A stretch of 64,000 bases of DNA, from the NCBI GenBank assembly GCA_947501355.1, contig CANMVA010000001.1, forward strand, positions 124,001 to 188,000, read 5' to 3'. The DNA is from an uncultured Paracoccaceae bacterium. Lineage in GTDB: Bacteria > Pseudomonadota > Alphaproteobacteria > Rhodobacterales > Rhodobacteraceae. The notes under the pieces were generated by a model. That model saw only the letters and a list, made by a program, of their open reading frames with translations. It did no database searches and was not told where the DNA came from. Position 1 is the first letter of the stretch. Every line of letters starts with the position of its first letter. Made by a program: the position numbers and the translations under genes. Below are positions 1 through 64,000 of the stretch, in pieces.

Positions 1-1403
1 ACGACTTCGACCTCGGCCCCATCCCTGCGGAACTTGAGCACGACCATGTCGAGCGCTGCAACCGAAGAGATATCCCAGATATGCGCGCGGCTGACGTCAA
101 TCGTGACCTTCTCCAGCGCCTCATGGAAATCAAACGCGGCGGTGAAGGCATCGGAAGAGGCAAAGAACACCTGCCCCTCGACCGTGTAGGTTCGATGGCG
201 GCGATCCTCGGACAGCTCTGACGACACGCGGAAAATCTGCGCGATCTTGCCTGCAAAGAAGATGCCCGACAGCAGCACGCCCGTCAGCACTCCGATGGCA
301 AGGTTATGGGTGTAGACAGTGACCGCGACCGTCGCCAGCATCACCACCGAGGAGGAGCGCGGATGCTCCCGCAAGTCCTTGATCGACGACCATGAGAATG
401 TCCCGATGGACACCATGATCATGATCGCGACCAGCGCCGCCATCGGGATCATCGACACGATATCGCCCAGCACCACGATCAGGAACAACAGGAACACCCC
501 CGCTGAGAAGCACGACAAGCGCCCGCGCCCACCGGATTTCACGTTGATCATCGACTGACCAATCATCGCGCAGCCCGCCATGCCGCCAATGAATCCAGTC
601 GCCGTATTCGCCACGCCTTGCCCGATGCACTCGCGGTTCTTGTCCGAGGATGTGTCCGTCAGATCATCCACCAGCGTCGCCGTCATCAGGCTTTCCAACA
701 GACCCACCACAGCAATCGCTGCCGAATAGGGCAGGATGATCTGCAAGGTCTCAAGGTTCAGCGGAATGTCAGGAATCAGGAAGATCGGGAAGGTCGACGG
801 CAGCTCGCCCATGTCGCCCACAGTGCGCAGATCCATCCCCATGAACAGCGCAAGCGAAGTCAGCACCACGATGCAGACCAGCGGGGAGGGGATCGCCGTC
901 GTCACATAGGGAAACAGGTAAATAATTGCTAAACCGCCCGCGACCATCACATAAGTCAGCCACGGCACGCCGATCAACTCCGGCAATTGCGCCATGAAAA
1001 TCAGGATCGCCAGCGCGTTCACAAACCCCGTCATCACCGATTTTGACACGAACCGCATGACGGTGCCCAGCTTCAAAAGCCCCGCGCCGATCTGCAAAAT
1101 CCCCGCCAGAACGGACGCGGCCAGCAGGTATTGCAACCCATGATCCTTCACCAGCGTCACCATCAGCACAGCCGTCGCCGCAGTCGCCGCCGAGATCATG
1201 CCGGGCCGTCCGCCCACAATCGCCGTGATCACCGCGATGGAGAACGACGCATACAGCCCGACCTTCGGGTCCACGCCCGCGATGATCGAAAACGCAATCG
1301 CTTCGGGGATCAGGGCCAAGGCCACGACAAGGCCCGCCAGCAGATCGGGGCGGATATTGCCCAGCCAGTCCTGACGCAGATTGGCGGTATAGGATGCGAA
1401 CAT
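1..1403 (-). CDS. SulP family inorganic anion permease with C-terminal STAS domain (partial, C-terminus off left edge)
   Basis: Manual reverse-strand translation from ATG at 1403: [51 protein letters not shown]...; multi-TM SulP signature followed by STAS-like '[23 protein letters not shown]'. Absent from the ORF track because it is open at the edge. Confidence 0.9.
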
Positions 1404-1549
1404 GGAAACCTGTCCTTATGGGGGGTTGCGCGCTCCCTAACGGGGGATCGTCGTCATGGCTAGCCCCTTGCCTCAGAAAAGAGCGGTTGCGACATCAGCA
1501 CTGTCAACTCAACTAGACAGTCGCAGCCTCCACCGCGTAAACTCACGCT

Positions 1550-2770
1550 ATGAAAGATGTTGTGCCACCCCAACTCTATGCCCCGACACCGCGCGCTGCT
1601 GCCCCCCGCTCGCTCTGCACGGATTGCGGCTTGTCACGCATGAAAATCGCGGGCGAATGCGGGCAGGCCTGCCAGTTTATCCGCCCCGATTACCCCACGA
1701 TGGAAGACCGCGTTCAGGGCCGCCAGCGCAACCCCGACACGGATGAGCGCTTCTTCGGCCCCTACCGAAAAATGTATCGCGCCGCGCTCAAAGAACCCCT
1801 TAAAGGCGCGCAATGGACAGGCCTCACCACCCGCATCGCCCAGCGCCTGCTTGAAGACGGCGCCGTCGATGCGGTGCTGACCATGGCTCCTGACCGGGAT
1901 GACAAATGGAAACCCATGCCCGTCATTGTCACCGACCCCGCCCAGATGGCGCAGGTTCGCGGCATGCGCATGGGCTACGCACCACTTTTGTCACTCCTGG
2001 AACCGGCAGCCGAGGCAGGCCACAAACGCCTTGCCATTATTGGCATCCCCTGTCAGGTCTACGCGCTCCGCCGGATCGAGGCGCAGCTTGGCCTCGACCG
2101 TCTCTACGTCATCGGCACGCCCTGTTCCGACAACACCACGACCGAGAATTTCCACGACTTCCTCGCGCGCCTCTCAGACGATCCCGACAGCATCACCTAT
2201 CTGGAATTCCGCGCCGATTATCACGTTGAACTCAGGTTCGACGACGGCACCCAAAAGGAAATCTCCTTCCTCAAGCTGCCCCTGTCGGACCTTGCGCCAG
2301 ATTTCTTCCCGCTGACCTGCCGCACCTGCGTGGACTACACCAACAGCCTCGCCGACATAACCGTCGGCTATATGGGCGGCGAAGGCGAGCAATGGCTGAT
2401 CGTGCGCAACGCGCGCGGCCAGGAACTCCTCAACCGCCTCGGCGACGAAGTCCGCCTCTCCACGCCCGGCGACAAAGGCAACCGCGCCAGCGCCGTCAAA
2501 GGTTTCAAAGAGAACACCGCCCGCGCCGCAGGCGGCCTCCCCTTGCGCAAAATGCCGGACTGGGTCCGGCCCATGGTCGCATGGCTGATGCCCAAAATCG
2601 GCCCTCGCGGCCTCGAATTCGCCCGCGCGCGAGTTGAGATGAAAGCCGTCGAATCCGTCCTGCATCTGCGCCGCGAACAGCCCAAAAAGATGAAATGGAT
2701 GATCCCCGCCCATGTCTGGGCGCTTGCAAAACCCTACGACCTCACCCCCGAAAAGGACGAGACCCGCTAG
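1550..2770 (+). CDS. Coenzyme F420 hydrogenase/dehydrogenase beta subunit (FrhB)-like protein, BciB/HCAR-like
   Basis: 406 aa; Cys-rich N-terminus CTDCGLSRMKIAGECGQAC, 'IGIPCQVYALRRIE', 'LTCRTCVDYTNSLADITVGYMGG' typical of the FrhB_FdhB family. Confidence 0.75.
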   Translation: MKDVVPPQLYAPTPRAAAPRSLCTDCGLSRMKIAGECGQACQFIRPDYPTMEDRVQGRQRNPDTDERFFGPYRKMYRAALKEPLKGAQWTGLTTRIAQRLLEDGAVDAVLTMAPDRDDKWKPMPVIVTDPAQMAQVRGMRMGYAPLLSLLEPAAEAGHKRLAIIGIPCQVYALRRIEAQLGLDRLYVIGTPCSDNTTTENFHDFLARLSDDPDSITYLEFRADYHVELRFDDGTQKEISFLKLPLSDLAPDFFPLTCRTCVDYTNSLADITVGYMGGEGEQWLIVRNARGQELLNRLGDEVRLSTPGDKGNRASAVKGFKENTARAAGGLPLRKMPDWVRPMVAWLMPKIGPRGLEFARARVEMKAVESVLHLRREQPKKMKWMIPAHVWALAKPYDLTPEKDETR

Positions 2771-2836
2771 GTTTCATCTTTGTAAAAATATTCCCGCCGG
2801 AGGCACCGCGATTTGGCGAAGCCAAAGCGCAAAACC

Positions 2837-3763
2837 TCACAATTCAGAGAAAAACGGCGGATTGCACCCCGAGCGAGTGCAATTGATCGCCGCCGCCCGC
2901 GACGCCGTGCTCAACACACGCTCCAACGTCTCAGCCGACAGCGCGCCCAGAGCCTCCGCATCCAACATCCCGTCCCGGGCAATCTGCGCCAAAAGCGTCG
3001 CCATGAACGTGTCGCCCGCGCCAACTGTGTCGATCAGAGGCTCGACCGGCGCGGCGGGGATCGCCACGCGGTTCTCGCCCGCAAAGCCGATCGCGCCATC
3101 CGGTCCCAAAGTGACCACGACCAAGGCCGCACCCGTTTTGCCGCGCAACACCTCAATCGCCGCGTCCAGATCCGCTTCCGGATACATCCACAGCAGATCC
3201 TCGTCGCTCAGCTTGAGCACCCGTGCATCGGCCAACAACCGCTCCATCCGCGCCATGTACGCGGCGCGATCCGCGATCAACGATGCCCGCACGTTGGGGT
3301 CTAGCGACGTGCAAATCCCGCGCGCCGCGCAGACGCCGAAAAACAACTGCCACGCATCCGCATCCGCCCCATCCGCGACCGCCAGACCGCCCACATGGAA
3401 TACGTCCAGACCATCTGGCGTGACAGCCTCAAGCATCGCCAAATCGACCTGACGTTCTGCCGTGCCCGACCGGTGAAACGCATATGTCGGGATACCGTCT
3501 TCCAACGAGACAACCGCCAAAGACGTCGGCTTCTCGCTCCGCTCCGCCAGCAACGCGACGCCGTCGGCCTCTAGCCGTCCAGCCAGCAAACCGCCCAAAG
3601 CATCTGTGGAGACCGGCGTCATATACCCCGTCTCAACCCCCTGCCGCGCCAAGGCAATCGCGCAGTTATAGGGCGACCCGCCCGGATTGGCAGTGTAGGA
3701 CGGCAGGCCATCGCCCGCCGTCTGCACGAAGTCGATCAGGTTTTCTCCACCAACGGCAATCAT
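2837..3763 (-). CDS. PfkB family carbohydrate kinase (fructokinase-like)
   Basis: 308 aa; N-terminal GGSPYNCAIALARQG and C-terminal DTVGAGDTFMATLLA PfkB motifs. Confidence 0.85.
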   Translation of the reverse strand: MIAVGGENLIDFVQTAGDGLPSYTANPGGSPYNCAIALARQGVETGYMTPVSTDALGGLLAGRLEADGVALLAERSEKPTSLAVVSLEDGIPTYAFHRSGTAERQVDLAMLEAVTPDGLDVFHVGGLAVADGADADAWQLFFGVCAARGICTSLDPNVRASLIADRAAYMARMERLLADARVLKLSDEDLLWMYPEADLDAAIEVLRGKTGAALVVVTLGPDGAIGFAGENRVAIPAAPVEPLIDTVGAGDTFMATLLAQIARDGMLDAEALGALSAETLERVLSTASRAAAINCTRSGCNPPFFSEL

Positions 3764-3813
3764 CAGCGCATCCTCTACGTTTCCGCAGTGTTAGCGCTCA
3801 CAGCTGCCCAAGA

Positions 3814-6198
3814 TCAAGCGGCCATCGCCTCTGGCACGATGATATCGGACCAGGTCAAATCGCCCTCATAGCGCTGCGCGATCTGACCATCGCCGTTCAT
3901 GACCATCAGCGTCAGCCAACCGTTGTCGAAAAGCTCTTTCACGCCTGCATGCTTGGCCAGAATATCGTTGATCGCTTCAATCGGCGCCTCAATAACCACC
4001 GACAAACGCAGCGGATCATGCATGATCTTCTCGCCATCATGGACCGATTGCATCGGCAAACCACCCCGCAGGCGTCCGCCATTGCCTTCGACCACACCGA
4101 TCCCGCCGACCACGTTGTGGAGCACCTTGTTGCCACCCCCGAACGCCTCAGGCGCGACGGTCGAGCCGTAATATTGCAGGCTGATCCAGCTCGCCACGAC
4201 CACGGGCGCTGTCAGGATTAGCTCAAGCACGCCAAAGCCCTCGTCCTTCTGACAATCATAGCTGTGCAGGAACGACCGCCCACCCAGATCGCGGTTGGCT
4301 GAATGATGCCGGGGCGCTGCGATAAACGCACTGCAACCCGCCAGACCCCATTCCGGACGCAGCTCGGCCCAGTTGCGGCTCCGCTCGATCAGGTCATTGC
4401 CATCGGTCGCACGCGGCAACCGTCCGGCCCGTTCCTGACGCGCAATGCGCGCGGCTGAGGCCAGCCAGCCGCGCAGTTGTGTCAGGTCCGTCTCTGCGGG
4501 CAGATCGCCATCATAAAGCGTCACCGCATCGGTCGTGGTGTCATGCAGACCCGCGACGAACACCGTGTCCTCCGGGATCGTCAGGCCCTCCTCAGCGACA
4601 CCGGCGCGCACGTCAGCATCGTTCAGCAAGATCGCCAGAAGCCGCGCGTTCACTTCGCCGGAATGCCCGCCACAGGCCCCGCAATGCAGCGCGCTTTCAT
4701 GGGGGTTGTTCGTGACATTTGCCCCATGCCCCGCAAGCAAAACGATCTTGCCCAGGTTCTCGGTCATCGACATCGCGTCCAGCACGGCTTTGGCCGTTGC
4801 GATCTTGGTCGGCAGGTCCATCGCTGCGTCAAATGACGGAGCGGGGTCGGCGGATTTGGCGTGGGACGACAGCCCCAAAGTATCGCGCACGAGTTTGCCC
4901 GCATAGATGGGACCTGCCGCCTCCACAAAGGCGAATGAAGACACGGCGGCCAGCTTGAACCGGCCCCAGGCGCGCACGGCGCGGGCGGCCAGACGGGTCG
5001 ACATATCGGTATCCGACGGATCGGTCGTGACCGTGTTCACACCGGGGTTCAGCAGAACCGGAAGCCGGTTTTCAGCGACGTCCGACGCAAAGCTATGGTG
5101 CTGCACGCCTAGGCCAAAGAAGCCCGCGAAACCAATCGTCTCGATCCCCGCATCGACGCTTTCCAGCGCCCGCCGGAACACTTCCGAGCGCACGTCGATA
5201 CAGAACGCCGCCTGCAACGCGGGCCGCTCCGTGCCTTTGCTCAGCGCGTCTTGGGCAAACTTGGCGACCAGATTGCGCTCTGCCGCGCGATCAGCTGCGG
5301 ACTGCAACAAAACGTCGATGATATGTTCCTCAGTGGGTGCAATCGGCGTCTCGTGGGCCGAGACAACCTCGATCCATTTCTCTTCGATCTGATCCTTGTG
5401 CTGCATGTAAAGTGCGGCTTCCCAAAGCATCCGCGCGGTCAAAAGATCGGTTGCGGTGCTGTCTTCGCCCTCTTTCAGTTCGGCTTCAAACAGCTTGAAA
5501 CGTCCGACCTGACCCCATCCGGACAGGTCCGTCATTAGCCGGTGAAAGTAGCTCTCTGCGGCCACGGGCGACAGCCCGATGGTCAGCGCAGCGCTCTCCA
5601 GAGCCGAGGACGCGGTGCGCGATGTCGTCTCGACCGTCATCGCGAAATTGGCAAGGCCAAGGATTTCTGGCGTCAGGTCACGGCGGGCGAAGGCGTGCCA
5701 CGCTTCAAACGCACCGCTGCGCTTGGCGACAGGCCACAGCGCCTGCCCCTCGTCAAAATAACCAGCCGCCCAAACGCCGATCCGGTCTGCCACAATCTCG
5801 GGCCAGTTCGTGCCGGTGACGTCCTGCACCAGCTCGGCAATCGTCGGCAGCGCTTTCGGCTCGGGCTGGGTGCGGGCGGCGGCCTTGCGCAGAGCCGCTG
5901 GCGAGGCAGGCTTGTCGCCGTCAAACGCATCCAGCGCCAGTTGCATGTCAGCATCCGTGATCTCTCCGGCACGAATTTTTGCCAGATAGTCCTGCCGGGG
6001 CAGGGTCACGCGAATGCCTGCGGCACGCTCCAACCGGGCGGCGGTCATCGCAAGGCTCTCGCCTGTTTGACCAAGGAAAGGGTTCACCGCAACGCTGGTC
6101 GCCAAGGGCCAAAGCGGCGGAATCTGGCGGGTTGCTGCATCGGCGGCCTGACCCAAAGGAGCATCGGTGATCATTGTCGTATCCTGTTTCATAAGCAT
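3814..6198 (-). CDS. dabA: DabA-type inorganic carbon transporter subunit (UPF0753/DUF2309)
   Basis: 794 aa; AAFCIDVRSEVFRRALE (C-x-D) and GHGANVTNNPHESALHCGACGGHSG (His/Cys) putative Zn-site motifs; adjacent to DabB-like protein. Confidence 0.85.
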   Translation of the reverse strand: MLMKQDTTMITDAPLGQAADAATRQIPPLWPLATSVAVNPFLGQTGESLAMTAARLERAAGIRVTLPRQDYLAKIRAGEITDADMQLALDAFDGDKPASPAALRKAAARTQPEPKALPTIAELVQDVTGTNWPEIVADRIGVWAAGYFDEGQALWPVAKRSGAFEAWHAFARRDLTPEILGLANFAMTVETTSRTASSALESAALTIGLSPVAAESYFHRLMTDLSGWGQVGRFKLFEAELKEGEDSTATDLLTARMLWEAALYMQHKDQIEEKWIEVVSAHETPIAPTEEHIIDVLLQSAADRAAERNLVAKFAQDALSKGTERPALQAAFCIDVRSEVFRRALESVDAGIETIGFAGFFGLGVQHHSFASDVAENRLPVLLNPGVNTVTTDPSDTDMSTRLAARAVRAWGRFKLAAVSSFAFVEAAGPIYAGKLVRDTLGLSSHAKSADPAPSFDAAMDLPTKIATAKAVLDAMSMTENLGKIVLLAGHGANVTNNPHESALHCGACGGHSGEVNARLLAILLNDADVRAGVAEEGLTIPEDTVFVAGLHDTTTDAVTLYDGDLPAETDLTQLRGWLASAARIARQERAGRLPRATDGNDLIERSRNWAELRPEWGLAGCSAFIAAPRHHSANRDLGGRSFLHSYDCQKDEGFGVLELILTAPVVVASWISLQYYGSTVAPEAFGGGNKVLHNVVGGIGVVEGNGGRLRGGLPMQSVHDGEKIMHDPLRLSVVIEAPIEAINDILAKHAGVKELFDNGWLTLMVMNGDGQIAQRYEGDLTWSDIIVPEAMAA

Positions 6199-6213
6199 GG
6201 TCCGGGCCTTTCC

Positions 6214-7773
6214 TTAAGTGGTCTTCCGCAAGCGCCAGCCTGCAACGAGGCGGTCAAAGACCGCATTGGCGTAAAGCCCGTTCGACAGATGCACGCGCAG
6301 CCCGGACGCCGCCGGATGGCTTGCCCAGAGGGGGAACATCGCCTGCGCAATCGCGACCAGACCGAAGCTGATGAGCGCGAGCACGATCAGTGCCCATTCC
6401 AGCGGGCCGGGGGCCGGCGTCGCGGGCAAAGTGCCTTTCGTGATCCACTCCGCCCCGCGCTGCAGCGCGAAGTAGCTAACCGAAGCGATGGTGGCCGCCG
6501 TCGCCGTCCGCAGCGTCAAAGCGCGCGGGGCGGCATCGGCCAGACCCTGCGCCAGCAAATACGCGACACCGAAGATCAGGATCGCACCCAAGGCAATCGC
6601 TTGCGGGGATTTGCCGTCAAAGCCGAAGACCAGACCGATGAGGCCATAGATCGCCAGCGCCGCAATGAATGCGCGCAGCACGGCCTTGCCATTGGGGATC
6701 GCTACAGGGCCGGGCCGCCGGATCGAGGCGACGCCTTGCACCGCACTCCCCGACGCCATGAACGCATGCGCCTTGTAGAGCGAGTGCGCAACGATATGCA
6801 GCAGCGCCAACGGGAACAGCGCCAGGCCACATTGCAAGATCATGAAGCCCATCTGCGCGACCGTCGACCAGGCGAGCGATGTTTTCACCGCCGATTGCGT
6901 CAGCATGACCAGACCGCCGAACAGTGCGGTGAACCCACCCACCATGACAAGAAGCGCCATGATGCCGGGGGCCATCAGCATCACGTCCGCAAAACGGATC
7001 AACAGGAAGCCGCCTGCGTTGATGACGCCTGCATGCAGCAAGGCAGACACGGGCGTGGGTGCCTCCATCACTTCGGTGAGCCAGCCATGGGTCGGGAATT
7101 GCGCCGACTTCAACAGCGCCGCCACCGCGATCAGACCCGCAGCGGTCAGTGTCGCCGCTGTGGCGTCCGCCGTGCGCGCCTCGGTCAGGATTGTCGCGAT
7201 GTCGCCGGTTCCGAAGGTGGCGACCAGCAGGACCGCAGCGACCACGAGGGCCACATCGCCAATCCGAGCCGTGATGTATTTCTTCTTTGCAGCCCGGATT
7301 GCGCCCGAACGTTCAGGGTAGAAAAGCAGCAGCTTGTGCAAGAAGAAGCTCGTCGCAATCCACGCGATGACCAGGCCACCGATATTGCCCGATTGCACCA
7401 GCAACAGCACCGTGCCCAGCGTCATGCAAAGCCATCCAGTGAAGCTGCCCTGCCGGTCTTCGCCGTCCATGTAGGTCGCCGAAAAGCGCACCACGACCCA
7501 CCCCACGAAGGAAACCAGTGTCAGAAGCGTCACGCTTACGATGTCCAGCTTGGCCGCGATGCCAAGGCCCGCAATCCCGATCAGCGGGCTGGTGGACGGC
7601 CCGTGCGTATACAGAACAAAAGCGCTGAGCACCGACAGACCCAAGGCCACAAGCGTTGCCAATTCAGCCACGCGCGGCACGCCTGCGGGGCGCATGCCCG
7701 GCGTCCGAAACGCGAAAAGAGCAGCGGCATACAAGGCCAGCGCAGCAAACAGAGGAAGCAAGGACAGATACAT
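6214..7773 (-). CDS. dabB: NuoL/MrpA-like proton-conducting membrane subunit, DabB-type
   Basis: 519 aa multi-TM protein with proton-conducting membrane transporter motifs (KSAQFPTHGWLTEVMEAPTPVSALLHAGVINAGGFLL); directly upstream of dabA with a 15-bp gap. Confidence 0.85.
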   Translation of the reverse strand: MYLSLLPLFAALALYAAALFAFRTPGMRPAGVPRVAELATLVALGLSVLSAFVLYTHGPSTSPLIGIAGLGIAAKLDIVSVTLLTLVSFVGWVVVRFSATYMDGEDRQGSFTGWLCMTLGTVLLLVQSGNIGGLVIAWIATSFFLHKLLLFYPERSGAIRAAKKKYITARIGDVALVVAAVLLVATFGTGDIATILTEARTADATAATLTAAGLIAVAALLKSAQFPTHGWLTEVMEAPTPVSALLHAGVINAGGFLLIRFADVMLMAPGIMALLVMVGGFTALFGGLVMLTQSAVKTSLAWSTVAQMGFMILQCGLALFPLALLHIVAHSLYKAHAFMASGSAVQGVASIRRPGPVAIPNGKAVLRAFIAALAIYGLIGLVFGFDGKSPQAIALGAILIFGVAYLLAQGLADAAPRALTLRTATAATIASVSYFALQRGAEWITKGTLPATPAPGPLEWALIVLALISFGLVAIAQAMFPLWASHPAASGLRVHLSNGLYANAVFDRLVAGWRLRKTT

Positions 7774-7878
7774 CGGGGGTGGCTCCTGAAAGTCATCTTG
7801 ATTGGAGCACTACCTAATTGTCGCACCTTCATAGGTTAAATACATTGTTTTTAAGTTATCGTTCTATATTTTAGATGT

Positions 7879-8751
7879 ATGGATCAGATGAACTACAACC
7901 ACCTGCGCTATTTCTGGGCCGTGGCCCATGACGGCAACCTCACCCGCACGGCGGAGCGGTTAAACCTGTCGCAATCCGCGCTCTCCACCCAGATCAAGAC
8001 GCTCGAAGAACGCCTCGGCCACGCGCTCTTCGAACGCCGTGGCCGCGCGCTGCACCTAACAGAAGCGGGGCGCATCGCGCTGGATCACGCTGACACGATC
8101 TTTGCCACAGGGGCTGAGCTGCTGGGCACGCTCAACCAGACCGGGGCTGCGCGAAAAGCGCTGCGCGTCGGCGCGCTTGCCACACTCTCCCGCAACTTCC
8201 AGATCGGGTTCTTGCGACCTTTGCTGGGGCGCGAGGATGTGGACGTGATCCTGCGCTCCGGCACCGCCTCGGCGCTGATGCGCGGGTTGGAAAGCCTCAA
8301 TCTGGATATTATCCTGCTCAACCAAGCGCCCCCTGCGGACGCGCTCACCAAGTTCGTGGTGAACCGCCTTGATGAGCAACCCGTCAGCCTAGTCGGCGCG
8401 CCCGAACGACTGGAAAACGCGCAAGACCTTCGTGATTTGCTATCCCGCCAGCCCGTTCTTCTGCCCAATCGCGAAAGCAGCATTCGCACCGGTTTTGATG
8501 CCCTCACTGACCGGCTTGGCCTGCAACCGCAGATCGCCGCCGAGGTGGACGATATGGCCATGCTCCGCCTTCTGGCGCGCGAAGATGTGGGGCTGGCGCT
8601 GGTGCCGCCCATCGTTGTGCGCGACGAGCTGGCCAGTGGCGTGCTGTCCGAAAGCCCCTTCGATCTGGGCATTGCCGAGGCATTTTTCGCTGTGCGCCTA
8701 GAACGCCGGTTCCCCAATCCGCTGCTGCAGGACTTGCTAGAGACGCTCTAG
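7879..8751 (+). CDS. LysR family transcriptional regulator (NhaR-like)
   Basis: 290 aa; NYNHLRYFWAVAHDGNLTRTAERLNLSQSALSTQIKTLEERLGHALFER HTH; divergent from dabBA. Confidence 0.88.
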   Translation: MDQMNYNHLRYFWAVAHDGNLTRTAERLNLSQSALSTQIKTLEERLGHALFERRGRALHLTEAGRIALDHADTIFATGAELLGTLNQTGAARKALRVGALATLSRNFQIGFLRPLLGREDVDVILRSGTASALMRGLESLNLDIILLNQAPPADALTKFVVNRLDEQPVSLVGAPERLENAQDLRDLLSRQPVLLPNRESSIRTGFDALTDRLGLQPQIAAEVDDMAMLRLLAREDVGLALVPPIVVRDELASGVLSESPFDLGIAEAFFAVRLERRFPNPLLQDLLETL

Positions 8752-9479
8752 AACTCGAAATCCGGCAGGCTGTCGAAGGCCAGCTTCAACGCATCGCCCC
8801 AGCCGTTGGAGATCGTCTGGAAGTAAGGATCATCCGCCTCGATCCGGCGGCGCGGCCCAAGGGTCAACGCGCCTTCTTCATAGATCTGCAAATCCAGCGG
8901 CGCGCCTACGGACAGGTTCGCTTTGATCGTGGAATCAAAGCTGACCATCATCAGCTTCACCGCCGCCTCAAAGCCCATATCGGGATCATAGGCGCGCACC
9001 AGAATCGGGCGGCCGTATTTGGTCTCTCCGATCTGGAAGAACGGGGTATCATCTCCGGCCTCGATGAAGTTGCCTTCGGGATAGATCAGGAACAAACGCG
9101 GCGCACTGCCCGCGATCTGACCGCCCAGCATCAGCGTCGCATCAAAAGTGCTGTCGGCTTGTTGCCCGCCATTGGCATGGGCCGTGATCTCTTCATGCAA
9201 CAGCTCGGCGATGTGCTGCGCGGCCCGGAACATTGACGGGACCGTCAGCAGCGACGGCGCGCGATCGTCAGGGGCCTTGTTACGCTCTTCCAGCAGGCTG
9301 ATGACCGCCTGCGTGGTCGCGAGATTGCCCGCGCTCATCAAGGTGATGACGCGCTCCCCCGGCACTTCCCAGGTTTGCATCTTGTTGAAGGTCGAGATGT
9401 TGTCGACGCCCGCGTTGGTGCGGGTGTCGGACATGAAAACAAGCCCCCGGTTGAGCTTCATGCCGACGCAATAAGTCAT
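8748..9479 (-). CDS. Anbu-type bacterial proteasome-like protease
   Basis: 243 aa; MTYCVGMKLNRGLVFMSDTRTNAGVDNISTFNKMQTW N-terminus (Thr exposed after Met removal), characteristic of Anbu/HslV-like peptidases; operon context. Confidence 0.88.
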   Translation of the reverse strand: MTYCVGMKLNRGLVFMSDTRTNAGVDNISTFNKMQTWEVPGERVITLMSAGNLATTQAVISLLEERNKAPDDRAPSLLTVPSMFRAAQHIAELLHEEITAHANGGQQADSTFDATLMLGGQIAGSAPRLFLIYPEGNFIEAGDDTPFFQIGETKYGRPILVRAYDPDMGFEAAVKLMMVSFDSTIKANLSVGAPLDLQIYEEGALTLGPRRRIEADDPYFQTISNGWGDALKLAFDSLPDFEF

Positions 9480-9504
9480 AGTCCCGCAACGCCCCTCAGC
9501 GCTA

Positions 9505-10305
9505 TTACTGTTGTTGCATCACCTCTAGCGACACTGAAAGCGTTTCACCAGCATTGCCGTAGTGTCGCCCCGAAATCGGGGCCGCTTCGGGGTAATCAAG
9601 ACCGGTGGCCACGCGCACGTAGCGCATATCCGGCGAGATCGCGTTGGAGATGTCGAAGCCGACCCAGCCCAACCCATCGACATGGACCTCCGCCCAGGCA
9701 TGGGTGGCATCCTGGTCGACCCGGTCGTTCATCATCAGATAGCCCGACACATATCGCGCAGGAAAGCCCAGATGGCGCGCACAGGCCACGAAGACATGGG
9801 TGTGATCGGCACAGACGCCCTGTCCGGCCGAAATCGCCTCCTCTGCGGTCCAGGTCGGTTCAGACGCGCCCACCTGATAGTCGATCGCATCGCGAATACG
9901 GGCGGACAGATCATGCAGCCTTTCAAGATCCGTGTCGCCTTCCGCCGCCTTGGCAAGCTGGCGCACACCGGAGCCTATATGGGTCTGATCGGTGCCACGC
10001 AGAAACAGCCATAACGGGGTGAAGCCCTGATGCGGGCCGACAATGCCGGCCGTATCATTCATCTCGACCTCACCTTCCGAACGGATCACAAGGCTCATCG
10101 TGCCGGAATCAAAGCTGACCAGTTCGGTCGTGTTGCGGTGAAAATCCTCGTAGCTCAGCTGTTTGGAACCGCCCTCCACACTGGTTTGCCAATGCAGCAC
10201 CGACTGCCCGCGCGTGGATTTCGGGGTCGTGCGCAACTGCTGCAACCCGAAGGGCACCGGGCTGTCGTAATCATAGCGGGTGGTGTGGGTGATTTTCAGA
10301 CGCAT
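9505..10305 (-). CDS. Transglutaminase family protein (Anbu-operon type)
   Basis: 266 aa; Cys-His-Asp signature GQGVCADHTHVFVACAR / DATHAWAEVHVDG / GFDISN. Confidence 0.9.
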   Translation of the reverse strand: MRLKITHTTRYDYDSPVPFGLQQLRTTPKSTRGQSVLHWQTSVEGGSKQLSYEDFHRNTTELVSFDSGTMSLVIRSEGEVEMNDTAGIVGPHQGFTPLWLFLRGTDQTHIGSGVRQLAKAAEGDTDLERLHDLSARIRDAIDYQVGASEPTWTAEEAISAGQGVCADHTHVFVACARHLGFPARYVSGYLMMNDRVDQDATHAWAEVHVDGLGWVGFDISNAISPDMRYVRVATGLDYPEAAPISGRHYGNAGETLSVSLEVMQQQ

Positions 10306-10307
10306 GG

Positions 10308-11249
10308 CTATTCGTAGAACCTGTAATCAATTTCGATCTGACGGCTGACGCCGCTCAACGTGCCGATCACGTCCTGAATATATTCGTGCAACCCATAGTC
10401 GAAAATCGCCTCGATGTCGTGGGACATAAACCGACGACACAACTCGTCCGCCATCTGGTGGGAGGGCATCTTGGTACCGTAATCCGATGCCAGATACCCC
10501 AGATTATCGCGCAATTTGCCGGTGCAGAAAAAGAGGCTTCGCGGCATGCGAGGATCAAGGATCAGGAACTGCGCAATCGCCCGCGGATTCACTTTATGCC
10601 CATGTGTCATCCGGTAGCCGCCATGGGCACTGACCGAGCGCAAGATCGTCTCCCATTGGACATTATCCAGGCTTGAGCCGACCGCCATCGCTGAGGGCAG
10701 CAGCACATAATATTTCACATCAAGAATGCGCGCCGTGTTGTCAGCCCGTTCGATAAACGTGCCCAGCCGCGCGAAATCATAGCAATCATTGCGCATCATC
10801 GTGCCGTGGGTGGCACCGCGCACGAAAGCACTGCGCTGACGGATGATCTCAAGCACTTTGGGCAAATCGCGCTCGGATACCTTGCGGGCCAGAACTTCGT
10901 TGACCCGGATATAGCAGGAATTGACAGCCTCCCAGACTTCGTTGGTCAATGCCGTGCGCACCATCCGCGCGTTGCTGCGCGCTGTTCCGATCACCGAGCG
11001 GACCGAAGACGGATTGTCCTTGTCGCGCAACATCCAGTCGATGGCCTTGTCGCGCGTCACCTCGTCGAATTTCGCGTGATAGCCCTGCGACACGGCTGCC
11101 GCTTGCAGGATAGAGGCCCATTCGTCGTCGCTGGCTTCTGCGCGCGTCAATGCGATGCGCTGACCGGTTTCGATCATGCGCGCCGTGTTTTCGGATCGTT
11201 CCAGAAAGCGGAACATCCAGAACAGACCATTTGCGGTTTTTCCCAGCAT
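10308..11249 (-). CDS. Alpha-E domain-containing protein
   Basis: 313 aa; MLGKTANGLFWMFRFLERSENTARMIETGQRIAL start typical of alpha-E proteins; between transglutaminase and ATP-grasp genes. Confidence 0.88.
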   Translation of the reverse strand: MLGKTANGLFWMFRFLERSENTARMIETGQRIALTRAEASDDEWASILQAAAVSQGYHAKFDEVTRDKAIDWMLRDKDNPSSVRSVIGTARSNARMVRTALTNEVWEAVNSCYIRVNEVLARKVSERDLPKVLEIIRQRSAFVRGATHGTMMRNDCYDFARLGTFIERADNTARILDVKYYVLLPSAMAVGSSLDNVQWETILRSVSAHGGYRMTHGHKVNPRAIAQFLILDPRMPRSLFFCTGKLRDNLGYLASDYGTKMPSHQMADELCRRFMSHDIEAIFDYGLHEYIQDVIGTLSGVSRQIEIDYRFYE

Positions 11250-11253
11250 CGCC

Positions 11254-12672
11254 TCAGTCCTCCAGCACCCAAGTGTCCTTGGTGCCGCCCCCTTGAGACG
11301 AGTTCACGACCAGCGATCCCTTCTGTAACGCCACCCGCGTCAGACCCCCCGGTGTGATGTCGATTTTATCGGGGGAAACCAGCACGAAGGGCCGCAAATC
11401 CACATGGCGCGGGGCCAGCCCATCGCGGGTGAAAATCGGCACCGTCGACAGCGCAAGCGTGGGCTGGGCGATGTAATTGTCCGGCTTGGCGCGCAGCTTC
11501 TTCTCGAACGCGCGCAGGTCTTTCTTGGTCGCGGTCGGCCCGATCAGCATGCCGTAGCCGCCGGAGCCGTGCACCTCCTTGACCACCAGATCGCTCAGAT
11601 TATCCAACACATGGGCCAGCGCATCTGGGTCCGAACACCGCCAGGTCGGCACGTTCTTCAAGATCGCCTTCTCGCCGGTGTAGAACTCGACGATTTCGGG
11701 AATGTAGCTGTAGATCGCCTTGTCATCGGCAATGCCGGTGCCGGGCGCATTGGCAATCGTGATCCCGCCTGCGCGGTAGACATCCATGATACCCGGCACG
11801 CCCAGCGCGCTGTCGGGATTGAAATTCAGCGGATCAAGAAAATCGTCATCAACCCGACGATACAGCACATCAATCGGTTCGTAGCCTTGGGTGGTGCGCA
11901 TTGCGATGCGCCCATCCACAACCCGCAAGTCATGCCCCTCGACCAGTTCGACACCCATCTTGTCGGCCAGAAAGGAATGCTCGTAATAGGCCGAGTTGTG
12001 AATGCCCGGCGTTAGCACCGCCACGCGCGGAGGGCCATTGCACATCGACGGCGCACAGGCCGCCAGCGACCGCTGCAAGGCCCGCGGATAGCCCGACACC
12101 GCGCGCACGCGGTTCTTGCTGAACAGTTCGGGAAACATTTGCAGCATCGTCTCGCGGTTCTCCAGCATGTAGCTGACACCGGAAGGCGTGCGGGCATTGT
12201 CCTCCAATACATAGAACTCGTTATCGCCGGTGCGCACCAGATCGGTGCCGACGATATGGGTATAAATGCCTCCGGGCGGGGTCACGCCGATCATCTGCGG
12301 CAGGAACGCTTCGTTCTGGGCGATCATCTCTTTCGGGATGCGGCCTGCACGAACGATCTCCTGGCGATGATAGATGTCATGCAGGAAGGCGTTGATCGCC
12401 CGCACGCGCTGTTCAATGCCGCGCGACAGCTTTTGCCATTCACGGGCGGCGATGATGCGGGGAATAATATCAAAGGGGATCAGCCGTTCTTCGGCCTCGT
12501 GACGGCCATAGACGTTGAAGGTGATGCCCATCAGACGGAACACTTCTTCCGCTTCGCGCTGCTTGGCTCGCAACCCCGCTAAATCTTCTGCCTGGAACCA
12601 ATCGTCGAATTGCGCGTAAGGGGATCGAACCTTGTCCCCCGCGCCATTCATCTCATCAAAGAAGTCTTGCAT
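11254..12672 (-). CDS. Circularly permuted type 2 ATP-grasp protein
   Basis: 472 aa; DDWFQAEDLAGLRAKQREAEEVFRLMGITFNVYG... GSGGYGMLIGPTATKKD... ATP-grasp motifs; first gene of the operon. Confidence 0.9.
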   Translation of the reverse strand: MQDFFDEMNGAGDKVRSPYAQFDDWFQAEDLAGLRAKQREAEEVFRLMGITFNVYGRHEAEERLIPFDIIPRIIAAREWQKLSRGIEQRVRAINAFLHDIYHRQEIVRAGRIPKEMIAQNEAFLPQMIGVTPPGGIYTHIVGTDLVRTGDNEFYVLEDNARTPSGVSYMLENRETMLQMFPELFSKNRVRAVSGYPRALQRSLAACAPSMCNGPPRVAVLTPGIHNSAYYEHSFLADKMGVELVEGHDLRVVDGRIAMRTTQGYEPIDVLYRRVDDDFLDPLNFNPDSALGVPGIMDVYRAGGITIANAPGTGIADDKAIYSYIPEIVEFYTGEKAILKNVPTWRCSDPDALAHVLDNLSDLVVKEVHGSGGYGMLIGPTATKKDLRAFEKKLRAKPDNYIAQPTLALSTVPIFTRDGLAPRHVDLRPFVLVSPDKIDITPGGLTRVALQKGSLVVNSSQGGGTKDTWVLED

Positions 12673-12891
12673 AAAATGTAGCTTGCACCTTTTGGTTAAG
12701 AAACATCAACGCAATTACAGTGTTTTCGTTCCCCTCACCCCCTAAAGCCTTATTTTTAAGCAGCTTTCTCAAGCAGCACCTCAGCAATCTCAGCGCGAAT
12801 TATTTCTGAGTTTTTTTGTCGAGTTACTTGCAAATCCCGGAGAATCCGTTATCCGATTATTTTTATCAGGAATCTGATTTAGGGAGCTATC

Positions 12892-13923
12892 ATGCGCTTT
12901 ACGACCAAGACATCTCTCATGGCCCTTGCCGCTGTGGCAACGACCGTGACCGCCATCCCCGCTTACGCCGAGGGAGAGCTGAACCTTTATTCATCGCGTC
13001 ACTACGACACCGACGAACGCCTCTACTCCGACTTCGAGGAGATGACAGGCATCACCATCAACCGCATCGAAGGCAATGCCGACGAGCTGATCACCCGTAT
13101 GGAAGCCGAAGGCGCGAACTCGCCTGCCGATATCTTCCTGACCGTGGACACTGTCCGTCTGACCCGCGCCAAGGACCTTGGCCTGCTGCAATCCGTCGAA
13201 AGCGACGTGCTGGAAAGCCGCATCCCCGCTTATCTGCAGGATGACGACAACCAGTGGTTCGGTTTCTCGCAGCGTGCGCGCATCCTGTTCTACGACAAGG
13301 AAGCCATCGAGAACCCGCCCCAGACCTACCAGGACCTCGCCAACGCCGAGTATGAAGGTAAGATCTGCATCCGGTCCTCGACCAACGTCTACACTCAGAA
13401 CATCGTGGCCGCTCTGGTCGATCACCTGGGTGAAGAGGCCATTGGAGACTGGGCCACCGCAGTCGTCGGCAACTTTGCCCGCGCGCCGCAGGGCGGTGAC
13501 ACCGACCAGCTGCGCGGCATCGCGTCTGGCGAGTGCGGCATTGCGATGTCGAACACCTACTACTACGCCCGCGCGCTGCGCAAAGGCGACAGCACCATGA
13601 CCGAGGCTGATCTTGAGCGCATCGGTTGGGTCTTCCCCAACCAGAACGATATCGGCGCGCACATGAACATCTCCGGTGGCGGTGTGGCTGCGAATGCTCC
13701 GAACAAGGACAACGCAGTCAAGTTCCTTGAATACCTCGCCTCCGATCAGGCGCAGGAATATTTCTCGGCCGGTAACGACGAATATCCGGGCGTTCCGGGT
13801 GTGGGTCTGTCGGAGTCCGTGGCACAGCTGGGCATCTTCCGCCCCGACGTGATTGACCTGTCCGACATCGCCGACAATATCGACGCCGCTCAGAACATTC
13901 TGAACGAGGCTGGCTGGGAATAA
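12892..13923 (+). CDS. Fe(3+) ABC transporter substrate-binding protein (FbpA/FutA-like)
   Basis: 343 aa with signal peptide; ELNLYSSRHYDTDERLYSDFEEMTGI and the tyrosine cluster SNTYYYARAL; SD AGGGAG at 12881. Confidence 0.88.
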   Translation: MRFTTKTSLMALAAVATTVTAIPAYAEGELNLYSSRHYDTDERLYSDFEEMTGITINRIEGNADELITRMEAEGANSPADIFLTVDTVRLTRAKDLGLLQSVESDVLESRIPAYLQDDDNQWFGFSQRARILFYDKEAIENPPQTYQDLANAEYEGKICIRSSTNVYTQNIVAALVDHLGEEAIGDWATAVVGNFARAPQGGDTDQLRGIASGECGIAMSNTYYYARALRKGDSTMTEADLERIGWVFPNQNDIGAHMNISGGGVAANAPNKDNAVKFLEYLASDQAQEYFSAGNDEYPGVPGVGLSESVAQLGIFRPDVIDLSDIADNIDAAQNILNEAGWE

Positions 13924-13944
13924 TTCCACCTCAAACCCTGTGAG

Positions 13945-13972
13945 AAGGCGCGGCTTCGGTCGCGCCTTTTTT
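13945..13972 (+). terminator. Rho-independent terminator after the iron SBP gene
   Basis: AAGGCGCG-gcttcggt-CGCGCCTT followed by TTTT. Confidence 0.88.
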
Positions 13973-14107
13973 CGTCTCTGTGCGAAGACCCGTCAGGTAT
14001 ATCCTGCAAAAACGCACATTTTTTGCGCTTCGACAGTCAGATTTCTCGGTTATAGGTGGGCCATTGGATGCCCGTGATCGGCATTCGTCCGCGAAAGAGG
14101 CTCTCTT

Positions 14108-15145
14108 ATGCTCCGCTCCTGTCTTGCCATTGTCTGTCTGCTCATCGGGGTCTCCACCGCTCAGGCCCAAGACGCCCCCAAACTCGTCAAGCTGGTCAGC
14201 GTTGACGCCAATGCGCCCCAGACAGTCCGGCAGTTCTTCGGCCATGTCGTGGCCCGCGAGACGGTCGATCTTGCATTTCAGGTCAGCGGACAGATCGTCG
14301 AGATCCCGATCATTGAAGGGGAACCTGTCGCCAAAGGGGCTCTGCTCGCCCAGCTTGATCTGGAGCCGTTTCAACTGGCCCTCGATCAAGCGCGACTGCA
14401 AAAGGAACAGGCGGATCGCACCCTGAACCGGCTGGAGCAGCTGCAAGGCAGCTCGGTCAGTCAGGTCAGCGTTGACGACGCCGAAACCCAGGCCAAACTG
14501 GCCGAGATTGCCGTGCGCAACGCCGAACGCTCCCTCGAAGACGCCACGCTGACCGCGCCGTTTGACGCGCTTGTCGCCGCCCGCAACCAGCCGAACTTTG
14601 CAACCGTCTCCGCTGGCACACCCATTGCCCGGCTCCACGATATGTCCGAGCTACGGATCGAGATTGACGTGCCCGAAGTCCTCTTCCAGCGCGCTGGCAA
14701 TGACGAGAATGTCGAGCTTTGGGCCGAGTTTCCCGCCATCGACGCACGCTACGATGTCGAGCCGCGCGAGTTCAACGCCGAAACCTCGCAGGTCGGTCAA
14801 ACCTTCCAGATCACCCTTGGCATGAGCCCGCCCGATGATGTCGTGATCCTGCCCGGAGCCTCCGTTACCGTCTACGCGGTGCTTAACAACGGCCCCGCCT
14901 CGGTGCGCATCCCCGGCTCGGCTGTGGTCAACACGCCCGATGGCGCGCCGCAAGTCATGGTGTTCACCCCTGACACCGACAGCGATGGCACCGTCACCGC
15001 CACCCCGGTCGACATCGCGCCCGCAGATGATGGCAGCATCAACGTGATCTCCGGCCTTGAGGCTGGTCAGGAAATCGTCGCGAGCGGGGCCAACATGCTC
15101 AGCGACGGTGACCGCGTCCGTCGCTTCTCTGGCTTCGCGAACTGA
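14108..15145 (+). CDS. RND efflux periplasmic adaptor (membrane fusion) protein
   Basis: 345 aa; FGHVVARETVDLAFQVSGQIVEIPIIEGEPVAKGALLAQLD biotinyl-lipoyl motif; upstream of RND permease. Confidence 0.9.
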   Translation: MLRSCLAIVCLLIGVSTAQAQDAPKLVKLVSVDANAPQTVRQFFGHVVARETVDLAFQVSGQIVEIPIIEGEPVAKGALLAQLDLEPFQLALDQARLQKEQADRTLNRLEQLQGSSVSQVSVDDAETQAKLAEIAVRNAERSLEDATLTAPFDALVAARNQPNFATVSAGTPIARLHDMSELRIEIDVPEVLFQRAGNDENVELWAEFPAIDARYDVEPREFNAETSQVGQTFQITLGMSPPDDVVILPGASVTVYAVLNNGPASVRIPGSAVVNTPDGAPQVMVFTPDTDSDGTVTATPVDIAPADDGSINVISGLEAGQEIVASGANMLSDGDRVRRFSGFAN

Positions 15146-15153
15146 GCCGCCCC

Positions 15154-18100
15154 ATGGAGATTGCACGCGCGTCCATCAACCGTCCGCTCATCACATGGCT
15201 GCTGATCCTTGGCTGTCTGCTGGGGGGCATTTGGGGCTTCTTCTCGCTGGGCCGTCTCGAAGACCCTGCCTTCACCATCAAAACCGCCGTCGTGATCACC
15301 GAATACCCCGGTGCCAGCGCCCAGCAGGTCGCGCGCGAAGTGTCCGAACCGATCGAATCCGAAATCCAGAAGATGGCGGAGGTCAAAGAGGTCCGCTCTG
15401 TGAACCAGCCCGGCCTGTCGCGCGTGACGGTCGATATGAAAGACCAGTATGACGGCACCGAATTGCCCGAGATTTGGACAAAGCTGCGCAACCGCGTGGG
15501 CACGGCGCGTCTGCCCAGCGGCGCGGGCGTGCCATTTGTGAACGACGCCTTTGGCGATGTGTTCGGCATTTACTACGCCGCCACCGCCCCCGGCTTTTCC
15601 GACGCCGAGATTTACGAACTCGCCACGTTCCTGCGCCGCGAGTTGCTGACCGTTGAAGGCGTGGCCGACGTCAACCTCTCCGGTGTCCCGAACGAGGTGA
15701 TCTATGTCGAGCCCGACCTTGTCGTCAGCACCAACCAGAACGTCCCGCCCGCCGCCGTTGAGCAGGCGATTGCCAATGCCGATTCCGTTGTCGATGGCGG
15801 CTCTTTGCAAAGCGTCGAAGGGCGCACCCTGATCCAGGGCCCCGAAGGCAACGACTCCGTTCAGGAAATCGCAGGCCTCACCGTGGGCGTCGGGGGCGAG
15901 GTTCTGAACCTCTTTGATTTCGCCACCGTCTACCGCACCCGCGAGGAAAACCCAGACCTGATGATACGCTATAATGGCACCGATGCCTTCACCATTGGTG
16001 TGGCCGGTCTGGGCTCTGAAAACATCGTCGATGTCGGCCACCGCGCTGATGACAAACTGGCTGAGCTTGCCCCACAGATCCCGCTGGGCGTGGACCTGCA
16101 CCCGATCTATCAACAACATATCGTGGTCGAGGAAGCCTCCAACGACTTCCTCGTGAACCTTGCGATGTCGGTCAGCATCGTCGTCATCGTGCTGGCGCTG
16201 TTCATGGGGTGGCGCGCGGCGATTGTCGTCGGCACCACCTTGCTGCTGACCGTGGTCGGCACGCTCTTTTTCATGTCGATCTTCTCGATCGAGATGGAGC
16301 GAATTTCGCTGGGCGCGCTGATCATCGCCATGGGCATGCTGGTGGATAACGCCATCGTCGTGGCCGAAGGCATGCAAATCGCCATGCGGCGGGGGCAAAC
16401 CTCGCGCGATGCGGCCGAGGATGCCGCCAAGAAAACGCAAATCCCGCTGCTCGGGGCCACCGTCATCGGGATCATGGCCTTCGCGGGCATTGGCCTCAGC
16501 CCCGATTCCACAGGCGAGTTTCTGTTCTCGCTCTTCGCCGTGATCGCCATCTCGCTTTTGCTGTCATGGGTTCTGGCGCTGACCGTGACACCCCTGCTGG
16601 GCCACTACTTCTTCAAGCAAGGCGCCGAGGGGGATGATGATGCCTACGGCGGCGTCCTCTTCCGCGCCTACGGCCAGCTTTTGCGCGCCTGCCTGCGGCT
16701 GTGGTGGCTGGTGATCGCGGGGCTTCTGGCCGTCACGGTGGCATGCTTCATGATGTTCGGTCAGATCAAGCAGCAGTTCTTTCCCGATAGCAACACGCCC
16801 CTTCTCTTTGTGCATTACAAGCTGGCCCAGGGCGCATCGATCCACGAGACTTCTCGCGACCTGACCGTCCTGGAAAACTGGCTGGCCGAGCAACCCGAGG
16901 TCGTCTCGACCACCGCTTATGTCGGTGACGGAGCCGCGCGCTTCATGCTGACCTACCAGTCCGAAGACCCCAACCCTAGCTACGGCCACATCATCGTGCG
17001 GACCGAAACCATCGACACCATCGCGGCCCTCATCGACCGGATGGAGGCCTTCACTGCAACCACCCTGCCTCAAGGCGAGTTCCGCGCCAAACGTCTGGCC
17101 TTTGGCCCCGGTGGCGGTGATCCCATTCAGGTGCGCTTCTCTGGCCCAGATCCGGCTGTGCTCCGCATTCTGGCGCTTGAGGCCGAAGACCGGCTCACCG
17201 CGGCCTCCGACAACATCCTCGCCCCCCGCATCGACTGGCGCGAGATGGAACAGGTGCTGCGCCCGATCTACGCCACCGACCGCGCACAAGAAGCCGGTAT
17301 CACCCGTGACAACATCACCGAGACGATGCGCTTTGCGACGACTGGTATTCAATCCGGCGTCTACCGCGAAGGAGAGCGCCAGATCCCGATCATCCTGCGC
17401 GCCGATCCCGATGCCGATCTGCTTTTGACCGATCACGTCGTCTATTCTGAAACCGGGCAAGCCTTTGTCCCGTTCGAGCAGGTCACCGACGGCCTACGCT
17501 TTGAGGCCCAAAACACCCTCCTCATGCGCCGCGACCGCGTGTTCACAATCACGACCGGGGCCGATATCCCCAAAGACATGACCGCCGCGCAGGTGCAGGC
17601 CGAAGTGCAAGACACCATCGACACCATGCCCCTGCCCGCGGGTTACAAAATGGAGTGGGGCGGCGAATATGAAAGCTCCGCCGATGCGCAATCGGGCCTT
17701 GCCGCGCAACTGCCCGTCAGCGCGCTGATCATGGTGCTGATTTCGATCCTTCTGTTCAACGCGCTGCGCCAGCCGCTGATCATCTGGCTGCTTGTGCCGA
17801 TGTCCGTGAACGGTGTCAGCCTTGCGCTTCTGGGCACCGGGCTGCCCTTCACCTTTACCGCGCTTTTGGGCCTGCTGGCCCTGTCAGGCATGCTGATCAA
17901 GAACGGCATCGTGCTGGTCGAAGAGATTGATCTGGTGCGCGAGGACAGCCCTGACATGGAGCTCCAAGACGCCATCGTCAGCGCCTCCACCTCGCGTCTG
18001 CGCCCGGTGATCCTTGCGGCGGCCACAACAATCCTCGGCATGGTCCCGCTGATCTGGGATGCGTTCTTCCAGTCGATGGCCGTGACGATCATGGGCGGTC

Positions 18101-18204
18101 TGGCCTTCGCGTCGATCCTGACCCTCGTGGCGGCCCCGGTCTTTTACTATGCGTTCTTCATGCGCGACGCCGCGCGCGCCGATGCTGTCCCCCAAAGCGC
18201 ATAG
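15154..18204 (+). CDS. RND family multidrug efflux permease (AcrB-like)
   Basis: 1016 aa; EYPGASAQQVAREVSEPIE, RND TM repeats, LLALSGMLIKNGIVLVEEID. Confidence 0.93.
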   Translation: MEIARASINRPLITWLLILGCLLGGIWGFFSLGRLEDPAFTIKTAVVITEYPGASAQQVAREVSEPIESEIQKMAEVKEVRSVNQPGLSRVTVDMKDQYDGTELPEIWTKLRNRVGTARLPSGAGVPFVNDAFGDVFGIYYAATAPGFSDAEIYELATFLRRELLTVEGVADVNLSGVPNEVIYVEPDLVVSTNQNVPPAAVEQAIANADSVVDGGSLQSVEGRTLIQGPEGNDSVQEIAGLTVGVGGEVLNLFDFATVYRTREENPDLMIRYNGTDAFTIGVAGLGSENIVDVGHRADDKLAELAPQIPLGVDLHPIYQQHIVVEEASNDFLVNLAMSVSIVVIVLALFMGWRAAIVVGTTLLLTVVGTLFFMSIFSIEMERISLGALIIAMGMLVDNAIVVAEGMQIAMRRGQTSRDAAEDAAKKTQIPLLGATVIGIMAFAGIGLSPDSTGEFLFSLFAVIAISLLLSWVLALTVTPLLGHYFFKQGAEGDDDAYGGVLFRAYGQLLRACLRLWWLVIAGLLAVTVACFMMFGQIKQQFFPDSNTPLLFVHYKLAQGASIHETSRDLTVLENWLAEQPEVVSTTAYVGDGAARFMLTYQSEDPNPSYGHIIVRTETIDTIAALIDRMEAFTATTLPQGEFRAKRLAFGPGGGDPIQVRFSGPDPAVLRILALEAEDRLTAASDNILAPRIDWREMEQVLRPIYATDRAQEAGITRDNITETMRFATTGIQSGVYREGERQIPIILRADPDADLLLTDHVVYSETGQAFVPFEQVTDGLRFEAQNTLLMRRDRVFTITTGADIPKDMTAAQVQAEVQDTIDTMPLPAGYKMEWGGEYESSADAQSGLAAQLPVSALIMVLISILLFNALRQPLIIWLLVPMSVNGVSLALLGTGLPFTFTALLGLLALSGMLIKNGIVLVEEIDLVREDSPDMELQDAIVSASTSRLRPVILAAATTILGMVPLIWDAFFQSMAVTIMGGLAFASILTLVAAPVFYYAFFMRDAARADAVPQSA

Positions 18205-18211
18205 CGACAGA

Positions 18212-19210
18212 TCAGGCAGAGGCACGCTCGATCAGGCGGCAGGGGATCCAGATACGCTCCTCCACGGGGTCGTTTTGCGCCACGATCCGCGCGATCACAT
18301 CCGTGGCGCGGGCCGCCATTGCGGCGACAGGCAGGCGGATGGTGGTCAGCTGACTGCTTTCCCAGCCCGCCATCGGAATATCGTCAAACCCGATGATCCG
18401 CAGACCCTCCGGAAGACGGCCACCGGACAAGCTGCGCAGCCGATCCATAAAACCAATGGCGAACAGATCATTGGGGCACAGCATCCCGTCGCACCCCGCC
18501 AATGCGCCCGAGGTGAACGCCTCCGCCACGCGCTGGCCATCGCCATAGGCATAACCGCCATCCAGCAGATCGACAGGCGTCAGACCCAGCCGTTCCAGCC
18601 CGGACATATGTCCGGCAAGGCGCGCCTCGCTGGTCCAGTTGCCCGCCGTCCCGCGTGCAATCGCGATGCGTTTGCAGCCGCGATCCACAAGATATCGCGC
18701 AGCCAGTTGGCCCCCTTGGGTGACATCGGCGCTGACCGACGCGGTCATGCCATCCTCATCGACGCGGTTCAGCAAGAGAACCTGCAGATCAGCTTCCTGA
18801 AAGCGACGGATCAGGTTTGACGGCACGTTCATCGAGGTCAGGATGACGATCCCGACCTGATATTGCTGAAACGTCGCGATCATCGTGCCGACATCATCGC
18901 CCGGAGCCAGTTGCGCCGAGATCGGGATGAACCCGTTCGACTGCAACGCATGGCTCAACGCCTGATGCAGTACCGCGTGGATCGGATTGCTCAACTCGCC
19001 CATCATGATGCCCACAATCTGCGAGCGGCGTGAGGTCAGCGCCTGCGCCAAAGCGTTCGGCCGATAGCCAAGCTCCTCTGCCGCCTCAAAAATACGCTGA
19101 CGTGTTTCCTGCTGGACAGGACGCCCCGGCGAGAACGCGCGCGATACCGTTGATCGGGACACGCCTGCCCGCAAGGCCACATCATCGGCGGTCACTCTGT
19201 CGTAGGGCAT
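18212..19210 (-). CDS. LacI family transcriptional regulator
   Basis: 332 aa; TADDVALRAGVSRSTVSRAFSPGRPVQQETRQRI HTH plus periplasmic-binding-like effector domain. Confidence 0.93.
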   Translation of the reverse strand: MPYDRVTADDVALRAGVSRSTVSRAFSPGRPVQQETRQRIFEAAEELGYRPNALAQALTSRRSQIVGIMMGELSNPIHAVLHQALSHALQSNGFIPISAQLAPGDDVGTMIATFQQYQVGIVILTSMNVPSNLIRRFQEADLQVLLLNRVDEDGMTASVSADVTQGGQLAARYLVDRGCKRIAIARGTAGNWTSEARLAGHMSGLERLGLTPVDLLDGGYAYGDGQRVAEAFTSGALAGCDGMLCPNDLFAIGFMDRLRSLSGGRLPEGLRIIGFDDIPMAGWESSQLTTIRLPVAAMAARATDVIARIVAQNDPVEERIWIPCRLIERASA

Positions 19211-19276
19211 CGTCGTCTCATCCGTTCTGTCTGGCCCTACATTGCCCGCAAATCTCAGCCACGTCCAGTCTGGATA

Positions 19277-19292
19277 ATGAACGCGCGTGCAA
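19277..19292. promoter_or_regulatory. Putative LacI-family operator 1
   Basis: ATGAACGCGCGTGCAA, 14/16 match to the perfect palindrome at 19355-19370, in the divergent LacI/dctP intergenic region. Confidence 0.6.
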
Positions 19293-19354
19293 TCGCTATT
19301 TTATCAATTTTTCTTTGTAAGCGTTGACGTATTCGGAATCATCTGCGCATGTTG

Positions 19355-19370
19355 ATGCACGCGCGTGCAT
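19355..19370. promoter_or_regulatory. Putative LacI-family operator 2
   Basis: Perfect 16-bp palindrome ATGCACGCGCGTGCAT between lacI-type gene and dctP. Confidence 0.7.
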
Positions 19371-19423
19371 AAATGTGCGTGCAAGACGCCGACCTAACTT
19401 GGCATCAAACGGGAGGAAAAGAG

Positions 19424-20425
19424 ATGACGATCCAATTCACCAAGGCTTTTGTGGCCGGCGCCGCAATCACGCTGTCCGCCGCCGCCGCTCAGGCGCAAGA
19501 GGTTACCTGGGATCTGGCCCTGCTGGGCAGCCCCGCATTCCGCGTCGCAGGGGAGAGCTTCGCGGACTACATCAACGAAAACAGCGACGGCAAAATGGAG
19601 ATCACCGTGCACAACGGCACGCTGTCCCCCTCGCGCGAAATCCTCGACAACCTGTCGATTGGCGCGTTCGAACTGGGCTATGTGATTTCCAGCTATCATC
19701 CGGGCAAGAACCCGTTGATGTCAGTGCTTGATCTGCCGTTCCTGCCGCTGCCCACGATGGAAAAGCGCGCCGAAGTGGCCGAGATGCTATTTGAGAACGA
19801 AGACATCAAGGCCGAGTTCGCGCGCTGGAACACGGTGCCTGTGATGGCGGTCGTCCAACCCAATTACGAAGTGATGGGCAAAGGCAACGCGCCCGACACC
19901 CTGCAAGCCTTCGACGGTATGCGGATGAAAGCGACCTCCGGCATCGGCAATGCGCTGGCCACATATGGCGCCAGCCTCGTCTCTGTCAGCGGGCCTGAGC
20001 AGTATAACGCGTTGCAAACCGGGGTGATCGACGCCGTTGCCGCCACGCCTTCGGCTCATGGTGGCTGGAAGCTCTATGAGCTGTCCGAATGGTATACCAC
20101 GGGCATGGAGGCAGGCTCTGCCCATGTGACGCTTGTGGCCAATGCCGACGCATGGAGCGCGCTGCCCGATGATCTCAAAGCGTTGGTCGATGAGGCCAAG
20201 GCCCATGCCTATGCCGAAACGATCAAAGCGCAAAGCGCCGCCTCCGCGCGCTATGAGCCTGAACTGGTCAAAGCCGGACTGAAAAAGATCGAGGTGTCGC
20301 CAGACACGATCACGCAGCTGCGCAATGACGCCGCACAACCCGTTTGGGATGCCTTTGTCGAAGACGGCGCTGGCAAGGGCCTGCCCGCGCAGGAAATCCT
20401 CGATATCGTCTTGCAGGCGGAATAA
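19424..20425 (+). CDS. dctP: TRAP transporter substrate-binding protein (DctP)
   Basis: Start MTIQFTKAFVAGAAITLSAAAAQAQEVTWDLA (SD GGGAGGAAAAG); DctP-like; followed by DctQ and DctM. Confidence 0.9.
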   Translation: MTIQFTKAFVAGAAITLSAAAAQAQEVTWDLALLGSPAFRVAGESFADYINENSDGKMEITVHNGTLSPSREILDNLSIGAFELGYVISSYHPGKNPLMSVLDLPFLPLPTMEKRAEVAEMLFENEDIKAEFARWNTVPVMAVVQPNYEVMGKGNAPDTLQAFDGMRMKATSGIGNALATYGASLVSVSGPEQYNALQTGVIDAVAATPSAHGGWKLYELSEWYTTGMEAGSAHVTLVANADAWSALPDDLKALVDEAKAHAYAETIKAQSAASARYEPELVKAGLKKIEVSPDTITQLRNDAAQPVWDAFVEDGAGKGLPAQEILDIVLQAE

Positions 20426-20438
20426 TCAGGACCCCATC

Positions 20439-20460
20439 GGGCGCGGCTGAGGTCGCGCCC
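20439..20460 (+). promoter_or_regulatory. Intercistronic hairpin between dctP and dctQ
   Basis: GGGCGCG-gctgaggt-CGCGCCC, perfect 7-bp stem, followed by gcctttcctt. Confidence 0.55.
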
Positions 20461-20513
20461 GCCTTTCCTTGCCCCTCTGACCTGACGGTCCCGCAGCCCA
20501 CCGCTGCGAAAGG

Positions 20514-21068
20514 ATGCTCATGCTCAAAACACTCGATAACGGGTTGATGCGGATTGAACTCGCGACCGCTGTGCTGGCGGGGGTCACGATCTTCGTCATC
20601 ATGCTGCTGGTCACCTCCGAGGTCCTGATGCGTCGCCTCTTCAACAGCCCCATTCCGGGGCAGGTTGATTTCACGTCCCTTTCGATGGTCGCCTTCAGCC
20701 TGCTGTGCATCTCTTATTGCTACCGGCAGGCAGGTCATATCCGCATGGATATGCTGCAGAAATTCACGTCCGGACGCCTGTCCTGGATCACGCATCTGAT
20801 GGCGACGGTGATTGGGCTCTTTCTGATCACAGCGATCCTGCCCGGCACCTGGACCCATTTCATGCGCGCCTGGACGTTGGGGGACACGACCCTCGGCGTC
20901 GGTTTTCCCACATGGCCCTCGAAACTGGCGGCACCTGTCGGGCTGGGGATCCTGTGGCTCAGACTGGTGCTGGAGCTTTGGGTGTTCGGACGCCTCGTTC
21001 TGAACCCCGATCTGGAGCCTGTGGGCGTTCCGCGCCCGCCGGACCCTCTCGAAGATATGGACGCGTAA
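20514..21068 (+). CDS. dctQ: TRAP transporter small permease (DctQ)
   Basis: 184 aa, four TM; DctQ-like; between DctP and DctM. Confidence 0.88.
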   Translation: MLMLKTLDNGLMRIELATAVLAGVTIFVIMLLVTSEVLMRRLFNSPIPGQVDFTSLSMVAFSLLCISYCYRQAGHIRMDMLQKFTSGRLSWITHLMATVIGLFLITAILPGTWTHFMRAWTLGDTTLGVGFPTWPSKLAAPVGLGILWLRLVLELWVFGRLVLNPDLEPVGVPRPPDPLEDMDA

Positions 21069-21078
21069 GGGTAAGCTC

Positions 21079-22389
21079 ATGGATCCCACAACAATCGGCG
21101 CACTCGGCTTTCTGGGCCTCATCATCATGGTCTTTTCCGGCGTGCATATCATGTTCGCCACCGCCATTACCGGCTTTCTGGGCATCGTCGCCCTCAAAGG
21201 CTGGGACGTGGCGGTGAATGTCGCGGGCATCATCCCGCACAGCACCGGCTCGAACTACCTCTTCAGCGTCCTGCCGATGTTCATCCTGATCGGCTTTTTC
21301 GCCCATTCCTCCGGGATGGTGCAGGGAGCCTACCGCGCCGCCCGCGCCTGGATGGGCTGGCTGCCCGGCGGGCTTGCGGTCTCGACCGTGCTGGCCGCGG
21401 GCGCTTTCGGGGCCGTGTCTGGCGCAAGTCAGGCGACCGCTGCGGTCTTCGCCCGCGTCGCGATCCCCGAATTGCTGAAGCTGAAATATAACCCGACCGT
21501 GTCCGCAGCTGCTGTTGCCGCGTCCGGCACGTTGGCCTCGCTGATCCCGCCATCGGCGGCACTGGTCGTCTACGGCGCCATCGTCGATGAAAGCATCGGG
21601 CGTCTGCTGCTGGCGGGCTTTATTCCCGGTATCTTCTCGGCACTGCTTTACGCAGGCTTCATCCTGTTGCGCTTCTCGGTCACCCCCGAGCTTGGCCAGC
21701 CCATCAAGGGCATCAGCTGGGGCGAGCGCGGAGCCTCCATCGGAGGGATCCTTCCGATCTTCCTTGTGATGCTGATGATCCTTGGCGGCATGTCGACCGG
21801 GTGGACAACCCCGACCGAGGCGGGCGCAACGGGTGCCGCCATCGTCTTCACCTACGCGCTTCTACGCCGCAAGATCACCCTGTCGGGCCTGAATACATCC
21901 CTGATCGAGACAGCCAAACTGACCGTCATGATCTTCTCGACCTTCTGGGGGGTCTTCATCTTCGCCCGATTTCTGGCCTTCACGCGCCTGCCGACCGAGA
22001 TCGCGGAATGGCTGGTGGCGCTGCCGTTTTCCTCCACCTCGATCCTTGTCGCCATTCTGCTGGGCTATGCCTTCCTCGGAATGTTTCTCAGCGCATCGGG
22101 CATGATGCTTTTGACATTGCCGGTGATTTTTCCCGCCATTGTCGAGCTTGGCATTGACCCGATCCTGTTCGGCATCCTCGTCATCAAGATGGTCGAGATT
22201 GGGCTGATCACGCCGCCTGTCGGCCTGAACGTCTATGTTGTCTCAGGCATCCGCCCCGACATCCCGATCAATGGCATCTTCCGGGCGATCTGGCCGTTCG
22301 TACTGATCGACGTGCTGACCGTCGCCCTGCTCATCATGTTCCCCGCCATCACGCTTTTCCTGCCGACGCTCGTTCTGGGCGCAGGCTAG
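21079..22389 (+). CDS. dctM: TRAP transporter large permease (DctM)
   Basis: 436 aa; GAFGAVSGASQATAAVFARVAIPELLK... LITPPVGLNVYVVSGI DctM motifs. Confidence 0.93.
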   Translation: MDPTTIGALGFLGLIIMVFSGVHIMFATAITGFLGIVALKGWDVAVNVAGIIPHSTGSNYLFSVLPMFILIGFFAHSSGMVQGAYRAARAWMGWLPGGLAVSTVLAAGAFGAVSGASQATAAVFARVAIPELLKLKYNPTVSAAAVAASGTLASLIPPSAALVVYGAIVDESIGRLLLAGFIPGIFSALLYAGFILLRFSVTPELGQPIKGISWGERGASIGGILPIFLVMLMILGGMSTGWTTPTEAGATGAAIVFTYALLRRKITLSGLNTSLIETAKLTVMIFSTFWGVFIFARFLAFTRLPTEIAEWLVALPFSSTSILVAILLGYAFLGMFLSASGMMLLTLPVIFPAIVELGIDPILFGILVIKMVEIGLITPPVGLNVYVVSGIRPDIPINGIFRAIWPFVLIDVLTVALLIMFPAITLFLPTLVLGAG

Positions 22390-22413
22390 GCCTTCCAGAA
22401 AAGGACATCTGCC

Positions 22414-23325
22414 ATGCCGTTCGATATCCGCTCCGAAACCTTCAAAGATGCGGTGCCCGACACCGCGACGCTGGATCAGATCGCGGGCAATCTGGGCTTT
22501 ACCGAAGGTCCGATCTGGCATCCCGACGAGGGCTATCTGATCTTCTCGGACATTCAGGAAAGCCATCAATATAAATGGCACCCCGAGGACGGCTTGCAGG
22601 TCTTCCGCACGCCCTCCAACCAGTCCAACGGCAATTGCTTTGACACCGAAGGCCACGTCATCACCTGCGAACATGCCAGTTCCCATCTTGTGCGGCATGA
22701 CCACGGCGGCAAGCGCGTCACAGCCATCGCCACGCAGTATGACGGCAAAGAGCTCAACAGCCCCAATGACGTGATCTGTGACAGCAAAGGCCGCATCTGG
22801 TTCACCGACCCCAGCTTTGGCCGCATCCGCGAGGATCTGGGCATCCTGCGCGCACAGGAGCTGCCCTATCAGGGGGTCTTCCGGCTTGATCCCGATGGCA
22901 CGCTGACCCTCGTTTGCGACGACTTTCAGCAGCCCAACGGCCTTTGCCTGTCCGCCGACGAGAGGCTGCTTTTCGTCAATGACAGCTGGGGCGGACATAT
23001 CCGCGTGTTTGATGTGGCCGAGAATGGCGCGCTGTCCCGCGGGCGGGTCTGGGCCGATGTCACCGGCGAGGGGGACGGCGTCCCGGACGGCATGAAATGC
23101 ACGGCGCAGGGACATATCCTGTGCAATGGCCCAGGCGGCGTGCATCTTTTTAACCCCTCCGGCAATTGCCTCGGCGTGATCCTGATGCCTGAGAAATCCA
23201 CCAATTTCTGCTTTGGCGGGCCGGACCTGCGCACGCTTTTTATCACCGCGTCCACCTCCGTCTACCGGATTGAGACCCATATGACCGGCCTGCCCATGAT
23301 CCCGAAGGACACAGCTTCCCAATGA
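22414..23325 (+). CDS. SMP-30/gluconolactonase/LRE family protein
   Basis: 303 aa; LGFTEGPIWHPDEGYLIFSDIQ..., NSPNDVICDSKGRIWFTDPSFG. Confidence 0.92.
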   Translation: MPFDIRSETFKDAVPDTATLDQIAGNLGFTEGPIWHPDEGYLIFSDIQESHQYKWHPEDGLQVFRTPSNQSNGNCFDTEGHVITCEHASSHLVRHDHGGKRVTAIATQYDGKELNSPNDVICDSKGRIWFTDPSFGRIREDLGILRAQELPYQGVFRLDPDGTLTLVCDDFQQPNGLCLSADERLLFVNDSWGGHIRVFDVAENGALSRGRVWADVTGEGDGVPDGMKCTAQGHILCNGPGGVHLFNPSGNCLGVILMPEKSTNFCFGGPDLRTLFITASTSVYRIETHMTGLPMIPKDTASQ

Positions 23326-23831
23326 CCGATTACGACATCCCTCCCAGTATCGAAAACACCAAGACCGCGACGCTGATCCACCCGTCCGTGCAGACCCGGC
23401 AACGGGATGGCACGCTGGTTTCGGTTGCAACGCGCAGCCACCGCTGGATCATCGACGAGCCGGAAAAGAAGGGCGGCACCGATCTGGGTCCGACGCCGCT
23501 GGAATCGCTTCTGGGGTCGCTGGCCGGCTGCGAAAGCGTCGTGCTGCGCCTTGTGGCCGAGGCGATCGGCTTTGCCTATTCCGATCTGAACATCTCCTGC
23601 GAAGGCACCGCCGACATGCGTGGTGCGCGCGGGGTCAAAGGGGTGCGCCCCTACTTCACAGCCGTCAAAATGGTGATCGAGATTACAACCGACGAGCCAC
23701 CAAACCGTCTTGAGCTTCTGCGCCGAAATGTCGAACAGCGCTGTCCGGTGATGAACCTCTTTGAAAGCGCCGATGTCGAGATGGACGTGACATGGCGCGC
23801 GCGCCCCGCCGCGCAGGAGCGCTCCGCATGA
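23322..23831 (+). CDS. OsmC family protein
   Basis: 169 aa; GGTDLGPTPLESLLGSLAGCESVVLRLVAEA...NVEQRCPVMNLF with two conserved Cys. Confidence 0.85.
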   Translation: MTDYDIPPSIENTKTATLIHPSVQTRQRDGTLVSVATRSHRWIIDEPEKKGGTDLGPTPLESLLGSLAGCESVVLRLVAEAIGFAYSDLNISCEGTADMRGARGVKGVRPYFTAVKMVIEITTDEPPNRLELLRRNVEQRCPVMNLFESADVEMDVTWRARPAAQERSA

Positions 23832-24424
23832 CTCGCATTCCTCCCGCCGATCCGGCCAGCTACACCGACGAGACCCGCGCCTTCCTGCGCGCCCGCGAAG
23901 AGGTTCTGGGCTTCGTGCCGAACTCGATGAAAGTGATGGCCCGCCGCCCCAGTGTCGGTGCCGCCTTCGTCGCCCTGTCAGACGCCGTGATCTATGGCCC
24001 TGAGATGACCACGCCGGTCATCCTCCGCCGCATAGTGCAGCATATCGCAAGCTACGCGGCGGGGTGCCTTTATTGTCAGGCCCACACCGCCAAGATCGTC
24101 GCAAATCTCAGCGAAGACGACCAGAAGATGGAAAACATCTGGGAGTTTGAGACCCATGCGCTCTTTTCCGAACCCGAACGCGCAGCCTTGCGCTTTGCGA
24201 TGGCCGCAGCCTCTGTTCCTAATGCCGTCACTGACGAGATGATGGACGAGCTGCGTACCCATTTCAGCGAGGACGAGATTGTCGAGCTTCTCGCCTGCGT
24301 GTCGGTCATGGGCTTCATGAACCGTTGGAATGACAGCCTTGCCACAACGCTTGAGGAGGGCCCCCGCGATGCCGCAGAGCGAACACTGGGCAAGAAGGGC
24401 TGGCAGGTCGGCCAGCACGGGTGA
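23828..24424 (+). CDS. Carboxymuconolactone decarboxylase/AhpD-like protein
   Basis: Start [15 protein letters not shown] overlapping the OsmC stop; [14 protein letters not shown] (CxxC..H) AhpD-like motif. Confidence 0.82.
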
Positions 24425-24466
24425 CCGCGTGCCGAGAGGCGCGTAACATCTCGATGTTTTGAAAAT

Positions 24467-24543
24467 TGGTCGGGCTGAGAGGATTCGAACCTCCGACCCC
24501 CTGCTCCCGAAGCAGGTGCGCTACCAGGCTGCGCTACAGCCCG
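24467..24543 (-). tRNA. tRNA-Pro (anticodon CGG)
   Basis: Reverse complement CGGGCTGTAGCGCAGCCTGGTAGCGCACCTGCTTCGGGAGCAGGGGGTCGGAGGTTCGAATCCTCTCAGCCCGACCA; full cloverleaf, anticodon loop TTCGGGA, encoded CCA. Confidence 0.96.
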
Positions 24544-24598
24544 ACCGTGCGGGCGGCATAAGACAGCCCCGCGCGCTTGGCAAGACCTGACGCGCGCG

Positions 24599-25552
24599 TC
24601 ACGGGCCCCTGTCTTCGGTCGGAAGCGATTGGCTGACGCGCGGCGCGGTCCCGGTCTCCACCCGGCTGCGGGTGCGCAGGACGGGCCGGTTCTCGGACCC
24701 GCCACCGCGGCTTTCGCGCAGCACGATGTAAAGCCCCGACGCGATAATGACGCCCGCGCCAATCGCCGTCATCTGATCAATCTGCTCATCAAAAAAGAGC
24801 GTGCCGAACAGCGATGCCCACAGGATCTGGCTATACTGCATCGGGGCGACGATCACCGCCTCACCAGCCTTATAGGCCCCGATCAGACACAATGCGCCGA
24901 TGAACCCCAGCAGGGCGATGGAGGCCATCATGCCAAATTCATCAATCGGAACAGGCTTGTAGACAAAGGGCAGCAACGCCCCCATCAGCAGAAAATTCGC
25001 GATCATCGGGTAAAGCATCATGACCGCCGTGCGCTCGTCCCGCCCGATCTTGCGCACGATGATTGACGCGAAAGACCCGCAAACGGCAGCGGTCAGCGCC
25101 GCCAGATGCCCCAGCTCCAACTCGGTCGAGCCGGGTTGCAGCACGATGATCACCCCCGTCAAACCCACAATCACAGCGATCCAGCGCCGGATGCGCACGG
25201 TCTCGCCCAAGATCGGGATGGCCAGAACAGTGATCAGCAACGGGGCCGCGAAAAGGATCGCATAGACCTGCGCCAGCGGCAGGGTCGAGAACGCATAGAA
25301 CGCCGAAAACCCGGTGATGACCGCCGCCGTCGTGCGGGTCAGCGTCCACCACGGATGCACCGGGCGCAAATGCCCCTTGGTCGCATCGCGGATCAGCATG
25401 AACATGACCATCGGGATGCCGAACAGCACGCTGAAAAAGACGATCTGCACAGGCGAATAGGTGCCGCCCAGCAGTTTCACGATCACATCATGGGTCGCAA
25501 AAACAGCAAAGGCCGCAAGGGCAAGAAGGGCACCTTTCAGGTTCGGACTCAT
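24599..25552 (-). CDS. DMT superfamily (EamA) transporter
   Basis: 317 aa, ~10 TM; two EamA repeats. Confidence 0.88.
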   Translation of the reverse strand: MSPNLKGALLALAAFAVFATHDVIVKLLGGTYSPVQIVFFSVLFGIPMVMFMLIRDATKGHLRPVHPWWTLTRTTAAVITGFSAFYAFSTLPLAQVYAILFAAPLLITVLAIPILGETVRIRRWIAVIVGLTGVIIVLQPGSTELELGHLAALTAAVCGSFASIIVRKIGRDERTAVMMLYPMIANFLLMGALLPFVYKPVPIDEFGMMASIALLGFIGALCLIGAYKAGEAVIVAPMQYSQILWASLFGTLFFDEQIDQMTAIGAGVIIASGLYIVLRESRGGGSENRPVLRTRSRVETGTAPRVSQSLPTEDRGP

Positions 25553-25584
25553 CGAAGGTCTCGCGTATAGAGCGTGCGGTCAGC

Positions 25585-26691
25585 CTAGAGGCTTGCCTCC
25601 AACGCCGCAATCACCGCGTCGCCCATTTCAGAGGTCGTCGCAGGCGTGCCGTCGCCGCTTTGCATGAGATCCGCCGTGCGCACGCCATCAGCCAGCACCT
25701 TCTCGACCGCTGTTTCGATCCGCGTCGCCTCATCCCCCTCGTCAAAGCTATAGCGCAGGGCCATCGCAAGGCTCAGGATACAGGCACAGGGGTTCGCCTT
25801 ACCCTCACCGGCAATGTCCGGGGCGGAGCCATGCACGGGTTCGTAAAGCGCCTTCGGGCGTCCGTTCTCCATCGGGGCGCCAAGGCTAGCGGACGGCAGC
25901 ATGCCCAGCGATCCGGTCAGCATCGCAGCCGCATCCGACAGCAAATCTCCGAACAGATTATCAGTGACGATCACGTCAAACTGCTTGGGCGCACGCACCA
26001 GCTGCATTGCACCCGCATCGGCATACATGTGGCTCAGCTCGACATCCGGATAATCCTTGTCATGCACTTCCTGGACGACCTCGCGCCAGAGGATGCCGCT
26101 CTCCATGACATTGGCCTTCTCCATGGAGCAGACCTTGTTGTCCCTACGCCGAGCCAGCTCAAAGGCCGAACGCGCGACGCGGTCAATTTCGCTTTCCGTG
26201 TAGCGCTGGGTGTTGATGCCCACGCGCTCATTGCCTTCGGTGGTGATGCCACGCGGCTCGCCAAAATAGATGCCGGAGGTCAGCTCCCGCACGATCATCA
26301 CATCAAGCCCGGCCACCACATCGCGCTTGAGCGACGAGAAATCCGCCAAAGCGTCAAAGCACTGCGCCGGGCGCAGGTTGGCAAAGAGGTCCATCTCCTT
26401 GCGCAGCTTCAGCAAGCCACGCTCGGGCTTCACGCTGAAATCCAGCGTGTCGTATTTCGGCCCGCCCACAGCGCCCAACAGCACTGCATCAGCGGCTTGT
26501 GCTTTCTCCAGCGTCTCATCCGCCAGCGGGGTGCCATGCACGTCATAGGCCGCGCCGCCCACCAGATCCTCGGTCACGTCAAAGGTCAGATCGCGCTTGT
26601 CGCCGAGCCACGCGATCACCTTGCGGACCTCCGTCATCACTTCGGGGCCGATGCCGTCTCCGGCGAGGATCAAAAGCGAGGGGTTGGTCAT
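25585..26691 (-). CDS. leuB: 3-isopropylmalate dehydrogenase
   Basis: [25 protein letters not shown]...; [33 protein letters not shown] track start 26715; preferred Met at 26691. Confidence 0.95.
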
Positions 26692-26749
26692 GGCGCGCGT
26701 CCTTATGGGTGTCATTCGCAGCGTGGGGTATCCACGTTTGCGCGAACGG

Positions 26750-27725
26750 TCAAGGAAACGCGATATCCACCCAGATCAGCGCATGACGGCTGGCGTCCTG
26801 CCCCTCCGGCCAATGAACGCCCGCATCGGTGACGCGCAACCCAGCGGCGGGCAACACATAATCCACCCGCAAAGGCCCGGTTTGCTCGAACACAGCACTG
26901 TCAGTTCCAGCTAGGGGGTCTTGCAGCGCCGGATCCGCCAGAAGCATTTGCATCGCCTCAGACCGCCCATCCCCATGCGCGGGATCAAGGTTCGCGTCCC
27001 CCAGCAGAATAGGCGTTTCCACCGCGCTCAGACGCGGCAGCCAGAACAGCGTTTCATCTGCGTTGCGCCGTCCGTTGCGGTCCTCCGGTCCGTCAAAAAC
27101 AGGGGGTGTCGCGTGGTAGGTCAGCAGGGTCAGGACCGTGCCGCCCACCGTCACCGGCACCTCCCAATGGGCGGTGCTGGACAGGCGCTGCACATCACGC
27201 GCAGCGTCGGTCAGCACGTCCGGGCCGTCCCAAAGCCCGCCGTCCAGACTGCTCCAGAGACCCTCTGAATGATCGAGCACAGCAGCGCTCACAATCGGAT
27301 ACCGCGACAGGATCGCCATACCGCCCTGGCCGTGAAAAGCCCCATAGCCTTGGGCATCCTTCTCCGTCCCCAATCGGCGATCCCCGTTCAGGTCCAACCC
27401 TGTCGGCAACCCGGTATTGGGTGCGCTTGAAAAGCGATAGGAATAGGGCTCGGCAAGCGCGTCCGAGAATGCCTTCAAAGCGGCGCCGGTCAGGTCATAA
27501 TCAAAGCTCTGCACGGCCAGAATGTCAGGGTTCACCGCATTGATCGCCGCCTGAGCGGAGGCAACATCTCCCTCGCCTTTCAGGATATCGCGCAACAACA
27601 GGCCAGGGCCTTTGCGCGCCAATTCCGTGTTGAAGGTGGCAATCCGTACGGTCTCCGCACTGGCAGGCAGCGCCAAGAGACAAAAGATCAGACCGTTTGC
27701 AGCTGTTCTTTTTGCGCCTGCGCAT
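26750..27725 (-). CDS. Endonuclease/exonuclease/phosphatase family secreted protein; start/reading-frame anomaly near the 5' end
   Basis: [19 protein letters not shown]..., [31 protein letters not shown] motifs. The ORF track extends to ATG 27814 overlapping the upstream gene; a better signal peptide needs a 1-nt shift at 27709-27713 (see finding). Confidence 0.75.
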
Positions 27726-28527
27726 AGGTCCGCTTGCGCTTTTCCTCGATCATCGAGGCAACGCGCCCCATCGCGATACCGCGCATGAAAAGGGAAGCGG
27801 GAAGGAAAGCCCATGCTGTCATCGTCCAGATCAAGGTGTGCGGATTGGCCATCGACACCGGGTCAAAGATGTTCGAGGCCAGTTTCACAATTGCCGGGAT
27901 CAGGAATGGCAGCAAAAACCCTAACGCAATGTTAATGCGCGCATCACGATTGAGGCGTTCGACCACGTCTCCGCCCGCTGTGGGGTCAAATGTGGGCAGG
28001 TTCACCCAGACATTGAACGCGCCAGACCGGGTCGGCCAACGGTTCACGCCCAGCGCCAAGACGAAAACCGTCAGCGACAAAAGTGAGATCAGATAGCTCA
28101 GCCCCGCGGCCGTGCGCACATCCGCGACCAACGCGGCATCGGTCTGGTCGGGCATCATCAGCACGACAAGACGCACGGGCGAATAAGGGAAGTCGATCGA
28201 GTGGCCGATGATCGTGCCCACCGCCGTGATAAACTCGGTCATCGTGGTCGGATCTGTGTGGCCACGCATGATGACGGTCAGCAACAGGACCGTCGCAAAA
28301 AGCGAGCCGAACCGCACACGGTTGAATGGCGGTGCGTCGCGAAATTCCACAAGGCCTGGGTAGCTGGAAGCGTATTCCACAAGCGTCAGCACCGCCCCGA
28401 AGATCGCCACCAAAGCAACGACCTGCTGCGCGTCCGAGCTTGCACCCGGCAACAGCATGGACGGCGTTACGATCAGTAACACCACAAGAAGTGCACGCGC
28501 GATTGCGCCTGGAAGTCGTGAAACCAC
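27688..28527 (-). CDS. Conserved multi-TM membrane protein of unknown function
   Basis: VVSRLPGAIARALLVVLLIVTPSMLLPG...; ~6 TM. Start uncertain (GTG 28527 or upstream; track gives 28647). Confidence 0.65.
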   Translation of the reverse strand: MVSRLPGAIARALLVVLLIVTPSMLLPGASSDAQQVVALVAIFGAVLTLVEYASSYPGLVEFRDAPPFNRVRFGSLFATVLLLTVIMRGHTDPTTMTEFITAVGTIIGHSIDFPYSPVRLVVLMMPDQTDAALVADVRTAAGLSYLISLLSLTVFVLALGVNRWPTRSGAFNVWVNLPTFDPTAGGDVVERLNRDARINIALGFLLPFLIPAIVKLASNIFDPVSMANPHTLIWTMTAWAFLPASLFMRGIAMGRVASMIEEKRKRTYAQAQKEQLQTV

Positions 28528-28774
28528 AGCCCTAACCCTCAACTTGGTCTGACACGATGCGATGCCGCGCCTTTGTCCCAACTTGATTGCGTCTGATGAC
28601 GCTACCTCAATTGAAAACAGTGTGGCGACAAACCCCTCGCACCGCAACTTACTGTTTAAACAATGGTAGTTACTGTGGCTTTTTAATGGTGAAACTGGTG
28701 CGGGAATACATCAATTCCGCGCAACTCTTGGGGCAGTCTAGAGGTATGATCAATATGTTGGGGATCGCGTTAGA

Positions 28775-29380
28775 TCAGACCCAAGGGCGGGCCTGGGCAG
28801 CTGTTTCCTCAAACGCATCAATGCTCGCGGCCTTTTCCATCGTCAGACCGATATCATCGAGCCCTTCCAGCAGGCAGCGCCGTTTGAATGCGTCCACTTC
28901 AAACGGATAGGCGGTGCCGTCTGACGCGGTGACCGTCTGCGCCTCTAGATCGACCGTGATCCGCACATTGGCGCCCTTCTCGGCGTCTTCCATCAACGCG
29001 TCCACCTGCTCTTTCGGCAAAACGATCGGCAGGATGCCGTTCTTGAAGCAGTTATTGTAGAAAATATCCGCGAACGAGGTCGAGATCACGCAGCGCACCC
29101 CGAAATCCAGTAAGGCCCAAGGCGCATGCTCGCGCGAGGAACCGCACCCGAAATTATCGCCCGCGACGATGATCTGCGCATCACGATAGGCGGGCTGGTT
29201 GAGCACGAAATCCGGGTTCTCGTTGCCGTCCGCGTCATAGCGCATTTCGTCAAAGAGATTCACTCCAAGACCCGAGCGTTTGATCGTCTTCAGGAACTGT
29301 TTGGGAATGATCATATCGGTGTCGATATTCATCAGCGGCATCGGTGCTGCAATCCCGGTCAGTGTCTCGAACTTGTCCAT
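28775..29380 (-). CDS. leuD: 3-isopropylmalate dehydratase small subunit
   Basis: 201 aa; [51 protein letters not shown]. Confidence 0.95.
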
Positions 29381-29438
29381 AACGCGCCCTCTTTGCGAAT
29401 TGGCACGCTGATACGCGATCCGGTGCAGCGCGGCAAGA

Positions 29439-30239
29439 TCAGGGCGTCTTGAAGGTCAGCGCTGCCCAGAGCGATTTCCAGACCGGGTCCGTCTCCGCCT
29501 CAGGCTCCAGCGGGATCATCTTGACCGCATCGACCAAATATTCCGTGCCGGGCTTCACCGGCAGGCTGACACGCCCCTCGGCATCCGTCTGGTGTAGCGT
29601 CACTGTCACCGAGCCGTCCGCCGCCTTGGCAAAAAGCTCGACCTGCGCCTGCGCGCGCGGCGCCCCTTCAAACAGAACCTGCACGGGCAAACCATCGCTC
29701 AGATCATCCGTGTAGGGGTTGGCCAGCGCCACAATCTCGGTGCGCAGGCCGACGGCGCGATCCTGCCCGGCCCCGTCGCCCACCGCGATCAGCGCCTTGG
29801 CAAACCGACGATAGCTCTCCTTGAACCCGGCCTCCGGCAGGCCCCGCGCTGCATGATCGCCCAAGACCCCCGGAAAGGCCTTATGGGCCACAAACGCCTC
29901 GAATTTCTCCCACTCGCGATAGGTCAGCGTGCTGTCAGCGGTCTCGTGCACCACAATCCACAGCCCCTCGTCGTCCAATGTGACGTCCATCGCCGGATTG
30001 TCGCCCGTGCGCGCGATCACCGGGGCAACCGTCTCGCCCTGCACCAAATCAAACCGGGTCACCTGGCGGTCAATATAGCTGAACGCAGGCCCCTTGAACT
30101 CTTGGCCCACGCGCAAATGAGCGACCGCATCCTCACCCATGGCAATCTGGTAGCGCTCTGGCGAAATCCAGAACTCATGGGCAAATGCAGGCTGGACGCC
30201 CAGCACAAAACAGAGAACTGTGAGGCAACGTAAGACCAT
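29439..30239 (-). CDS. DUF4198 family periplasmic protein
   Basis: [32 protein letters not shown] signal peptide and HEFWI start characteristic of DUF4198/NikM-like proteins. Confidence 0.75.
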
Positions 30240-30253
30240 GAGAGGGCTCCAAA

Positions 30254-31381
30254 ATGAGAACTGGGTTGAGGGTGGCATGGGTCGCCTTAATGTCAATGCT
30301 GCTCAGCTGGGCGACGCTATCACAAGCCCATGAGGTGCGCCCCGCCGTTGCCGACGTGACCGTCAGCGACACCGCCGCCGAAGTGGAAATGCGCCTGACG
30401 CTGGAGCCGCTGGTCGCTGGAATGGACCTCAACGGGCTGGACGACACCGACAACAGCCCCGAGGCTGCAGATTATGACCGCCTGCGCGCGCTGGAGCCTG
30501 CCGCACTGGAAACCCTGTTCCGGGAAAGCTGGGCCGATATCGCCTCTGGGATCACGCTGACCGTTGGCGACACGGCGCTAAGCCCCGAACTCGGCGAGGT
30601 CACGATTACGCCTGAGCCCGATCTGGAATTACCCCGCGACGCGACGATCACCTTTAGCGCCGATCTGCCCGAAGGCGACGGACCTGTTGTCATGGGCTGG
30701 GCCTCTGAATACGGTCCGCTTGTGGTGCGTCAGGGCGAGGGAGAGCAAGGCTATACCGCCTATCTGACCCAAGGTGCTGTGACCGAACCGATGCCGCGCG
30801 AAGGTGTGGCTCAGGTCAGCGCGATGGCCGCCTTTGTCGACTATCTGATCATCGGGTTTGAGCACATCATCCCCAAAGGCCTCGACCATATCCTGTTCGT
30901 GCTGGGGCTGTTCTTTTTCAGCCTCGCGATCCGTCCGCTGCTGATCCAAGTCACCGCCTTCACACTGGCCCACACGGTCACGCTGGCCATGGCGACCCTC
31001 GGAATTGTCACCGTGCCGGCCAGTGTCGTGGAGCCGCTCATCGCGCTGTCTATCGTCTATATCGCTGTCGAGAACGTCATCGGCGGGTCGATCACATGGC
31101 GACGCACGGCGGTGATCTTTGCCTTCGGTCTGCTACACGGGCTTGGCTTTGCCTCGGTCCTTGGCGATATCGGCCTTGATCCGGCGCGCTTTGTCAGCGG
31201 TCTGATCGCATTCAACATCGGGGTGGAGATCGGCCAGCTTGCCGTGATTGCCATCGCGTTCGTGCTGATCGGCATCCCGTTCGGCAAGAAGCCCTGGTAT
31301 CGCGCTTACATCGCCATTCCGGCCTCCATCGCGATTGGCTTGGTGGGCGCTTACTGGACCATCGAACGCGTCTTTTTCTGA
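30254..31381 (+). CDS. HupE/UreJ family protein
   Basis: 375 aa; FVDYLIIGFEHIIPKGLDHILFVLGLFF...FAFGLLHGLGFASVL HupE_UreJ_2 motifs. Confidence 0.87.
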   Translation: MRTGLRVAWVALMSMLLSWATLSQAHEVRPAVADVTVSDTAAEVEMRLTLEPLVAGMDLNGLDDTDNSPEAADYDRLRALEPAALETLFRESWADIASGITLTVGDTALSPELGEVTITPEPDLELPRDATITFSADLPEGDGPVVMGWASEYGPLVVRQGEGEQGYTAYLTQGAVTEPMPREGVAQVSAMAAFVDYLIIGFEHIIPKGLDHILFVLGLFFFSLAIRPLLIQVTAFTLAHTVTLAMATLGIVTVPASVVEPLIALSIVYIAVENVIGGSITWRRTAVIFAFGLLHGLGFASVLGDIGLDPARFVSGLIAFNIGVEIGQLAVIAIAFVLIGIPFGKKPWYRAYIAIPASIAIGLVGAYWTIERVFF

Positions 31382-31411
31382 GGGTGGATTTGAGTATTTC
31401 TCACAAAAGAA

Positions 31412-31438
31412 GGGGAGGCGGGATCACTCTGCCTCCCC
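31412..31438. terminator. Hairpin downstream of hupE-like gene (possible terminator)
   Basis: GGGGAGGC-gggatcactct-GCCTCCCC; no clear U-tract on the + strand. Confidence 0.5.
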
Positions 31439-31651
31439 CTATCGCGCGTTAAGGTTAATGTGGAGCGGGCGTGCGGAGCCCGTTGCCTGTTGTAAATTCT
31501 TGGTTTACCGACCGTGCGTTTGGGGTGCTTTGGTGGCCCGCGTTAACCTTAATATCCGCCTAAGATTGCGGCCTCAGATGGGGCATTTGGTATTATGTTA
31601 AGTTTGAAAAGCTGACACCCAAGCCCCATTGGCGGGCTTGCTCAAAGGAAC

Positions 31652-31669
31652 GGTTTCGCATGCGAAACC
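31652..31669. repeat. Perfect 18-bp palindrome
   Basis: GGTTTCGCATGCGAAACC. Confidence 0.95.
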
Positions 31670-31700
31670 CCTCCACAACATACCTTTGCCAACCACACGC

Positions 31701-31716
31701 GTTTCGCGCGCGAAAC
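31701..31716. repeat. Perfect 16-bp palindrome with the same arms
   Basis: GTTTCGCGCGCGAAAC. Confidence 0.95.
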
Positions 31717-31753
31717 CGGGGCTTGCGCGCGACGCTCCTTTTGCATTGAACGC

Positions 31754-33160
31754 TTAGTTAAGCTCACGCACGTCGGTCAGCTTGCCGGTCACCGCTGCCG
31801 CTGCCGCCATCGCGGGCGACATCAGATGCGTACGCGATCCGCGGCCCTGGCGGCCCTCGAAATTCCGGTTCGAGGTGGAGGCGCAGCGCACCTCTGGCCC
31901 CAGCTGATCAGGGTTCATGCCAAGGCACATCGAGCAGCCCGCCAGACGCCAGTCGAAACCCGCTTCCTTGAAGATATCGGCAAGGCCTTCCTCTTCGGCT
32001 TGCAAACGAACAAGGCCCGAACCGGGAACGACCATCGCCATGATCCCATCCTTGACCTTCTTGCCTTTCACGACCTCGGCCGCGGCGCGCAGATCCTCGA
32101 TACGGCCGTTGGTGCAGGACCCGATAAAGACCGCATCAACATCAACGTCTTGCAGCCGTGTACCGGGGGTCAGCCCCATATAAGCGAGCGAGCGTTTCGC
32201 AGCGTCGACCTTGCCGCCATCGAACTCCGCCGGGTCCGGGACGACGCCGGTGATCGGCAGCACGTCCTCAGGCGAGGTGCCCCATGTCACGACCGGCGCG
32301 ATGTCCTCGCCCTTGATCGTGATGACCTTGTCGAAATGGGCGTCGTCGTCGGAATAGAGCGTCTTCCACCACGCCAAAGCCGCTTCCCACTGCGCGCCTT
32401 TGGGGGCGTGGGGGCGGCCTTTGACATACTCGAACGTTGTTTCATCGGGCGCGATCAGACCCGCCCGCGCGCCGCCTTCGATGGCCATGTTGCAGACAGT
32501 CATGCGGCCTTCCATGGACAGATCGCGGATCGCTTCGCCGCAATACTCGATCACGTAGCCGGTGCCGCCAGCGGTGCCGGTCTCGCCAATCACCGACAGG
32601 GTGATATCCTTGGCAGTCACACCAGGGCGCAGCTTACCTGTGATCTCCACCTTCATGTTTTTGGATTTCTTCTGGATCAGCGTCTGCGTGGCCAGCACAT
32701 GCTCCACCTCCGACGTGCCGATCCCATGCGCCAGCGCACCGAACGCACCATGGGTTGCGGTATGGCTGTCGCCGCAGACGATGGTCATGCCGGGCAGAGT
32801 CCAGCCTTGCTCGGGCCCGATGATGTGGACAATGCCCTGACGGATGTCGTTGACCGGATAGTAATGCACGCCAAACTCGCGCGCGTTCTTGTCGAGCGCC
32901 TCGACCTGAATGCGGCTTTCCTCGTTGTCGATGCCATCCTCGCGGTCCCATGTGGTGGGCACGTTATGGTCCGGCACAGCGATTGTCTTGTCCGGCGCGC
33001 GGACGGTGCGGCCCGTCATGCGCAGCCCTTCAAAGGCTTGCGGGCTGGTGACCTCGTGGACAAGGTGGCGGTCGATATAGAGCAGGCAGGTGCCGTCCTC
33101 CGCCTGATGGGCGAGATGAGCGTCCCAGATCTTGTCGTAAAGTGTCTTTGGCGCGGACAT
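31754..33160 (-). CDS. leuC: 3-isopropylmalate dehydratase large subunit
   Basis: 468 aa; [32 protein letters not shown]-type motif, [26 protein letters not shown]. Confidence 0.96.
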
Positions 33161-33260
33161 GACAATGCCTCCTGATAAGCTGGGAGGTAGATATCGCTCT
33201 GATTGGACAGCTTCAAGATCAAGAGTGATCCGGATGCTGCGCTGCTGCGTAAAGACCTAC

Positions 33261-33881
33261 ATGAAGCAGCTTTTCAAGAAAACATCCGCCACCCGGACCA
33301 TCCATTTGGGCCTGATCGGCCTGATGTTCGTCACTGCCCTTGCCGTTTATGCGGAGGCCGAGATGTATCGTGGGTATGAAACGCCCCCCTACGAGGTTGT
33401 CCGCACTGATGGCAACGTCGAACTGCGCGAGTATCAGCCGCATTTGCTGGCCGAAGTGACCGTGCGGGGGACCCGCTCCAGCGCGATCAGCACCGGGTTT
33501 CGGACGCTGGCCAACTATATTTTTGGCGGCAATGCCGAAGAGCAAAAGGTGTCCATGACCGCCCCCGTGGCTCAGACGTCCGGCGCGGATGGCACTTGGA
33601 CGATCAATTTCATGATGCCGTCGGACTACACGATGCAAACTCTGCCGAAGGCTGAAAACCCGGCCATTCGCTTTACCGAGGCTCCGAAAGAACGCCAGCT
33701 GGTCATCACATTTCCCGGCCGTGGCACGGATCGGAACCTGACCAAGCACGCCGAGAAGCTGCGCGCCCATGCGGCGTTCGAAGGGGTGCAGCTTGCAGGC
33801 GCGCCGCGCTATTACTTTTACGACGATCCTTTCACGCTGCCGTGGAACCGGCGCAATGAAGTGGCGTTTCTCGTTCAGTAA
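33261..33881 (+). CDS. SOUL family heme-binding protein
   Basis: MKQLFKKTSATRTIHLGLIGLMF...; ETPPYEVVRTDGNVELREYQPHLLAEV, KVSMTAPVAQ SOUL motifs. Confidence 0.87.
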   Translation: MKQLFKKTSATRTIHLGLIGLMFVTALAVYAEAEMYRGYETPPYEVVRTDGNVELREYQPHLLAEVTVRGTRSSAISTGFRTLANYIFGGNAEEQKVSMTAPVAQTSGADGTWTINFMMPSDYTMQTLPKAENPAIRFTEAPKERQLVITFPGRGTDRNLTKHAEKLRAHAAFEGVQLAGAPRYYFYDDPFTLPWNRRNEVAFLVQ

Positions 33882-33941
33882 CAAGGTCGTTGCGCCCCTC
33901 CCCCGACCCGTGCGACGTTTGAGCTGAGGACAGGGGTCGGG

Positions 33942-35312
33942 ATGGAACCAGAAGAAACAGAACAAACCGAGCAAGCCGGGCAGACAGAGCAGGCCGGAGA
34001 CGTCACCGAAGAGCTGCTGGACACCGGCCAGGAGCTTTGGACGCAGATCGGCACGTTTGCTGAATCGCTGCTGCGCCCGTGGAACGCGTATCAGATCGGT
34101 ATCGCGATTGCTCTGTTTCTACTCGCCCATCTGCTGAACCGTTTCTTTGCCCCGCGCCTACATGAATGGATGCGCAGCCGCGAAGGGTGGCCGAAGTGGC
34201 GCATCCGCTTTTTGGTGGTGGTGCATCAGCGCCTGAGGGCGATCATCTTCGTCACGATCATCTGGGCTGTTGTCTTCGTGATGCGCGAAGTCACGTGGCC
34301 CAGCCGGTCCTATATCCTGAGCGTGATTGCCACGCTGGCCTTTGTCTGGCTCGCGATTGCCCTGCTCAGCCGCCTGATCCGCAACAAATTTCTCAGATCG
34401 CTGATCCGCTACGGCTTGTGGATATTCGCCACGCTGCAAATCCTTGAGCTGACGGACACCGCCACAACGATCCTCGACAGTGCCGCTGTCACCTTTGGTG
34501 AAACGCGCATTTCGCTGCTGTTGATCATCAATGCCGTGGTCATGCTCGGCGTGCTGTTCATCGGCGCGCGCTTCCTGTCGACCACCACGTCAGAGCGTAT
34601 CCGCTCGAACGAGGAAATCTCGCCCTCGATGCGCGTTCTTGTTGTTAAGGCATTGCAAGTCCTTCTTTACGGGGCCGCGTTCTTTATCGGGATGCGCGCG
34701 GTGGGCTTTGATCTGACCGGGCTTGCGGTGCTGTCCGGTGCCATCGGTGTCGGCTTGGGTTTCGGCCTGCAAAAGGTGGTGTCGAACCTTGTATCGGGCG
34801 TCATCATCCTGCTGGACAAGTCGATCAAACCCGGCGACGTGATCAGCCTTGGTGACACCTTCGGGTGGATCAATTCGCTGGGCGCACGCTACGTGTCGGT
34901 GGTCACACGGGATGGTAAGGAATACCTGATCCCGAACGAGGATCTGATTACCGGACAGGTGGTCAACTGGTCTCATTCCAACGAATTTGTGCGGCTCGAT
35001 ATCTATTTTGGCACCGCCTATGACGACGACCCCCATAAGGTCCGCGCGATCGCAATCGAGGCCGCGATGAGCGTGAATCGGGTGCTGAAAGACTACCGCA
35101 AGCCGGTCTGTCATATCGTGGGCTTCGGCGACAGTTCGGTCGATTATATCCTGCGGTTCTGGATCAAGGACCCCACGGGCGGCCTGACCAACGTGCGCGG
35201 AGCGGTCTATCTGGCGCTTTGGGATGCGTTCCAGGCGGAAAATATTTCCATCCCCTTCCCGCAGCGCGAGATCAGGATGTTGGGCGAAGAGCCCGCGAAA
35301 GCCCTAGATTAG
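33942..35312 (+). CDS. MscS-type mechanosensitive ion channel
   Basis: 456 aa; LSGAIGVGLGFGLQKVVSNLVSGVIILLDKSIKPGDVISLGD...VVTRDGKEYLIPNEDLI. Confidence 0.93.
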   Translation: MEPEETEQTEQAGQTEQAGDVTEELLDTGQELWTQIGTFAESLLRPWNAYQIGIAIALFLLAHLLNRFFAPRLHEWMRSREGWPKWRIRFLVVVHQRLRAIIFVTIIWAVVFVMREVTWPSRSYILSVIATLAFVWLAIALLSRLIRNKFLRSLIRYGLWIFATLQILELTDTATTILDSAAVTFGETRISLLLIINAVVMLGVLFIGARFLSTTTSERIRSNEEISPSMRVLVVKALQVLLYGAAFFIGMRAVGFDLTGLAVLSGAIGVGLGFGLQKVVSNLVSGVIILLDKSIKPGDVISLGDTFGWINSLGARYVSVVTRDGKEYLIPNEDLITGQVVNWSHSNEFVRLDIYFGTAYDDDPHKVRAIAIEAAMSVNRVLKDYRKPVCHIVGFGDSSVDYILRFWIKDPTGGLTNVRGAVYLALWDAFQAENISIPFPQREIRMLGEEPAKALD

Positions 35313-35354
35313 GTAGAGTTTCTAAATTGAGAATAAGTCGCAACTGCATTGACT

Positions 35355-35371
35355 TTGCGAATGGTTTGCAA
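35355..35371. promoter_or_regulatory. Putative Mur/Fur-type (metal-responsive) operator
   Basis: TTGCGAATGGTTTGCAA, near-perfect inverted repeat (one mismatched pair) 62 bp upstream of the metal SBP start. Confidence 0.5.
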
Positions 35372-35432
35372 TATCAAGTAAGCGTTCTAACTCTATTTCA
35401 TCTTCGAAATCTTGCGAAAGGATGCCGATCCG

Positions 35433-36386
35433 ATGCTGAGTAAACGCCACTTCCTTGCGACGATTTTTGCCGCCGGTCTGGCCATGACAGCCGGGATTGC
35501 TGCGGCACATGACAAGCTGAATGTTGTGACGACCACCGGCATGATCGGGGATGCGGTCAAGCAGGTGGGCGGCGATCTGGTCGAGGTCCGCACGCTGATG
35601 GGCCCCGGTGTGGACCCGCATGCCTATCGCCAGACGCGCAGCGATATCGTGGCGATGGCCAATGCCGATCTGGTGCTGTGGCATGGCCTCTATCTGGAAG
35701 CGCAGATGGAGGAATTTCTGGGCGAGCTGGCCGGTCAGACCTCAGTCGTCGCCGTGGCCGAAAAACTGCCGCGCAACCTGCTGATCGGGCATGATGATTA
35801 CGATGACAAATTCGATCCACATGTGTGGATGAACCTGAACCTGTGGGCGCTGGTCGTGGCCAATGTGCGCGACGCACTGATCGTTCAGCAGCCCGCCCAT
35901 GAGGAAGATTTCCGCGCCAATGCCGATGCCCATTTGCGGGATCTGCAAGGGCTGGCAGGCTATGCCAGCAACGTGCTGGGGTCGGTGCCACCCGAAAGCC
36001 GGGTTCTGCTGACGGCCCATGACGCGTTCAACTATTTCGGCTCGGCCTACGGGTTCGAGGTGATGGGCATTCAGGGCATCTCCACCGAATCCGAGGCGGG
36101 ATTGCAGCGGATTTCCGAGCTGGTCGATATGCTGGTCGAGCGCAATATCCGCGCGGTGTTCGTGGAAAGCTCTGTCTCGGATCGGAATATCCGCGCGCTG
36201 ATCGAAGGCGCTGCGGCTGAGGGCCACACGGTTGAAATCGGGGGCGAGCTGTTCTCGGACGCGATGGGCGAGGCTGGCACCTATGAAGGCACGTATCTGG
36301 GGATGATTGACCACAACGTCACCACAATTTCCCGCGCGCTGGGCGGTGAAGCGCCCGAACGTGGCATGGCGGAGATGTTGAACTGA
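35433..36386 (+). CDS. Metal (Mn/Zn/Fe) ABC transporter substrate-binding protein, TroA/SitA-like
   Basis: [18 protein letters not shown] signal; [52 protein letters not shown]. Confidence 0.9.
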
Positions 36387-37207
36387 TGAGCCCCGAAACC
36401 CTTCTGACACTGGCGGCCAATGACGGCCGCGTCATCCCGGACATCGCGGTGGGCGACGCGCCCTTGGCGCTGCGTGGCATGACCGTGTCTTACGGTGAAA
36501 AACCTGCGATCTTCTCGGTCGATGCGACGTTTGAAGCGGGCAAGATGACCGCGATTATCGGGCCGAACGGGGCGGGCAAATCGACATTGTTGAAAGCCGC
36601 TTTGGGCGTGATCCCGCGGCTGTCTGGTGAGGTCAGCGTCTATGGCGCACCTTTGGCCGCGGCTCGGAACCGGATCGCCTACGTCCCGCAGCGCGCGAGC
36701 GTGGATTGGGATTTCCCGACGACCGTGATCGACGTCGTGCTGATGGGGCTTTACCGCAAGACCGGGTTGCTGAGCCGGTTGACCGGCGGGCACCGCGCCA
36801 AGGCGTTGGACTGTCTGGAGCGCGTCGGCATGGCTGATTTCGCGGATCGCCAGATCGGGCAATTGTCCGGCGGCCAGCAACAGCGCGTTTTCCTTGCGCG
36901 GGCGTTGGCGCAGGATGCCGATCTTTATCTTCTGGACGAACCCTTCGCCGGTGTCGATGCCGCGACGGAGCGTGCGATTATCGACGTGCTTCAAGCGCTC
37001 AAAGCCGATGGGAAAGCGGTTGTTTGTGTGCATCACGATCTGGCCACCGTCAGCAGCTATTTCGACAATGTGTTCCTGATCAATGTCCGGCGGATCGCGG
37101 AAGGGCCTGTGGCCCAGACGTTCACGCCCGAGAACCTGCACGCCACCTATGGCGGGCGGCTGGCGACGTCACATATCGACCAGCTTGACCTGGTCGCCGG
37201 AGCCTGA
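36386..37207 (+). CDS. Metal ABC transporter ATP-binding protein
   Basis: 273 aa; [13 protein letters not shown] Walker [33 protein letters not shown]. Confidence 0.94.
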
Positions 37208-38421
37208 TGGACGCGTTTGTGCAAGCGCTCTTTCTGGGCGCAGGCTATAACGCGGCTTTGGTGGGGATCGGTGCGGCGCTACTAGGCTTTGCCGCTGGCG
37301 CCTCCGGCACCTTTCTTTTCCTGAGAAAACGCGCGCTCGTCTCGGACGCGGTGGCGCATGCGACGCTGCCGGGTGTCGGGCTGGCTTTTATCATCATGGT
37401 CGCGCTGGGCATGGACGGGCGCAGCCTTGTGGGCTTGCTGGCCGGATCAGCCGTCACCGCCGGGATCGGCTTGGTTTTGGTCGAGTGGATGTCCCGCAAA
37501 ACGCGCCTGTCGGAGGATGCGGCCATCGGCGCGGTGCTGTCGGTCTTCTTCGGGATCGGCATCGTGCTGCTGACCATCATTCAAACCATGAGCCAAGGCC
37601 GCCAAGCGGGGCTGGAGGGGTTTCTATTGGGCTCGACCGCAGGCATGCTCTTTCAGGACGCTGTGGTCATCGCAATTGGCGGAACGCTTGCCGTCGCGGC
37701 GATCTTCCTCCTGCGCCGCCCGATGACACTGGTGGCGTTTGATCCGGAATATGCGGCCGCCTCCGGCTATGACGTGCGCAAGATCGACCTTGCCATGATG
37801 GGGCTCGTCATGGCGGTCACGGTGATCGGGCTGAAGCTGGTCGGGCTGATCCTGATCGTGGCGATGCTCATCATCCCCGCTGTCACCGCACGCTTTTGGA
37901 CAGAGAAAAGCGACACGGTTGTGTGGTCCGCAGGCATCTTGGGCGCGGTATCGGGATACGTTGGCGCGGCGATCTCCGCCTCCGCCCCCGCGCTGCCGAC
38001 AGGACCGATCATTGTGCTGGTGAGTGCTGCGCTCTTCACGCTTTCGCTCTTTTTCGCGCCTGCCCGTGGCGTCGCGGCGGCGGTCATTCGCCGGCAGCGC
38101 TTTCAGGCGCGGGTGCATCATCGGCAAGGGTTGCTGGCGCTTGCGCGGCAAGAGCCGATCCACGACAAGCTGACCCTGAAAGTGCTGGGCCGCGACGGGC
38201 TGATCCGGCCCGATGGCGTGGCCACCGATGCAGGCCGCGCGATGGCTGCGAAAGTCGCGCGGGACGAGCGGCGCTGGGATGTGGCGCGCGAGGTGCATCA
38301 TGATGTGAGCCTGACGGGCCGCTATGACGGGCTGACCCCGATTGAGGATGTCTTCACCCCCGATGAGATTGCGCAATTTGACGATGTTATCGGCAAACCA
38401 ACCGCTGTGGAGGGTGCGTAG
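37207..38421 (+). CDS. Metal ABC transporter permease with cytoplasmic C-terminal extension (TroC-like)
   Basis: 404 aa; ABC-3 permease (FLRKRALVSDAVAHATLPGVGLAF) plus ~110 aa DtxR/winged-helix-like tail. Confidence 0.88.
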   Translation: MDAFVQALFLGAGYNAALVGIGAALLGFAAGASGTFLFLRKRALVSDAVAHATLPGVGLAFIIMVALGMDGRSLVGLLAGSAVTAGIGLVLVEWMSRKTRLSEDAAIGAVLSVFFGIGIVLLTIIQTMSQGRQAGLEGFLLGSTAGMLFQDAVVIAIGGTLAVAAIFLLRRPMTLVAFDPEYAAASGYDVRKIDLAMMGLVMAVTVIGLKLVGLILIVAMLIIPAVTARFWTEKSDTVVWSAGILGAVSGYVGAAISASAPALPTGPIIVLVSAALFTLSLFFAPARGVAAAVIRRQRFQARVHHRQGLLALARQEPIHDKLTLKVLGRDGLIRPDGVATDAGRAMAAKVARDERRWDVAREVHHDVSLTGRYDGLTPIEDVFTPDEIAQFDDVIGKPTAVEGA

Positions 38422-39354
38422 ATGGGCGCGGAATTCGTGCAATTCTCGCTGACGCCGATCTTGATCGGCATCCTTGCGTCGATCGCCTGCGCGCTGCCGG
38501 GCAACTTTCTGGTGCTGCGCAAACAGGCGCTGATTGGCGATGCGATCAGCCATGTGGTGTTGCCGGGCATCGTGGTGGCGTTTCTGATCACCGGAAGCGT
38601 GGCCGCGTTCCCGATGCTTCTCGGCGCGGCAGGCGCTGCCATTGTCGCCGTGATCCTGATCGAGGCGATCAAGCGGCTGGGCAATATCGAACCGGGCGCT
38701 GCCATGGGCGTGGCATTCACGTCGCTTTTCGCGGGGGGTGTTTTGTTGCTGGAGCAGTCGGACACGTCCTCTGTCCATCTGGATGTCGAACACGCGCTGA
38801 TGGGCAATCTGGAAAGCCTGATCTGGTTCAAGGCGCAAGGCTGGTCCTCGCTTTGGGACGCGGAGGCGCTGGCGGGCTTGCCGGACGAGTTGATCCGCAT
38901 CGCGGTCGTCTGCGCATTGGTCACGGTGCTCACGGTGATCTTCTGGCGACCGCTCAAAATCTCGACCTTCGACGAGAGTTTCGCGCAGTCGCTCGGCCTG
39001 CCCGTGGGCGCTATTGGCTTTGGCTTGGTCGTGACAGCCGCAGTCGCAGCGGTGGCGGCGTTTGATGCGGTCGGCTCAATCATCGTGATTGCGATGTTCA
39101 TTTGCCCGCCTGCCGCCGCACGGCTGATGACCAATTCTTTGGAGCGTCAGGTCGCGTGGAGCCTTCTGTTCGCGGCCCTCTCGGCCATCCTCGGCTATGT
39201 CTTTGCGGGCTACGGCCCGCTGTGGTTCGGAGCGCAAAACGCCGTAAGTGCCGCAGGCATGATCGCCGCGGTCTCCGGTCTGATCCTTGCGCTGGCCTGC
39301 CTTTTCGGCCCCTATCGCAGCCGCGTGGGCGTCGGGCGAGAAGAGGCGGTTTAA
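38422..39354 (+). CDS. Metal ABC transporter permease (TroD-like)
   Basis: 310 aa; LPGNFLVLRKQALIGDAISHVVLPGIVVAF. Confidence 0.9.
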   Translation: MGAEFVQFSLTPILIGILASIACALPGNFLVLRKQALIGDAISHVVLPGIVVAFLITGSVAAFPMLLGAAGAAIVAVILIEAIKRLGNIEPGAAMGVAFTSLFAGGVLLLEQSDTSSVHLDVEHALMGNLESLIWFKAQGWSSLWDAEALAGLPDELIRIAVVCALVTVLTVIFWRPLKISTFDESFAQSLGLPVGAIGFGLVVTAAVAAVAAFDAVGSIIVIAMFICPPAAARLMTNSLERQVAWSLLFAALSAILGYVFAGYGPLWFGAQNAVSAAGMIAAVSGLILALACLFGPYRSRVGVGREEAV

Positions 39355-39403
39355 CCGAGCAAAACGCTCGACTTTGCCGGGGTTTTGACGGTATCCCAAG
39401 CCG

Positions 39404-41065
39404 ATGGCCGTGACTGAGACACCCACCCAGCCCCACGCTGCGCGCAAATCGCCCCGCTTTTCAGCGCTGGGCATCGGCGCGGCGGTGCTGGCCGCCCTGT
39501 GCCTGCTGCCGATGCTGGCGGTGTTCTACGCCGCGCTCACGACCGGAACGGACACACTGAGCGCGCTTAGCCAGACGGTGCTGCCGCGCTATGCGGGCAC
39601 GACGCTGATCCTTGTGGTGCTGGTGGCCTTCGGCACCTTCGCCATCGGCACCGGGGCCGCGTGGCTTGTCACGATGACGGACTTCCCCGGCCGCCGCATT
39701 TTCGAGATCGCTTTGGTCATTCCACTGGCCTTCCCGGCCTATGTCATGGCCTATGCCTACACCCATGTGCTGGATCATCCGGGCATCGTTCAGGCAACCT
39801 TGCGAGACGTGACCGGATGGGGGCCGCGTGATTATTGGTTCCCCGAGATTCGGTCGGTGGGCGGCGCCGCGCTGATGCTGACGCTGGTGCTCTATCCTTA
39901 CGTCTACCTGCTGGCGCGCACCGCCTTCATGGGCCAAAGCGCCAGCACCTTCTTTGCCGCCCGCGCGCTGGGCAAGACACCTTGGCAGGCGTTTTTCCAA
40001 GTGTCGCTCCCCATGGCGCGCCCAGCCATTGCGGCAGGCGTTTTGCTGGCGACAATGGAGACGATTGCTGACTTTGGCACTGTCTCCTATTTCGGGGTGC
40101 AGACCTTTGCCACAGGTATCTACACCAGCTGGATCGGCCTCGGTGACCGGGGGGCGGCCTCGCAACTTGCCATGGGGCTGCTGGCCTTCGCGCTGATCCT
40201 CGCCGTGCTGGAGCGGCAAAGCCGGGGCAACGCGAAATACCACGCCAACCGGATTGAAACGATGGGGCGTCTTGAACTGACAGGGGCGCGCCGTGCAGGT
40301 GCGATGATCCTTTGCGCGCTTCCGGTTCTCTTTGGGCTGATCCTGCCCACGATTGCCCTTGTCTTGATGGGCTTCGGATCCGAGCAGAACCTGCTGAGCC
40401 GCCGCTATATCGGCTTCATCCAGAACTCGCTGGTGCTGGCCAGTATCGCCGCGGTGCTGACCGTCTGCGCCGCCATCGTGCTTGGCTATTTCCAGCGGGT
40501 GTTTCCCGGGGCGAAAGCCTCTGCCGCGATCTATGTGGCGCGATTGGGCTATGCGGTGCCGGGCGGGGTGATCGCCGTGGGGCTGCTGGTGCCGTTTGCA
40601 GCGTTTGACAATGCGCTGGACGCATGGATGCGCGCGACGTTCGATATCTCCACCGGGTTGCTGCTGACAGGTTCGATCTGGTTGCTGATCGCGGCCTATA
40701 TGATCCGCTTTCTGGCCGCCGCTCTGGGGTCCTACGAAAGCGGTCAATCGGCGATCAACGCCAATATGGACGCGGCCTCGCGTGTGTTGGGCAAGACAAC
40801 CTATGGCACGTTCCGCCGAGTGCATTTCCCGATCCTGACGCCCGCGCTTTTGACCGCGATGCTGATCGTCTTCGTGGACGTCATGAAGGAACTGCCCGCA
40901 ACGCTGATCATGCGCCCGTTCAACTATGACACGCTGGCGGTGCAGGCCTACCGTCTCGCCTCCGACGAGCGGTTGGAGGGCGCGGCGGTGCCAAGCCTTG
41001 TGATCGTGGCCATGGGGCTGGTGCCAGTGATCCTGCTTTGCCGACGCGTGGGGCGTCAAAGATAA
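39404..41065 (+). CDS. Fe(3+) ABC transporter permease (two-domain FbpB/AfuB-like)
   Basis: 553 aa; two binding-protein-dependent permease domains; ETIADFGTVSYFGVQTFATGIYTSW, DVMKELPATLIMRPFNYDTLAVQAYRLASDERLEGAAVPSL. Confidence 0.9.
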   Translation: MAVTETPTQPHAARKSPRFSALGIGAAVLAALCLLPMLAVFYAALTTGTDTLSALSQTVLPRYAGTTLILVVLVAFGTFAIGTGAAWLVTMTDFPGRRIFEIALVIPLAFPAYVMAYAYTHVLDHPGIVQATLRDVTGWGPRDYWFPEIRSVGGAALMLTLVLYPYVYLLARTAFMGQSASTFFAARALGKTPWQAFFQVSLPMARPAIAAGVLLATMETIADFGTVSYFGVQTFATGIYTSWIGLGDRGAASQLAMGLLAFALILAVLERQSRGNAKYHANRIETMGRLELTGARRAGAMILCALPVLFGLILPTIALVLMGFGSEQNLLSRRYIGFIQNSLVLASIAAVLTVCAAIVLGYFQRVFPGAKASAAIYVARLGYAVPGGVIAVGLLVPFAAFDNALDAWMRATFDISTGLLLTGSIWLLIAAYMIRFLAAALGSYESGQSAINANMDAASRVLGKTTYGTFRRVHFPILTPALLTAMLIVFVDVMKELPATLIMRPFNYDTLAVQAYRLASDERLEGAAVPSLVIVAMGLVPVILLCRRVGRQR

Positions 41066-41124
41066 GGCATATTTACCGGCGCACTCCGAAAGCATAACGT
41101 CTTTCTATCGCGCCGGAGGCCCCC

Positions 41125-42012
41125 ATGACCGCAACGCTCAAGCAGTTTGAAACCTTTGTCTGGGTCGCCGCCCTGGGCAGTTTTCGTCGCACAGCGGAGA
41201 AGCTGAACACCACGCAGCCCAATATCTCCGTCCGGATTTCAGGGCTGGAGGCGAGCCTGGGCGTCAAGCTCTTTGATCGGGATGCGGGATCGGTCACGCT
41301 GACGGCGGCGGGGACCCATTTGCTGGAACCCGCCCAGCGCGTGCTAGATGCGTCGGACGCCTTTGCCGCGCAGGCCGGGACCGCCGCGCGCCAATCCGGC
41401 GTGATCCGCCTTGGGGTGACCGAGATCATCGTGCAAAGCTGGCTGGGGCGGTTCCTGAAAGAGCTGCGTGCGCTTTATCCTGAGACGGTCGTTGAGCTAG
41501 TCGTCGATCTCTCGGCAGAGCTGGAGAAGGACCTGACCGACCGCGCCCTTGATCTGGCGTTGATGAACGGCCCGGTGCCGGACCCGGCGATCCACAGCGT
41601 CGCGCTGGGCGACGTGCCCCTGATGTGGGTGGCGGCCCCGGAGATCGCCAAGACCGTGACCGGTCTGGACGCGGTCTCCCGCCATCCGGTGCTGACATTC
41701 TCGCGCAAGACCGTCCCTTATGCGGAACTGGCCGCCTATTTTCGCGACCATCCCGCGGGGCCGGTGCGCCTTGTGCCGTCTAACAATCTGGCTGCTTGCG
41801 TGCAGATGACCGTGGATGGGCTGGGCATCGCTGCCTTGCCGCACATCCTGATCAAGGACGCGCTGGCAGAGGGCCGACTTGTCCCGCTCGATATCGACTG
41901 GTGCCCCGCACCGCTGCACTTCACGGCCTGCTATGCGCATACACCGTCGCGATCCGTGGTGCGTAAGGCGGCAGAGCTGGCGCAGACAATCGCGCGCGAA
42001 GATATGCGATAA
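41125..42012 (+). CDS. LysR family transcriptional regulator
   Basis: 295 aa; LKQFETFVWVAALGSFRRTAEKLNTTQPNISVRISGLEASLGVKLFDR. Confidence 0.93.
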   Translation: MTATLKQFETFVWVAALGSFRRTAEKLNTTQPNISVRISGLEASLGVKLFDRDAGSVTLTAAGTHLLEPAQRVLDASDAFAAQAGTAARQSGVIRLGVTEIIVQSWLGRFLKELRALYPETVVELVVDLSAELEKDLTDRALDLALMNGPVPDPAIHSVALGDVPLMWVAAPEIAKTVTGLDAVSRHPVLTFSRKTVPYAELAAYFRDHPAGPVRLVPSNNLAACVQMTVDGLGIAALPHILIKDALAEGRLVPLDIDWCPAPLHFTACYAHTPSRSVVRKAAELAQTIAREDMR

Positions 42013-42104
42013 ATTCTATGTATCGCTTCAATATAAATGAATAATTAGAAATGATCGAAAGGGACGGCTAGGCTGACAGGGTTCCTGCTTTGAAAGGCCC
42101 GCAC

Positions 42105-44186
42105 ATGCCCGCGTCTTCCATTCGTCTTGGCGTTGATATCGGCGGCACGTTTACCGATGTCGTGCTGGAGCATGGCACGGCCCAACACTCCACCAAAGTG
42201 CTGACGACCTATGCCGCGCCGGAAAACGCGATTATCGAGGGGATGGGGCAGGTTTGTGCGAAAGCGGGCATCGCGCCGGGCCAGATCACCCAGATCATCC
42301 ATGGCACCACTCTGGCCACCAATGCGCTGATCGAACGGCGCGGGGCGAAGACCGCTTTGATCACGACGCAAGGCTTTCGTGACGTGATCGAGATGCGCAC
42401 CGAATCCCGGTTTGAGCAATATGACCTGAACCTCGAACTGCCGGAGCCTTTGTTGCCGCGCCAATCCCGGTTCACTGTGGCCGAGCGGGTCAGCGCTTCA
42501 GGCGAGGTGCTGATTGCGCTCAACCGGGCGGAGGTCGAGGCGCTGGCGGATCGCGTCGCAGAGGCCGGATATACGAGCGTCGCGGTCGGGCTGATTCATT
42601 CCTATCTGAACGACGCCCATGAGCAGATGATCCGCGATGTGCTGGCCGAGAGACTGCCCGATTTGATGGTCTCGCTGTCGTCGGAGGTTTCCCCTCAGAT
42701 GCGCGAATATGAGCGGTTCAATACGGTCTGTGCGAACGCCTACATCAAGCCGCTGATGAAAAGCTATCTCAGCCGTCTGGAAGGGCGGCTGGCCGAGGAA
42801 GGTGTGGCCTGCCCGATCTTCTTGATGCATTCGGGCGGCGGGATCATCAGCCTTGAAAGTGCGGCTGAGTTTCCCGTCCGACTGGTGGAATCTGGCCCGG
42901 CGGGGGGCGCCGTTTTCGCCGCTGATATCGCGGCGCGCTACGGGCTGGACAAGGTGCTGAGCTTCGACATGGGCGGCACCACAGCGAAGATTTGTCTGAT
43001 CAAGAACCAGACCCCGAAGACCTCTCGCGTGTTTGAAGTGGCGCGGACTTATCGGTTCAAGAAAGGGTCAGGGATGCCGATTTCGATCCCTGTCATCGAC
43101 ATGGTCGAGATCGGCGCTGGCGGCGGATCGCTGGCCCATGTGGACGCGCTGCGGCAGATCAGAGTCGGGCCGGAAAGCGCGGGCTCGGAACCCGGCCCAG
43201 CCTGCTACGGGCGCGGGGGTGCGCGGCCCGCAGTGACAGATGCGGACCTGATCCTGGGCAAGCTCGACCCGGACAATTTTGCGGGCGGGTCGATCCAGCT
43301 GCATACGGGTCGTGCGGCGACCGCGCTGGAGGAAACCCTCGGCGCACCGCTGGAGATGGACGCGCAAACAGCGGCGTTCGGGCTAGCCGAGGTTGTGGAC
43401 GAAAACATGGCCAATGCCGCGCGCGTGCATGCGGTCGAGAATGGCGAGGATCTGGCCGACTACACGATGATTGCCTTTGGCGGGGCCGCCCCGCTGCACG
43501 CCGCACGGCTCTGCGAAAAGCTGGGCATCGCGCGGGCGCTGGTGCCACCGGGCGCGGGCGTGGGATCAGCCATCGGGTTTCTGCGTGCGCCATTCAGTTT
43601 CGAGGCGAACCGCAGCCTCTACATGAGGCTGTCGCGCTTTGATGCGGATGCGATCAAGAGCTTGCTGAGCGATCTCGCAGCAGAGGCCACGGCCTTCGTG
43701 CGGTCCTGCGACGCGCGGGCCGACATTCTGACCGAAACGAAAGTCTATATGCGCTACACTGGACAAGGCTGGGAAATCCCGGTGACCCTGATTCAAGCGC
43801 AGGCCGCCAAACCGGATGCGGCGACATTCCTCGCCCAGTTCGAGGCGGAGTATGCCGCTCTCTTCGGGCGCGTCGTGGATGGCATGGATGTCGAGATCAC
43901 GGTTTGGGCTGTGAACGCGACAACGCCGCACGCACAGGTCGTCCCGATCACGCCAGTGGAAGGCGCCGGCGCGGCGCAGGCAAGCGGCGCGCGAATGCTG
44001 TTTGATCCGGCGTTGGGCGCTGCGACGGACGCGCAAGTTATAGACCGCACGGCGATGGCGGCGGGGCAAACGGTGCAAGGACCGGCTGTCATTACAGAGG
44101 ATGAAACGACGATTGTGCTGCCCCAAAGCCGCTCTGCGGTGGCGCAGCCGGATGGAACGATTGATATCAGGGAGGTGGGCCAATGA
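42105..44186 (+). CDS. Hydantoinase/oxoprolinase family protein (HyuA-like)
   Basis: RLGVDIGGTFTDVVLEHG...IIHGTTLATNALIERRGAKTALITTQGFRDVIEMRTESRFEQYDLN; ASKHA-type. Preferred start MPASS at 42105. Confidence 0.93.
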   Translation: MPASSIRLGVDIGGTFTDVVLEHGTAQHSTKVLTTYAAPENAIIEGMGQVCAKAGIAPGQITQIIHGTTLATNALIERRGAKTALITTQGFRDVIEMRTESRFEQYDLNLELPEPLLPRQSRFTVAERVSASGEVLIALNRAEVEALADRVAEAGYTSVAVGLIHSYLNDAHEQMIRDVLAERLPDLMVSLSSEVSPQMREYERFNTVCANAYIKPLMKSYLSRLEGRLAEEGVACPIFLMHSGGGIISLESAAEFPVRLVESGPAGGAVFAADIAARYGLDKVLSFDMGGTTAKICLIKNQTPKTSRVFEVARTYRFKKGSGMPISIPVIDMVEIGAGGGSLAHVDALRQIRVGPESAGSEPGPACYGRGGARPAVTDADLILGKLDPDNFAGGSIQLHTGRAATALEETLGAPLEMDAQTAAFGLAEVVDENMANAARVHAVENGEDLADYTMIAFGGAAPLHAARLCEKLGIARALVPPGAGVGSAIGFLRAPFSFEANRSLYMRLSRFDADAIKSLLSDLAAEATAFVRSCDARADILTETKVYMRYTGQGWEIPVTLIQAQAAKPDAATFLAQFEAEYAALFGRVVDGMDVEITVWAVNATTPHAQVVPITPVEGAGAAQASGARMLFDPALGAATDAQVIDRTAMAAGQTVQGPAVITEDETTIVLPQSRSAVAQPDGTIDIREVGQ

Positions 44187-45883
44187 CCTCAACCGTTGCG
44201 TATCAGGTGATGTGGAATCGGCTGATCTCCGTCGTGGAGGAACAGGCACAAGCGCTTGTTCGCACGGCCTTTTCGACCTCCGTGCGCGAGGCAGGCGATC
44301 TGTCGGCCGGGGTCTATAACGCTGAAGGCCTGATGCTGGCGCAAGCGGTCACAGGCACACCCGGCCATGTGAACGCGATGGCGGATGCGGTGGCGCATTT
44401 CATCCGCCGCATCGGACGCGACAACATCTTTGAAGGCGACATCTACATCACCAATGATCCTTGGGAAGGCACCGGGCATCTGCATGACATCACCGTGGTG
44501 ACGCCTTCGTTCTACAACGGCCACCATGTCGGGTTCTTCGCCTGCACCGCGCATATCGTGGATATCGGCGGGCGCGGGTTCGGCGCGGATGCGGCCAGTA
44601 TCTTTGAGGAAGGTCTGCAGATTCCAATCATGAAATTTGCTAAACGCGGCAAGGTTGATCAGACGCTGATCCGCATCGTGCGCGGCAATGTCCGGGAGCC
44701 TGATCAACTGGTTGGGGACATGTATGCGCTGGCCACCTGTAACGAGATCGGCCACCGCCGCCTTGTCGAGATGATGGAGGAGTTTACCCTCTCCGATCTG
44801 GACGGCATCGCGCGCTTCATTCTGGAGAATTCCCGTCGCGCCACGCTGGAGCGGATCGCCGCGCTGCCCAAAGAAACGGCGGGTGGCGAGATGGTGATCG
44901 ACGGATTCGAGACGCCGATCACTCTGAAGGTCCGGCTGACGATTGAAACCGACCGGATGCTCTGCGATTTCGCAGGCACGTCCGGGCTGGACAAGAAAGG
45001 CATCAACGTGCCGCTGGTCTATACCAAAGCATACGCCTGCTACGCGTTGAAATGCGCCATCGCGCCGGAGATTCCGAACAACGCGGCCTCCCTTGCCCCG
45101 TTCGAGGTGAAAGCACCCAAGGACAGCATCGTCAACGCCGTGCACCCCGCGCCGGTCGCTCTCCGCCATGTCATCGGGCATATGATCCCGGACACGGTCT
45201 ATGACGCGCTCGACAAGATTTTGCCCCAGACGGTGCCTGCTGAAGGGGCGGGCTGTCTGTGCAATTTTCAAGTGTCTCTGCGGCCCCGCACCGATGCACC
45301 CGCGCCTGATGACGCGCGGCGGGCGGAGGTGCTGACCTTCAATTCAGGGGGTGCGGGTGCGCGGCCTACGGTCGATGGGCTCAACGCCACGGCGTTTCCG
45401 TCGGGCGTCATGACAATGCCGATTGAAGCGACCGAACATACCGGCCCGGTGATCATCTGGCGCAAGGAGTTGCGGCCGGATAGCGGCGGCGCAGGCAAGC
45501 AGCGTGGCGGGCTGGGGCAGTATATGGAGGTGGGCGCTGTCGAGGGCCATGAGTTCGACTTTCAGGCCATGTTCGACCGTGTGGATCACCCCGCACGGGG
45601 GCGACAGGGCGGCAGCGCCGGGGCGCCAACGACAATTGCGCGGGATGACGGCACGCCGATGCGCGGCAAGGGCAAGCAGTTCGTGCCTCACGGGCGGCGC
45701 GTGCAATTGGCGTTTCCGGGGGGTGCGGGCTACGGCCCGGCCTCTGACCGCGACCCGGCTTTGGTGAAACGCGATCTTGCGCGGGGCTATATCTCGGCCC
45801 AGTCTGCGCAGGACGATTATGGGCTGTCAGCGGCAGAGATAGACACCGTTCTGGACGCCGTCCGCAAGGGAGAGACGCTATGA
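44183..45883 (+). CDS. Hydantoinase B/oxoprolinase family protein (HyuB-like)
   Basis: 566 aa; GDIYITNDPWEGTGHLHDITVVTPSFYNGHHVGFFACTAHIVDIGG. Confidence 0.93.
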   Translation: MTSTVAYQVMWNRLISVVEEQAQALVRTAFSTSVREAGDLSAGVYNAEGLMLAQAVTGTPGHVNAMADAVAHFIRRIGRDNIFEGDIYITNDPWEGTGHLHDITVVTPSFYNGHHVGFFACTAHIVDIGGRGFGADAASIFEEGLQIPIMKFAKRGKVDQTLIRIVRGNVREPDQLVGDMYALATCNEIGHRRLVEMMEEFTLSDLDGIARFILENSRRATLERIAALPKETAGGEMVIDGFETPITLKVRLTIETDRMLCDFAGTSGLDKKGINVPLVYTKAYACYALKCAIAPEIPNNAASLAPFEVKAPKDSIVNAVHPAPVALRHVIGHMIPDTVYDALDKILPQTVPAEGAGCLCNFQVSLRPRTDAPAPDDARRAEVLTFNSGGAGARPTVDGLNATAFPSGVMTMPIEATEHTGPVIIWRKELRPDSGGAGKQRGGLGQYMEVGAVEGHEFDFQAMFDRVDHPARGRQGGSAGAPTTIARDDGTPMRGKGKQFVPHGRRVQLAFPGGAGYGPASDRDPALVKRDLARGYISAQSAQDDYGLSAAEIDTVLDAVRKGETL

Positions 45884-47085
45884 CCGCGCCGCAAAAGACC
45901 AGCTATGACGTGGTGATCGTGGGCGGCGCGATGATGGGTTCTTCGACCGCGTGGTTTTTGACAGAAGAGGCCGATTTCGACGGATCGGTTCTGGTGATCG
46001 AGAAAGACCCGACCTACGCATTCTGCTCGACCACGCACACCAATTCCTGCATGCGCCAGCAGTTCAGCACCGAAATCAACGTGCGGATTTCTCAGTTCGC
46101 CGCCGAGTTCGTGAAGACCTTTCACGAGCGGATGGGCGGCACGCCAGACGTGCCGAAGCCGGGCATCCAGAATTACGGTTACATGTATCTGGCCGACACC
46201 GAAGCCTTTGCAGAGACCTTGCGCGACAACATCAAGGTGCAGCACGCGGTGGGCGCAGGCACAGTGCTGATGAGCCCGGACGAGATCAAGCAGGCCTACC
46301 CGTTTTATAATGTCGATGACATTAAGCTTGGCTCGATCAACACCCGCGATGAGGGCTACTGGGACGGCATCACCGTCTTCGACTGGTGGCGCAAATCCGC
46401 CAAAGCGCAGGGGGTGGAGTATCACACCGGCGAGGTCGTCGCGATGACGCGCAACGCCGCCGGAACCCGCGTGGAAAGCGTGACGCTGGCCAGCGGCGAG
46501 ATTATCGCCTGCGGTCAGGTCGTCAATGCCTCCGGCCCGCGCGCGGTCGAGACGGCGCGCATGGTGGGCATCGACATCCCCGTCGAGCCGCGCAAGCGCT
46601 TCACCTGGATTTTCAGCGCCGAACAGCCTCTGGACCGGGACCTACCGCTGACCATTGATCCCAGCGGCGTGCATTTTCGTCAGGACGGCAAGACGACCTA
46701 CTTGGCGGGCGGGCATTCTGACCATGACCCTGCCGTCGCCTATGACGATTTCGCCATGGATCACGCGCTCTGGCAGGACCACATCTGGCCGGTCATCGCC
46801 ACGCGCATCCCGCAGTTCGAGGCGATCAAGGTCACCAATGAATGGGCCGGGCATTACGCCTACAACACCTTCGATCACAACGCGATTGTCGGGCCGCATA
46901 CACATGTTGAGAACTTCGTATTCCTCAACGGATTCTCCGGTCACGGACTGCAACAATCCCCCGCGATGGGGCGCGCGACCGCCGAATGGCTGACCTATGG
47001 CGCGTTCAAAACCCTTGATCTGACGCCCTTCCGATATGACCGGATCGTGCGGAAGGAAACCTTTGTCGAAAAGGCTGTGATATGA
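45880..47085 (+). CDS. FAD-dependent amino acid/sarcosine oxidase-like oxidoreductase (DAO family)
   Basis: 401 aa; YDVVIVGGAMMGSSTAWFL Rossmann motif; YNTFDHNAIVGPHTHVENFVFLNGFSGHGLQQSPAMGRATAEWL. Confidence 0.9.
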   Translation: MTAPQKTSYDVVIVGGAMMGSSTAWFLTEEADFDGSVLVIEKDPTYAFCSTTHTNSCMRQQFSTEINVRISQFAAEFVKTFHERMGGTPDVPKPGIQNYGYMYLADTEAFAETLRDNIKVQHAVGAGTVLMSPDEIKQAYPFYNVDDIKLGSINTRDEGYWDGITVFDWWRKSAKAQGVEYHTGEVVAMTRNAAGTRVESVTLASGEIIACGQVVNASGPRAVETARMVGIDIPVEPRKRFTWIFSAEQPLDRDLPLTIDPSGVHFRQDGKTTYLAGGHSDHDPAVAYDDFAMDHALWQDHIWPVIATRIPQFEAIKVTNEWAGHYAYNTFDHNAIVGPHTHVENFVFLNGFSGHGLQQSPAMGRATAEWLTYGAFKTLDLTPFRYDRIVRKETFVEKAVI

Positions 47086-47912
47086 AACTTGTCCTCACAG
47101 GTGCCGCGGGCCGCTTGGGCTCAATCCTGCGCAAACCGCTGGCCGAGATGGCGGAGACGTTGGTCTCTTCCGACATTGCCGACAGCGTCGACGACTTCGC
47201 CCCGAATGAGACCTACATACAGGCCGATCTGGCCGATAAGGACGCGATCCACGCGCTGCTGGAGGGCGCGGATATGGTCGTCCATTTCGGCGCCGTGGGG
47301 GATGAAGCCCCCTTCGAGCAGATCGTCGGCCCCAACATCATCGGCGCCTATAATGTCTGGGAGGCCGCCCATCAGCACGGGCTGCGCCGGGTGATCTATG
47401 CCAGTTCCGTGCATGCGGTGGGGATGTATCCCAAGACGCAAACGCTCACGACCGATACGCCCCATAAACCCGACACATTCTACGGTCTCGCCAAGTGCTT
47501 TGCCGAGGATCTGGCCAGCCTCTACTGGGACAAGCGTGGGCTGGAAGCGGTGTGTCTGCGCATCTTTTCCTGCGCAGAGGTTAGCAATGCGCGCGCGGTT
47601 GGCACATGGCTGTCCTATCCCGATCTGATCCAGCTTGTGACCCGCGCGATTGATACGCCCGTGACTGGGTTCACCACGATCTATGGCATCTCGAACAATG
47701 ACCGTGCGGGCGTGGACAATACCGGTGCCACATTCCTCGGTTACCGCCCGCAAGACAATGCAGAGCCCTACGCGGCTGAGATGTTCGCCAAGGACGGCCC
47801 CCTCGACCCGCAAGACCCGGCCCATATGTGCCACGGCGGCCCGTTCGCAGCAGTGCCGCTGGGGGAAAGTGGTGTTTCACTGCTGAACCTGAATGAACAC
47901 AAAGACAACTAG
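47082..47912 (+). CDS. NAD(P)-dependent epimerase/dehydratase (SDR; uronate dehydrogenase-like)
   Basis: 276 aa; KLVLTGAAGRLGSILRKPL; VIYASSVHAVGMYP; YGLAKCFAEDLASLYWDKRGLEAVCLRI. Confidence 0.87.
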   Translation: MKLVLTGAAGRLGSILRKPLAEMAETLVSSDIADSVDDFAPNETYIQADLADKDAIHALLEGADMVVHFGAVGDEAPFEQIVGPNIIGAYNVWEAAHQHGLRRVIYASSVHAVGMYPKTQTLTTDTPHKPDTFYGLAKCFAEDLASLYWDKRGLEAVCLRIFSCAEVSNARAVGTWLSYPDLIQLVTRAIDTPVTGFTTIYGISNNDRAGVDNTGATFLGYRPQDNAEPYAAEMFAKDGPLDPQDPAHMCHGGPFAAVPLGESGVSLLNLNEHKDN

Positions 47913-48109
47913 CCCTTGCAGCATGGTGTATTTCGGCATAAATGCCCCGCTTCCGCGATGAACACGCGCAAAAGTTGAGATTTCACCAGACGGGTGTTAT
48001 CTTTTGAATATGCCCAGCGTCGGGGCTCTGTCGGCGTGCCACTCAGGAGGACAATGAACTGTCTCTTTCTGCTCAAGCGGGCAACACCGCTTCCCAAGGC
48101 CAGCCGGTA

Positions 48110-48472
48110 ATGGCAGGTCAAAAGGACATCTCCAGCGAGGAGCTCCTCGCACGCATCCTGAAATCACTGGACGACGACAAGGCCGAAGATGTGGTCCAGA
48201 TCGACCTGCGCGGCAAGTCCGAGATGGGCGATTATATGGTCGTCTGTTCGGGCCGCTCGACCCGTCAGGTCACCGCGATTTCCGAGAAGCTCGTGGATGC
48301 GTTGAAACAGGAATACGGACGGCTTTGTAAGGTCGAGGGCAAGGGCGCAGGCGACTGGGTTCTGATCGACACGGGCGATGTGATCGTCCACGTGTTCCGC
48401 CCCGAAGTGCGCGAGTTCTATCAGTTGGAAAAGATGTGGCTGCCCGCTGGCGAGCAAGCCCAGTCTAACTGA
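48110..48472 (+). CDS. rsfS: Ribosome silencing factor RsfS
   Basis: SLDDDKAEDVVQIDLRGKSEMGDYMVVCSGRSTRQVTAISEKLVDAL; start uncertain (see finding). Confidence 0.92.
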   Translation: MAGQKDISSEELLARILKSLDDDKAEDVVQIDLRGKSEMGDYMVVCSGRSTRQVTAISEKLVDALKQEYGRLCKVEGKGAGDWVLIDTGDVIVHVFRPEVREFYQLEKMWLPAGEQAQSN

Positions 48473-48489
48473 TACTGGCTGACTAAACG

Positions 48490-48960
48490 ATGCGCCTTCA
48501 TATCTGCGCCGTCGGTCGCCTTCGGGCGGGGCCGGAAGCTGCGCTGATTGACGATTATCTGACACGGTTTGATCGCACCGGGCGTGCTCTTGGGTTGGGG
48601 CCCGCTTCTATTGTTGAGGTCGAGGACAAGAAGGGCCGCGGCATGCCGGCGGAGGCTGTGTTGCTACGCAAAGCCCTGCCGAAAGGGGCCAAACTGGCGG
48701 TGATGGATGAACGCGGCAAGGTGATGAGTTCACCGGATTTTGCGCGGCAGTTGGGTGATTGGCGCGATAGGGGCACCTCTGATCTGGCGATTGTCATTGG
48801 CGGGGCCGATGGGATTGCACCTGATCTACAGCAAGAGGCCGATTTTGCCCTGTCCTTCGGCAAGATGGTCTGGCCGCATATGCTGGTCCGCGTGATGCTG
48901 GCTGAACAGCTTTATCGTGCAGCGTCTATCCTTGCGGGCGCCCCCTACCACCGGGTCTAA
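48490..48960 (+). CDS. rlmH: 23S rRNA (pseudouridine1915-N3)-methyltransferase RlmH
   Basis: 156 aa; VIGGADGIAPDLQQEADFALSFGKMVWPHMLVRVMLAEQLYRAASILAGAPYHRV. Confidence 0.95.
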   Translation: MRLHICAVGRLRAGPEAALIDDYLTRFDRTGRALGLGPASIVEVEDKKGRGMPAEAVLLRKALPKGAKLAVMDERGKVMSSPDFARQLGDWRDRGTSDLAIVIGGADGIAPDLQQEADFALSFGKMVWPHMLVRVMLAEQLYRAASILAGAPYHRV

Positions 48961-48999
48961 AACCACGTTAGAACGCTCCCAAGAAAACAGGAGCAGTCC

Positions 49000-50508
49000 A
49001 TGACCAAACCCGTCGTTCTTTGCATCCTTGACGGCTGGGGCGCGCGCGCCGAGACGGAGGGGAACGCCCCCGCCTTGGCCAATACGCCCAATTTTGATCG
49101 GATCATGGCGGACTGTCCGAATGCGACGCTCCTGACTCACGGACCGGATGCGGGGCTGCCGAGCGGACAGATGGGCAACTCGGAAGTGGGCCATACGAAT
49201 ATCGGCGCAGGCCGCTTGGTAGCGATGGATCTGGGGCAGATTGATCTGTCGATCGAGGATGGCTCTTTCTTTGAGAACGAGGCGATCCTCGGGTTTATTG
49301 AGACGCTCAAAGACACCGGCGGCACGGCGCATCTGATGGGGCTGCTCTCAGATGGGGGCGTGCATGGGCATGTCAGCCATATCGAAGCGGCCGCCAAGAT
49401 GATTGCCGATGCCGGTGTGCCGGTGATTTTCCATGCGATCACAGACGGGCGGGACGTCGCGCCGAAGTCTGCCGACCGCTATCTGGAGGGGTTGCGCCTG
49501 CCCGAGGCCGCGCAGATCGGCACCGTGATCGGGCGTTACTTCGCGCTGGATCGGGACAATCGCTGGGAGCGGGTGAAGACCGCTTATGACACGATTGTTC
49601 TGGGCGAAGGTGCGCGGGCCAAGACCGCGTCAGAGCCGATTGAAACAGCCTATGCCAAGGACGTCACGGATGAGTTTATCCCCGCCACAGTGATCGCAGA
49701 CTACGCCGGGCTCACCGACAAAGACGGCCTCTTCTGCCTCAATTTCCGTGCCGACCGCGCGCGCGAGATTTTGGCGGCGATCTGCGCCCCCGACTTTGAC
49801 GCGTTTGACATAGGCGACCGCCCCAGACTAGCGACGCAGTTGGGCATGGTGGAGTATTCCGACGCTCATAGCCAATACCTCGCCACGGCTTTTCCGAAAC
49901 GCGACATCCAGAACACGCTGGGCGCATGGGTGGCCAAGAAAGGTCTCAATCAGTTCCGACTGGCCGAGACCGAGAAGTACCCCCATGTGACGTTCTTTCT
50001 GAACGGCGGGATTGAGGTGCCGGAAGAGGGCGAGGACCGCTTTATGCCGCCTTCCCCCAAAGTCGCGACCTATGATTTGCAGCCCGAAATGTCAGCGGCT
50101 GAGGTGACCGAGAAATTCGTGGAGGCCATCGAGAAAGGCTATGACCTGATCGTCACGAATTACGCGAATCCGGATATGGTTGGGCATACCGGCGATCTTG
50201 AGGCTGCGATCAAGGCCTGCGAGGCCGTGGATCAAGGGCTTGGCCAAGTATTGGACGCATTGGAAAAAGCAGGTGGCGCGATGATCGTCACCGCCGATCA
50301 CGGCAATTGCGAAGTGATGATCGACCCTGACACCGGCGGTGCGCATACGGCGCATACGACGAACCCGGTGCCGGTTATCCTCGTCGGGGCGCCAGAGGGT
50401 GCTACGCTCTCAGAAGGGCGGCTTGCCGATCTCGCGCCGTCGCTTTTGGAACTGATGGGCCTTGATCAACCTGACGAGATGACCGGAAAGTCCCTGATCC
50501 GCCGATGA
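49000..50508 (+). CDS. gpmI: 2,3-bisphosphoglycerate-independent phosphoglycerate mutase
   Basis: 502 aa; VVLCILDGWGARAETEGNAPALANTPNFDRI; DAGLPSGQMGNSEVGHTNIGAGR. Confidence 0.96.
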   Translation: MTKPVVLCILDGWGARAETEGNAPALANTPNFDRIMADCPNATLLTHGPDAGLPSGQMGNSEVGHTNIGAGRLVAMDLGQIDLSIEDGSFFENEAILGFIETLKDTGGTAHLMGLLSDGGVHGHVSHIEAAAKMIADAGVPVIFHAITDGRDVAPKSADRYLEGLRLPEAAQIGTVIGRYFALDRDNRWERVKTAYDTIVLGEGARAKTASEPIETAYAKDVTDEFIPATVIADYAGLTDKDGLFCLNFRADRAREILAAICAPDFDAFDIGDRPRLATQLGMVEYSDAHSQYLATAFPKRDIQNTLGAWVAKKGLNQFRLAETEKYPHVTFFLNGGIEVPEEGEDRFMPPSPKVATYDLQPEMSAAEVTEKFVEAIEKGYDLIVTNYANPDMVGHTGDLEAAIKACEAVDQGLGQVLDALEKAGGAMIVTADHGNCEVMIDPDTGGAHTAHTTNPVPVILVGAPEGATLSEGRLADLAPSLLELMGLDQPDEMTGKSLIRR

Positions 50509-51617
50509 TCCGCGCGCTTGCCATAGGTTTGGCCCTTCTGGCCGCGCCCGCACAGGCCGACCCCGCGGAGGCCGCGCGCGCAGCATCCGAACAGCTGAAT
50601 GCGGCCTCGCTTGCCCTGCAAGAGGCCGAAGGGCGACGCGACCGGGTATCGGCATTGACGCAGACCGTTCAGGCTTACGAAGCCGGGCTCTCCGCCATGC
50701 GCGACGGGCTGCGCCGCGCGTCGATCCGGGAACAGGCGCTTGAGCGGGATCTGGCCAGCAAATCCCGAGAAATTGCGCAGTTGCTTTCGGTGCTGCAAAC
50801 CATCGAAAGCGCCCCTGCGCCGCTGTTGATGATGCACCCAAGCGGGCCGCTGGGCAGTGCACGCTCTGGCATGATCGTGTCCGAGGTCACCCCCGCCCTG
50901 CAGGTTGAGGCCGCCGTGCTCAAAGCGCAACTGGACGAGATGCAAACCCTCCGCGTGCTGCAGGAAAGCGCGACAGAAACGCTGCGCAATGGCCTGAACG
51001 AGGTGCAAACGGCGCGCACCGCGCTGAGCCAAGCGATCTCCCAACGCACGGATTTGCCGCGACGATTTACCGAAGACCCGGTGAAAACCGCGATCCTTCT
51101 GGACAGCAGCGAAACGCTCGAAGCCTTTGCCAGCGGACTGTCAGAAATCCCGGTGGATGGCTCGGAATCTGCCGCGCCCTTCAACCCGATCGCCAAAGGC
51201 GACCTGCCGCTGCCGGTCACGGGCCAGGTTCTGCGCCAGTTCAACGAGGCCGACGCCGCGGGCATCCGCCGCCCCGGCGTTCTGATCGCGACGCGCCCCC
51301 GCGCTTTGGTGACGACGCCCGTCGCCGCCTCCATCCGCTATCGCGGGCCGCTACTGGATTATGGCAACGTCATCATTCTGGAACCCGAGGCGGGCGCGCT
51401 GGTCGTGATGGCAGGGCTTGGCCAGGTTTACGGCGCGATCGGCGATGTGTTGCCGGAAGGCAGTGCTGTCGGGCTGATGGGTGGCCCTGTTAACACGAAT
51501 TTGACTGCATCGTCACTCGCGGGTAGCGCCCCTCGCTCAGAAACGCTTTATATAGAGACAAGAGAAGCCAACACGCCCGTGGACCCGTCAAGCTGGTTTG
51601 CGCTGACAAAGGAATGA
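50505..51617 (+). CDS. Murein hydrolase activator EnvC-like protein with degenerate LytM domain
   Basis: 370 aa; signal peptide, long coiled-coil, C-terminal M23-like fold; between gpmI and ctpA. Confidence 0.8.
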   Translation: MIRALAIGLALLAAPAQADPAEAARAASEQLNAASLALQEAEGRRDRVSALTQTVQAYEAGLSAMRDGLRRASIREQALERDLASKSREIAQLLSVLQTIESAPAPLLMMHPSGPLGSARSGMIVSEVTPALQVEAAVLKAQLDEMQTLRVLQESATETLRNGLNEVQTARTALSQAISQRTDLPRRFTEDPVKTAILLDSSETLEAFASGLSEIPVDGSESAAPFNPIAKGDLPLPVTGQVLRQFNEADAAGIRRPGVLIATRPRALVTTPVAASIRYRGPLLDYGNVIILEPEAGALVVMAGLGQVYGAIGDVLPEGSAVGLMGGPVNTNLTASSLAGSAPRSETLYIETREANTPVDPSSWFALTKE

Positions 51618-52951
51618 GCATGAAAAAGTTCGTGATGGCCGCATTGGGCGGCATTGCCACAGCAACAATCGTGACAACTCAGGTCGCTGGCCCGTTGATC
51701 GCGCAAGAGGCCGAGAACAGCGCGTCGGTCTATGAACAGCTTGATCTGTTCGGAGATATTTTTGAACGTATCCGCGGCCAGTATGTGGAAGAGGTCGAAA
51801 GCTCTGATCTGATTGAGGCAGCGATTAACGGGATGCTGACCTCCCTTGATCCGCATTCGTCCTACCTGTCGCCCGATGATGCCGCCGATATGCGTGTGCA
51901 GACGCGCGGTGAGTTTGGCGGTCTGGGCATTGAGGTGACGCAGGAAGAGGGCTTTGTGAAAGTCGTCTCGCCCATTGACGGCACCCCTGCCGATCAGGCG
52001 GGTGTCGAGGCGGGCGATTTCATCACCCATGTGGATGGCGAAAGCGTGCTGGGTCTGAACCTTGATGAGGCGGTCGACATGATGCGCGGCCCCGTCGGGT
52101 CCGAGATCATCATCACTATTGTGCGCGAAGGCGAGGTTGAGCCGTTTGACGTCACCATCGTGCGCGACACAATCAAGCTGACCGCCGTGCGCACCCGCAC
52201 CGAAGGCGACACGGTCGTGCTGCGCGTGACCACGTTTAACGACCAGACCTCCCCCGGTCTGGAAGAAGGCATCGCCGAGCAGGTTGAAGAGGCAGGCGGT
52301 ATCGAGAACGTCAACGGCTTCGTGCTGGATATGCGCAACAACCCCGGCGGTTTGCTGACCGAAGCGATCCGCGTGTCGGATTTCTTCCTTGATAAGGGCG
52401 AGATCGTCTCGACCCGTGGCCGCGACCCCGAAGACGGCGACCGCTTCAACGCGACGCCCGGTGATCTGGCCCAAGGCAAGCCAATTGTCGTGCTGATCAA
52501 TGGCGGCTCCGCGTCCGCGTCCGAGATTGTTGCGGGTGCCCTGCAAGACCACCGCCGCGCGATTGTCGTGGGCACCAAGAGCTTCGGCAAAGGCTCGGTC
52601 CAGACGGTCATGCCCCTGCGCGGTGACGGCGCGATGCGCCTGACGACAGCGCGCTACTACACGCCGTCCGGACGCTCCATTCAGGCGCTGGGCGTCTCTC
52701 CCGACATCATCGTGGAGCAGCCCCGCCCTGCGGAAGTCACCGAGGAAGAGGAAGAGGATGCACGCTCCCGCTCCGAGGCTGATCTGCGCGGCAGCCTGAA
52801 CAATGACAGCCTGTCAGAGGACGAGATTCAGCAAATCGAAGCGGATCGCGCACGTGCCGAACAAGCTGCAGAACTGCGTGAAGAAGACTATCAACTGGCT
52901 TACGCCATCGACATTCTGACCGGCCTGAATGCGCTGGGTCCGGTTGAGTAA
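51614..52951 (+). CDS. ctpA: S41 family C-terminal processing peptidase
   Basis: 445 aa; PDZ plus S41: GFVLDMRNNPGGLLTEAI, LINGGSASASEIVAGALQDHRRAIVVGTKSFGKGSVQ. Confidence 0.95.
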   Translation: MSMKKFVMAALGGIATATIVTTQVAGPLIAQEAENSASVYEQLDLFGDIFERIRGQYVEEVESSDLIEAAINGMLTSLDPHSSYLSPDDAADMRVQTRGEFGGLGIEVTQEEGFVKVVSPIDGTPADQAGVEAGDFITHVDGESVLGLNLDEAVDMMRGPVGSEIIITIVREGEVEPFDVTIVRDTIKLTAVRTRTEGDTVVLRVTTFNDQTSPGLEEGIAEQVEEAGGIENVNGFVLDMRNNPGGLLTEAIRVSDFFLDKGEIVSTRGRDPEDGDRFNATPGDLAQGKPIVVLINGGSASASEIVAGALQDHRRAIVVGTKSFGKGSVQTVMPLRGDGAMRLTTARYYTPSGRSIQALGVSPDIIVEQPRPAEVTEEEEEDARSRSEADLRGSLNNDSLSEDEIQQIEADRARAEQAAELREEDYQLAYAIDILTGLNALGPVE

Positions 52952-52987
52952 AAGGAGCGGCCCGGGCACCCGTCCGGGCCAACCACA

Positions 52988-53470
52988 ATGACCCCCGAAG
53001 ACATCGCAAAACTCCCTTACCGGCCCTGCGTTGGCCTGATGCTGGTCAATGGCGCGGGCCAAGTGTTCGTCGCCCAGCGCAACGACCGCTACACCGAGGC
53101 GTGGCAGATGCCGCAAGGCGGTGTTGACGAGGGCGAAGACCCGCGCGAGGCCGCGCTGCGCGAGCTTTGGGAGGAGACCGGGCTCACCGCCGACATGGTC
53201 ACGGTCGAGGCGGAAAGCAAAGACTGGCTGCCTTACGAGCTGCCCCATGATCTGGTCCCGCAGATTTGGAAAGGGCGCTATCGCGGGCAGAAGCAAAAGT
53301 GGTTTCTGCTGCGGTTTCACGGGGCCGACAGCGACATCAATATCGAGACAGAGCAGCCCGAGTTCTCTGCCTGGAAATGGGCCGCGCCCGAGACGCTGAT
53401 CGACGCGATTGTGCCGTTCAAGCGCGATGTCTATGCCGCCGTGCTGGACGAGTTTGCCGACAAGCTTTGA
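52988..53470 (+). CDS. rppH: RNA pyrophosphohydrolase (Nudix)
   Basis: 160 aa; [21 protein letters not shown], Nudix box [23 protein letters not shown]. Confidence 0.94.
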
Positions 53471-53519
53471 TGCGTCTGAGGCGTTGCGCCGGACGGCGTG
53501 ACGGGCTACGCAAACGGCC

Positions 53520-54374
53520 ATGGGAAAAGCGAAACTTGATACACAAGCCATTGGTCTGGATGCGGGCCTTGCCTTCACAAAATGGGTGACGGGCGCAGAG
53601 AACCTGCATTACGGGCTGTGGGACGGGCTGGATGTGACCGCCGGAAACCTGCGCGCGGCGCAGGATGCCTATACCGACAAGCTGTTCCGATTGCTCCCTG
53701 ATCAGCCCTGCCGCATTCTGGATATCGGTGGCGGCGCGGGGGAGACCGCGCGCAAACTGATCGCACTGGGGCACAGTGTGGATATCGTCGTGCCCTCGAA
53801 ATTCCTCGCCGACCGCTGCCGCGCCAATGCGCCCAAAGCTACCGTGCACGAGATGATGTTCGAGGATTTCCAATCCGAGCCGCGCTTTGATCTGTGCCTC
53901 TTTTCCGAGAGCTACCAGTACATTCCGCTGGATCAGGGCCTGCCGAAATGCCTGCGCCTGCTGGAACCAGGCGGCAAGATCATCATCTCCGACTGCTTCC
54001 GCACGCCTGCCTACAAGGTTGCGAACCTCTCGGCCAAAGTGGGCGGCGGGCACCGCGAAAAGGCGTTCCGCTCCATGCTGGAGACCCAATCGGTGCGCAT
54101 CGCGTTTGAGGAGGATATCACCGCCTCCGTCGCGCCCTCCGTCGATCTGGAACAGGGGCTTTTCAACGTATTCGGCTACGCCGCCACCCGGATCGACACC
54201 GAACTTGCCGCCAAACGCCCCAAAGCGCGCTGGCTGCTGCACCGCGTGCTGCGTTTGCTGATGTCCGAACGCCGCCGCGCGCGCCTGGATGAGCGTCTGA
54301 ACAAACAGACCCGCAACGCCGACGCGTTTAAGACCTACAACCGCTATCTGATGATGGTGATCGAGCCTGCCTAA
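53520..54374 (+). CDS. Class I SAM-dependent methyltransferase
   Basis: 284 aa; CRILDIGGGAGETARKLIALG motif I; LCLFSESYQYIPLDQGLPKCLRLLEPGGKIIISD. Confidence 0.88.
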   Translation: MGKAKLDTQAIGLDAGLAFTKWVTGAENLHYGLWDGLDVTAGNLRAAQDAYTDKLFRLLPDQPCRILDIGGGAGETARKLIALGHSVDIVVPSKFLADRCRANAPKATVHEMMFEDFQSEPRFDLCLFSESYQYIPLDQGLPKCLRLLEPGGKIIISDCFRTPAYKVANLSAKVGGGHREKAFRSMLETQSVRIAFEEDITASVAPSVDLEQGLFNVFGYAATRIDTELAAKRPKARWLLHRVLRLLMSERRRARLDERLNKQTRNADAFKTYNRYLMMVIEPA

Positions 54375-55729
54375 CGCAGCTTCTTGAGCAACGTCATCGA
54401 CGGGTAGCCATCCGGCGTCAGCCCGCGCGCTTTCTGAAACTTGCGGATCGCGGCGATCGTGTTCGGCCCGATGCGCCCGTCCACACCTTGGGTGCTGAAC
54501 CCAGCATTGGTCAGGCGCTGCTGCAACTCTTTGCGCTCGGCTGACTTCAACGCGCGATCCCCGCGGGGCCAACTGGCTTGGAACGCCCGTTTGCCCGCGA
54601 TCCGGTCGCTCAAGTGACCCACACCGATCACATAGGCATCGGCGGCGTTATAGCGTTCGATCACGCTGAAATTCTTGAAGATCATAAAAGCAACGCCCTC
54701 AGATCCCGCAGGCAACAGGATCGACGCAGAGCCATAATTCGGTACCGCCCGACCATCCAACCCGCGCACACCAAGACGGCTCCACTGATTGGGCATTTTC
54801 TTGATCTTGCGATCAGCGAGCGCGTAATCAAACCCACGCGGCAGCTGCACTTCAACGCCCCACGGCATGCCTTTCACCCAGCCAAACCGCTTGAGGTAAT
54901 TCGCGGTCGAGGCCAGCGCATCCGTTGGATCATCAGACCAGATATCGCGGCGGCCATCGCCGTTGAAATCCTGCGCATAGTCCAGATACGACGTCGGCAT
55001 GAACTGCGTATGCCCCATGGCTCCCGCCCAGCTTCCGGTCATGCCTTGCACATCCGTGTCGCCATTCTGCAGGATGCGCAAAGCCGCGATCAGTTGTTCT
55101 TCGAAGAACGCCCCGCGACGGCCATCATAGGCCAGCGTTGCCATCGCGGGGATCACTTCGGTCTTGCCGCGCACGGCACCGTAAGCGCTTTCTAATCCCC
55201 AGACGGCTACGACAACTTCCTTGTCGACGCCATACTTCGACTCAATTCGATCCAGCTTGGCCGCATGGGTCCGCAAAGCCGATTTACCATTGCGGATGCG
55301 GCTGTCAGAGACGGCACTGTCGAGATAATCCCACAGGGTTTTCGTGAACTCCGACTGGTTGCGATCCCGGCTGATCGCATCGGAATTATACCGCGCGTTG
55401 CGGAACGCCTTATCGAGCGTGCGCTGCGAAATCCCCTGCGCCCGCGCGCGTTGCCTGAAGCCCTCAATCCAGCGCTGAAAACCGATATTGGACGTGGAAA
55501 TCTGCTGCTCGGTCACGGTCGTACTCCTCCGCGTCACATCAACGGCGCGGTCGGGCCGAATAGTGGGCCGGATCGATGTGCCCACAACAAAAACAACGGG
55601 TTGCGCGGTCAGACGCTCCACAATCGCAGCGCGGGATTCCGGGCGGATCGACGTGGTTGGCGCAGCCGCGCTCGCCATGCCAGCCGCCATCAAAAGACCG
55701 CCGATCAAACCTGTCTTGAGTAGTGTCAT
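54371..55729 (-). CDS. Lytic murein transglycosylase (MltB-like) with peptidoglycan-binding domain
   Basis: Start MTLLKTGLIGG (55729); VDKEVVVAVWGLESAYGAVRG, GSWAGAMGHTQFMPTSYLDYAQDFNGDGRRDIW; C-terminal PG_binding_1. Confidence 0.93.
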   Translation of the reverse strand: MTLLKTGLIGGLLMAAGMASAAAPTTSIRPESRAAIVERLTAQPVVFVVGTSIRPTIRPDRAVDVTRRSTTVTEQQISTSNIGFQRWIEGFRQRARAQGISQRTLDKAFRNARYNSDAISRDRNQSEFTKTLWDYLDSAVSDSRIRNGKSALRTHAAKLDRIESKYGVDKEVVVAVWGLESAYGAVRGKTEVIPAMATLAYDGRRGAFFEEQLIAALRILQNGDTDVQGMTGSWAGAMGHTQFMPTSYLDYAQDFNGDGRRDIWSDDPTDALASTANYLKRFGWVKGMPWGVEVQLPRGFDYALADRKIKKMPNQWSRLGVRGLDGRAVPNYGSASILLPAGSEGVAFMIFKNFSVIERYNAADAYVIGVGHLSDRIAGKRAFQASWPRGDRALKSAERKELQQRLTNAGFSTQGVDGRIGPNTIAAIRKFQKARGLTPDGYPSMTLLKKLR

Positions 55730-55823
55730 ATGCCTGCCCGCCTTTTTTAAGCGTTTGGGCAGAGCATACAGGGATTGTTTCCGTTCTGGAAGCAATCAGC
55801 GCAGGCGCGCGCAAAAACTTGCG

Positions 55824-58079
55824 TTACCGGCGGCGGGAGACCTTGCGTTTCACCTTATCGGCCTTGCGCTTGGCTTTGACCTTGCGCCGTTTGGGGGAGC
55901 CTCTGCGCGCGTTGCCGCCGCGCCCTTGGGGCAGGTCTTTGCCATCCAGTTCCAGCAGGTCGAGCATTAGGCCACCGGTCACCGGAACAGCCTCCGACAG
56001 CTTGACGAGAACGGTCTGACCCAGCGAAATCTCGATCCCCGTATCGGCGCCCATCAGCGTCTGGGTTTCCGCATCGTGGTGGAAATATTCGGACCCGATA
56101 TTGCGCATCGGCACCAAGCCGTCGGCACCCGTTTCATCCAGTTTCACAAAGACGCCAAACCGCGCGATCCCGCTGATCCGCCCGGTAAAAGTGCTGCCGA
56201 CGCGGTCGCTGAGATAGGCGGCCAGATAGCGGTCGGTCGTGTCGCGTTCGGCCATCATCGAGCGGCGTTCCGTGTCGGAGATTTGCACGGCGGTCGCGTC
56301 CAGCTCGGCAATATCCTCCGCGCTCAGCCCGTCTTTGCCCCAGCCATGCGCCGTGACCAGCGCGCGGTGCACGATCAGGTCGGCATAGCGGCGGATGGGC
56401 GAGGTGAAATGCGCGTAGCTTTTGAGCGACAGGCCAAAATGGCCAAAGTTTTCCGCGTTATAATAGGCCTGCGTCATGGAGCGCAGGGTGCTGAGGTTGA
56501 TCAGCTCAGCGAATTCGCTGCCCGCCGCGGCATTCAGCAACTGGTTCAGGTGGCGGGTGTGTAGAACCTGACCTTTGGCGAGGTTGAACCCAGCGGTTTG
56601 GGCCGTCTCGCGCAGGGCTTCCAGCTTTTCAGCGGTGGGTTCTTCATGGACCCGGAAGAGCAGCGGCTGGCCCTTGGCTTTGAGCGTCTCTGCCGCGGCG
56701 ACATTGGCGAGGATCATGAACTCTTCGATCAGCCGATGCGCGTCCAGCCGGTCCTTGAAGGCAACCGACTGCACCTCGCCCTCGTCGGTCAGGATGATGC
56801 GGCGTTCGGGCAGGTCCAGATCCAGAGGCTGGCGCTTTTCCCGAGCTTGGCGCGCGGCGTGGTAGGCGGCATAGAGGGGCGCGACCACCTCCTCCATCAA
56901 CGGCCCAACCTTGTCGTTTGGCGCGCCATCGACCGCCTCTTGCACCTCTTCGTAATTCAGCGACGCGGCAGAGCGCATGAGGCCGCGCACAAAGCGATGG
57001 CCCTTCAGCTCACCCCCCGCTGTCAGCTGCATGCGCACGGCAATACAGGCGCGCGGCACGCCTTCATGCAGCGAGCAAAGATCGCCGGACAATCGATCCG
57101 GCAACATCGGGACCACGCGATCGGGGAAATAGGTCGAATTCCCCCGCTTGCGCGCCTCGCGATCCAGCGCAGAGCCGGGCGTCACATAGGCCGCCACATC
57201 GGCAATCGCGACCCAAACCACATGGCCGCCGGGGTTCTTTGGGTCGTCATCGGCATGGGCGAAACAAGCGTCATCGTGGTCGCGCGCGTCGCTGGGATCA
57301 ATCGTGACCAAAGGCATATCGCGCAGGTCTTCGCGCCCTTTCAGGCCTGCAGGTTTCTTGGCGTCTGCCTCCGCGATCACCTCATCCGGGAAATCGTCCG
57401 GGATGCCATGCTGGTGGATCGCAATCAGCGACACCGCCTTGGGCGCCGAGGGATCACCCAGCCGACTCACAATTCGCGCTTTGGGTAGCCCCATACGCAC
57501 CTTCGGCCCCGATTGCTCTGCCTCGACCAACTCGCCATCGCGCGCACCGTGTGTCGCGCCGGCCGGCACATCCCATTCGCGGTCGCTGCCCTTGTCGATG
57601 GGCACCACACGCCCGCCTTCCGCCTCTTTGCGGAAGACGCCCAGAATCTTGGTCGGGTTATGCCCAATACGCCGGATCAGACGCGCCTCATAAGCATGAT
57701 CTTCGCCCTTTACTTCCGTCAGACGCGCCAGAATCCGGTCGCCCTCACCCAGCGCCGGGTCACTGCCTCGCAGCACCATCAGCACGCGCGGCTCCTCCGC
57801 CTCGCCCTGCCATTCCAAGGGCTTCGCAAAAAGGTCACCGTCCCCATTCGGCGCCTGCACCTGCAGCACCGACACAGGCGGCAGCTTGTCCGGATCGCGG
57901 TAACTTTTCTTGCGTTTTTGCAGATGGCCGTCGGCCTCAAGCTCACGCAGCAAGCGCTTAAGATCAATCCGCGCGGCCCCTTTGATGCCAAAGGCGCGCC
58001 CGATATCGCGTTTGCTGGTTTGCGTGGGATTATCTGAAATCCACTGGAGGATTTCATCCTTGGTGGGAAGCCTGCTCAT
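55824..58079 (-). CDS. rnr: Ribonuclease R
   Basis: 751 aa; RNB motifs (VTIDPSDARDHDDACFA..., HFTSPIRRYADLIVHRAL), S1 domain, basic C-tail. Confidence 0.95.
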   Translation of the reverse strand: MSRLPTKDEILQWISDNPTQTSKRDIGRAFGIKGAARIDLKRLLRELEADGHLQKRKKSYRDPDKLPPVSVLQVQAPNGDGDLFAKPLEWQGEAEEPRVLMVLRGSDPALGEGDRILARLTEVKGEDHAYEARLIRRIGHNPTKILGVFRKEAEGGRVVPIDKGSDREWDVPAGATHGARDGELVEAEQSGPKVRMGLPKARIVSRLGDPSAPKAVSLIAIHQHGIPDDFPDEVIAEADAKKPAGLKGREDLRDMPLVTIDPSDARDHDDACFAHADDDPKNPGGHVVWVAIADVAAYVTPGSALDREARKRGNSTYFPDRVVPMLPDRLSGDLCSLHEGVPRACIAVRMQLTAGGELKGHRFVRGLMRSAASLNYEEVQEAVDGAPNDKVGPLMEEVVAPLYAAYHAARQAREKRQPLDLDLPERRIILTDEGEVQSVAFKDRLDAHRLIEEFMILANVAAAETLKAKGQPLLFRVHEEPTAEKLEALRETAQTAGFNLAKGQVLHTRHLNQLLNAAAGSEFAELINLSTLRSMTQAYYNAENFGHFGLSLKSYAHFTSPIRRYADLIVHRALVTAHGWGKDGLSAEDIAELDATAVQISDTERRSMMAERDTTDRYLAAYLSDRVGSTFTGRISGIARFGVFVKLDETGADGLVPMRNIGSEYFHHDAETQTLMGADTGIEISLGQTVLVKLSEAVPVTGGLMLDLLELDGKDLPQGRGGNARRGSPKRRKVKAKRKADKVKRKVSRRR

Positions 58080-58110
58080 ACCTTGTCGCTACCACGCAAG
58101 GCGCGCGCCG

Positions 58111-58686
58111 TCACCCGCGAAGATCGGCCACCGTGTCCACATCGCGCAAAGGGGCTACATAAGCGATGCGCAAGCCGGGCAAGCTCGCCTCCGTATCGGC
58201 CAAAGCATGCTCCGTCGACCAGCGCACGCCTTCAAACAGTGTGCGCGGCACCGAGCCCACGCGCTTCATGCCAACCAACCAATAGCCCCCATCCGGCGCG
58301 GGTCCAAACACCGCCTCATGATCGCCCAGCGCTGCAAAGGCTTCGGCAATCCGTGCCGCGGTCACACCCGGAACATCCGCCCCGATAATCGCCACCGGAC
58401 CGGGGGGCATCGTCCGAAACACCCGTGCCATCCGGTCCCCCAGATCGCCCGGCCCTTGCGGCACCCGAGGCAAATCTGCAGGCCAAACCCGGCTCAGCAT
58501 CCCCACCCGATCAGGCGCCACCGCCAGCACCACGTGCCACCGCGGATCGCGCACCCGCCGCAACAGCCCGCGCACCTGATGGCGAAACCACCACGCCGCC
58601 GCCGTCATCCCGATATCCCGACCCAGACGCGTCTTCACACGCCCCGGTCGCGACTCTTTCACCATGACAACCAGTGTCCGTTTCAC
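58111..58686 (-). CDS. TIGR04282/DUF2064-like glycosyltransferase
   Basis: 191 aa; VVMVKESRPGRVKTRLGRDIG..., VAIIGADVPGVTAARIAEAFAALGDHEAVFGPAPDGGYWLVGMKR. Confidence 0.85.
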   Translation of the reverse strand: MKRTLVVMVKESRPGRVKTRLGRDIGMTAAAWWFRHQVRGLLRRVRDPRWHVVLAVAPDRVGMLSRVWPADLPRVPQGPGDLGDRMARVFRTMPPGPVAIIGADVPGVTAARIAEAFAALGDHEAVFGPAPDGGYWLVGMKRVGSVPRTLFEGVRWSTEHALADTEASLPGLRIAYVAPLRDVDTVADLRG

Positions 58687-59108
58687 GAAAACAGCACCCG
58701 CATGTCGCGATGGGGGATCCGCGCATCCAGATATTCGGGGCCATAGGCCTCAAAGCCCAGCGCCTCGTAGAACCCGATCGCGCGCACCTGCGCCCCCAGC
58801 TTGACGCCTTTGACCTTTTCACCTTTGCGAAAATATCCAATGGCCCAGCGGATCAAGTCCGCGCCATGCCCATCGCTGCGATGATCGGGCGACACACAGA
58901 CCCGCTCCACCTTGCCCATGCCATCTACGACGCGCAGGCGCATCGTGCCAATCGGCGTATCGCCCACACGGAGCAGCACATGGGTCGCCTCCGGGTCGAG
59001 CCCGTCTACCTCTTCGGCTTCAGTCACGCCTTGTTCGCCCACAAAGACCTGGCGGCGCAGATCAAAACACGCCTGTTTGTCAGCGTCGGTTTCAGCAACG
59101 CGGATCAT
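58683..59108 (-). CDS. GNAT family N-acetyltransferase
   Basis: 141 aa; [16 protein letters not shown]..., [27 protein letters not shown]. Confidence 0.9.
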
Positions 59109-60247
59109 GCGAAATAGTCCTGTAGAATGCGCGTGTAGATGCTTTTGAGCTGATGAATTTGCGCCACCTCAACCCGCTCATCGACCTGATGCATCGTTTT
59201 GCCCACAAGGCCGAACTCCACCACCGGGCAGTGATCCTTGACGAAGCGTGCGTCCGAGGTGCCGCCCGTTGTCGACATCTCCGGCACGCGGTTGGTCTCC
59301 ACCTGCACGGCCTTTGCGACCAGCGCCGACAAATCGCCCGGCGGCGTGATGAAGCTCTCGCCCGAAATCTTCACTTTGACTTCAATCGCCACGCCCGTCG
59401 CCTCGGTCACTTTCGCAGCCTCTGCCTCAAGCCACTGGGTCAGGGACGCGCCGGAATGGGCGTCGTTGAAGCGGATATTGATCGTCGCCTTGCACTCCGC
59501 CGGGATCACATTTGTCGCCGGGTTGCCGGTATCGACAGTAACAATAGCCAAGGTCGACGCATCAAAATGTTCCGTCCCGTCGTCCAGCGCGTGACCTGCA
59601 AGCTGATCCAGCAGCCCAACCATCGCGTGCAGGGGGTTTTTGGCGCGGTGCGGGTAGGCGGAATGCCCCTGCACGCCCACCGCTTTGAGATACGCGGTCA
59701 GCGATCCGCGCCGCCCGATCTTCATCATCTCGCCCATCTCGTTGGGGCTCGTCGGCTCCCCAACCAGACAAACCGACATCGCCTCCCCCTCAGCGCGCAT
59801 CCAATCGAGAAGCGCAGTCGTGCCGTCCAGCGCATCGCCTTCCTCATCCCCCGTAATCGCAAGGATCACCGACCCATCGGGCGGTGTGTCTTTCACAAAA
59901 TCAACAGCGGCCGCGGCAAAGGCAGCCACGCCGGATTTCATATCCGTCGCCCCGCGCCCGTAAAGGAACCCGTCCTTGATCTCGGCCCCGAACGGATCAA
60001 CCGTCCAGGCCGCTTCATCGCCCAAAGGCACCACATCCGTATGTCCGTTGAACCCAAAAGACTTCGCGTGTCCCTTCTCGCCCCAGCGCGCATAAAGGTT
60101 CGCGATCCCGGCGCGGTCCACGCGCCAGCAGGTGAAGCCCGCGCCCTCCAGCAGCTCTTGCAAAAGCACCAAAGCGCCCCCTTCGACGGGGGTCACCGAA
60201 GGGCAGCGCACAAGGGCGGCGGTCAGCTCAACTGGATCGATGGTCAC
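59105..60247 (-). CDS. dapE: Succinyl-diaminopimelate desuccinylase
   Basis: [30 protein letters not shown] (GTG start 60247); [39 protein letters not shown]. Confidence 0.95.
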
Positions 60248-60332
60248 GGGCAAAATCCTTTCAGGCCAGTCCCCTAGGCGATACCGAGTTGCCACACCGG
60301 ATGCAATTGTCTCGGAACCGGCGGAAAACTGC

Positions 60333-60347
60333 TTAACAAAAAGTTAA
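60333..60347. promoter_or_regulatory. Putative CtrA full binding site
   Basis: TTAA-CAAAAAG-TTAA, exact TTAA-N7-TTAA, ~170 bp upstream of the Hint-protein ATG. Confidence 0.6.
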
Positions 60348-60516
60348 TGCCGCCATAGTCTTGCCGCAATAACATGACCCGAGGCAGGGCAAACAAAACC
60401 GTTGGGTCCAACGAGACCCGCATCGAGCAGTCGTCAATGAACGACATTTTATAGGGCCGCAACAGGCCCCTGCGCGAGCACGTTTGCGCTGTCTCCATAT
60501 GAGGTGGGGACAGGAC

Positions 60517-62085
60517 ATGGTTGCAGCATCGGAACTCCCGATCAACACGGGGGCCTCCGCTCTCCAGATGGCGAACGCGATCTTCGGCGCGGGCGTTCAG
60601 GTTCAAAGCGCAAGCTATACCGGGTCATCCTATTCGTCGGGCATCTATTCGAACGGCGATTCCGTCTCAGGCGGGGTGATGCCCGGCGATACGGGCGTGA
60701 TCCTGTCGACCGGCAGCGTGCGTAATTTCACCGATGGCAGCGGGCAGGCCAATAGCGGCGGCACCAAGTCGACGAACTCCCAAGGGCCGAACAATCAAAG
60801 CGATTTCAACGCAGCCGCAGGCACCAACACGTTTGATGCGGCCTATCTGGATATCGATTTCATCCCCACGGGCAGCACGATGACGATGCAGTTCGTCTTC
60901 TCGTCCGAGGAATATCCCGAATATGCCAATTCTGTTTACAACGACATGGCGATGGTCTGGGTTAACGGCTCTCCCGTGCCGATTACGGTGGGCGACGGGC
61001 AAACTGCCGTCGGCAACATCAACGGTGACGATAACGAGAACCTCTACATCTCGAACGAGAATGGCGATTTCAACACCGAGATGGATGGCTTCACCGTCAC
61101 CATGACGCTGACCATGCAGGTCAATCCCGGTGTGTTGAACTCGATCCGGATTGGCGTGGCAGACGTCAGCGACAGTGTCTACGACTCCAACCTGCTGATC
61201 GCGGGGGACAGCATCCAGACAGAGCTTGTCGCCATCGAGGACAATGTCACCGTCGGTGTCGGCGGCACCAAGACGATTGATGCACTTGCCAATGATATTG
61301 CGCCCAACAGCAGCGTGCTGACGATCACGCAGATCAATGGCGTCAATGTAGTGGCCGGTCAAAGCGTGCAGCTGGCGCAAGGCCAGACCGCGACGTTGAA
61401 TGCCAATGGCACGATCACGATCAGCACCGACACGGATGTTGAAGAAACGAACTTCACCTACACGGTCGAGGATACGACGACCGGCAATACCGATGTGGGT
61501 TTTGTCACGGTTAATACAGTGCCCTGCTTTGTGGCCGGAACCCTGATCCAGACACCTTATGGCGAGCGTCCGGTCGAAGAGCTGACCCCCGGTGACATGG
61601 TTCTGACCCAGGATGACGGCCCTCAGCCCTTGCGCTGGATCGGGTCGCGTGAGGTGGCTGCGATTGGTAAACTCGCCCCGATCCGCATCCGCGCGGGCAC
61701 CTTTGGGTCGCACCGCGAATTGATGGTCTCCCCCCAGCATCGCGTTCTGATCCGCGACAGCCTTGCCGATCTGCTCTTTGGCGATGCCGAAGTGCTGGTC
61801 GCGGCCAAGGATCTGGTCAACGATCATTCCGTGCGGCGTATCGAAGGTGGCCAGATCACCTATGTGCACCTGCTCTTTGACCGCCATCAGGTGGTCTTCT
61901 CCGAAGGGCTGCCAACAGAGAGTTTCTTCCCCGGACCGCAAACCACCAAAGCGTTCGAGGCCGAGATCATCGACGAGATTTGCACCATCTTCCCGGAACT
62001 GGACCCCATGACGGGCGAGGGCTACAGCCCGACCGCCCGCCGCGCTTTGCGCTCATTTGAAGCGCGCCTGTTATTGGCCGCTTAA
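60517..62085 (+). CDS. Choice-of-anchor L domain protein with C-terminal Hint domain
   Basis: MVAASELPINTGASALQMANAIFG...; Hint: VPCFVAGTLIQTPYGERPVEELTPGDMVLTQDDGPQPLRWIGSREV... LMVSPQHRVLI. Start chosen for SD GAGGTGGGGACAGG. Confidence 0.88.
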   Translation: MVAASELPINTGASALQMANAIFGAGVQVQSASYTGSSYSSGIYSNGDSVSGGVMPGDTGVILSTGSVRNFTDGSGQANSGGTKSTNSQGPNNQSDFNAAAGTNTFDAAYLDIDFIPTGSTMTMQFVFSSEEYPEYANSVYNDMAMVWVNGSPVPITVGDGQTAVGNINGDDNENLYISNENGDFNTEMDGFTVTMTLTMQVNPGVLNSIRIGVADVSDSVYDSNLLIAGDSIQTELVAIEDNVTVGVGGTKTIDALANDIAPNSSVLTITQINGVNVVAGQSVQLAQGQTATLNANGTITISTDTDVEETNFTYTVEDTTTGNTDVGFVTVNTVPCFVAGTLIQTPYGERPVEELTPGDMVLTQDDGPQPLRWIGSREVAAIGKLAPIRIRAGTFGSHRELMVSPQHRVLIRDSLADLLFGDAEVLVAAKDLVNDHSVRRIEGGQITYVHLLFDRHQVVFSEGLPTESFFPGPQTTKAFEAEIIDEICTIFPELDPMTGEGYSPTARRALRSFEARLLLAA

Positions 62086-62106
62086 CGTGACAGGTGGGAG
62101 CGCTTT

Positions 62107-63186
62107 ATGACCTGGATCGGCTTGCGTGATGCGAACACGCACCGCTTCTCGCTGGCTGGACTTGCCGCGCGCGGGCTGCCTCCGCCCCGCTTTGCCGAAG
62201 ACGCTTTGCTGAAACGCGGCTCACTCCAGATGGAGTTTGCCTATACACCCAGCACCCGCCGTCAGGTGCTGATTGATCATCGCTGCGAGTCCCCTTGGCC
62301 GGTGCACCTGCGCGTCACCATCACCCCCGATGCGGTGCTGCATTTCGACCTGCACTGCGGGGCGGAGCGCAGCTATATGTGCCTTGAGACCGGCCTCACG
62401 GATTGCGAGCGCGCGGTGGAACTGGTCTACTCCTGGCACGCGCCGGATCGCACGGCGCTTTTGTCGTTGCACCTGCCTTATGCCGCCAGAAGCGTGCACA
62501 GGGCGATGTACGACCCGCCGCCGTTTCCACTATCCGCGCTGCAATCACTGATCGAAGATCAACGGCCCACACGTGCGTTCACCTATCTGGCCGTCAGCAC
62601 GGATATTGAGCCGATTGGCCCTGCACCGTCCCTCGCTGGCAACGCAATCGTCGAGACCCCTTCTGGCCCGCGCTATGTGGCCCATATCAAGGCGGGCGAT
62701 CATGTGCTCTGCGACGACAACCGCCCGCGCCCGGTGCTGTGGGCCGGGCATCGCGACGTGCCGGCGCGCGGTCGGTTCCAGCCGATCCGCCTGCGCGCAC
62801 CGTATTTTGGGCTGAGCCACGACACCGTCGTCGCCCCGACCCAGCACCTCGCCTTCGACGGCCCGGATGTGGAGTATCTTTTCGGGGAAGAGCGGGTTCT
62901 GGTCAGCGCCAGCCACGCGGTCACGGGCGGCGTTCAAGCGATCCGCGATACGCGCAAATATGTCGTGCGCTATCACCAGCTTGTGCTGGAGGACCACGCG
63001 CTCATTCGCATCGGCGGCGCTGTCGGAGAGAGCCTCTTTCTGGGCGCTTTGGCCGAAAACGGCATGGCACTCAACGCGTCAATCTGGTCGGGGGCTGATC
63101 TGGACAAGGTGCCAAGCCATGGCAGTTTTGCCGCCCCGGTGCTCAAACAATACGAAGCCGTCACCCTGACCCGCGCCTTCGTCTAA
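62107..63186 (+). CDS. Hint domain-containing protein (degenerate catalytic positions)
   Basis: 359 aa; Hint-like block SLAGNAIVETPSGPRYVAHIKAGDHVLCDDNRPRPVLWAGHRDV... TVVAPTQHLAFDGPDVEYLFGEERVLV aligns with the upstream Hint domain. Confidence 0.78.
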   Translation: MTWIGLRDANTHRFSLAGLAARGLPPPRFAEDALLKRGSLQMEFAYTPSTRRQVLIDHRCESPWPVHLRVTITPDAVLHFDLHCGAERSYMCLETGLTDCERAVELVYSWHAPDRTALLSLHLPYAARSVHRAMYDPPPFPLSALQSLIEDQRPTRAFTYLAVSTDIEPIGPAPSLAGNAIVETPSGPRYVAHIKAGDHVLCDDNRPRPVLWAGHRDVPARGRFQPIRLRAPYFGLSHDTVVAPTQHLAFDGPDVEYLFGEERVLVSASHAVTGGVQAIRDTRKYVVRYHQLVLEDHALIRIGGAVGESLFLGALAENGMALNASIWSGADLDKVPSHGSFAAPVLKQYEAVTLTRAFV

Positions 63187-63195
63187 GCCCGACGT

Positions 63196-63534
63196 CTAGT
63201 CTTTGTCGTAAAACGGCGTCATCTGCGCCACGATGACCGAGTTCTCGTCCAGCGCCCGCTGCATCAGGCCGCGTTCATCGTCGTTGATGTCATGGCCTTC
63301 GGCCAGCCGCTCTTCCAGCGTGCCATAGCCCGACACATCGAGTGGCGCGAGGTCCGCCTGTTTGAGAATGGCGACCGTTTCCCGCACGGCCTCCGCCTCA
63401 TCGACGCCGCTCGCAAAACACATCAGCGCCGCGCCCGTGCTGCCATCCGGCAGCCCGTCGCCGTCCTTGCGGCCCACCTCCACCAGCAGGGTAAACACCT
63501 GCTGGCGGGATTTCTTTTTGGGTTTGTCAGCCAC
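63196..63534 (-). CDS. Conserved hypothetical protein downstream of dapD
   Basis: 112 aa ORF abutting the dapD stop; MADKPKKKSRQQVFTLLVEVGRKDGDGLPDGSTGAALMCFASGVDE. Confidence 0.72.
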   Translation of the reverse strand: MADKPKKKSRQQVFTLLVEVGRKDGDGLPDGSTGAALMCFASGVDEAEAVRETVAILKQADLAPLDVSGYGTLEERLAEGHDINDDERGLMQRALDENSVIVAQMTPFYDKD

Positions 63535-64000
63535 TTAATCGCGCAGCAATTCGTTGATACCGGTCTTCGACCGTGTCCGCTCATCCACCCGCTTCACGAT
63601 CACTGCACAATAAAGGTTGATCCCGTTCTTCGACGGCATCGAGCCAGCGACAACCACGGAATAGGGTGGCACCTCGCCATACATAACCTCACCGCTCTCG
63701 CGGTCCACGATCTTGGTGGACTGGCCGATGAACACGCCCATCCCCAGCACAGACCCTTCACGCACGATGCAGCCTTCGACCACCTCAGACCGCGCGCCAA
63801 TGAAGCAGTTATCCTCGATAATCGTCGGGCCCGCCTGCATTGGCTCCAACACGCCGCCAATGCCGACACCACCCGACAGGTGGACGTTCTTGCCGATCTG
63901 CGCGCAAGAGCCGACGGTGGCCCATGTGTCGACCATCGTGCCCTCATCGACATAGGCGCCAAGGTTCACGAAAGACGGCATCAGCACCACGCCCGGCGCG
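63535..64000 (-). CDS. dapD: 2,3,4,5-tetrahydropyridine-2,6-dicarboxylate N-succinyltransferase (partial, N-terminus off right edge)
   Basis: Left-handed beta-helix hexapeptide protein: [72 protein letters not shown]. Confidence 0.95.

Follow-up and report, generated by a model that had tools for sequence, protein, structure and literature searches.

The window considered here, i.e. the entire analyzed stretch of DNA (64,000 nt), contains two tandem open reading frames on the same strand, gene 1 (p1) and gene 2 (p2), and both frames that the preliminary description had placed here are found at their positions (Table 1). The start of gene 1 was taken to be the ATG at 60517, not the upstream TTG at 60484, and the spacing between the two genes is 21 nt.

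Table 1. Features of the locus in window coordinates (for individual residues, the codon position).
Feature	Position	Strand	Description or basis
dapE	59105..60295	-	assigned by sequence; conserved upstream neighbour of the pair
gene 1 (p1)	60517..62085	+	522 aa; choice-of-anchor L, Ig-like, Hint_2, C-terminal tail
choice-of-anchor L domain	60565..61212	+	NF038133, 160.6 bits
Big_9 bacterial Ig domain	61228..61515	+	PF17963, E 1.6e-7
canonical Hint_2	61525..61938	+	PF13403, 183.5 bits
gene 1 Cys1	61525		Cys337
gene 1 block-B His	61738		His408
gene 1 block-F Asp	61879		Asp455
gene 1 C-terminal tail	61939..62082	+	IFPELDP...LRSFEARLL; sequence inspection
gene 2 (p2)	62107..63186	+	359 aa; jelly-roll domain, predicted pseudo-Hint, tail
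gene 2 N-terminal all-beta domain	62107..62616	+	LamG/neurexin/CBM40-like jelly roll; AlphaFold pLDDT about 92
predicted pseudo-Hint	62629..63045	+	PF13403, 92.9 bits
gene 2 residue at Cys1	62629		Ser175
gene 2 residue at block-B His	62842		Gln246
gene 2 residue at block-F Asp	62989		Glu295
gene 2 C-terminal tail	63046..63183	+	closes with a helix (VLKQYEAVTL) that corresponds to the FEARLL end in gene 1
112-aa ORF	63196..63534	-	no assigned function; downstream of gene 2, followed by a dapD-like gene

The profile search for gene 2 in named genomes yielded 286 relatives, and 80 loci were retained, from Roseovarius, Sulfitobacter, Thalassovita, Lutimaribacter, Cognatishimia and other genera. 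The gene order in these 80 loci is recurrent, with dapE (minus), gene 1 (plus), gene 2 (plus), the small ORF (minus) and dapD (minus): a frame resembling dapE, which is a gene of lysine synthesis, lies upstream of the pair in 77 loci, gene 1 immediately precedes gene 2 in 64, and the 112-aa ORF is found downstream in 62. The gap between the two genes is between -4 and +6 nt in 47 of the 58 loci where it was measured. Matches to the gene 2 protein are common in 101 genomes of the same family, where full-length matches usually adjoin a gene-1-like frame of about 530-570 aa, and a class-wide sample of 190 genomes gave same-family matches only, with none outside Rhodobacteraceae/Roseobacteraceae. 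The pair is a tightly spaced two-gene operon in the dapE-dapD locus, conserved across these families. In some relatives (loci L055, L072, L087, L109, L122 and L128) a second gene-1-like protein is encoded between the small ORF and dapD, and genes of this kind thus recur in the dapE-dapD interval.

The composition proposed earlier for gene 1, a choice-of-anchor L domain and a Hint domain with Cys1, is borne out, since both domains score above the cut-offs (27 bits for NF038133, choice_anch_L; 28.4 bits, the curated value, for Hint_2, PF13403, passed by gene 2 as well). The Big_9 domain is an addition to that list. The Hint domain of gene 1 ends with TESF, Glu and Ser of this end being invariant in 31 aligned rows, and lacks the His-Asn end needed for splicing, so that the expected chemistry is release or transfer of the N-terminal part rather than splicing. 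The AlphaFold model of gene 1 (pLDDT 71) is weaker than that of gene 2, with low confidence in the anchor-L part, and the fold search gave useful scores for the Hint part only, which matches inteins. No N-terminal signal peptide is evident by eye in either gene. Gene 1 probably encodes a surface or secreted protein, and it is plausible that its intact Hint domain makes it capable of self-processing.

Gene 2 combines a different N-terminal part with a related C-terminal one. Its AlphaFold model has a mean pLDDT of 91.7, and the C-terminal half is predicted to retain the Hint fold, the Foldseek matches being mini-inteins and a bacterial intein-like domain; thus the relatedness of the second protein, on which the preliminary description had depended, is upheld by structure prediction. 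The Hint_2 profile match spans residues 176-313, and all 62 aligned gene 2 rows match PF13403. The N-terminal domain has no match to any Pfam family, and no counterpart was found in other Hint proteins of the genome. The Foldseek matches of this half are jelly rolls of laminin-G, neurexin, thrombospondin and CBM40 proteins (E 4e-5 to 1e-3), with TM-scores normalized by target of about 0.4-0.47 for single-domain matches, which is moderate. According to the model, it has a predicted jelly-roll (ConA-like/LamG) fold, with moderate scores, and, as judged by fold similarity only, is probably lectin-like.

The catalytic positions of the two Hint domains can be compared directly, as the ungapped alignment of gene 1 and gene 2 extends from Cys1 to block B. 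Two 27-residue strings quoted in support of such an alignment are exact (from residue 402 in gene 1 and from residue 240 in gene 2), and their gap-free alignment has a score of 33, attained in 2 of 100,000 shuffles. The reported replacements of Cys by Ser and of His by Gln are likewise correct: Ser175 stands at the position of Cys337 and Gln246 at that of His408, in each case with the offset of 162, which is also shared by secondary-structure elements of the two AlphaFold models. A third replacement, block-F Asp455 to Glu295, had been missed. His247 of gene 2, which follows Gln246, was considered as a shifted catalytic His and rejected, since the offset is constant in both sequence and model and this residue is aligned with Arg409; across the family, 54 of 62 gene 2 sequences have Arg at this position.

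These differences are features of the families rather than of the window copies. Among gene 1 relatives, Cys1 is present in 68 of 68 readable sequences, block-B His in 69 of 69, and block-F Asp in 69 of 70; in the 31 fully aligned gene 1 rows all three are invariant. The exception, coming from another set, is a gene 1 relative (L042) with Tyr at Cys1. In gene 2, the most frequent residue at position 1 is Gly (28 of 77 copies), followed by Thr (21), Ser (19), Ala (7) and Cys (2), and the block-B position is occupied by Gln in 74 of 80 copies (His in four, Ala and Lys in one each). None of the 80 copies has both Cys1 and block-B His: Gln stands at block B in the two with Cys1, and position 1 is Gly in the four with His. 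The block-F Asp position is Pro in most copies. On the gene 2 tree, position 1 has changed at least 17 times, with at least five crossings between nucleophile and non-nucleophile residues, which fits the lack of constraint at this position; in contrast, Gln246 is nearly fixed. As judged from these residues, the Hint domain of gene 1 is predicted to be competent in the class 1 sense (Cys1 together with block-B His), and that of gene 2 is predicted not to be.

The residue preceding the Hint domain (window positions 61522-61527 and 62626-62631) is Pro in all 31 gene 1 rows and in 56 of 62 gene 2 rows, which is unusual at a cleavage site. In inteins, Pro at -1 slows thioester formation. Hence, the invariant Pro makes cleavage of gene 1 itself uncertain.

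The Hint domain of gene 2 is, as far as sequences and model indicate, a conserved pseudo-Hint kept by purifying selection and not a decaying copy. A simple counting method, applied to only two pairs, gives dN/dS values for the Hint domains of gene 1 and gene 2, respectively, of 0.018 and 0.028 in comparison with Cognatishimia sp. MH4019, and of 0.055 and 0.12 in comparison with a more distant relative. Moreover, gene 2 frames are intact across dozens of genera and their structural residues are invariant. The Hint domains of gene 2 fall into a single clade (support 100), which adjoins gene 1 and some other paralogues, none of which the tree singles out as the exact sister. That gene 2 is a functionless decaying duplicate is barely conceivable: the loss of catalytic residues would be expected from decay, but the low dN/dS, the intact frames, the invariant structural residues and the high-confidence fold argue against it, and the pseudogene explanation was rejected on selection and conservation.

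The genome encodes 18 Hint_2 domains, at least six of which have lost Cys1, so that Hint chemistry seems, by sequence, to have been lost repeatedly in it. Five further domains without Cys1 are located at C1:1169500, C1:1586431, C1:1999960, C1:1239591 and C2:67788 (loci L019, L021, L014:14565-15527, L022 and L020 of genome G000), two of these being nearly bare Hint domains in frames of 165 and 170 aa. Another Hint_2 domain (L017:1349-2386; G000 C1:2232819) has Ser at Cys1, a Cys two residues before it, and intact SPDHR, and is a candidate for a Ser-type or shifted active site.

In some other Hint proteins of the genome (in L009 and L016), the Hint domain is preceded by RTX-type glycine-aspartate repeats, and RTX-repeat Hint proteins of the same genome end with a tail related to that of gene 1 (such as LFPEL...EAKLL); no RTX repeats were found in gene 1 or gene 2. 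Substrates of type I secretion have a C-terminal signal, often together with RTX repeats. Since the tail is common to RTX-Hint proteins, the Hint-plus-tail module would occupy the usual place of type I export signals. The genome has two PrtD-type type I exporters above the curated cut-off, and by analogy both genes may use the shared tail for export as type I substrates. In fast-responding marine Rhodobacteraceae, PF13403 domains are over-represented together with RTX repeats (PMC12487129).

We consider it fairly probable that gene 1 is a self-processing surface or secreted protein and gene 2 an exported, lectin-like protein that retains its Hint domain as a non-cleaving fold. The Hint_2 domain of gene 1 would form a thioester at Cys337, which would then release or hand over the N-terminal part. 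The Hint-plus-tail module of gene 2 would be derived, probably, from gene 1 or a close relative, and its clade would have lost thioester chemistry in or near the common ancestor, because it has no conserved nucleophile, no block-B His and usually no block-F Asp. Since then, purifying selection would hold this domain as a folded, non-cleaving module, or fixed scaffold, and its failure to cleave would leave the binding domain covalently joined to the Hint domain and the tail. The predictions are thus that gene 1 cleaves itself, that gene 2 does not, and that glycans or the surface are bound.

The preliminary description regarded the two proteins as a possible active/pseudo-enzyme partner pair. 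The first part of this proposal holds, as family-wide residue conservation, fold and selection point strongly to an active Hint beside a pseudo-Hint. Autocleavage and surface attachment, the roles suggested for the pair, are plausible. For the partnership there is the gene arrangement alone, and operon structure does not establish a specific physical one. The pseudo-Hint of gene 2 could bind the Hint domain or thioester of gene 1 and regulate cleavage, or accept the surface domain of gene 1, which we regard as unlikely. The conserved tight operon with near-overlapping genes and the common ancestry of the Hint domains are consistent with such binding, as is the weak correlation of gene 1 and gene 2 distance matrices after removal of dapE and RNase R (r 0.21, p 0.02), but the latter is below the one between gene 1 and dapE with RNase R removed (0.41), and co-evolution was set aside as evidence of partnership, being weak and no better than controls. 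Moreover, at least 12 loci have gene 2 but no gene 1 in the interval from dapE to the small ORF, and a search of ten such genomes showed that seven lack any full-length or anchor-L-containing relative of gene 1; gene 1 without gene 2 also occurs (e.g. in G082, G044 and G093). The operon arrangement argues for joint expression, and a pair of co-expressed exoproteins, of which only one is processing, is more likely than an obligate enzyme/pseudoenzyme complex, which is doubtful. In an extended and highly improbable version, the thioester of gene 1 would be resolved onto a surface acceptor with the dead Hint of gene 2 as docking partner or acceptor, placing anchor-L beside the lectin-like domain; if true, such two-protein Hint-based surface display would parallel hedgehog lipid transfer in bacteria, with a pseudo-Hint as the partner.

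Two other explanations concern the chemistry itself. Gene 2 might be active by another route, either by an N-O shift at Ser/Thr or with an internal Cys as in class 3. Ser at position 1 is used by some inteins and is found in the window copy (Ser175), Ser or Thr occupies this position in 40 of 77 copies, and block-F His is present in 53 of 62. However, Gly or Ala is found there in 35 of 77 copies, whose architecture is the same, 76 of 80 copies have lost block-B His, and no Cys column exceeds 27% in gene 2, making this activity quite improbable. A Ser/Thr nucleophile is disfavoured by the Gly or Ala in nearly half of the copies and by frequent switching, and class 3-like activity was rejected for the lack of a conserved Cys. 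Conversely, neither gene may use Hint chemistry now, the Hint domain and tail of gene 1 serving mainly as an export or anchoring signal. The invariant Pro at -1, the repeated loss of Cys1 in the genome and the fact that Hint plus tail terminates many of its unrelated exoprotein-like genes are in line with this explanation, but it is improbable, since the invariance of the three catalytic residues in gene 1 is hard to explain without chemistry.

Hint domains are known as self-processing machines, and in gene 2 such a machine has probably become a static structural element. Inteins without activity would in themselves be unsurprising; here, a large marine bacterial family has kept a Hint clade that is devoid of its chemistry, whose fold is maintained by selection and which has an intact relative in the operon. 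No functional studies on choice-of-anchor L, PF13403 or pseudo-Hint were found in the open-licence literature, where a family-wide, selected, catalytically dead Hint lineage in an operon with an intact one appears to be undescribed. The pair offers a natural test of roles of bacterial Hint domains beyond cleavage, such as export, anchoring and scaffolding.

Compared with known systems, gene 1 has the residues of the Hint_2 family (PF13403), and gene 2 deviates from it at Cys1, block-B His and block-F Asp. Both Hint domains share the fold of bacterial intein-like (BIL) domains, such as that of Clostridium thermocellum (PDB 2lwy), which occur in variable regions of bacterial proteins (PMC5874633), but gene 1 has no C-terminal Asn, and hence no His-Asn end as in splicing inteins or in C-terminal cleavage by BIL domains, and gene 2 has no catalytic residues. 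Class 3 inteins (MchDnaB1, MsmDnaB1) are among the best fold matches of gene 2 and also operate without Cys1 chemistry; they require Cys, His and Thr (PMC7664689), whereas gene 2 has neither a conserved Cys nor block-B His and does not belong to this class. The N-terminal domain of gene 2 resembles LamG, neurexin and CBM40 jelly rolls in fold and not in sequence family. Gene 1 shares its N-terminal domain with choice-of-anchor L proteins (NF038133), and, going by the family name, its Hint domain may stand where other anchors would, at the putative anchor position. The hedgehog Hog domain is, like that of gene 1, a C-terminal-side Hint without a splicing end, and thus gene 1 is expected to undergo cleavage or transfer at the N-terminal side, though the passenger domains of the two differ.
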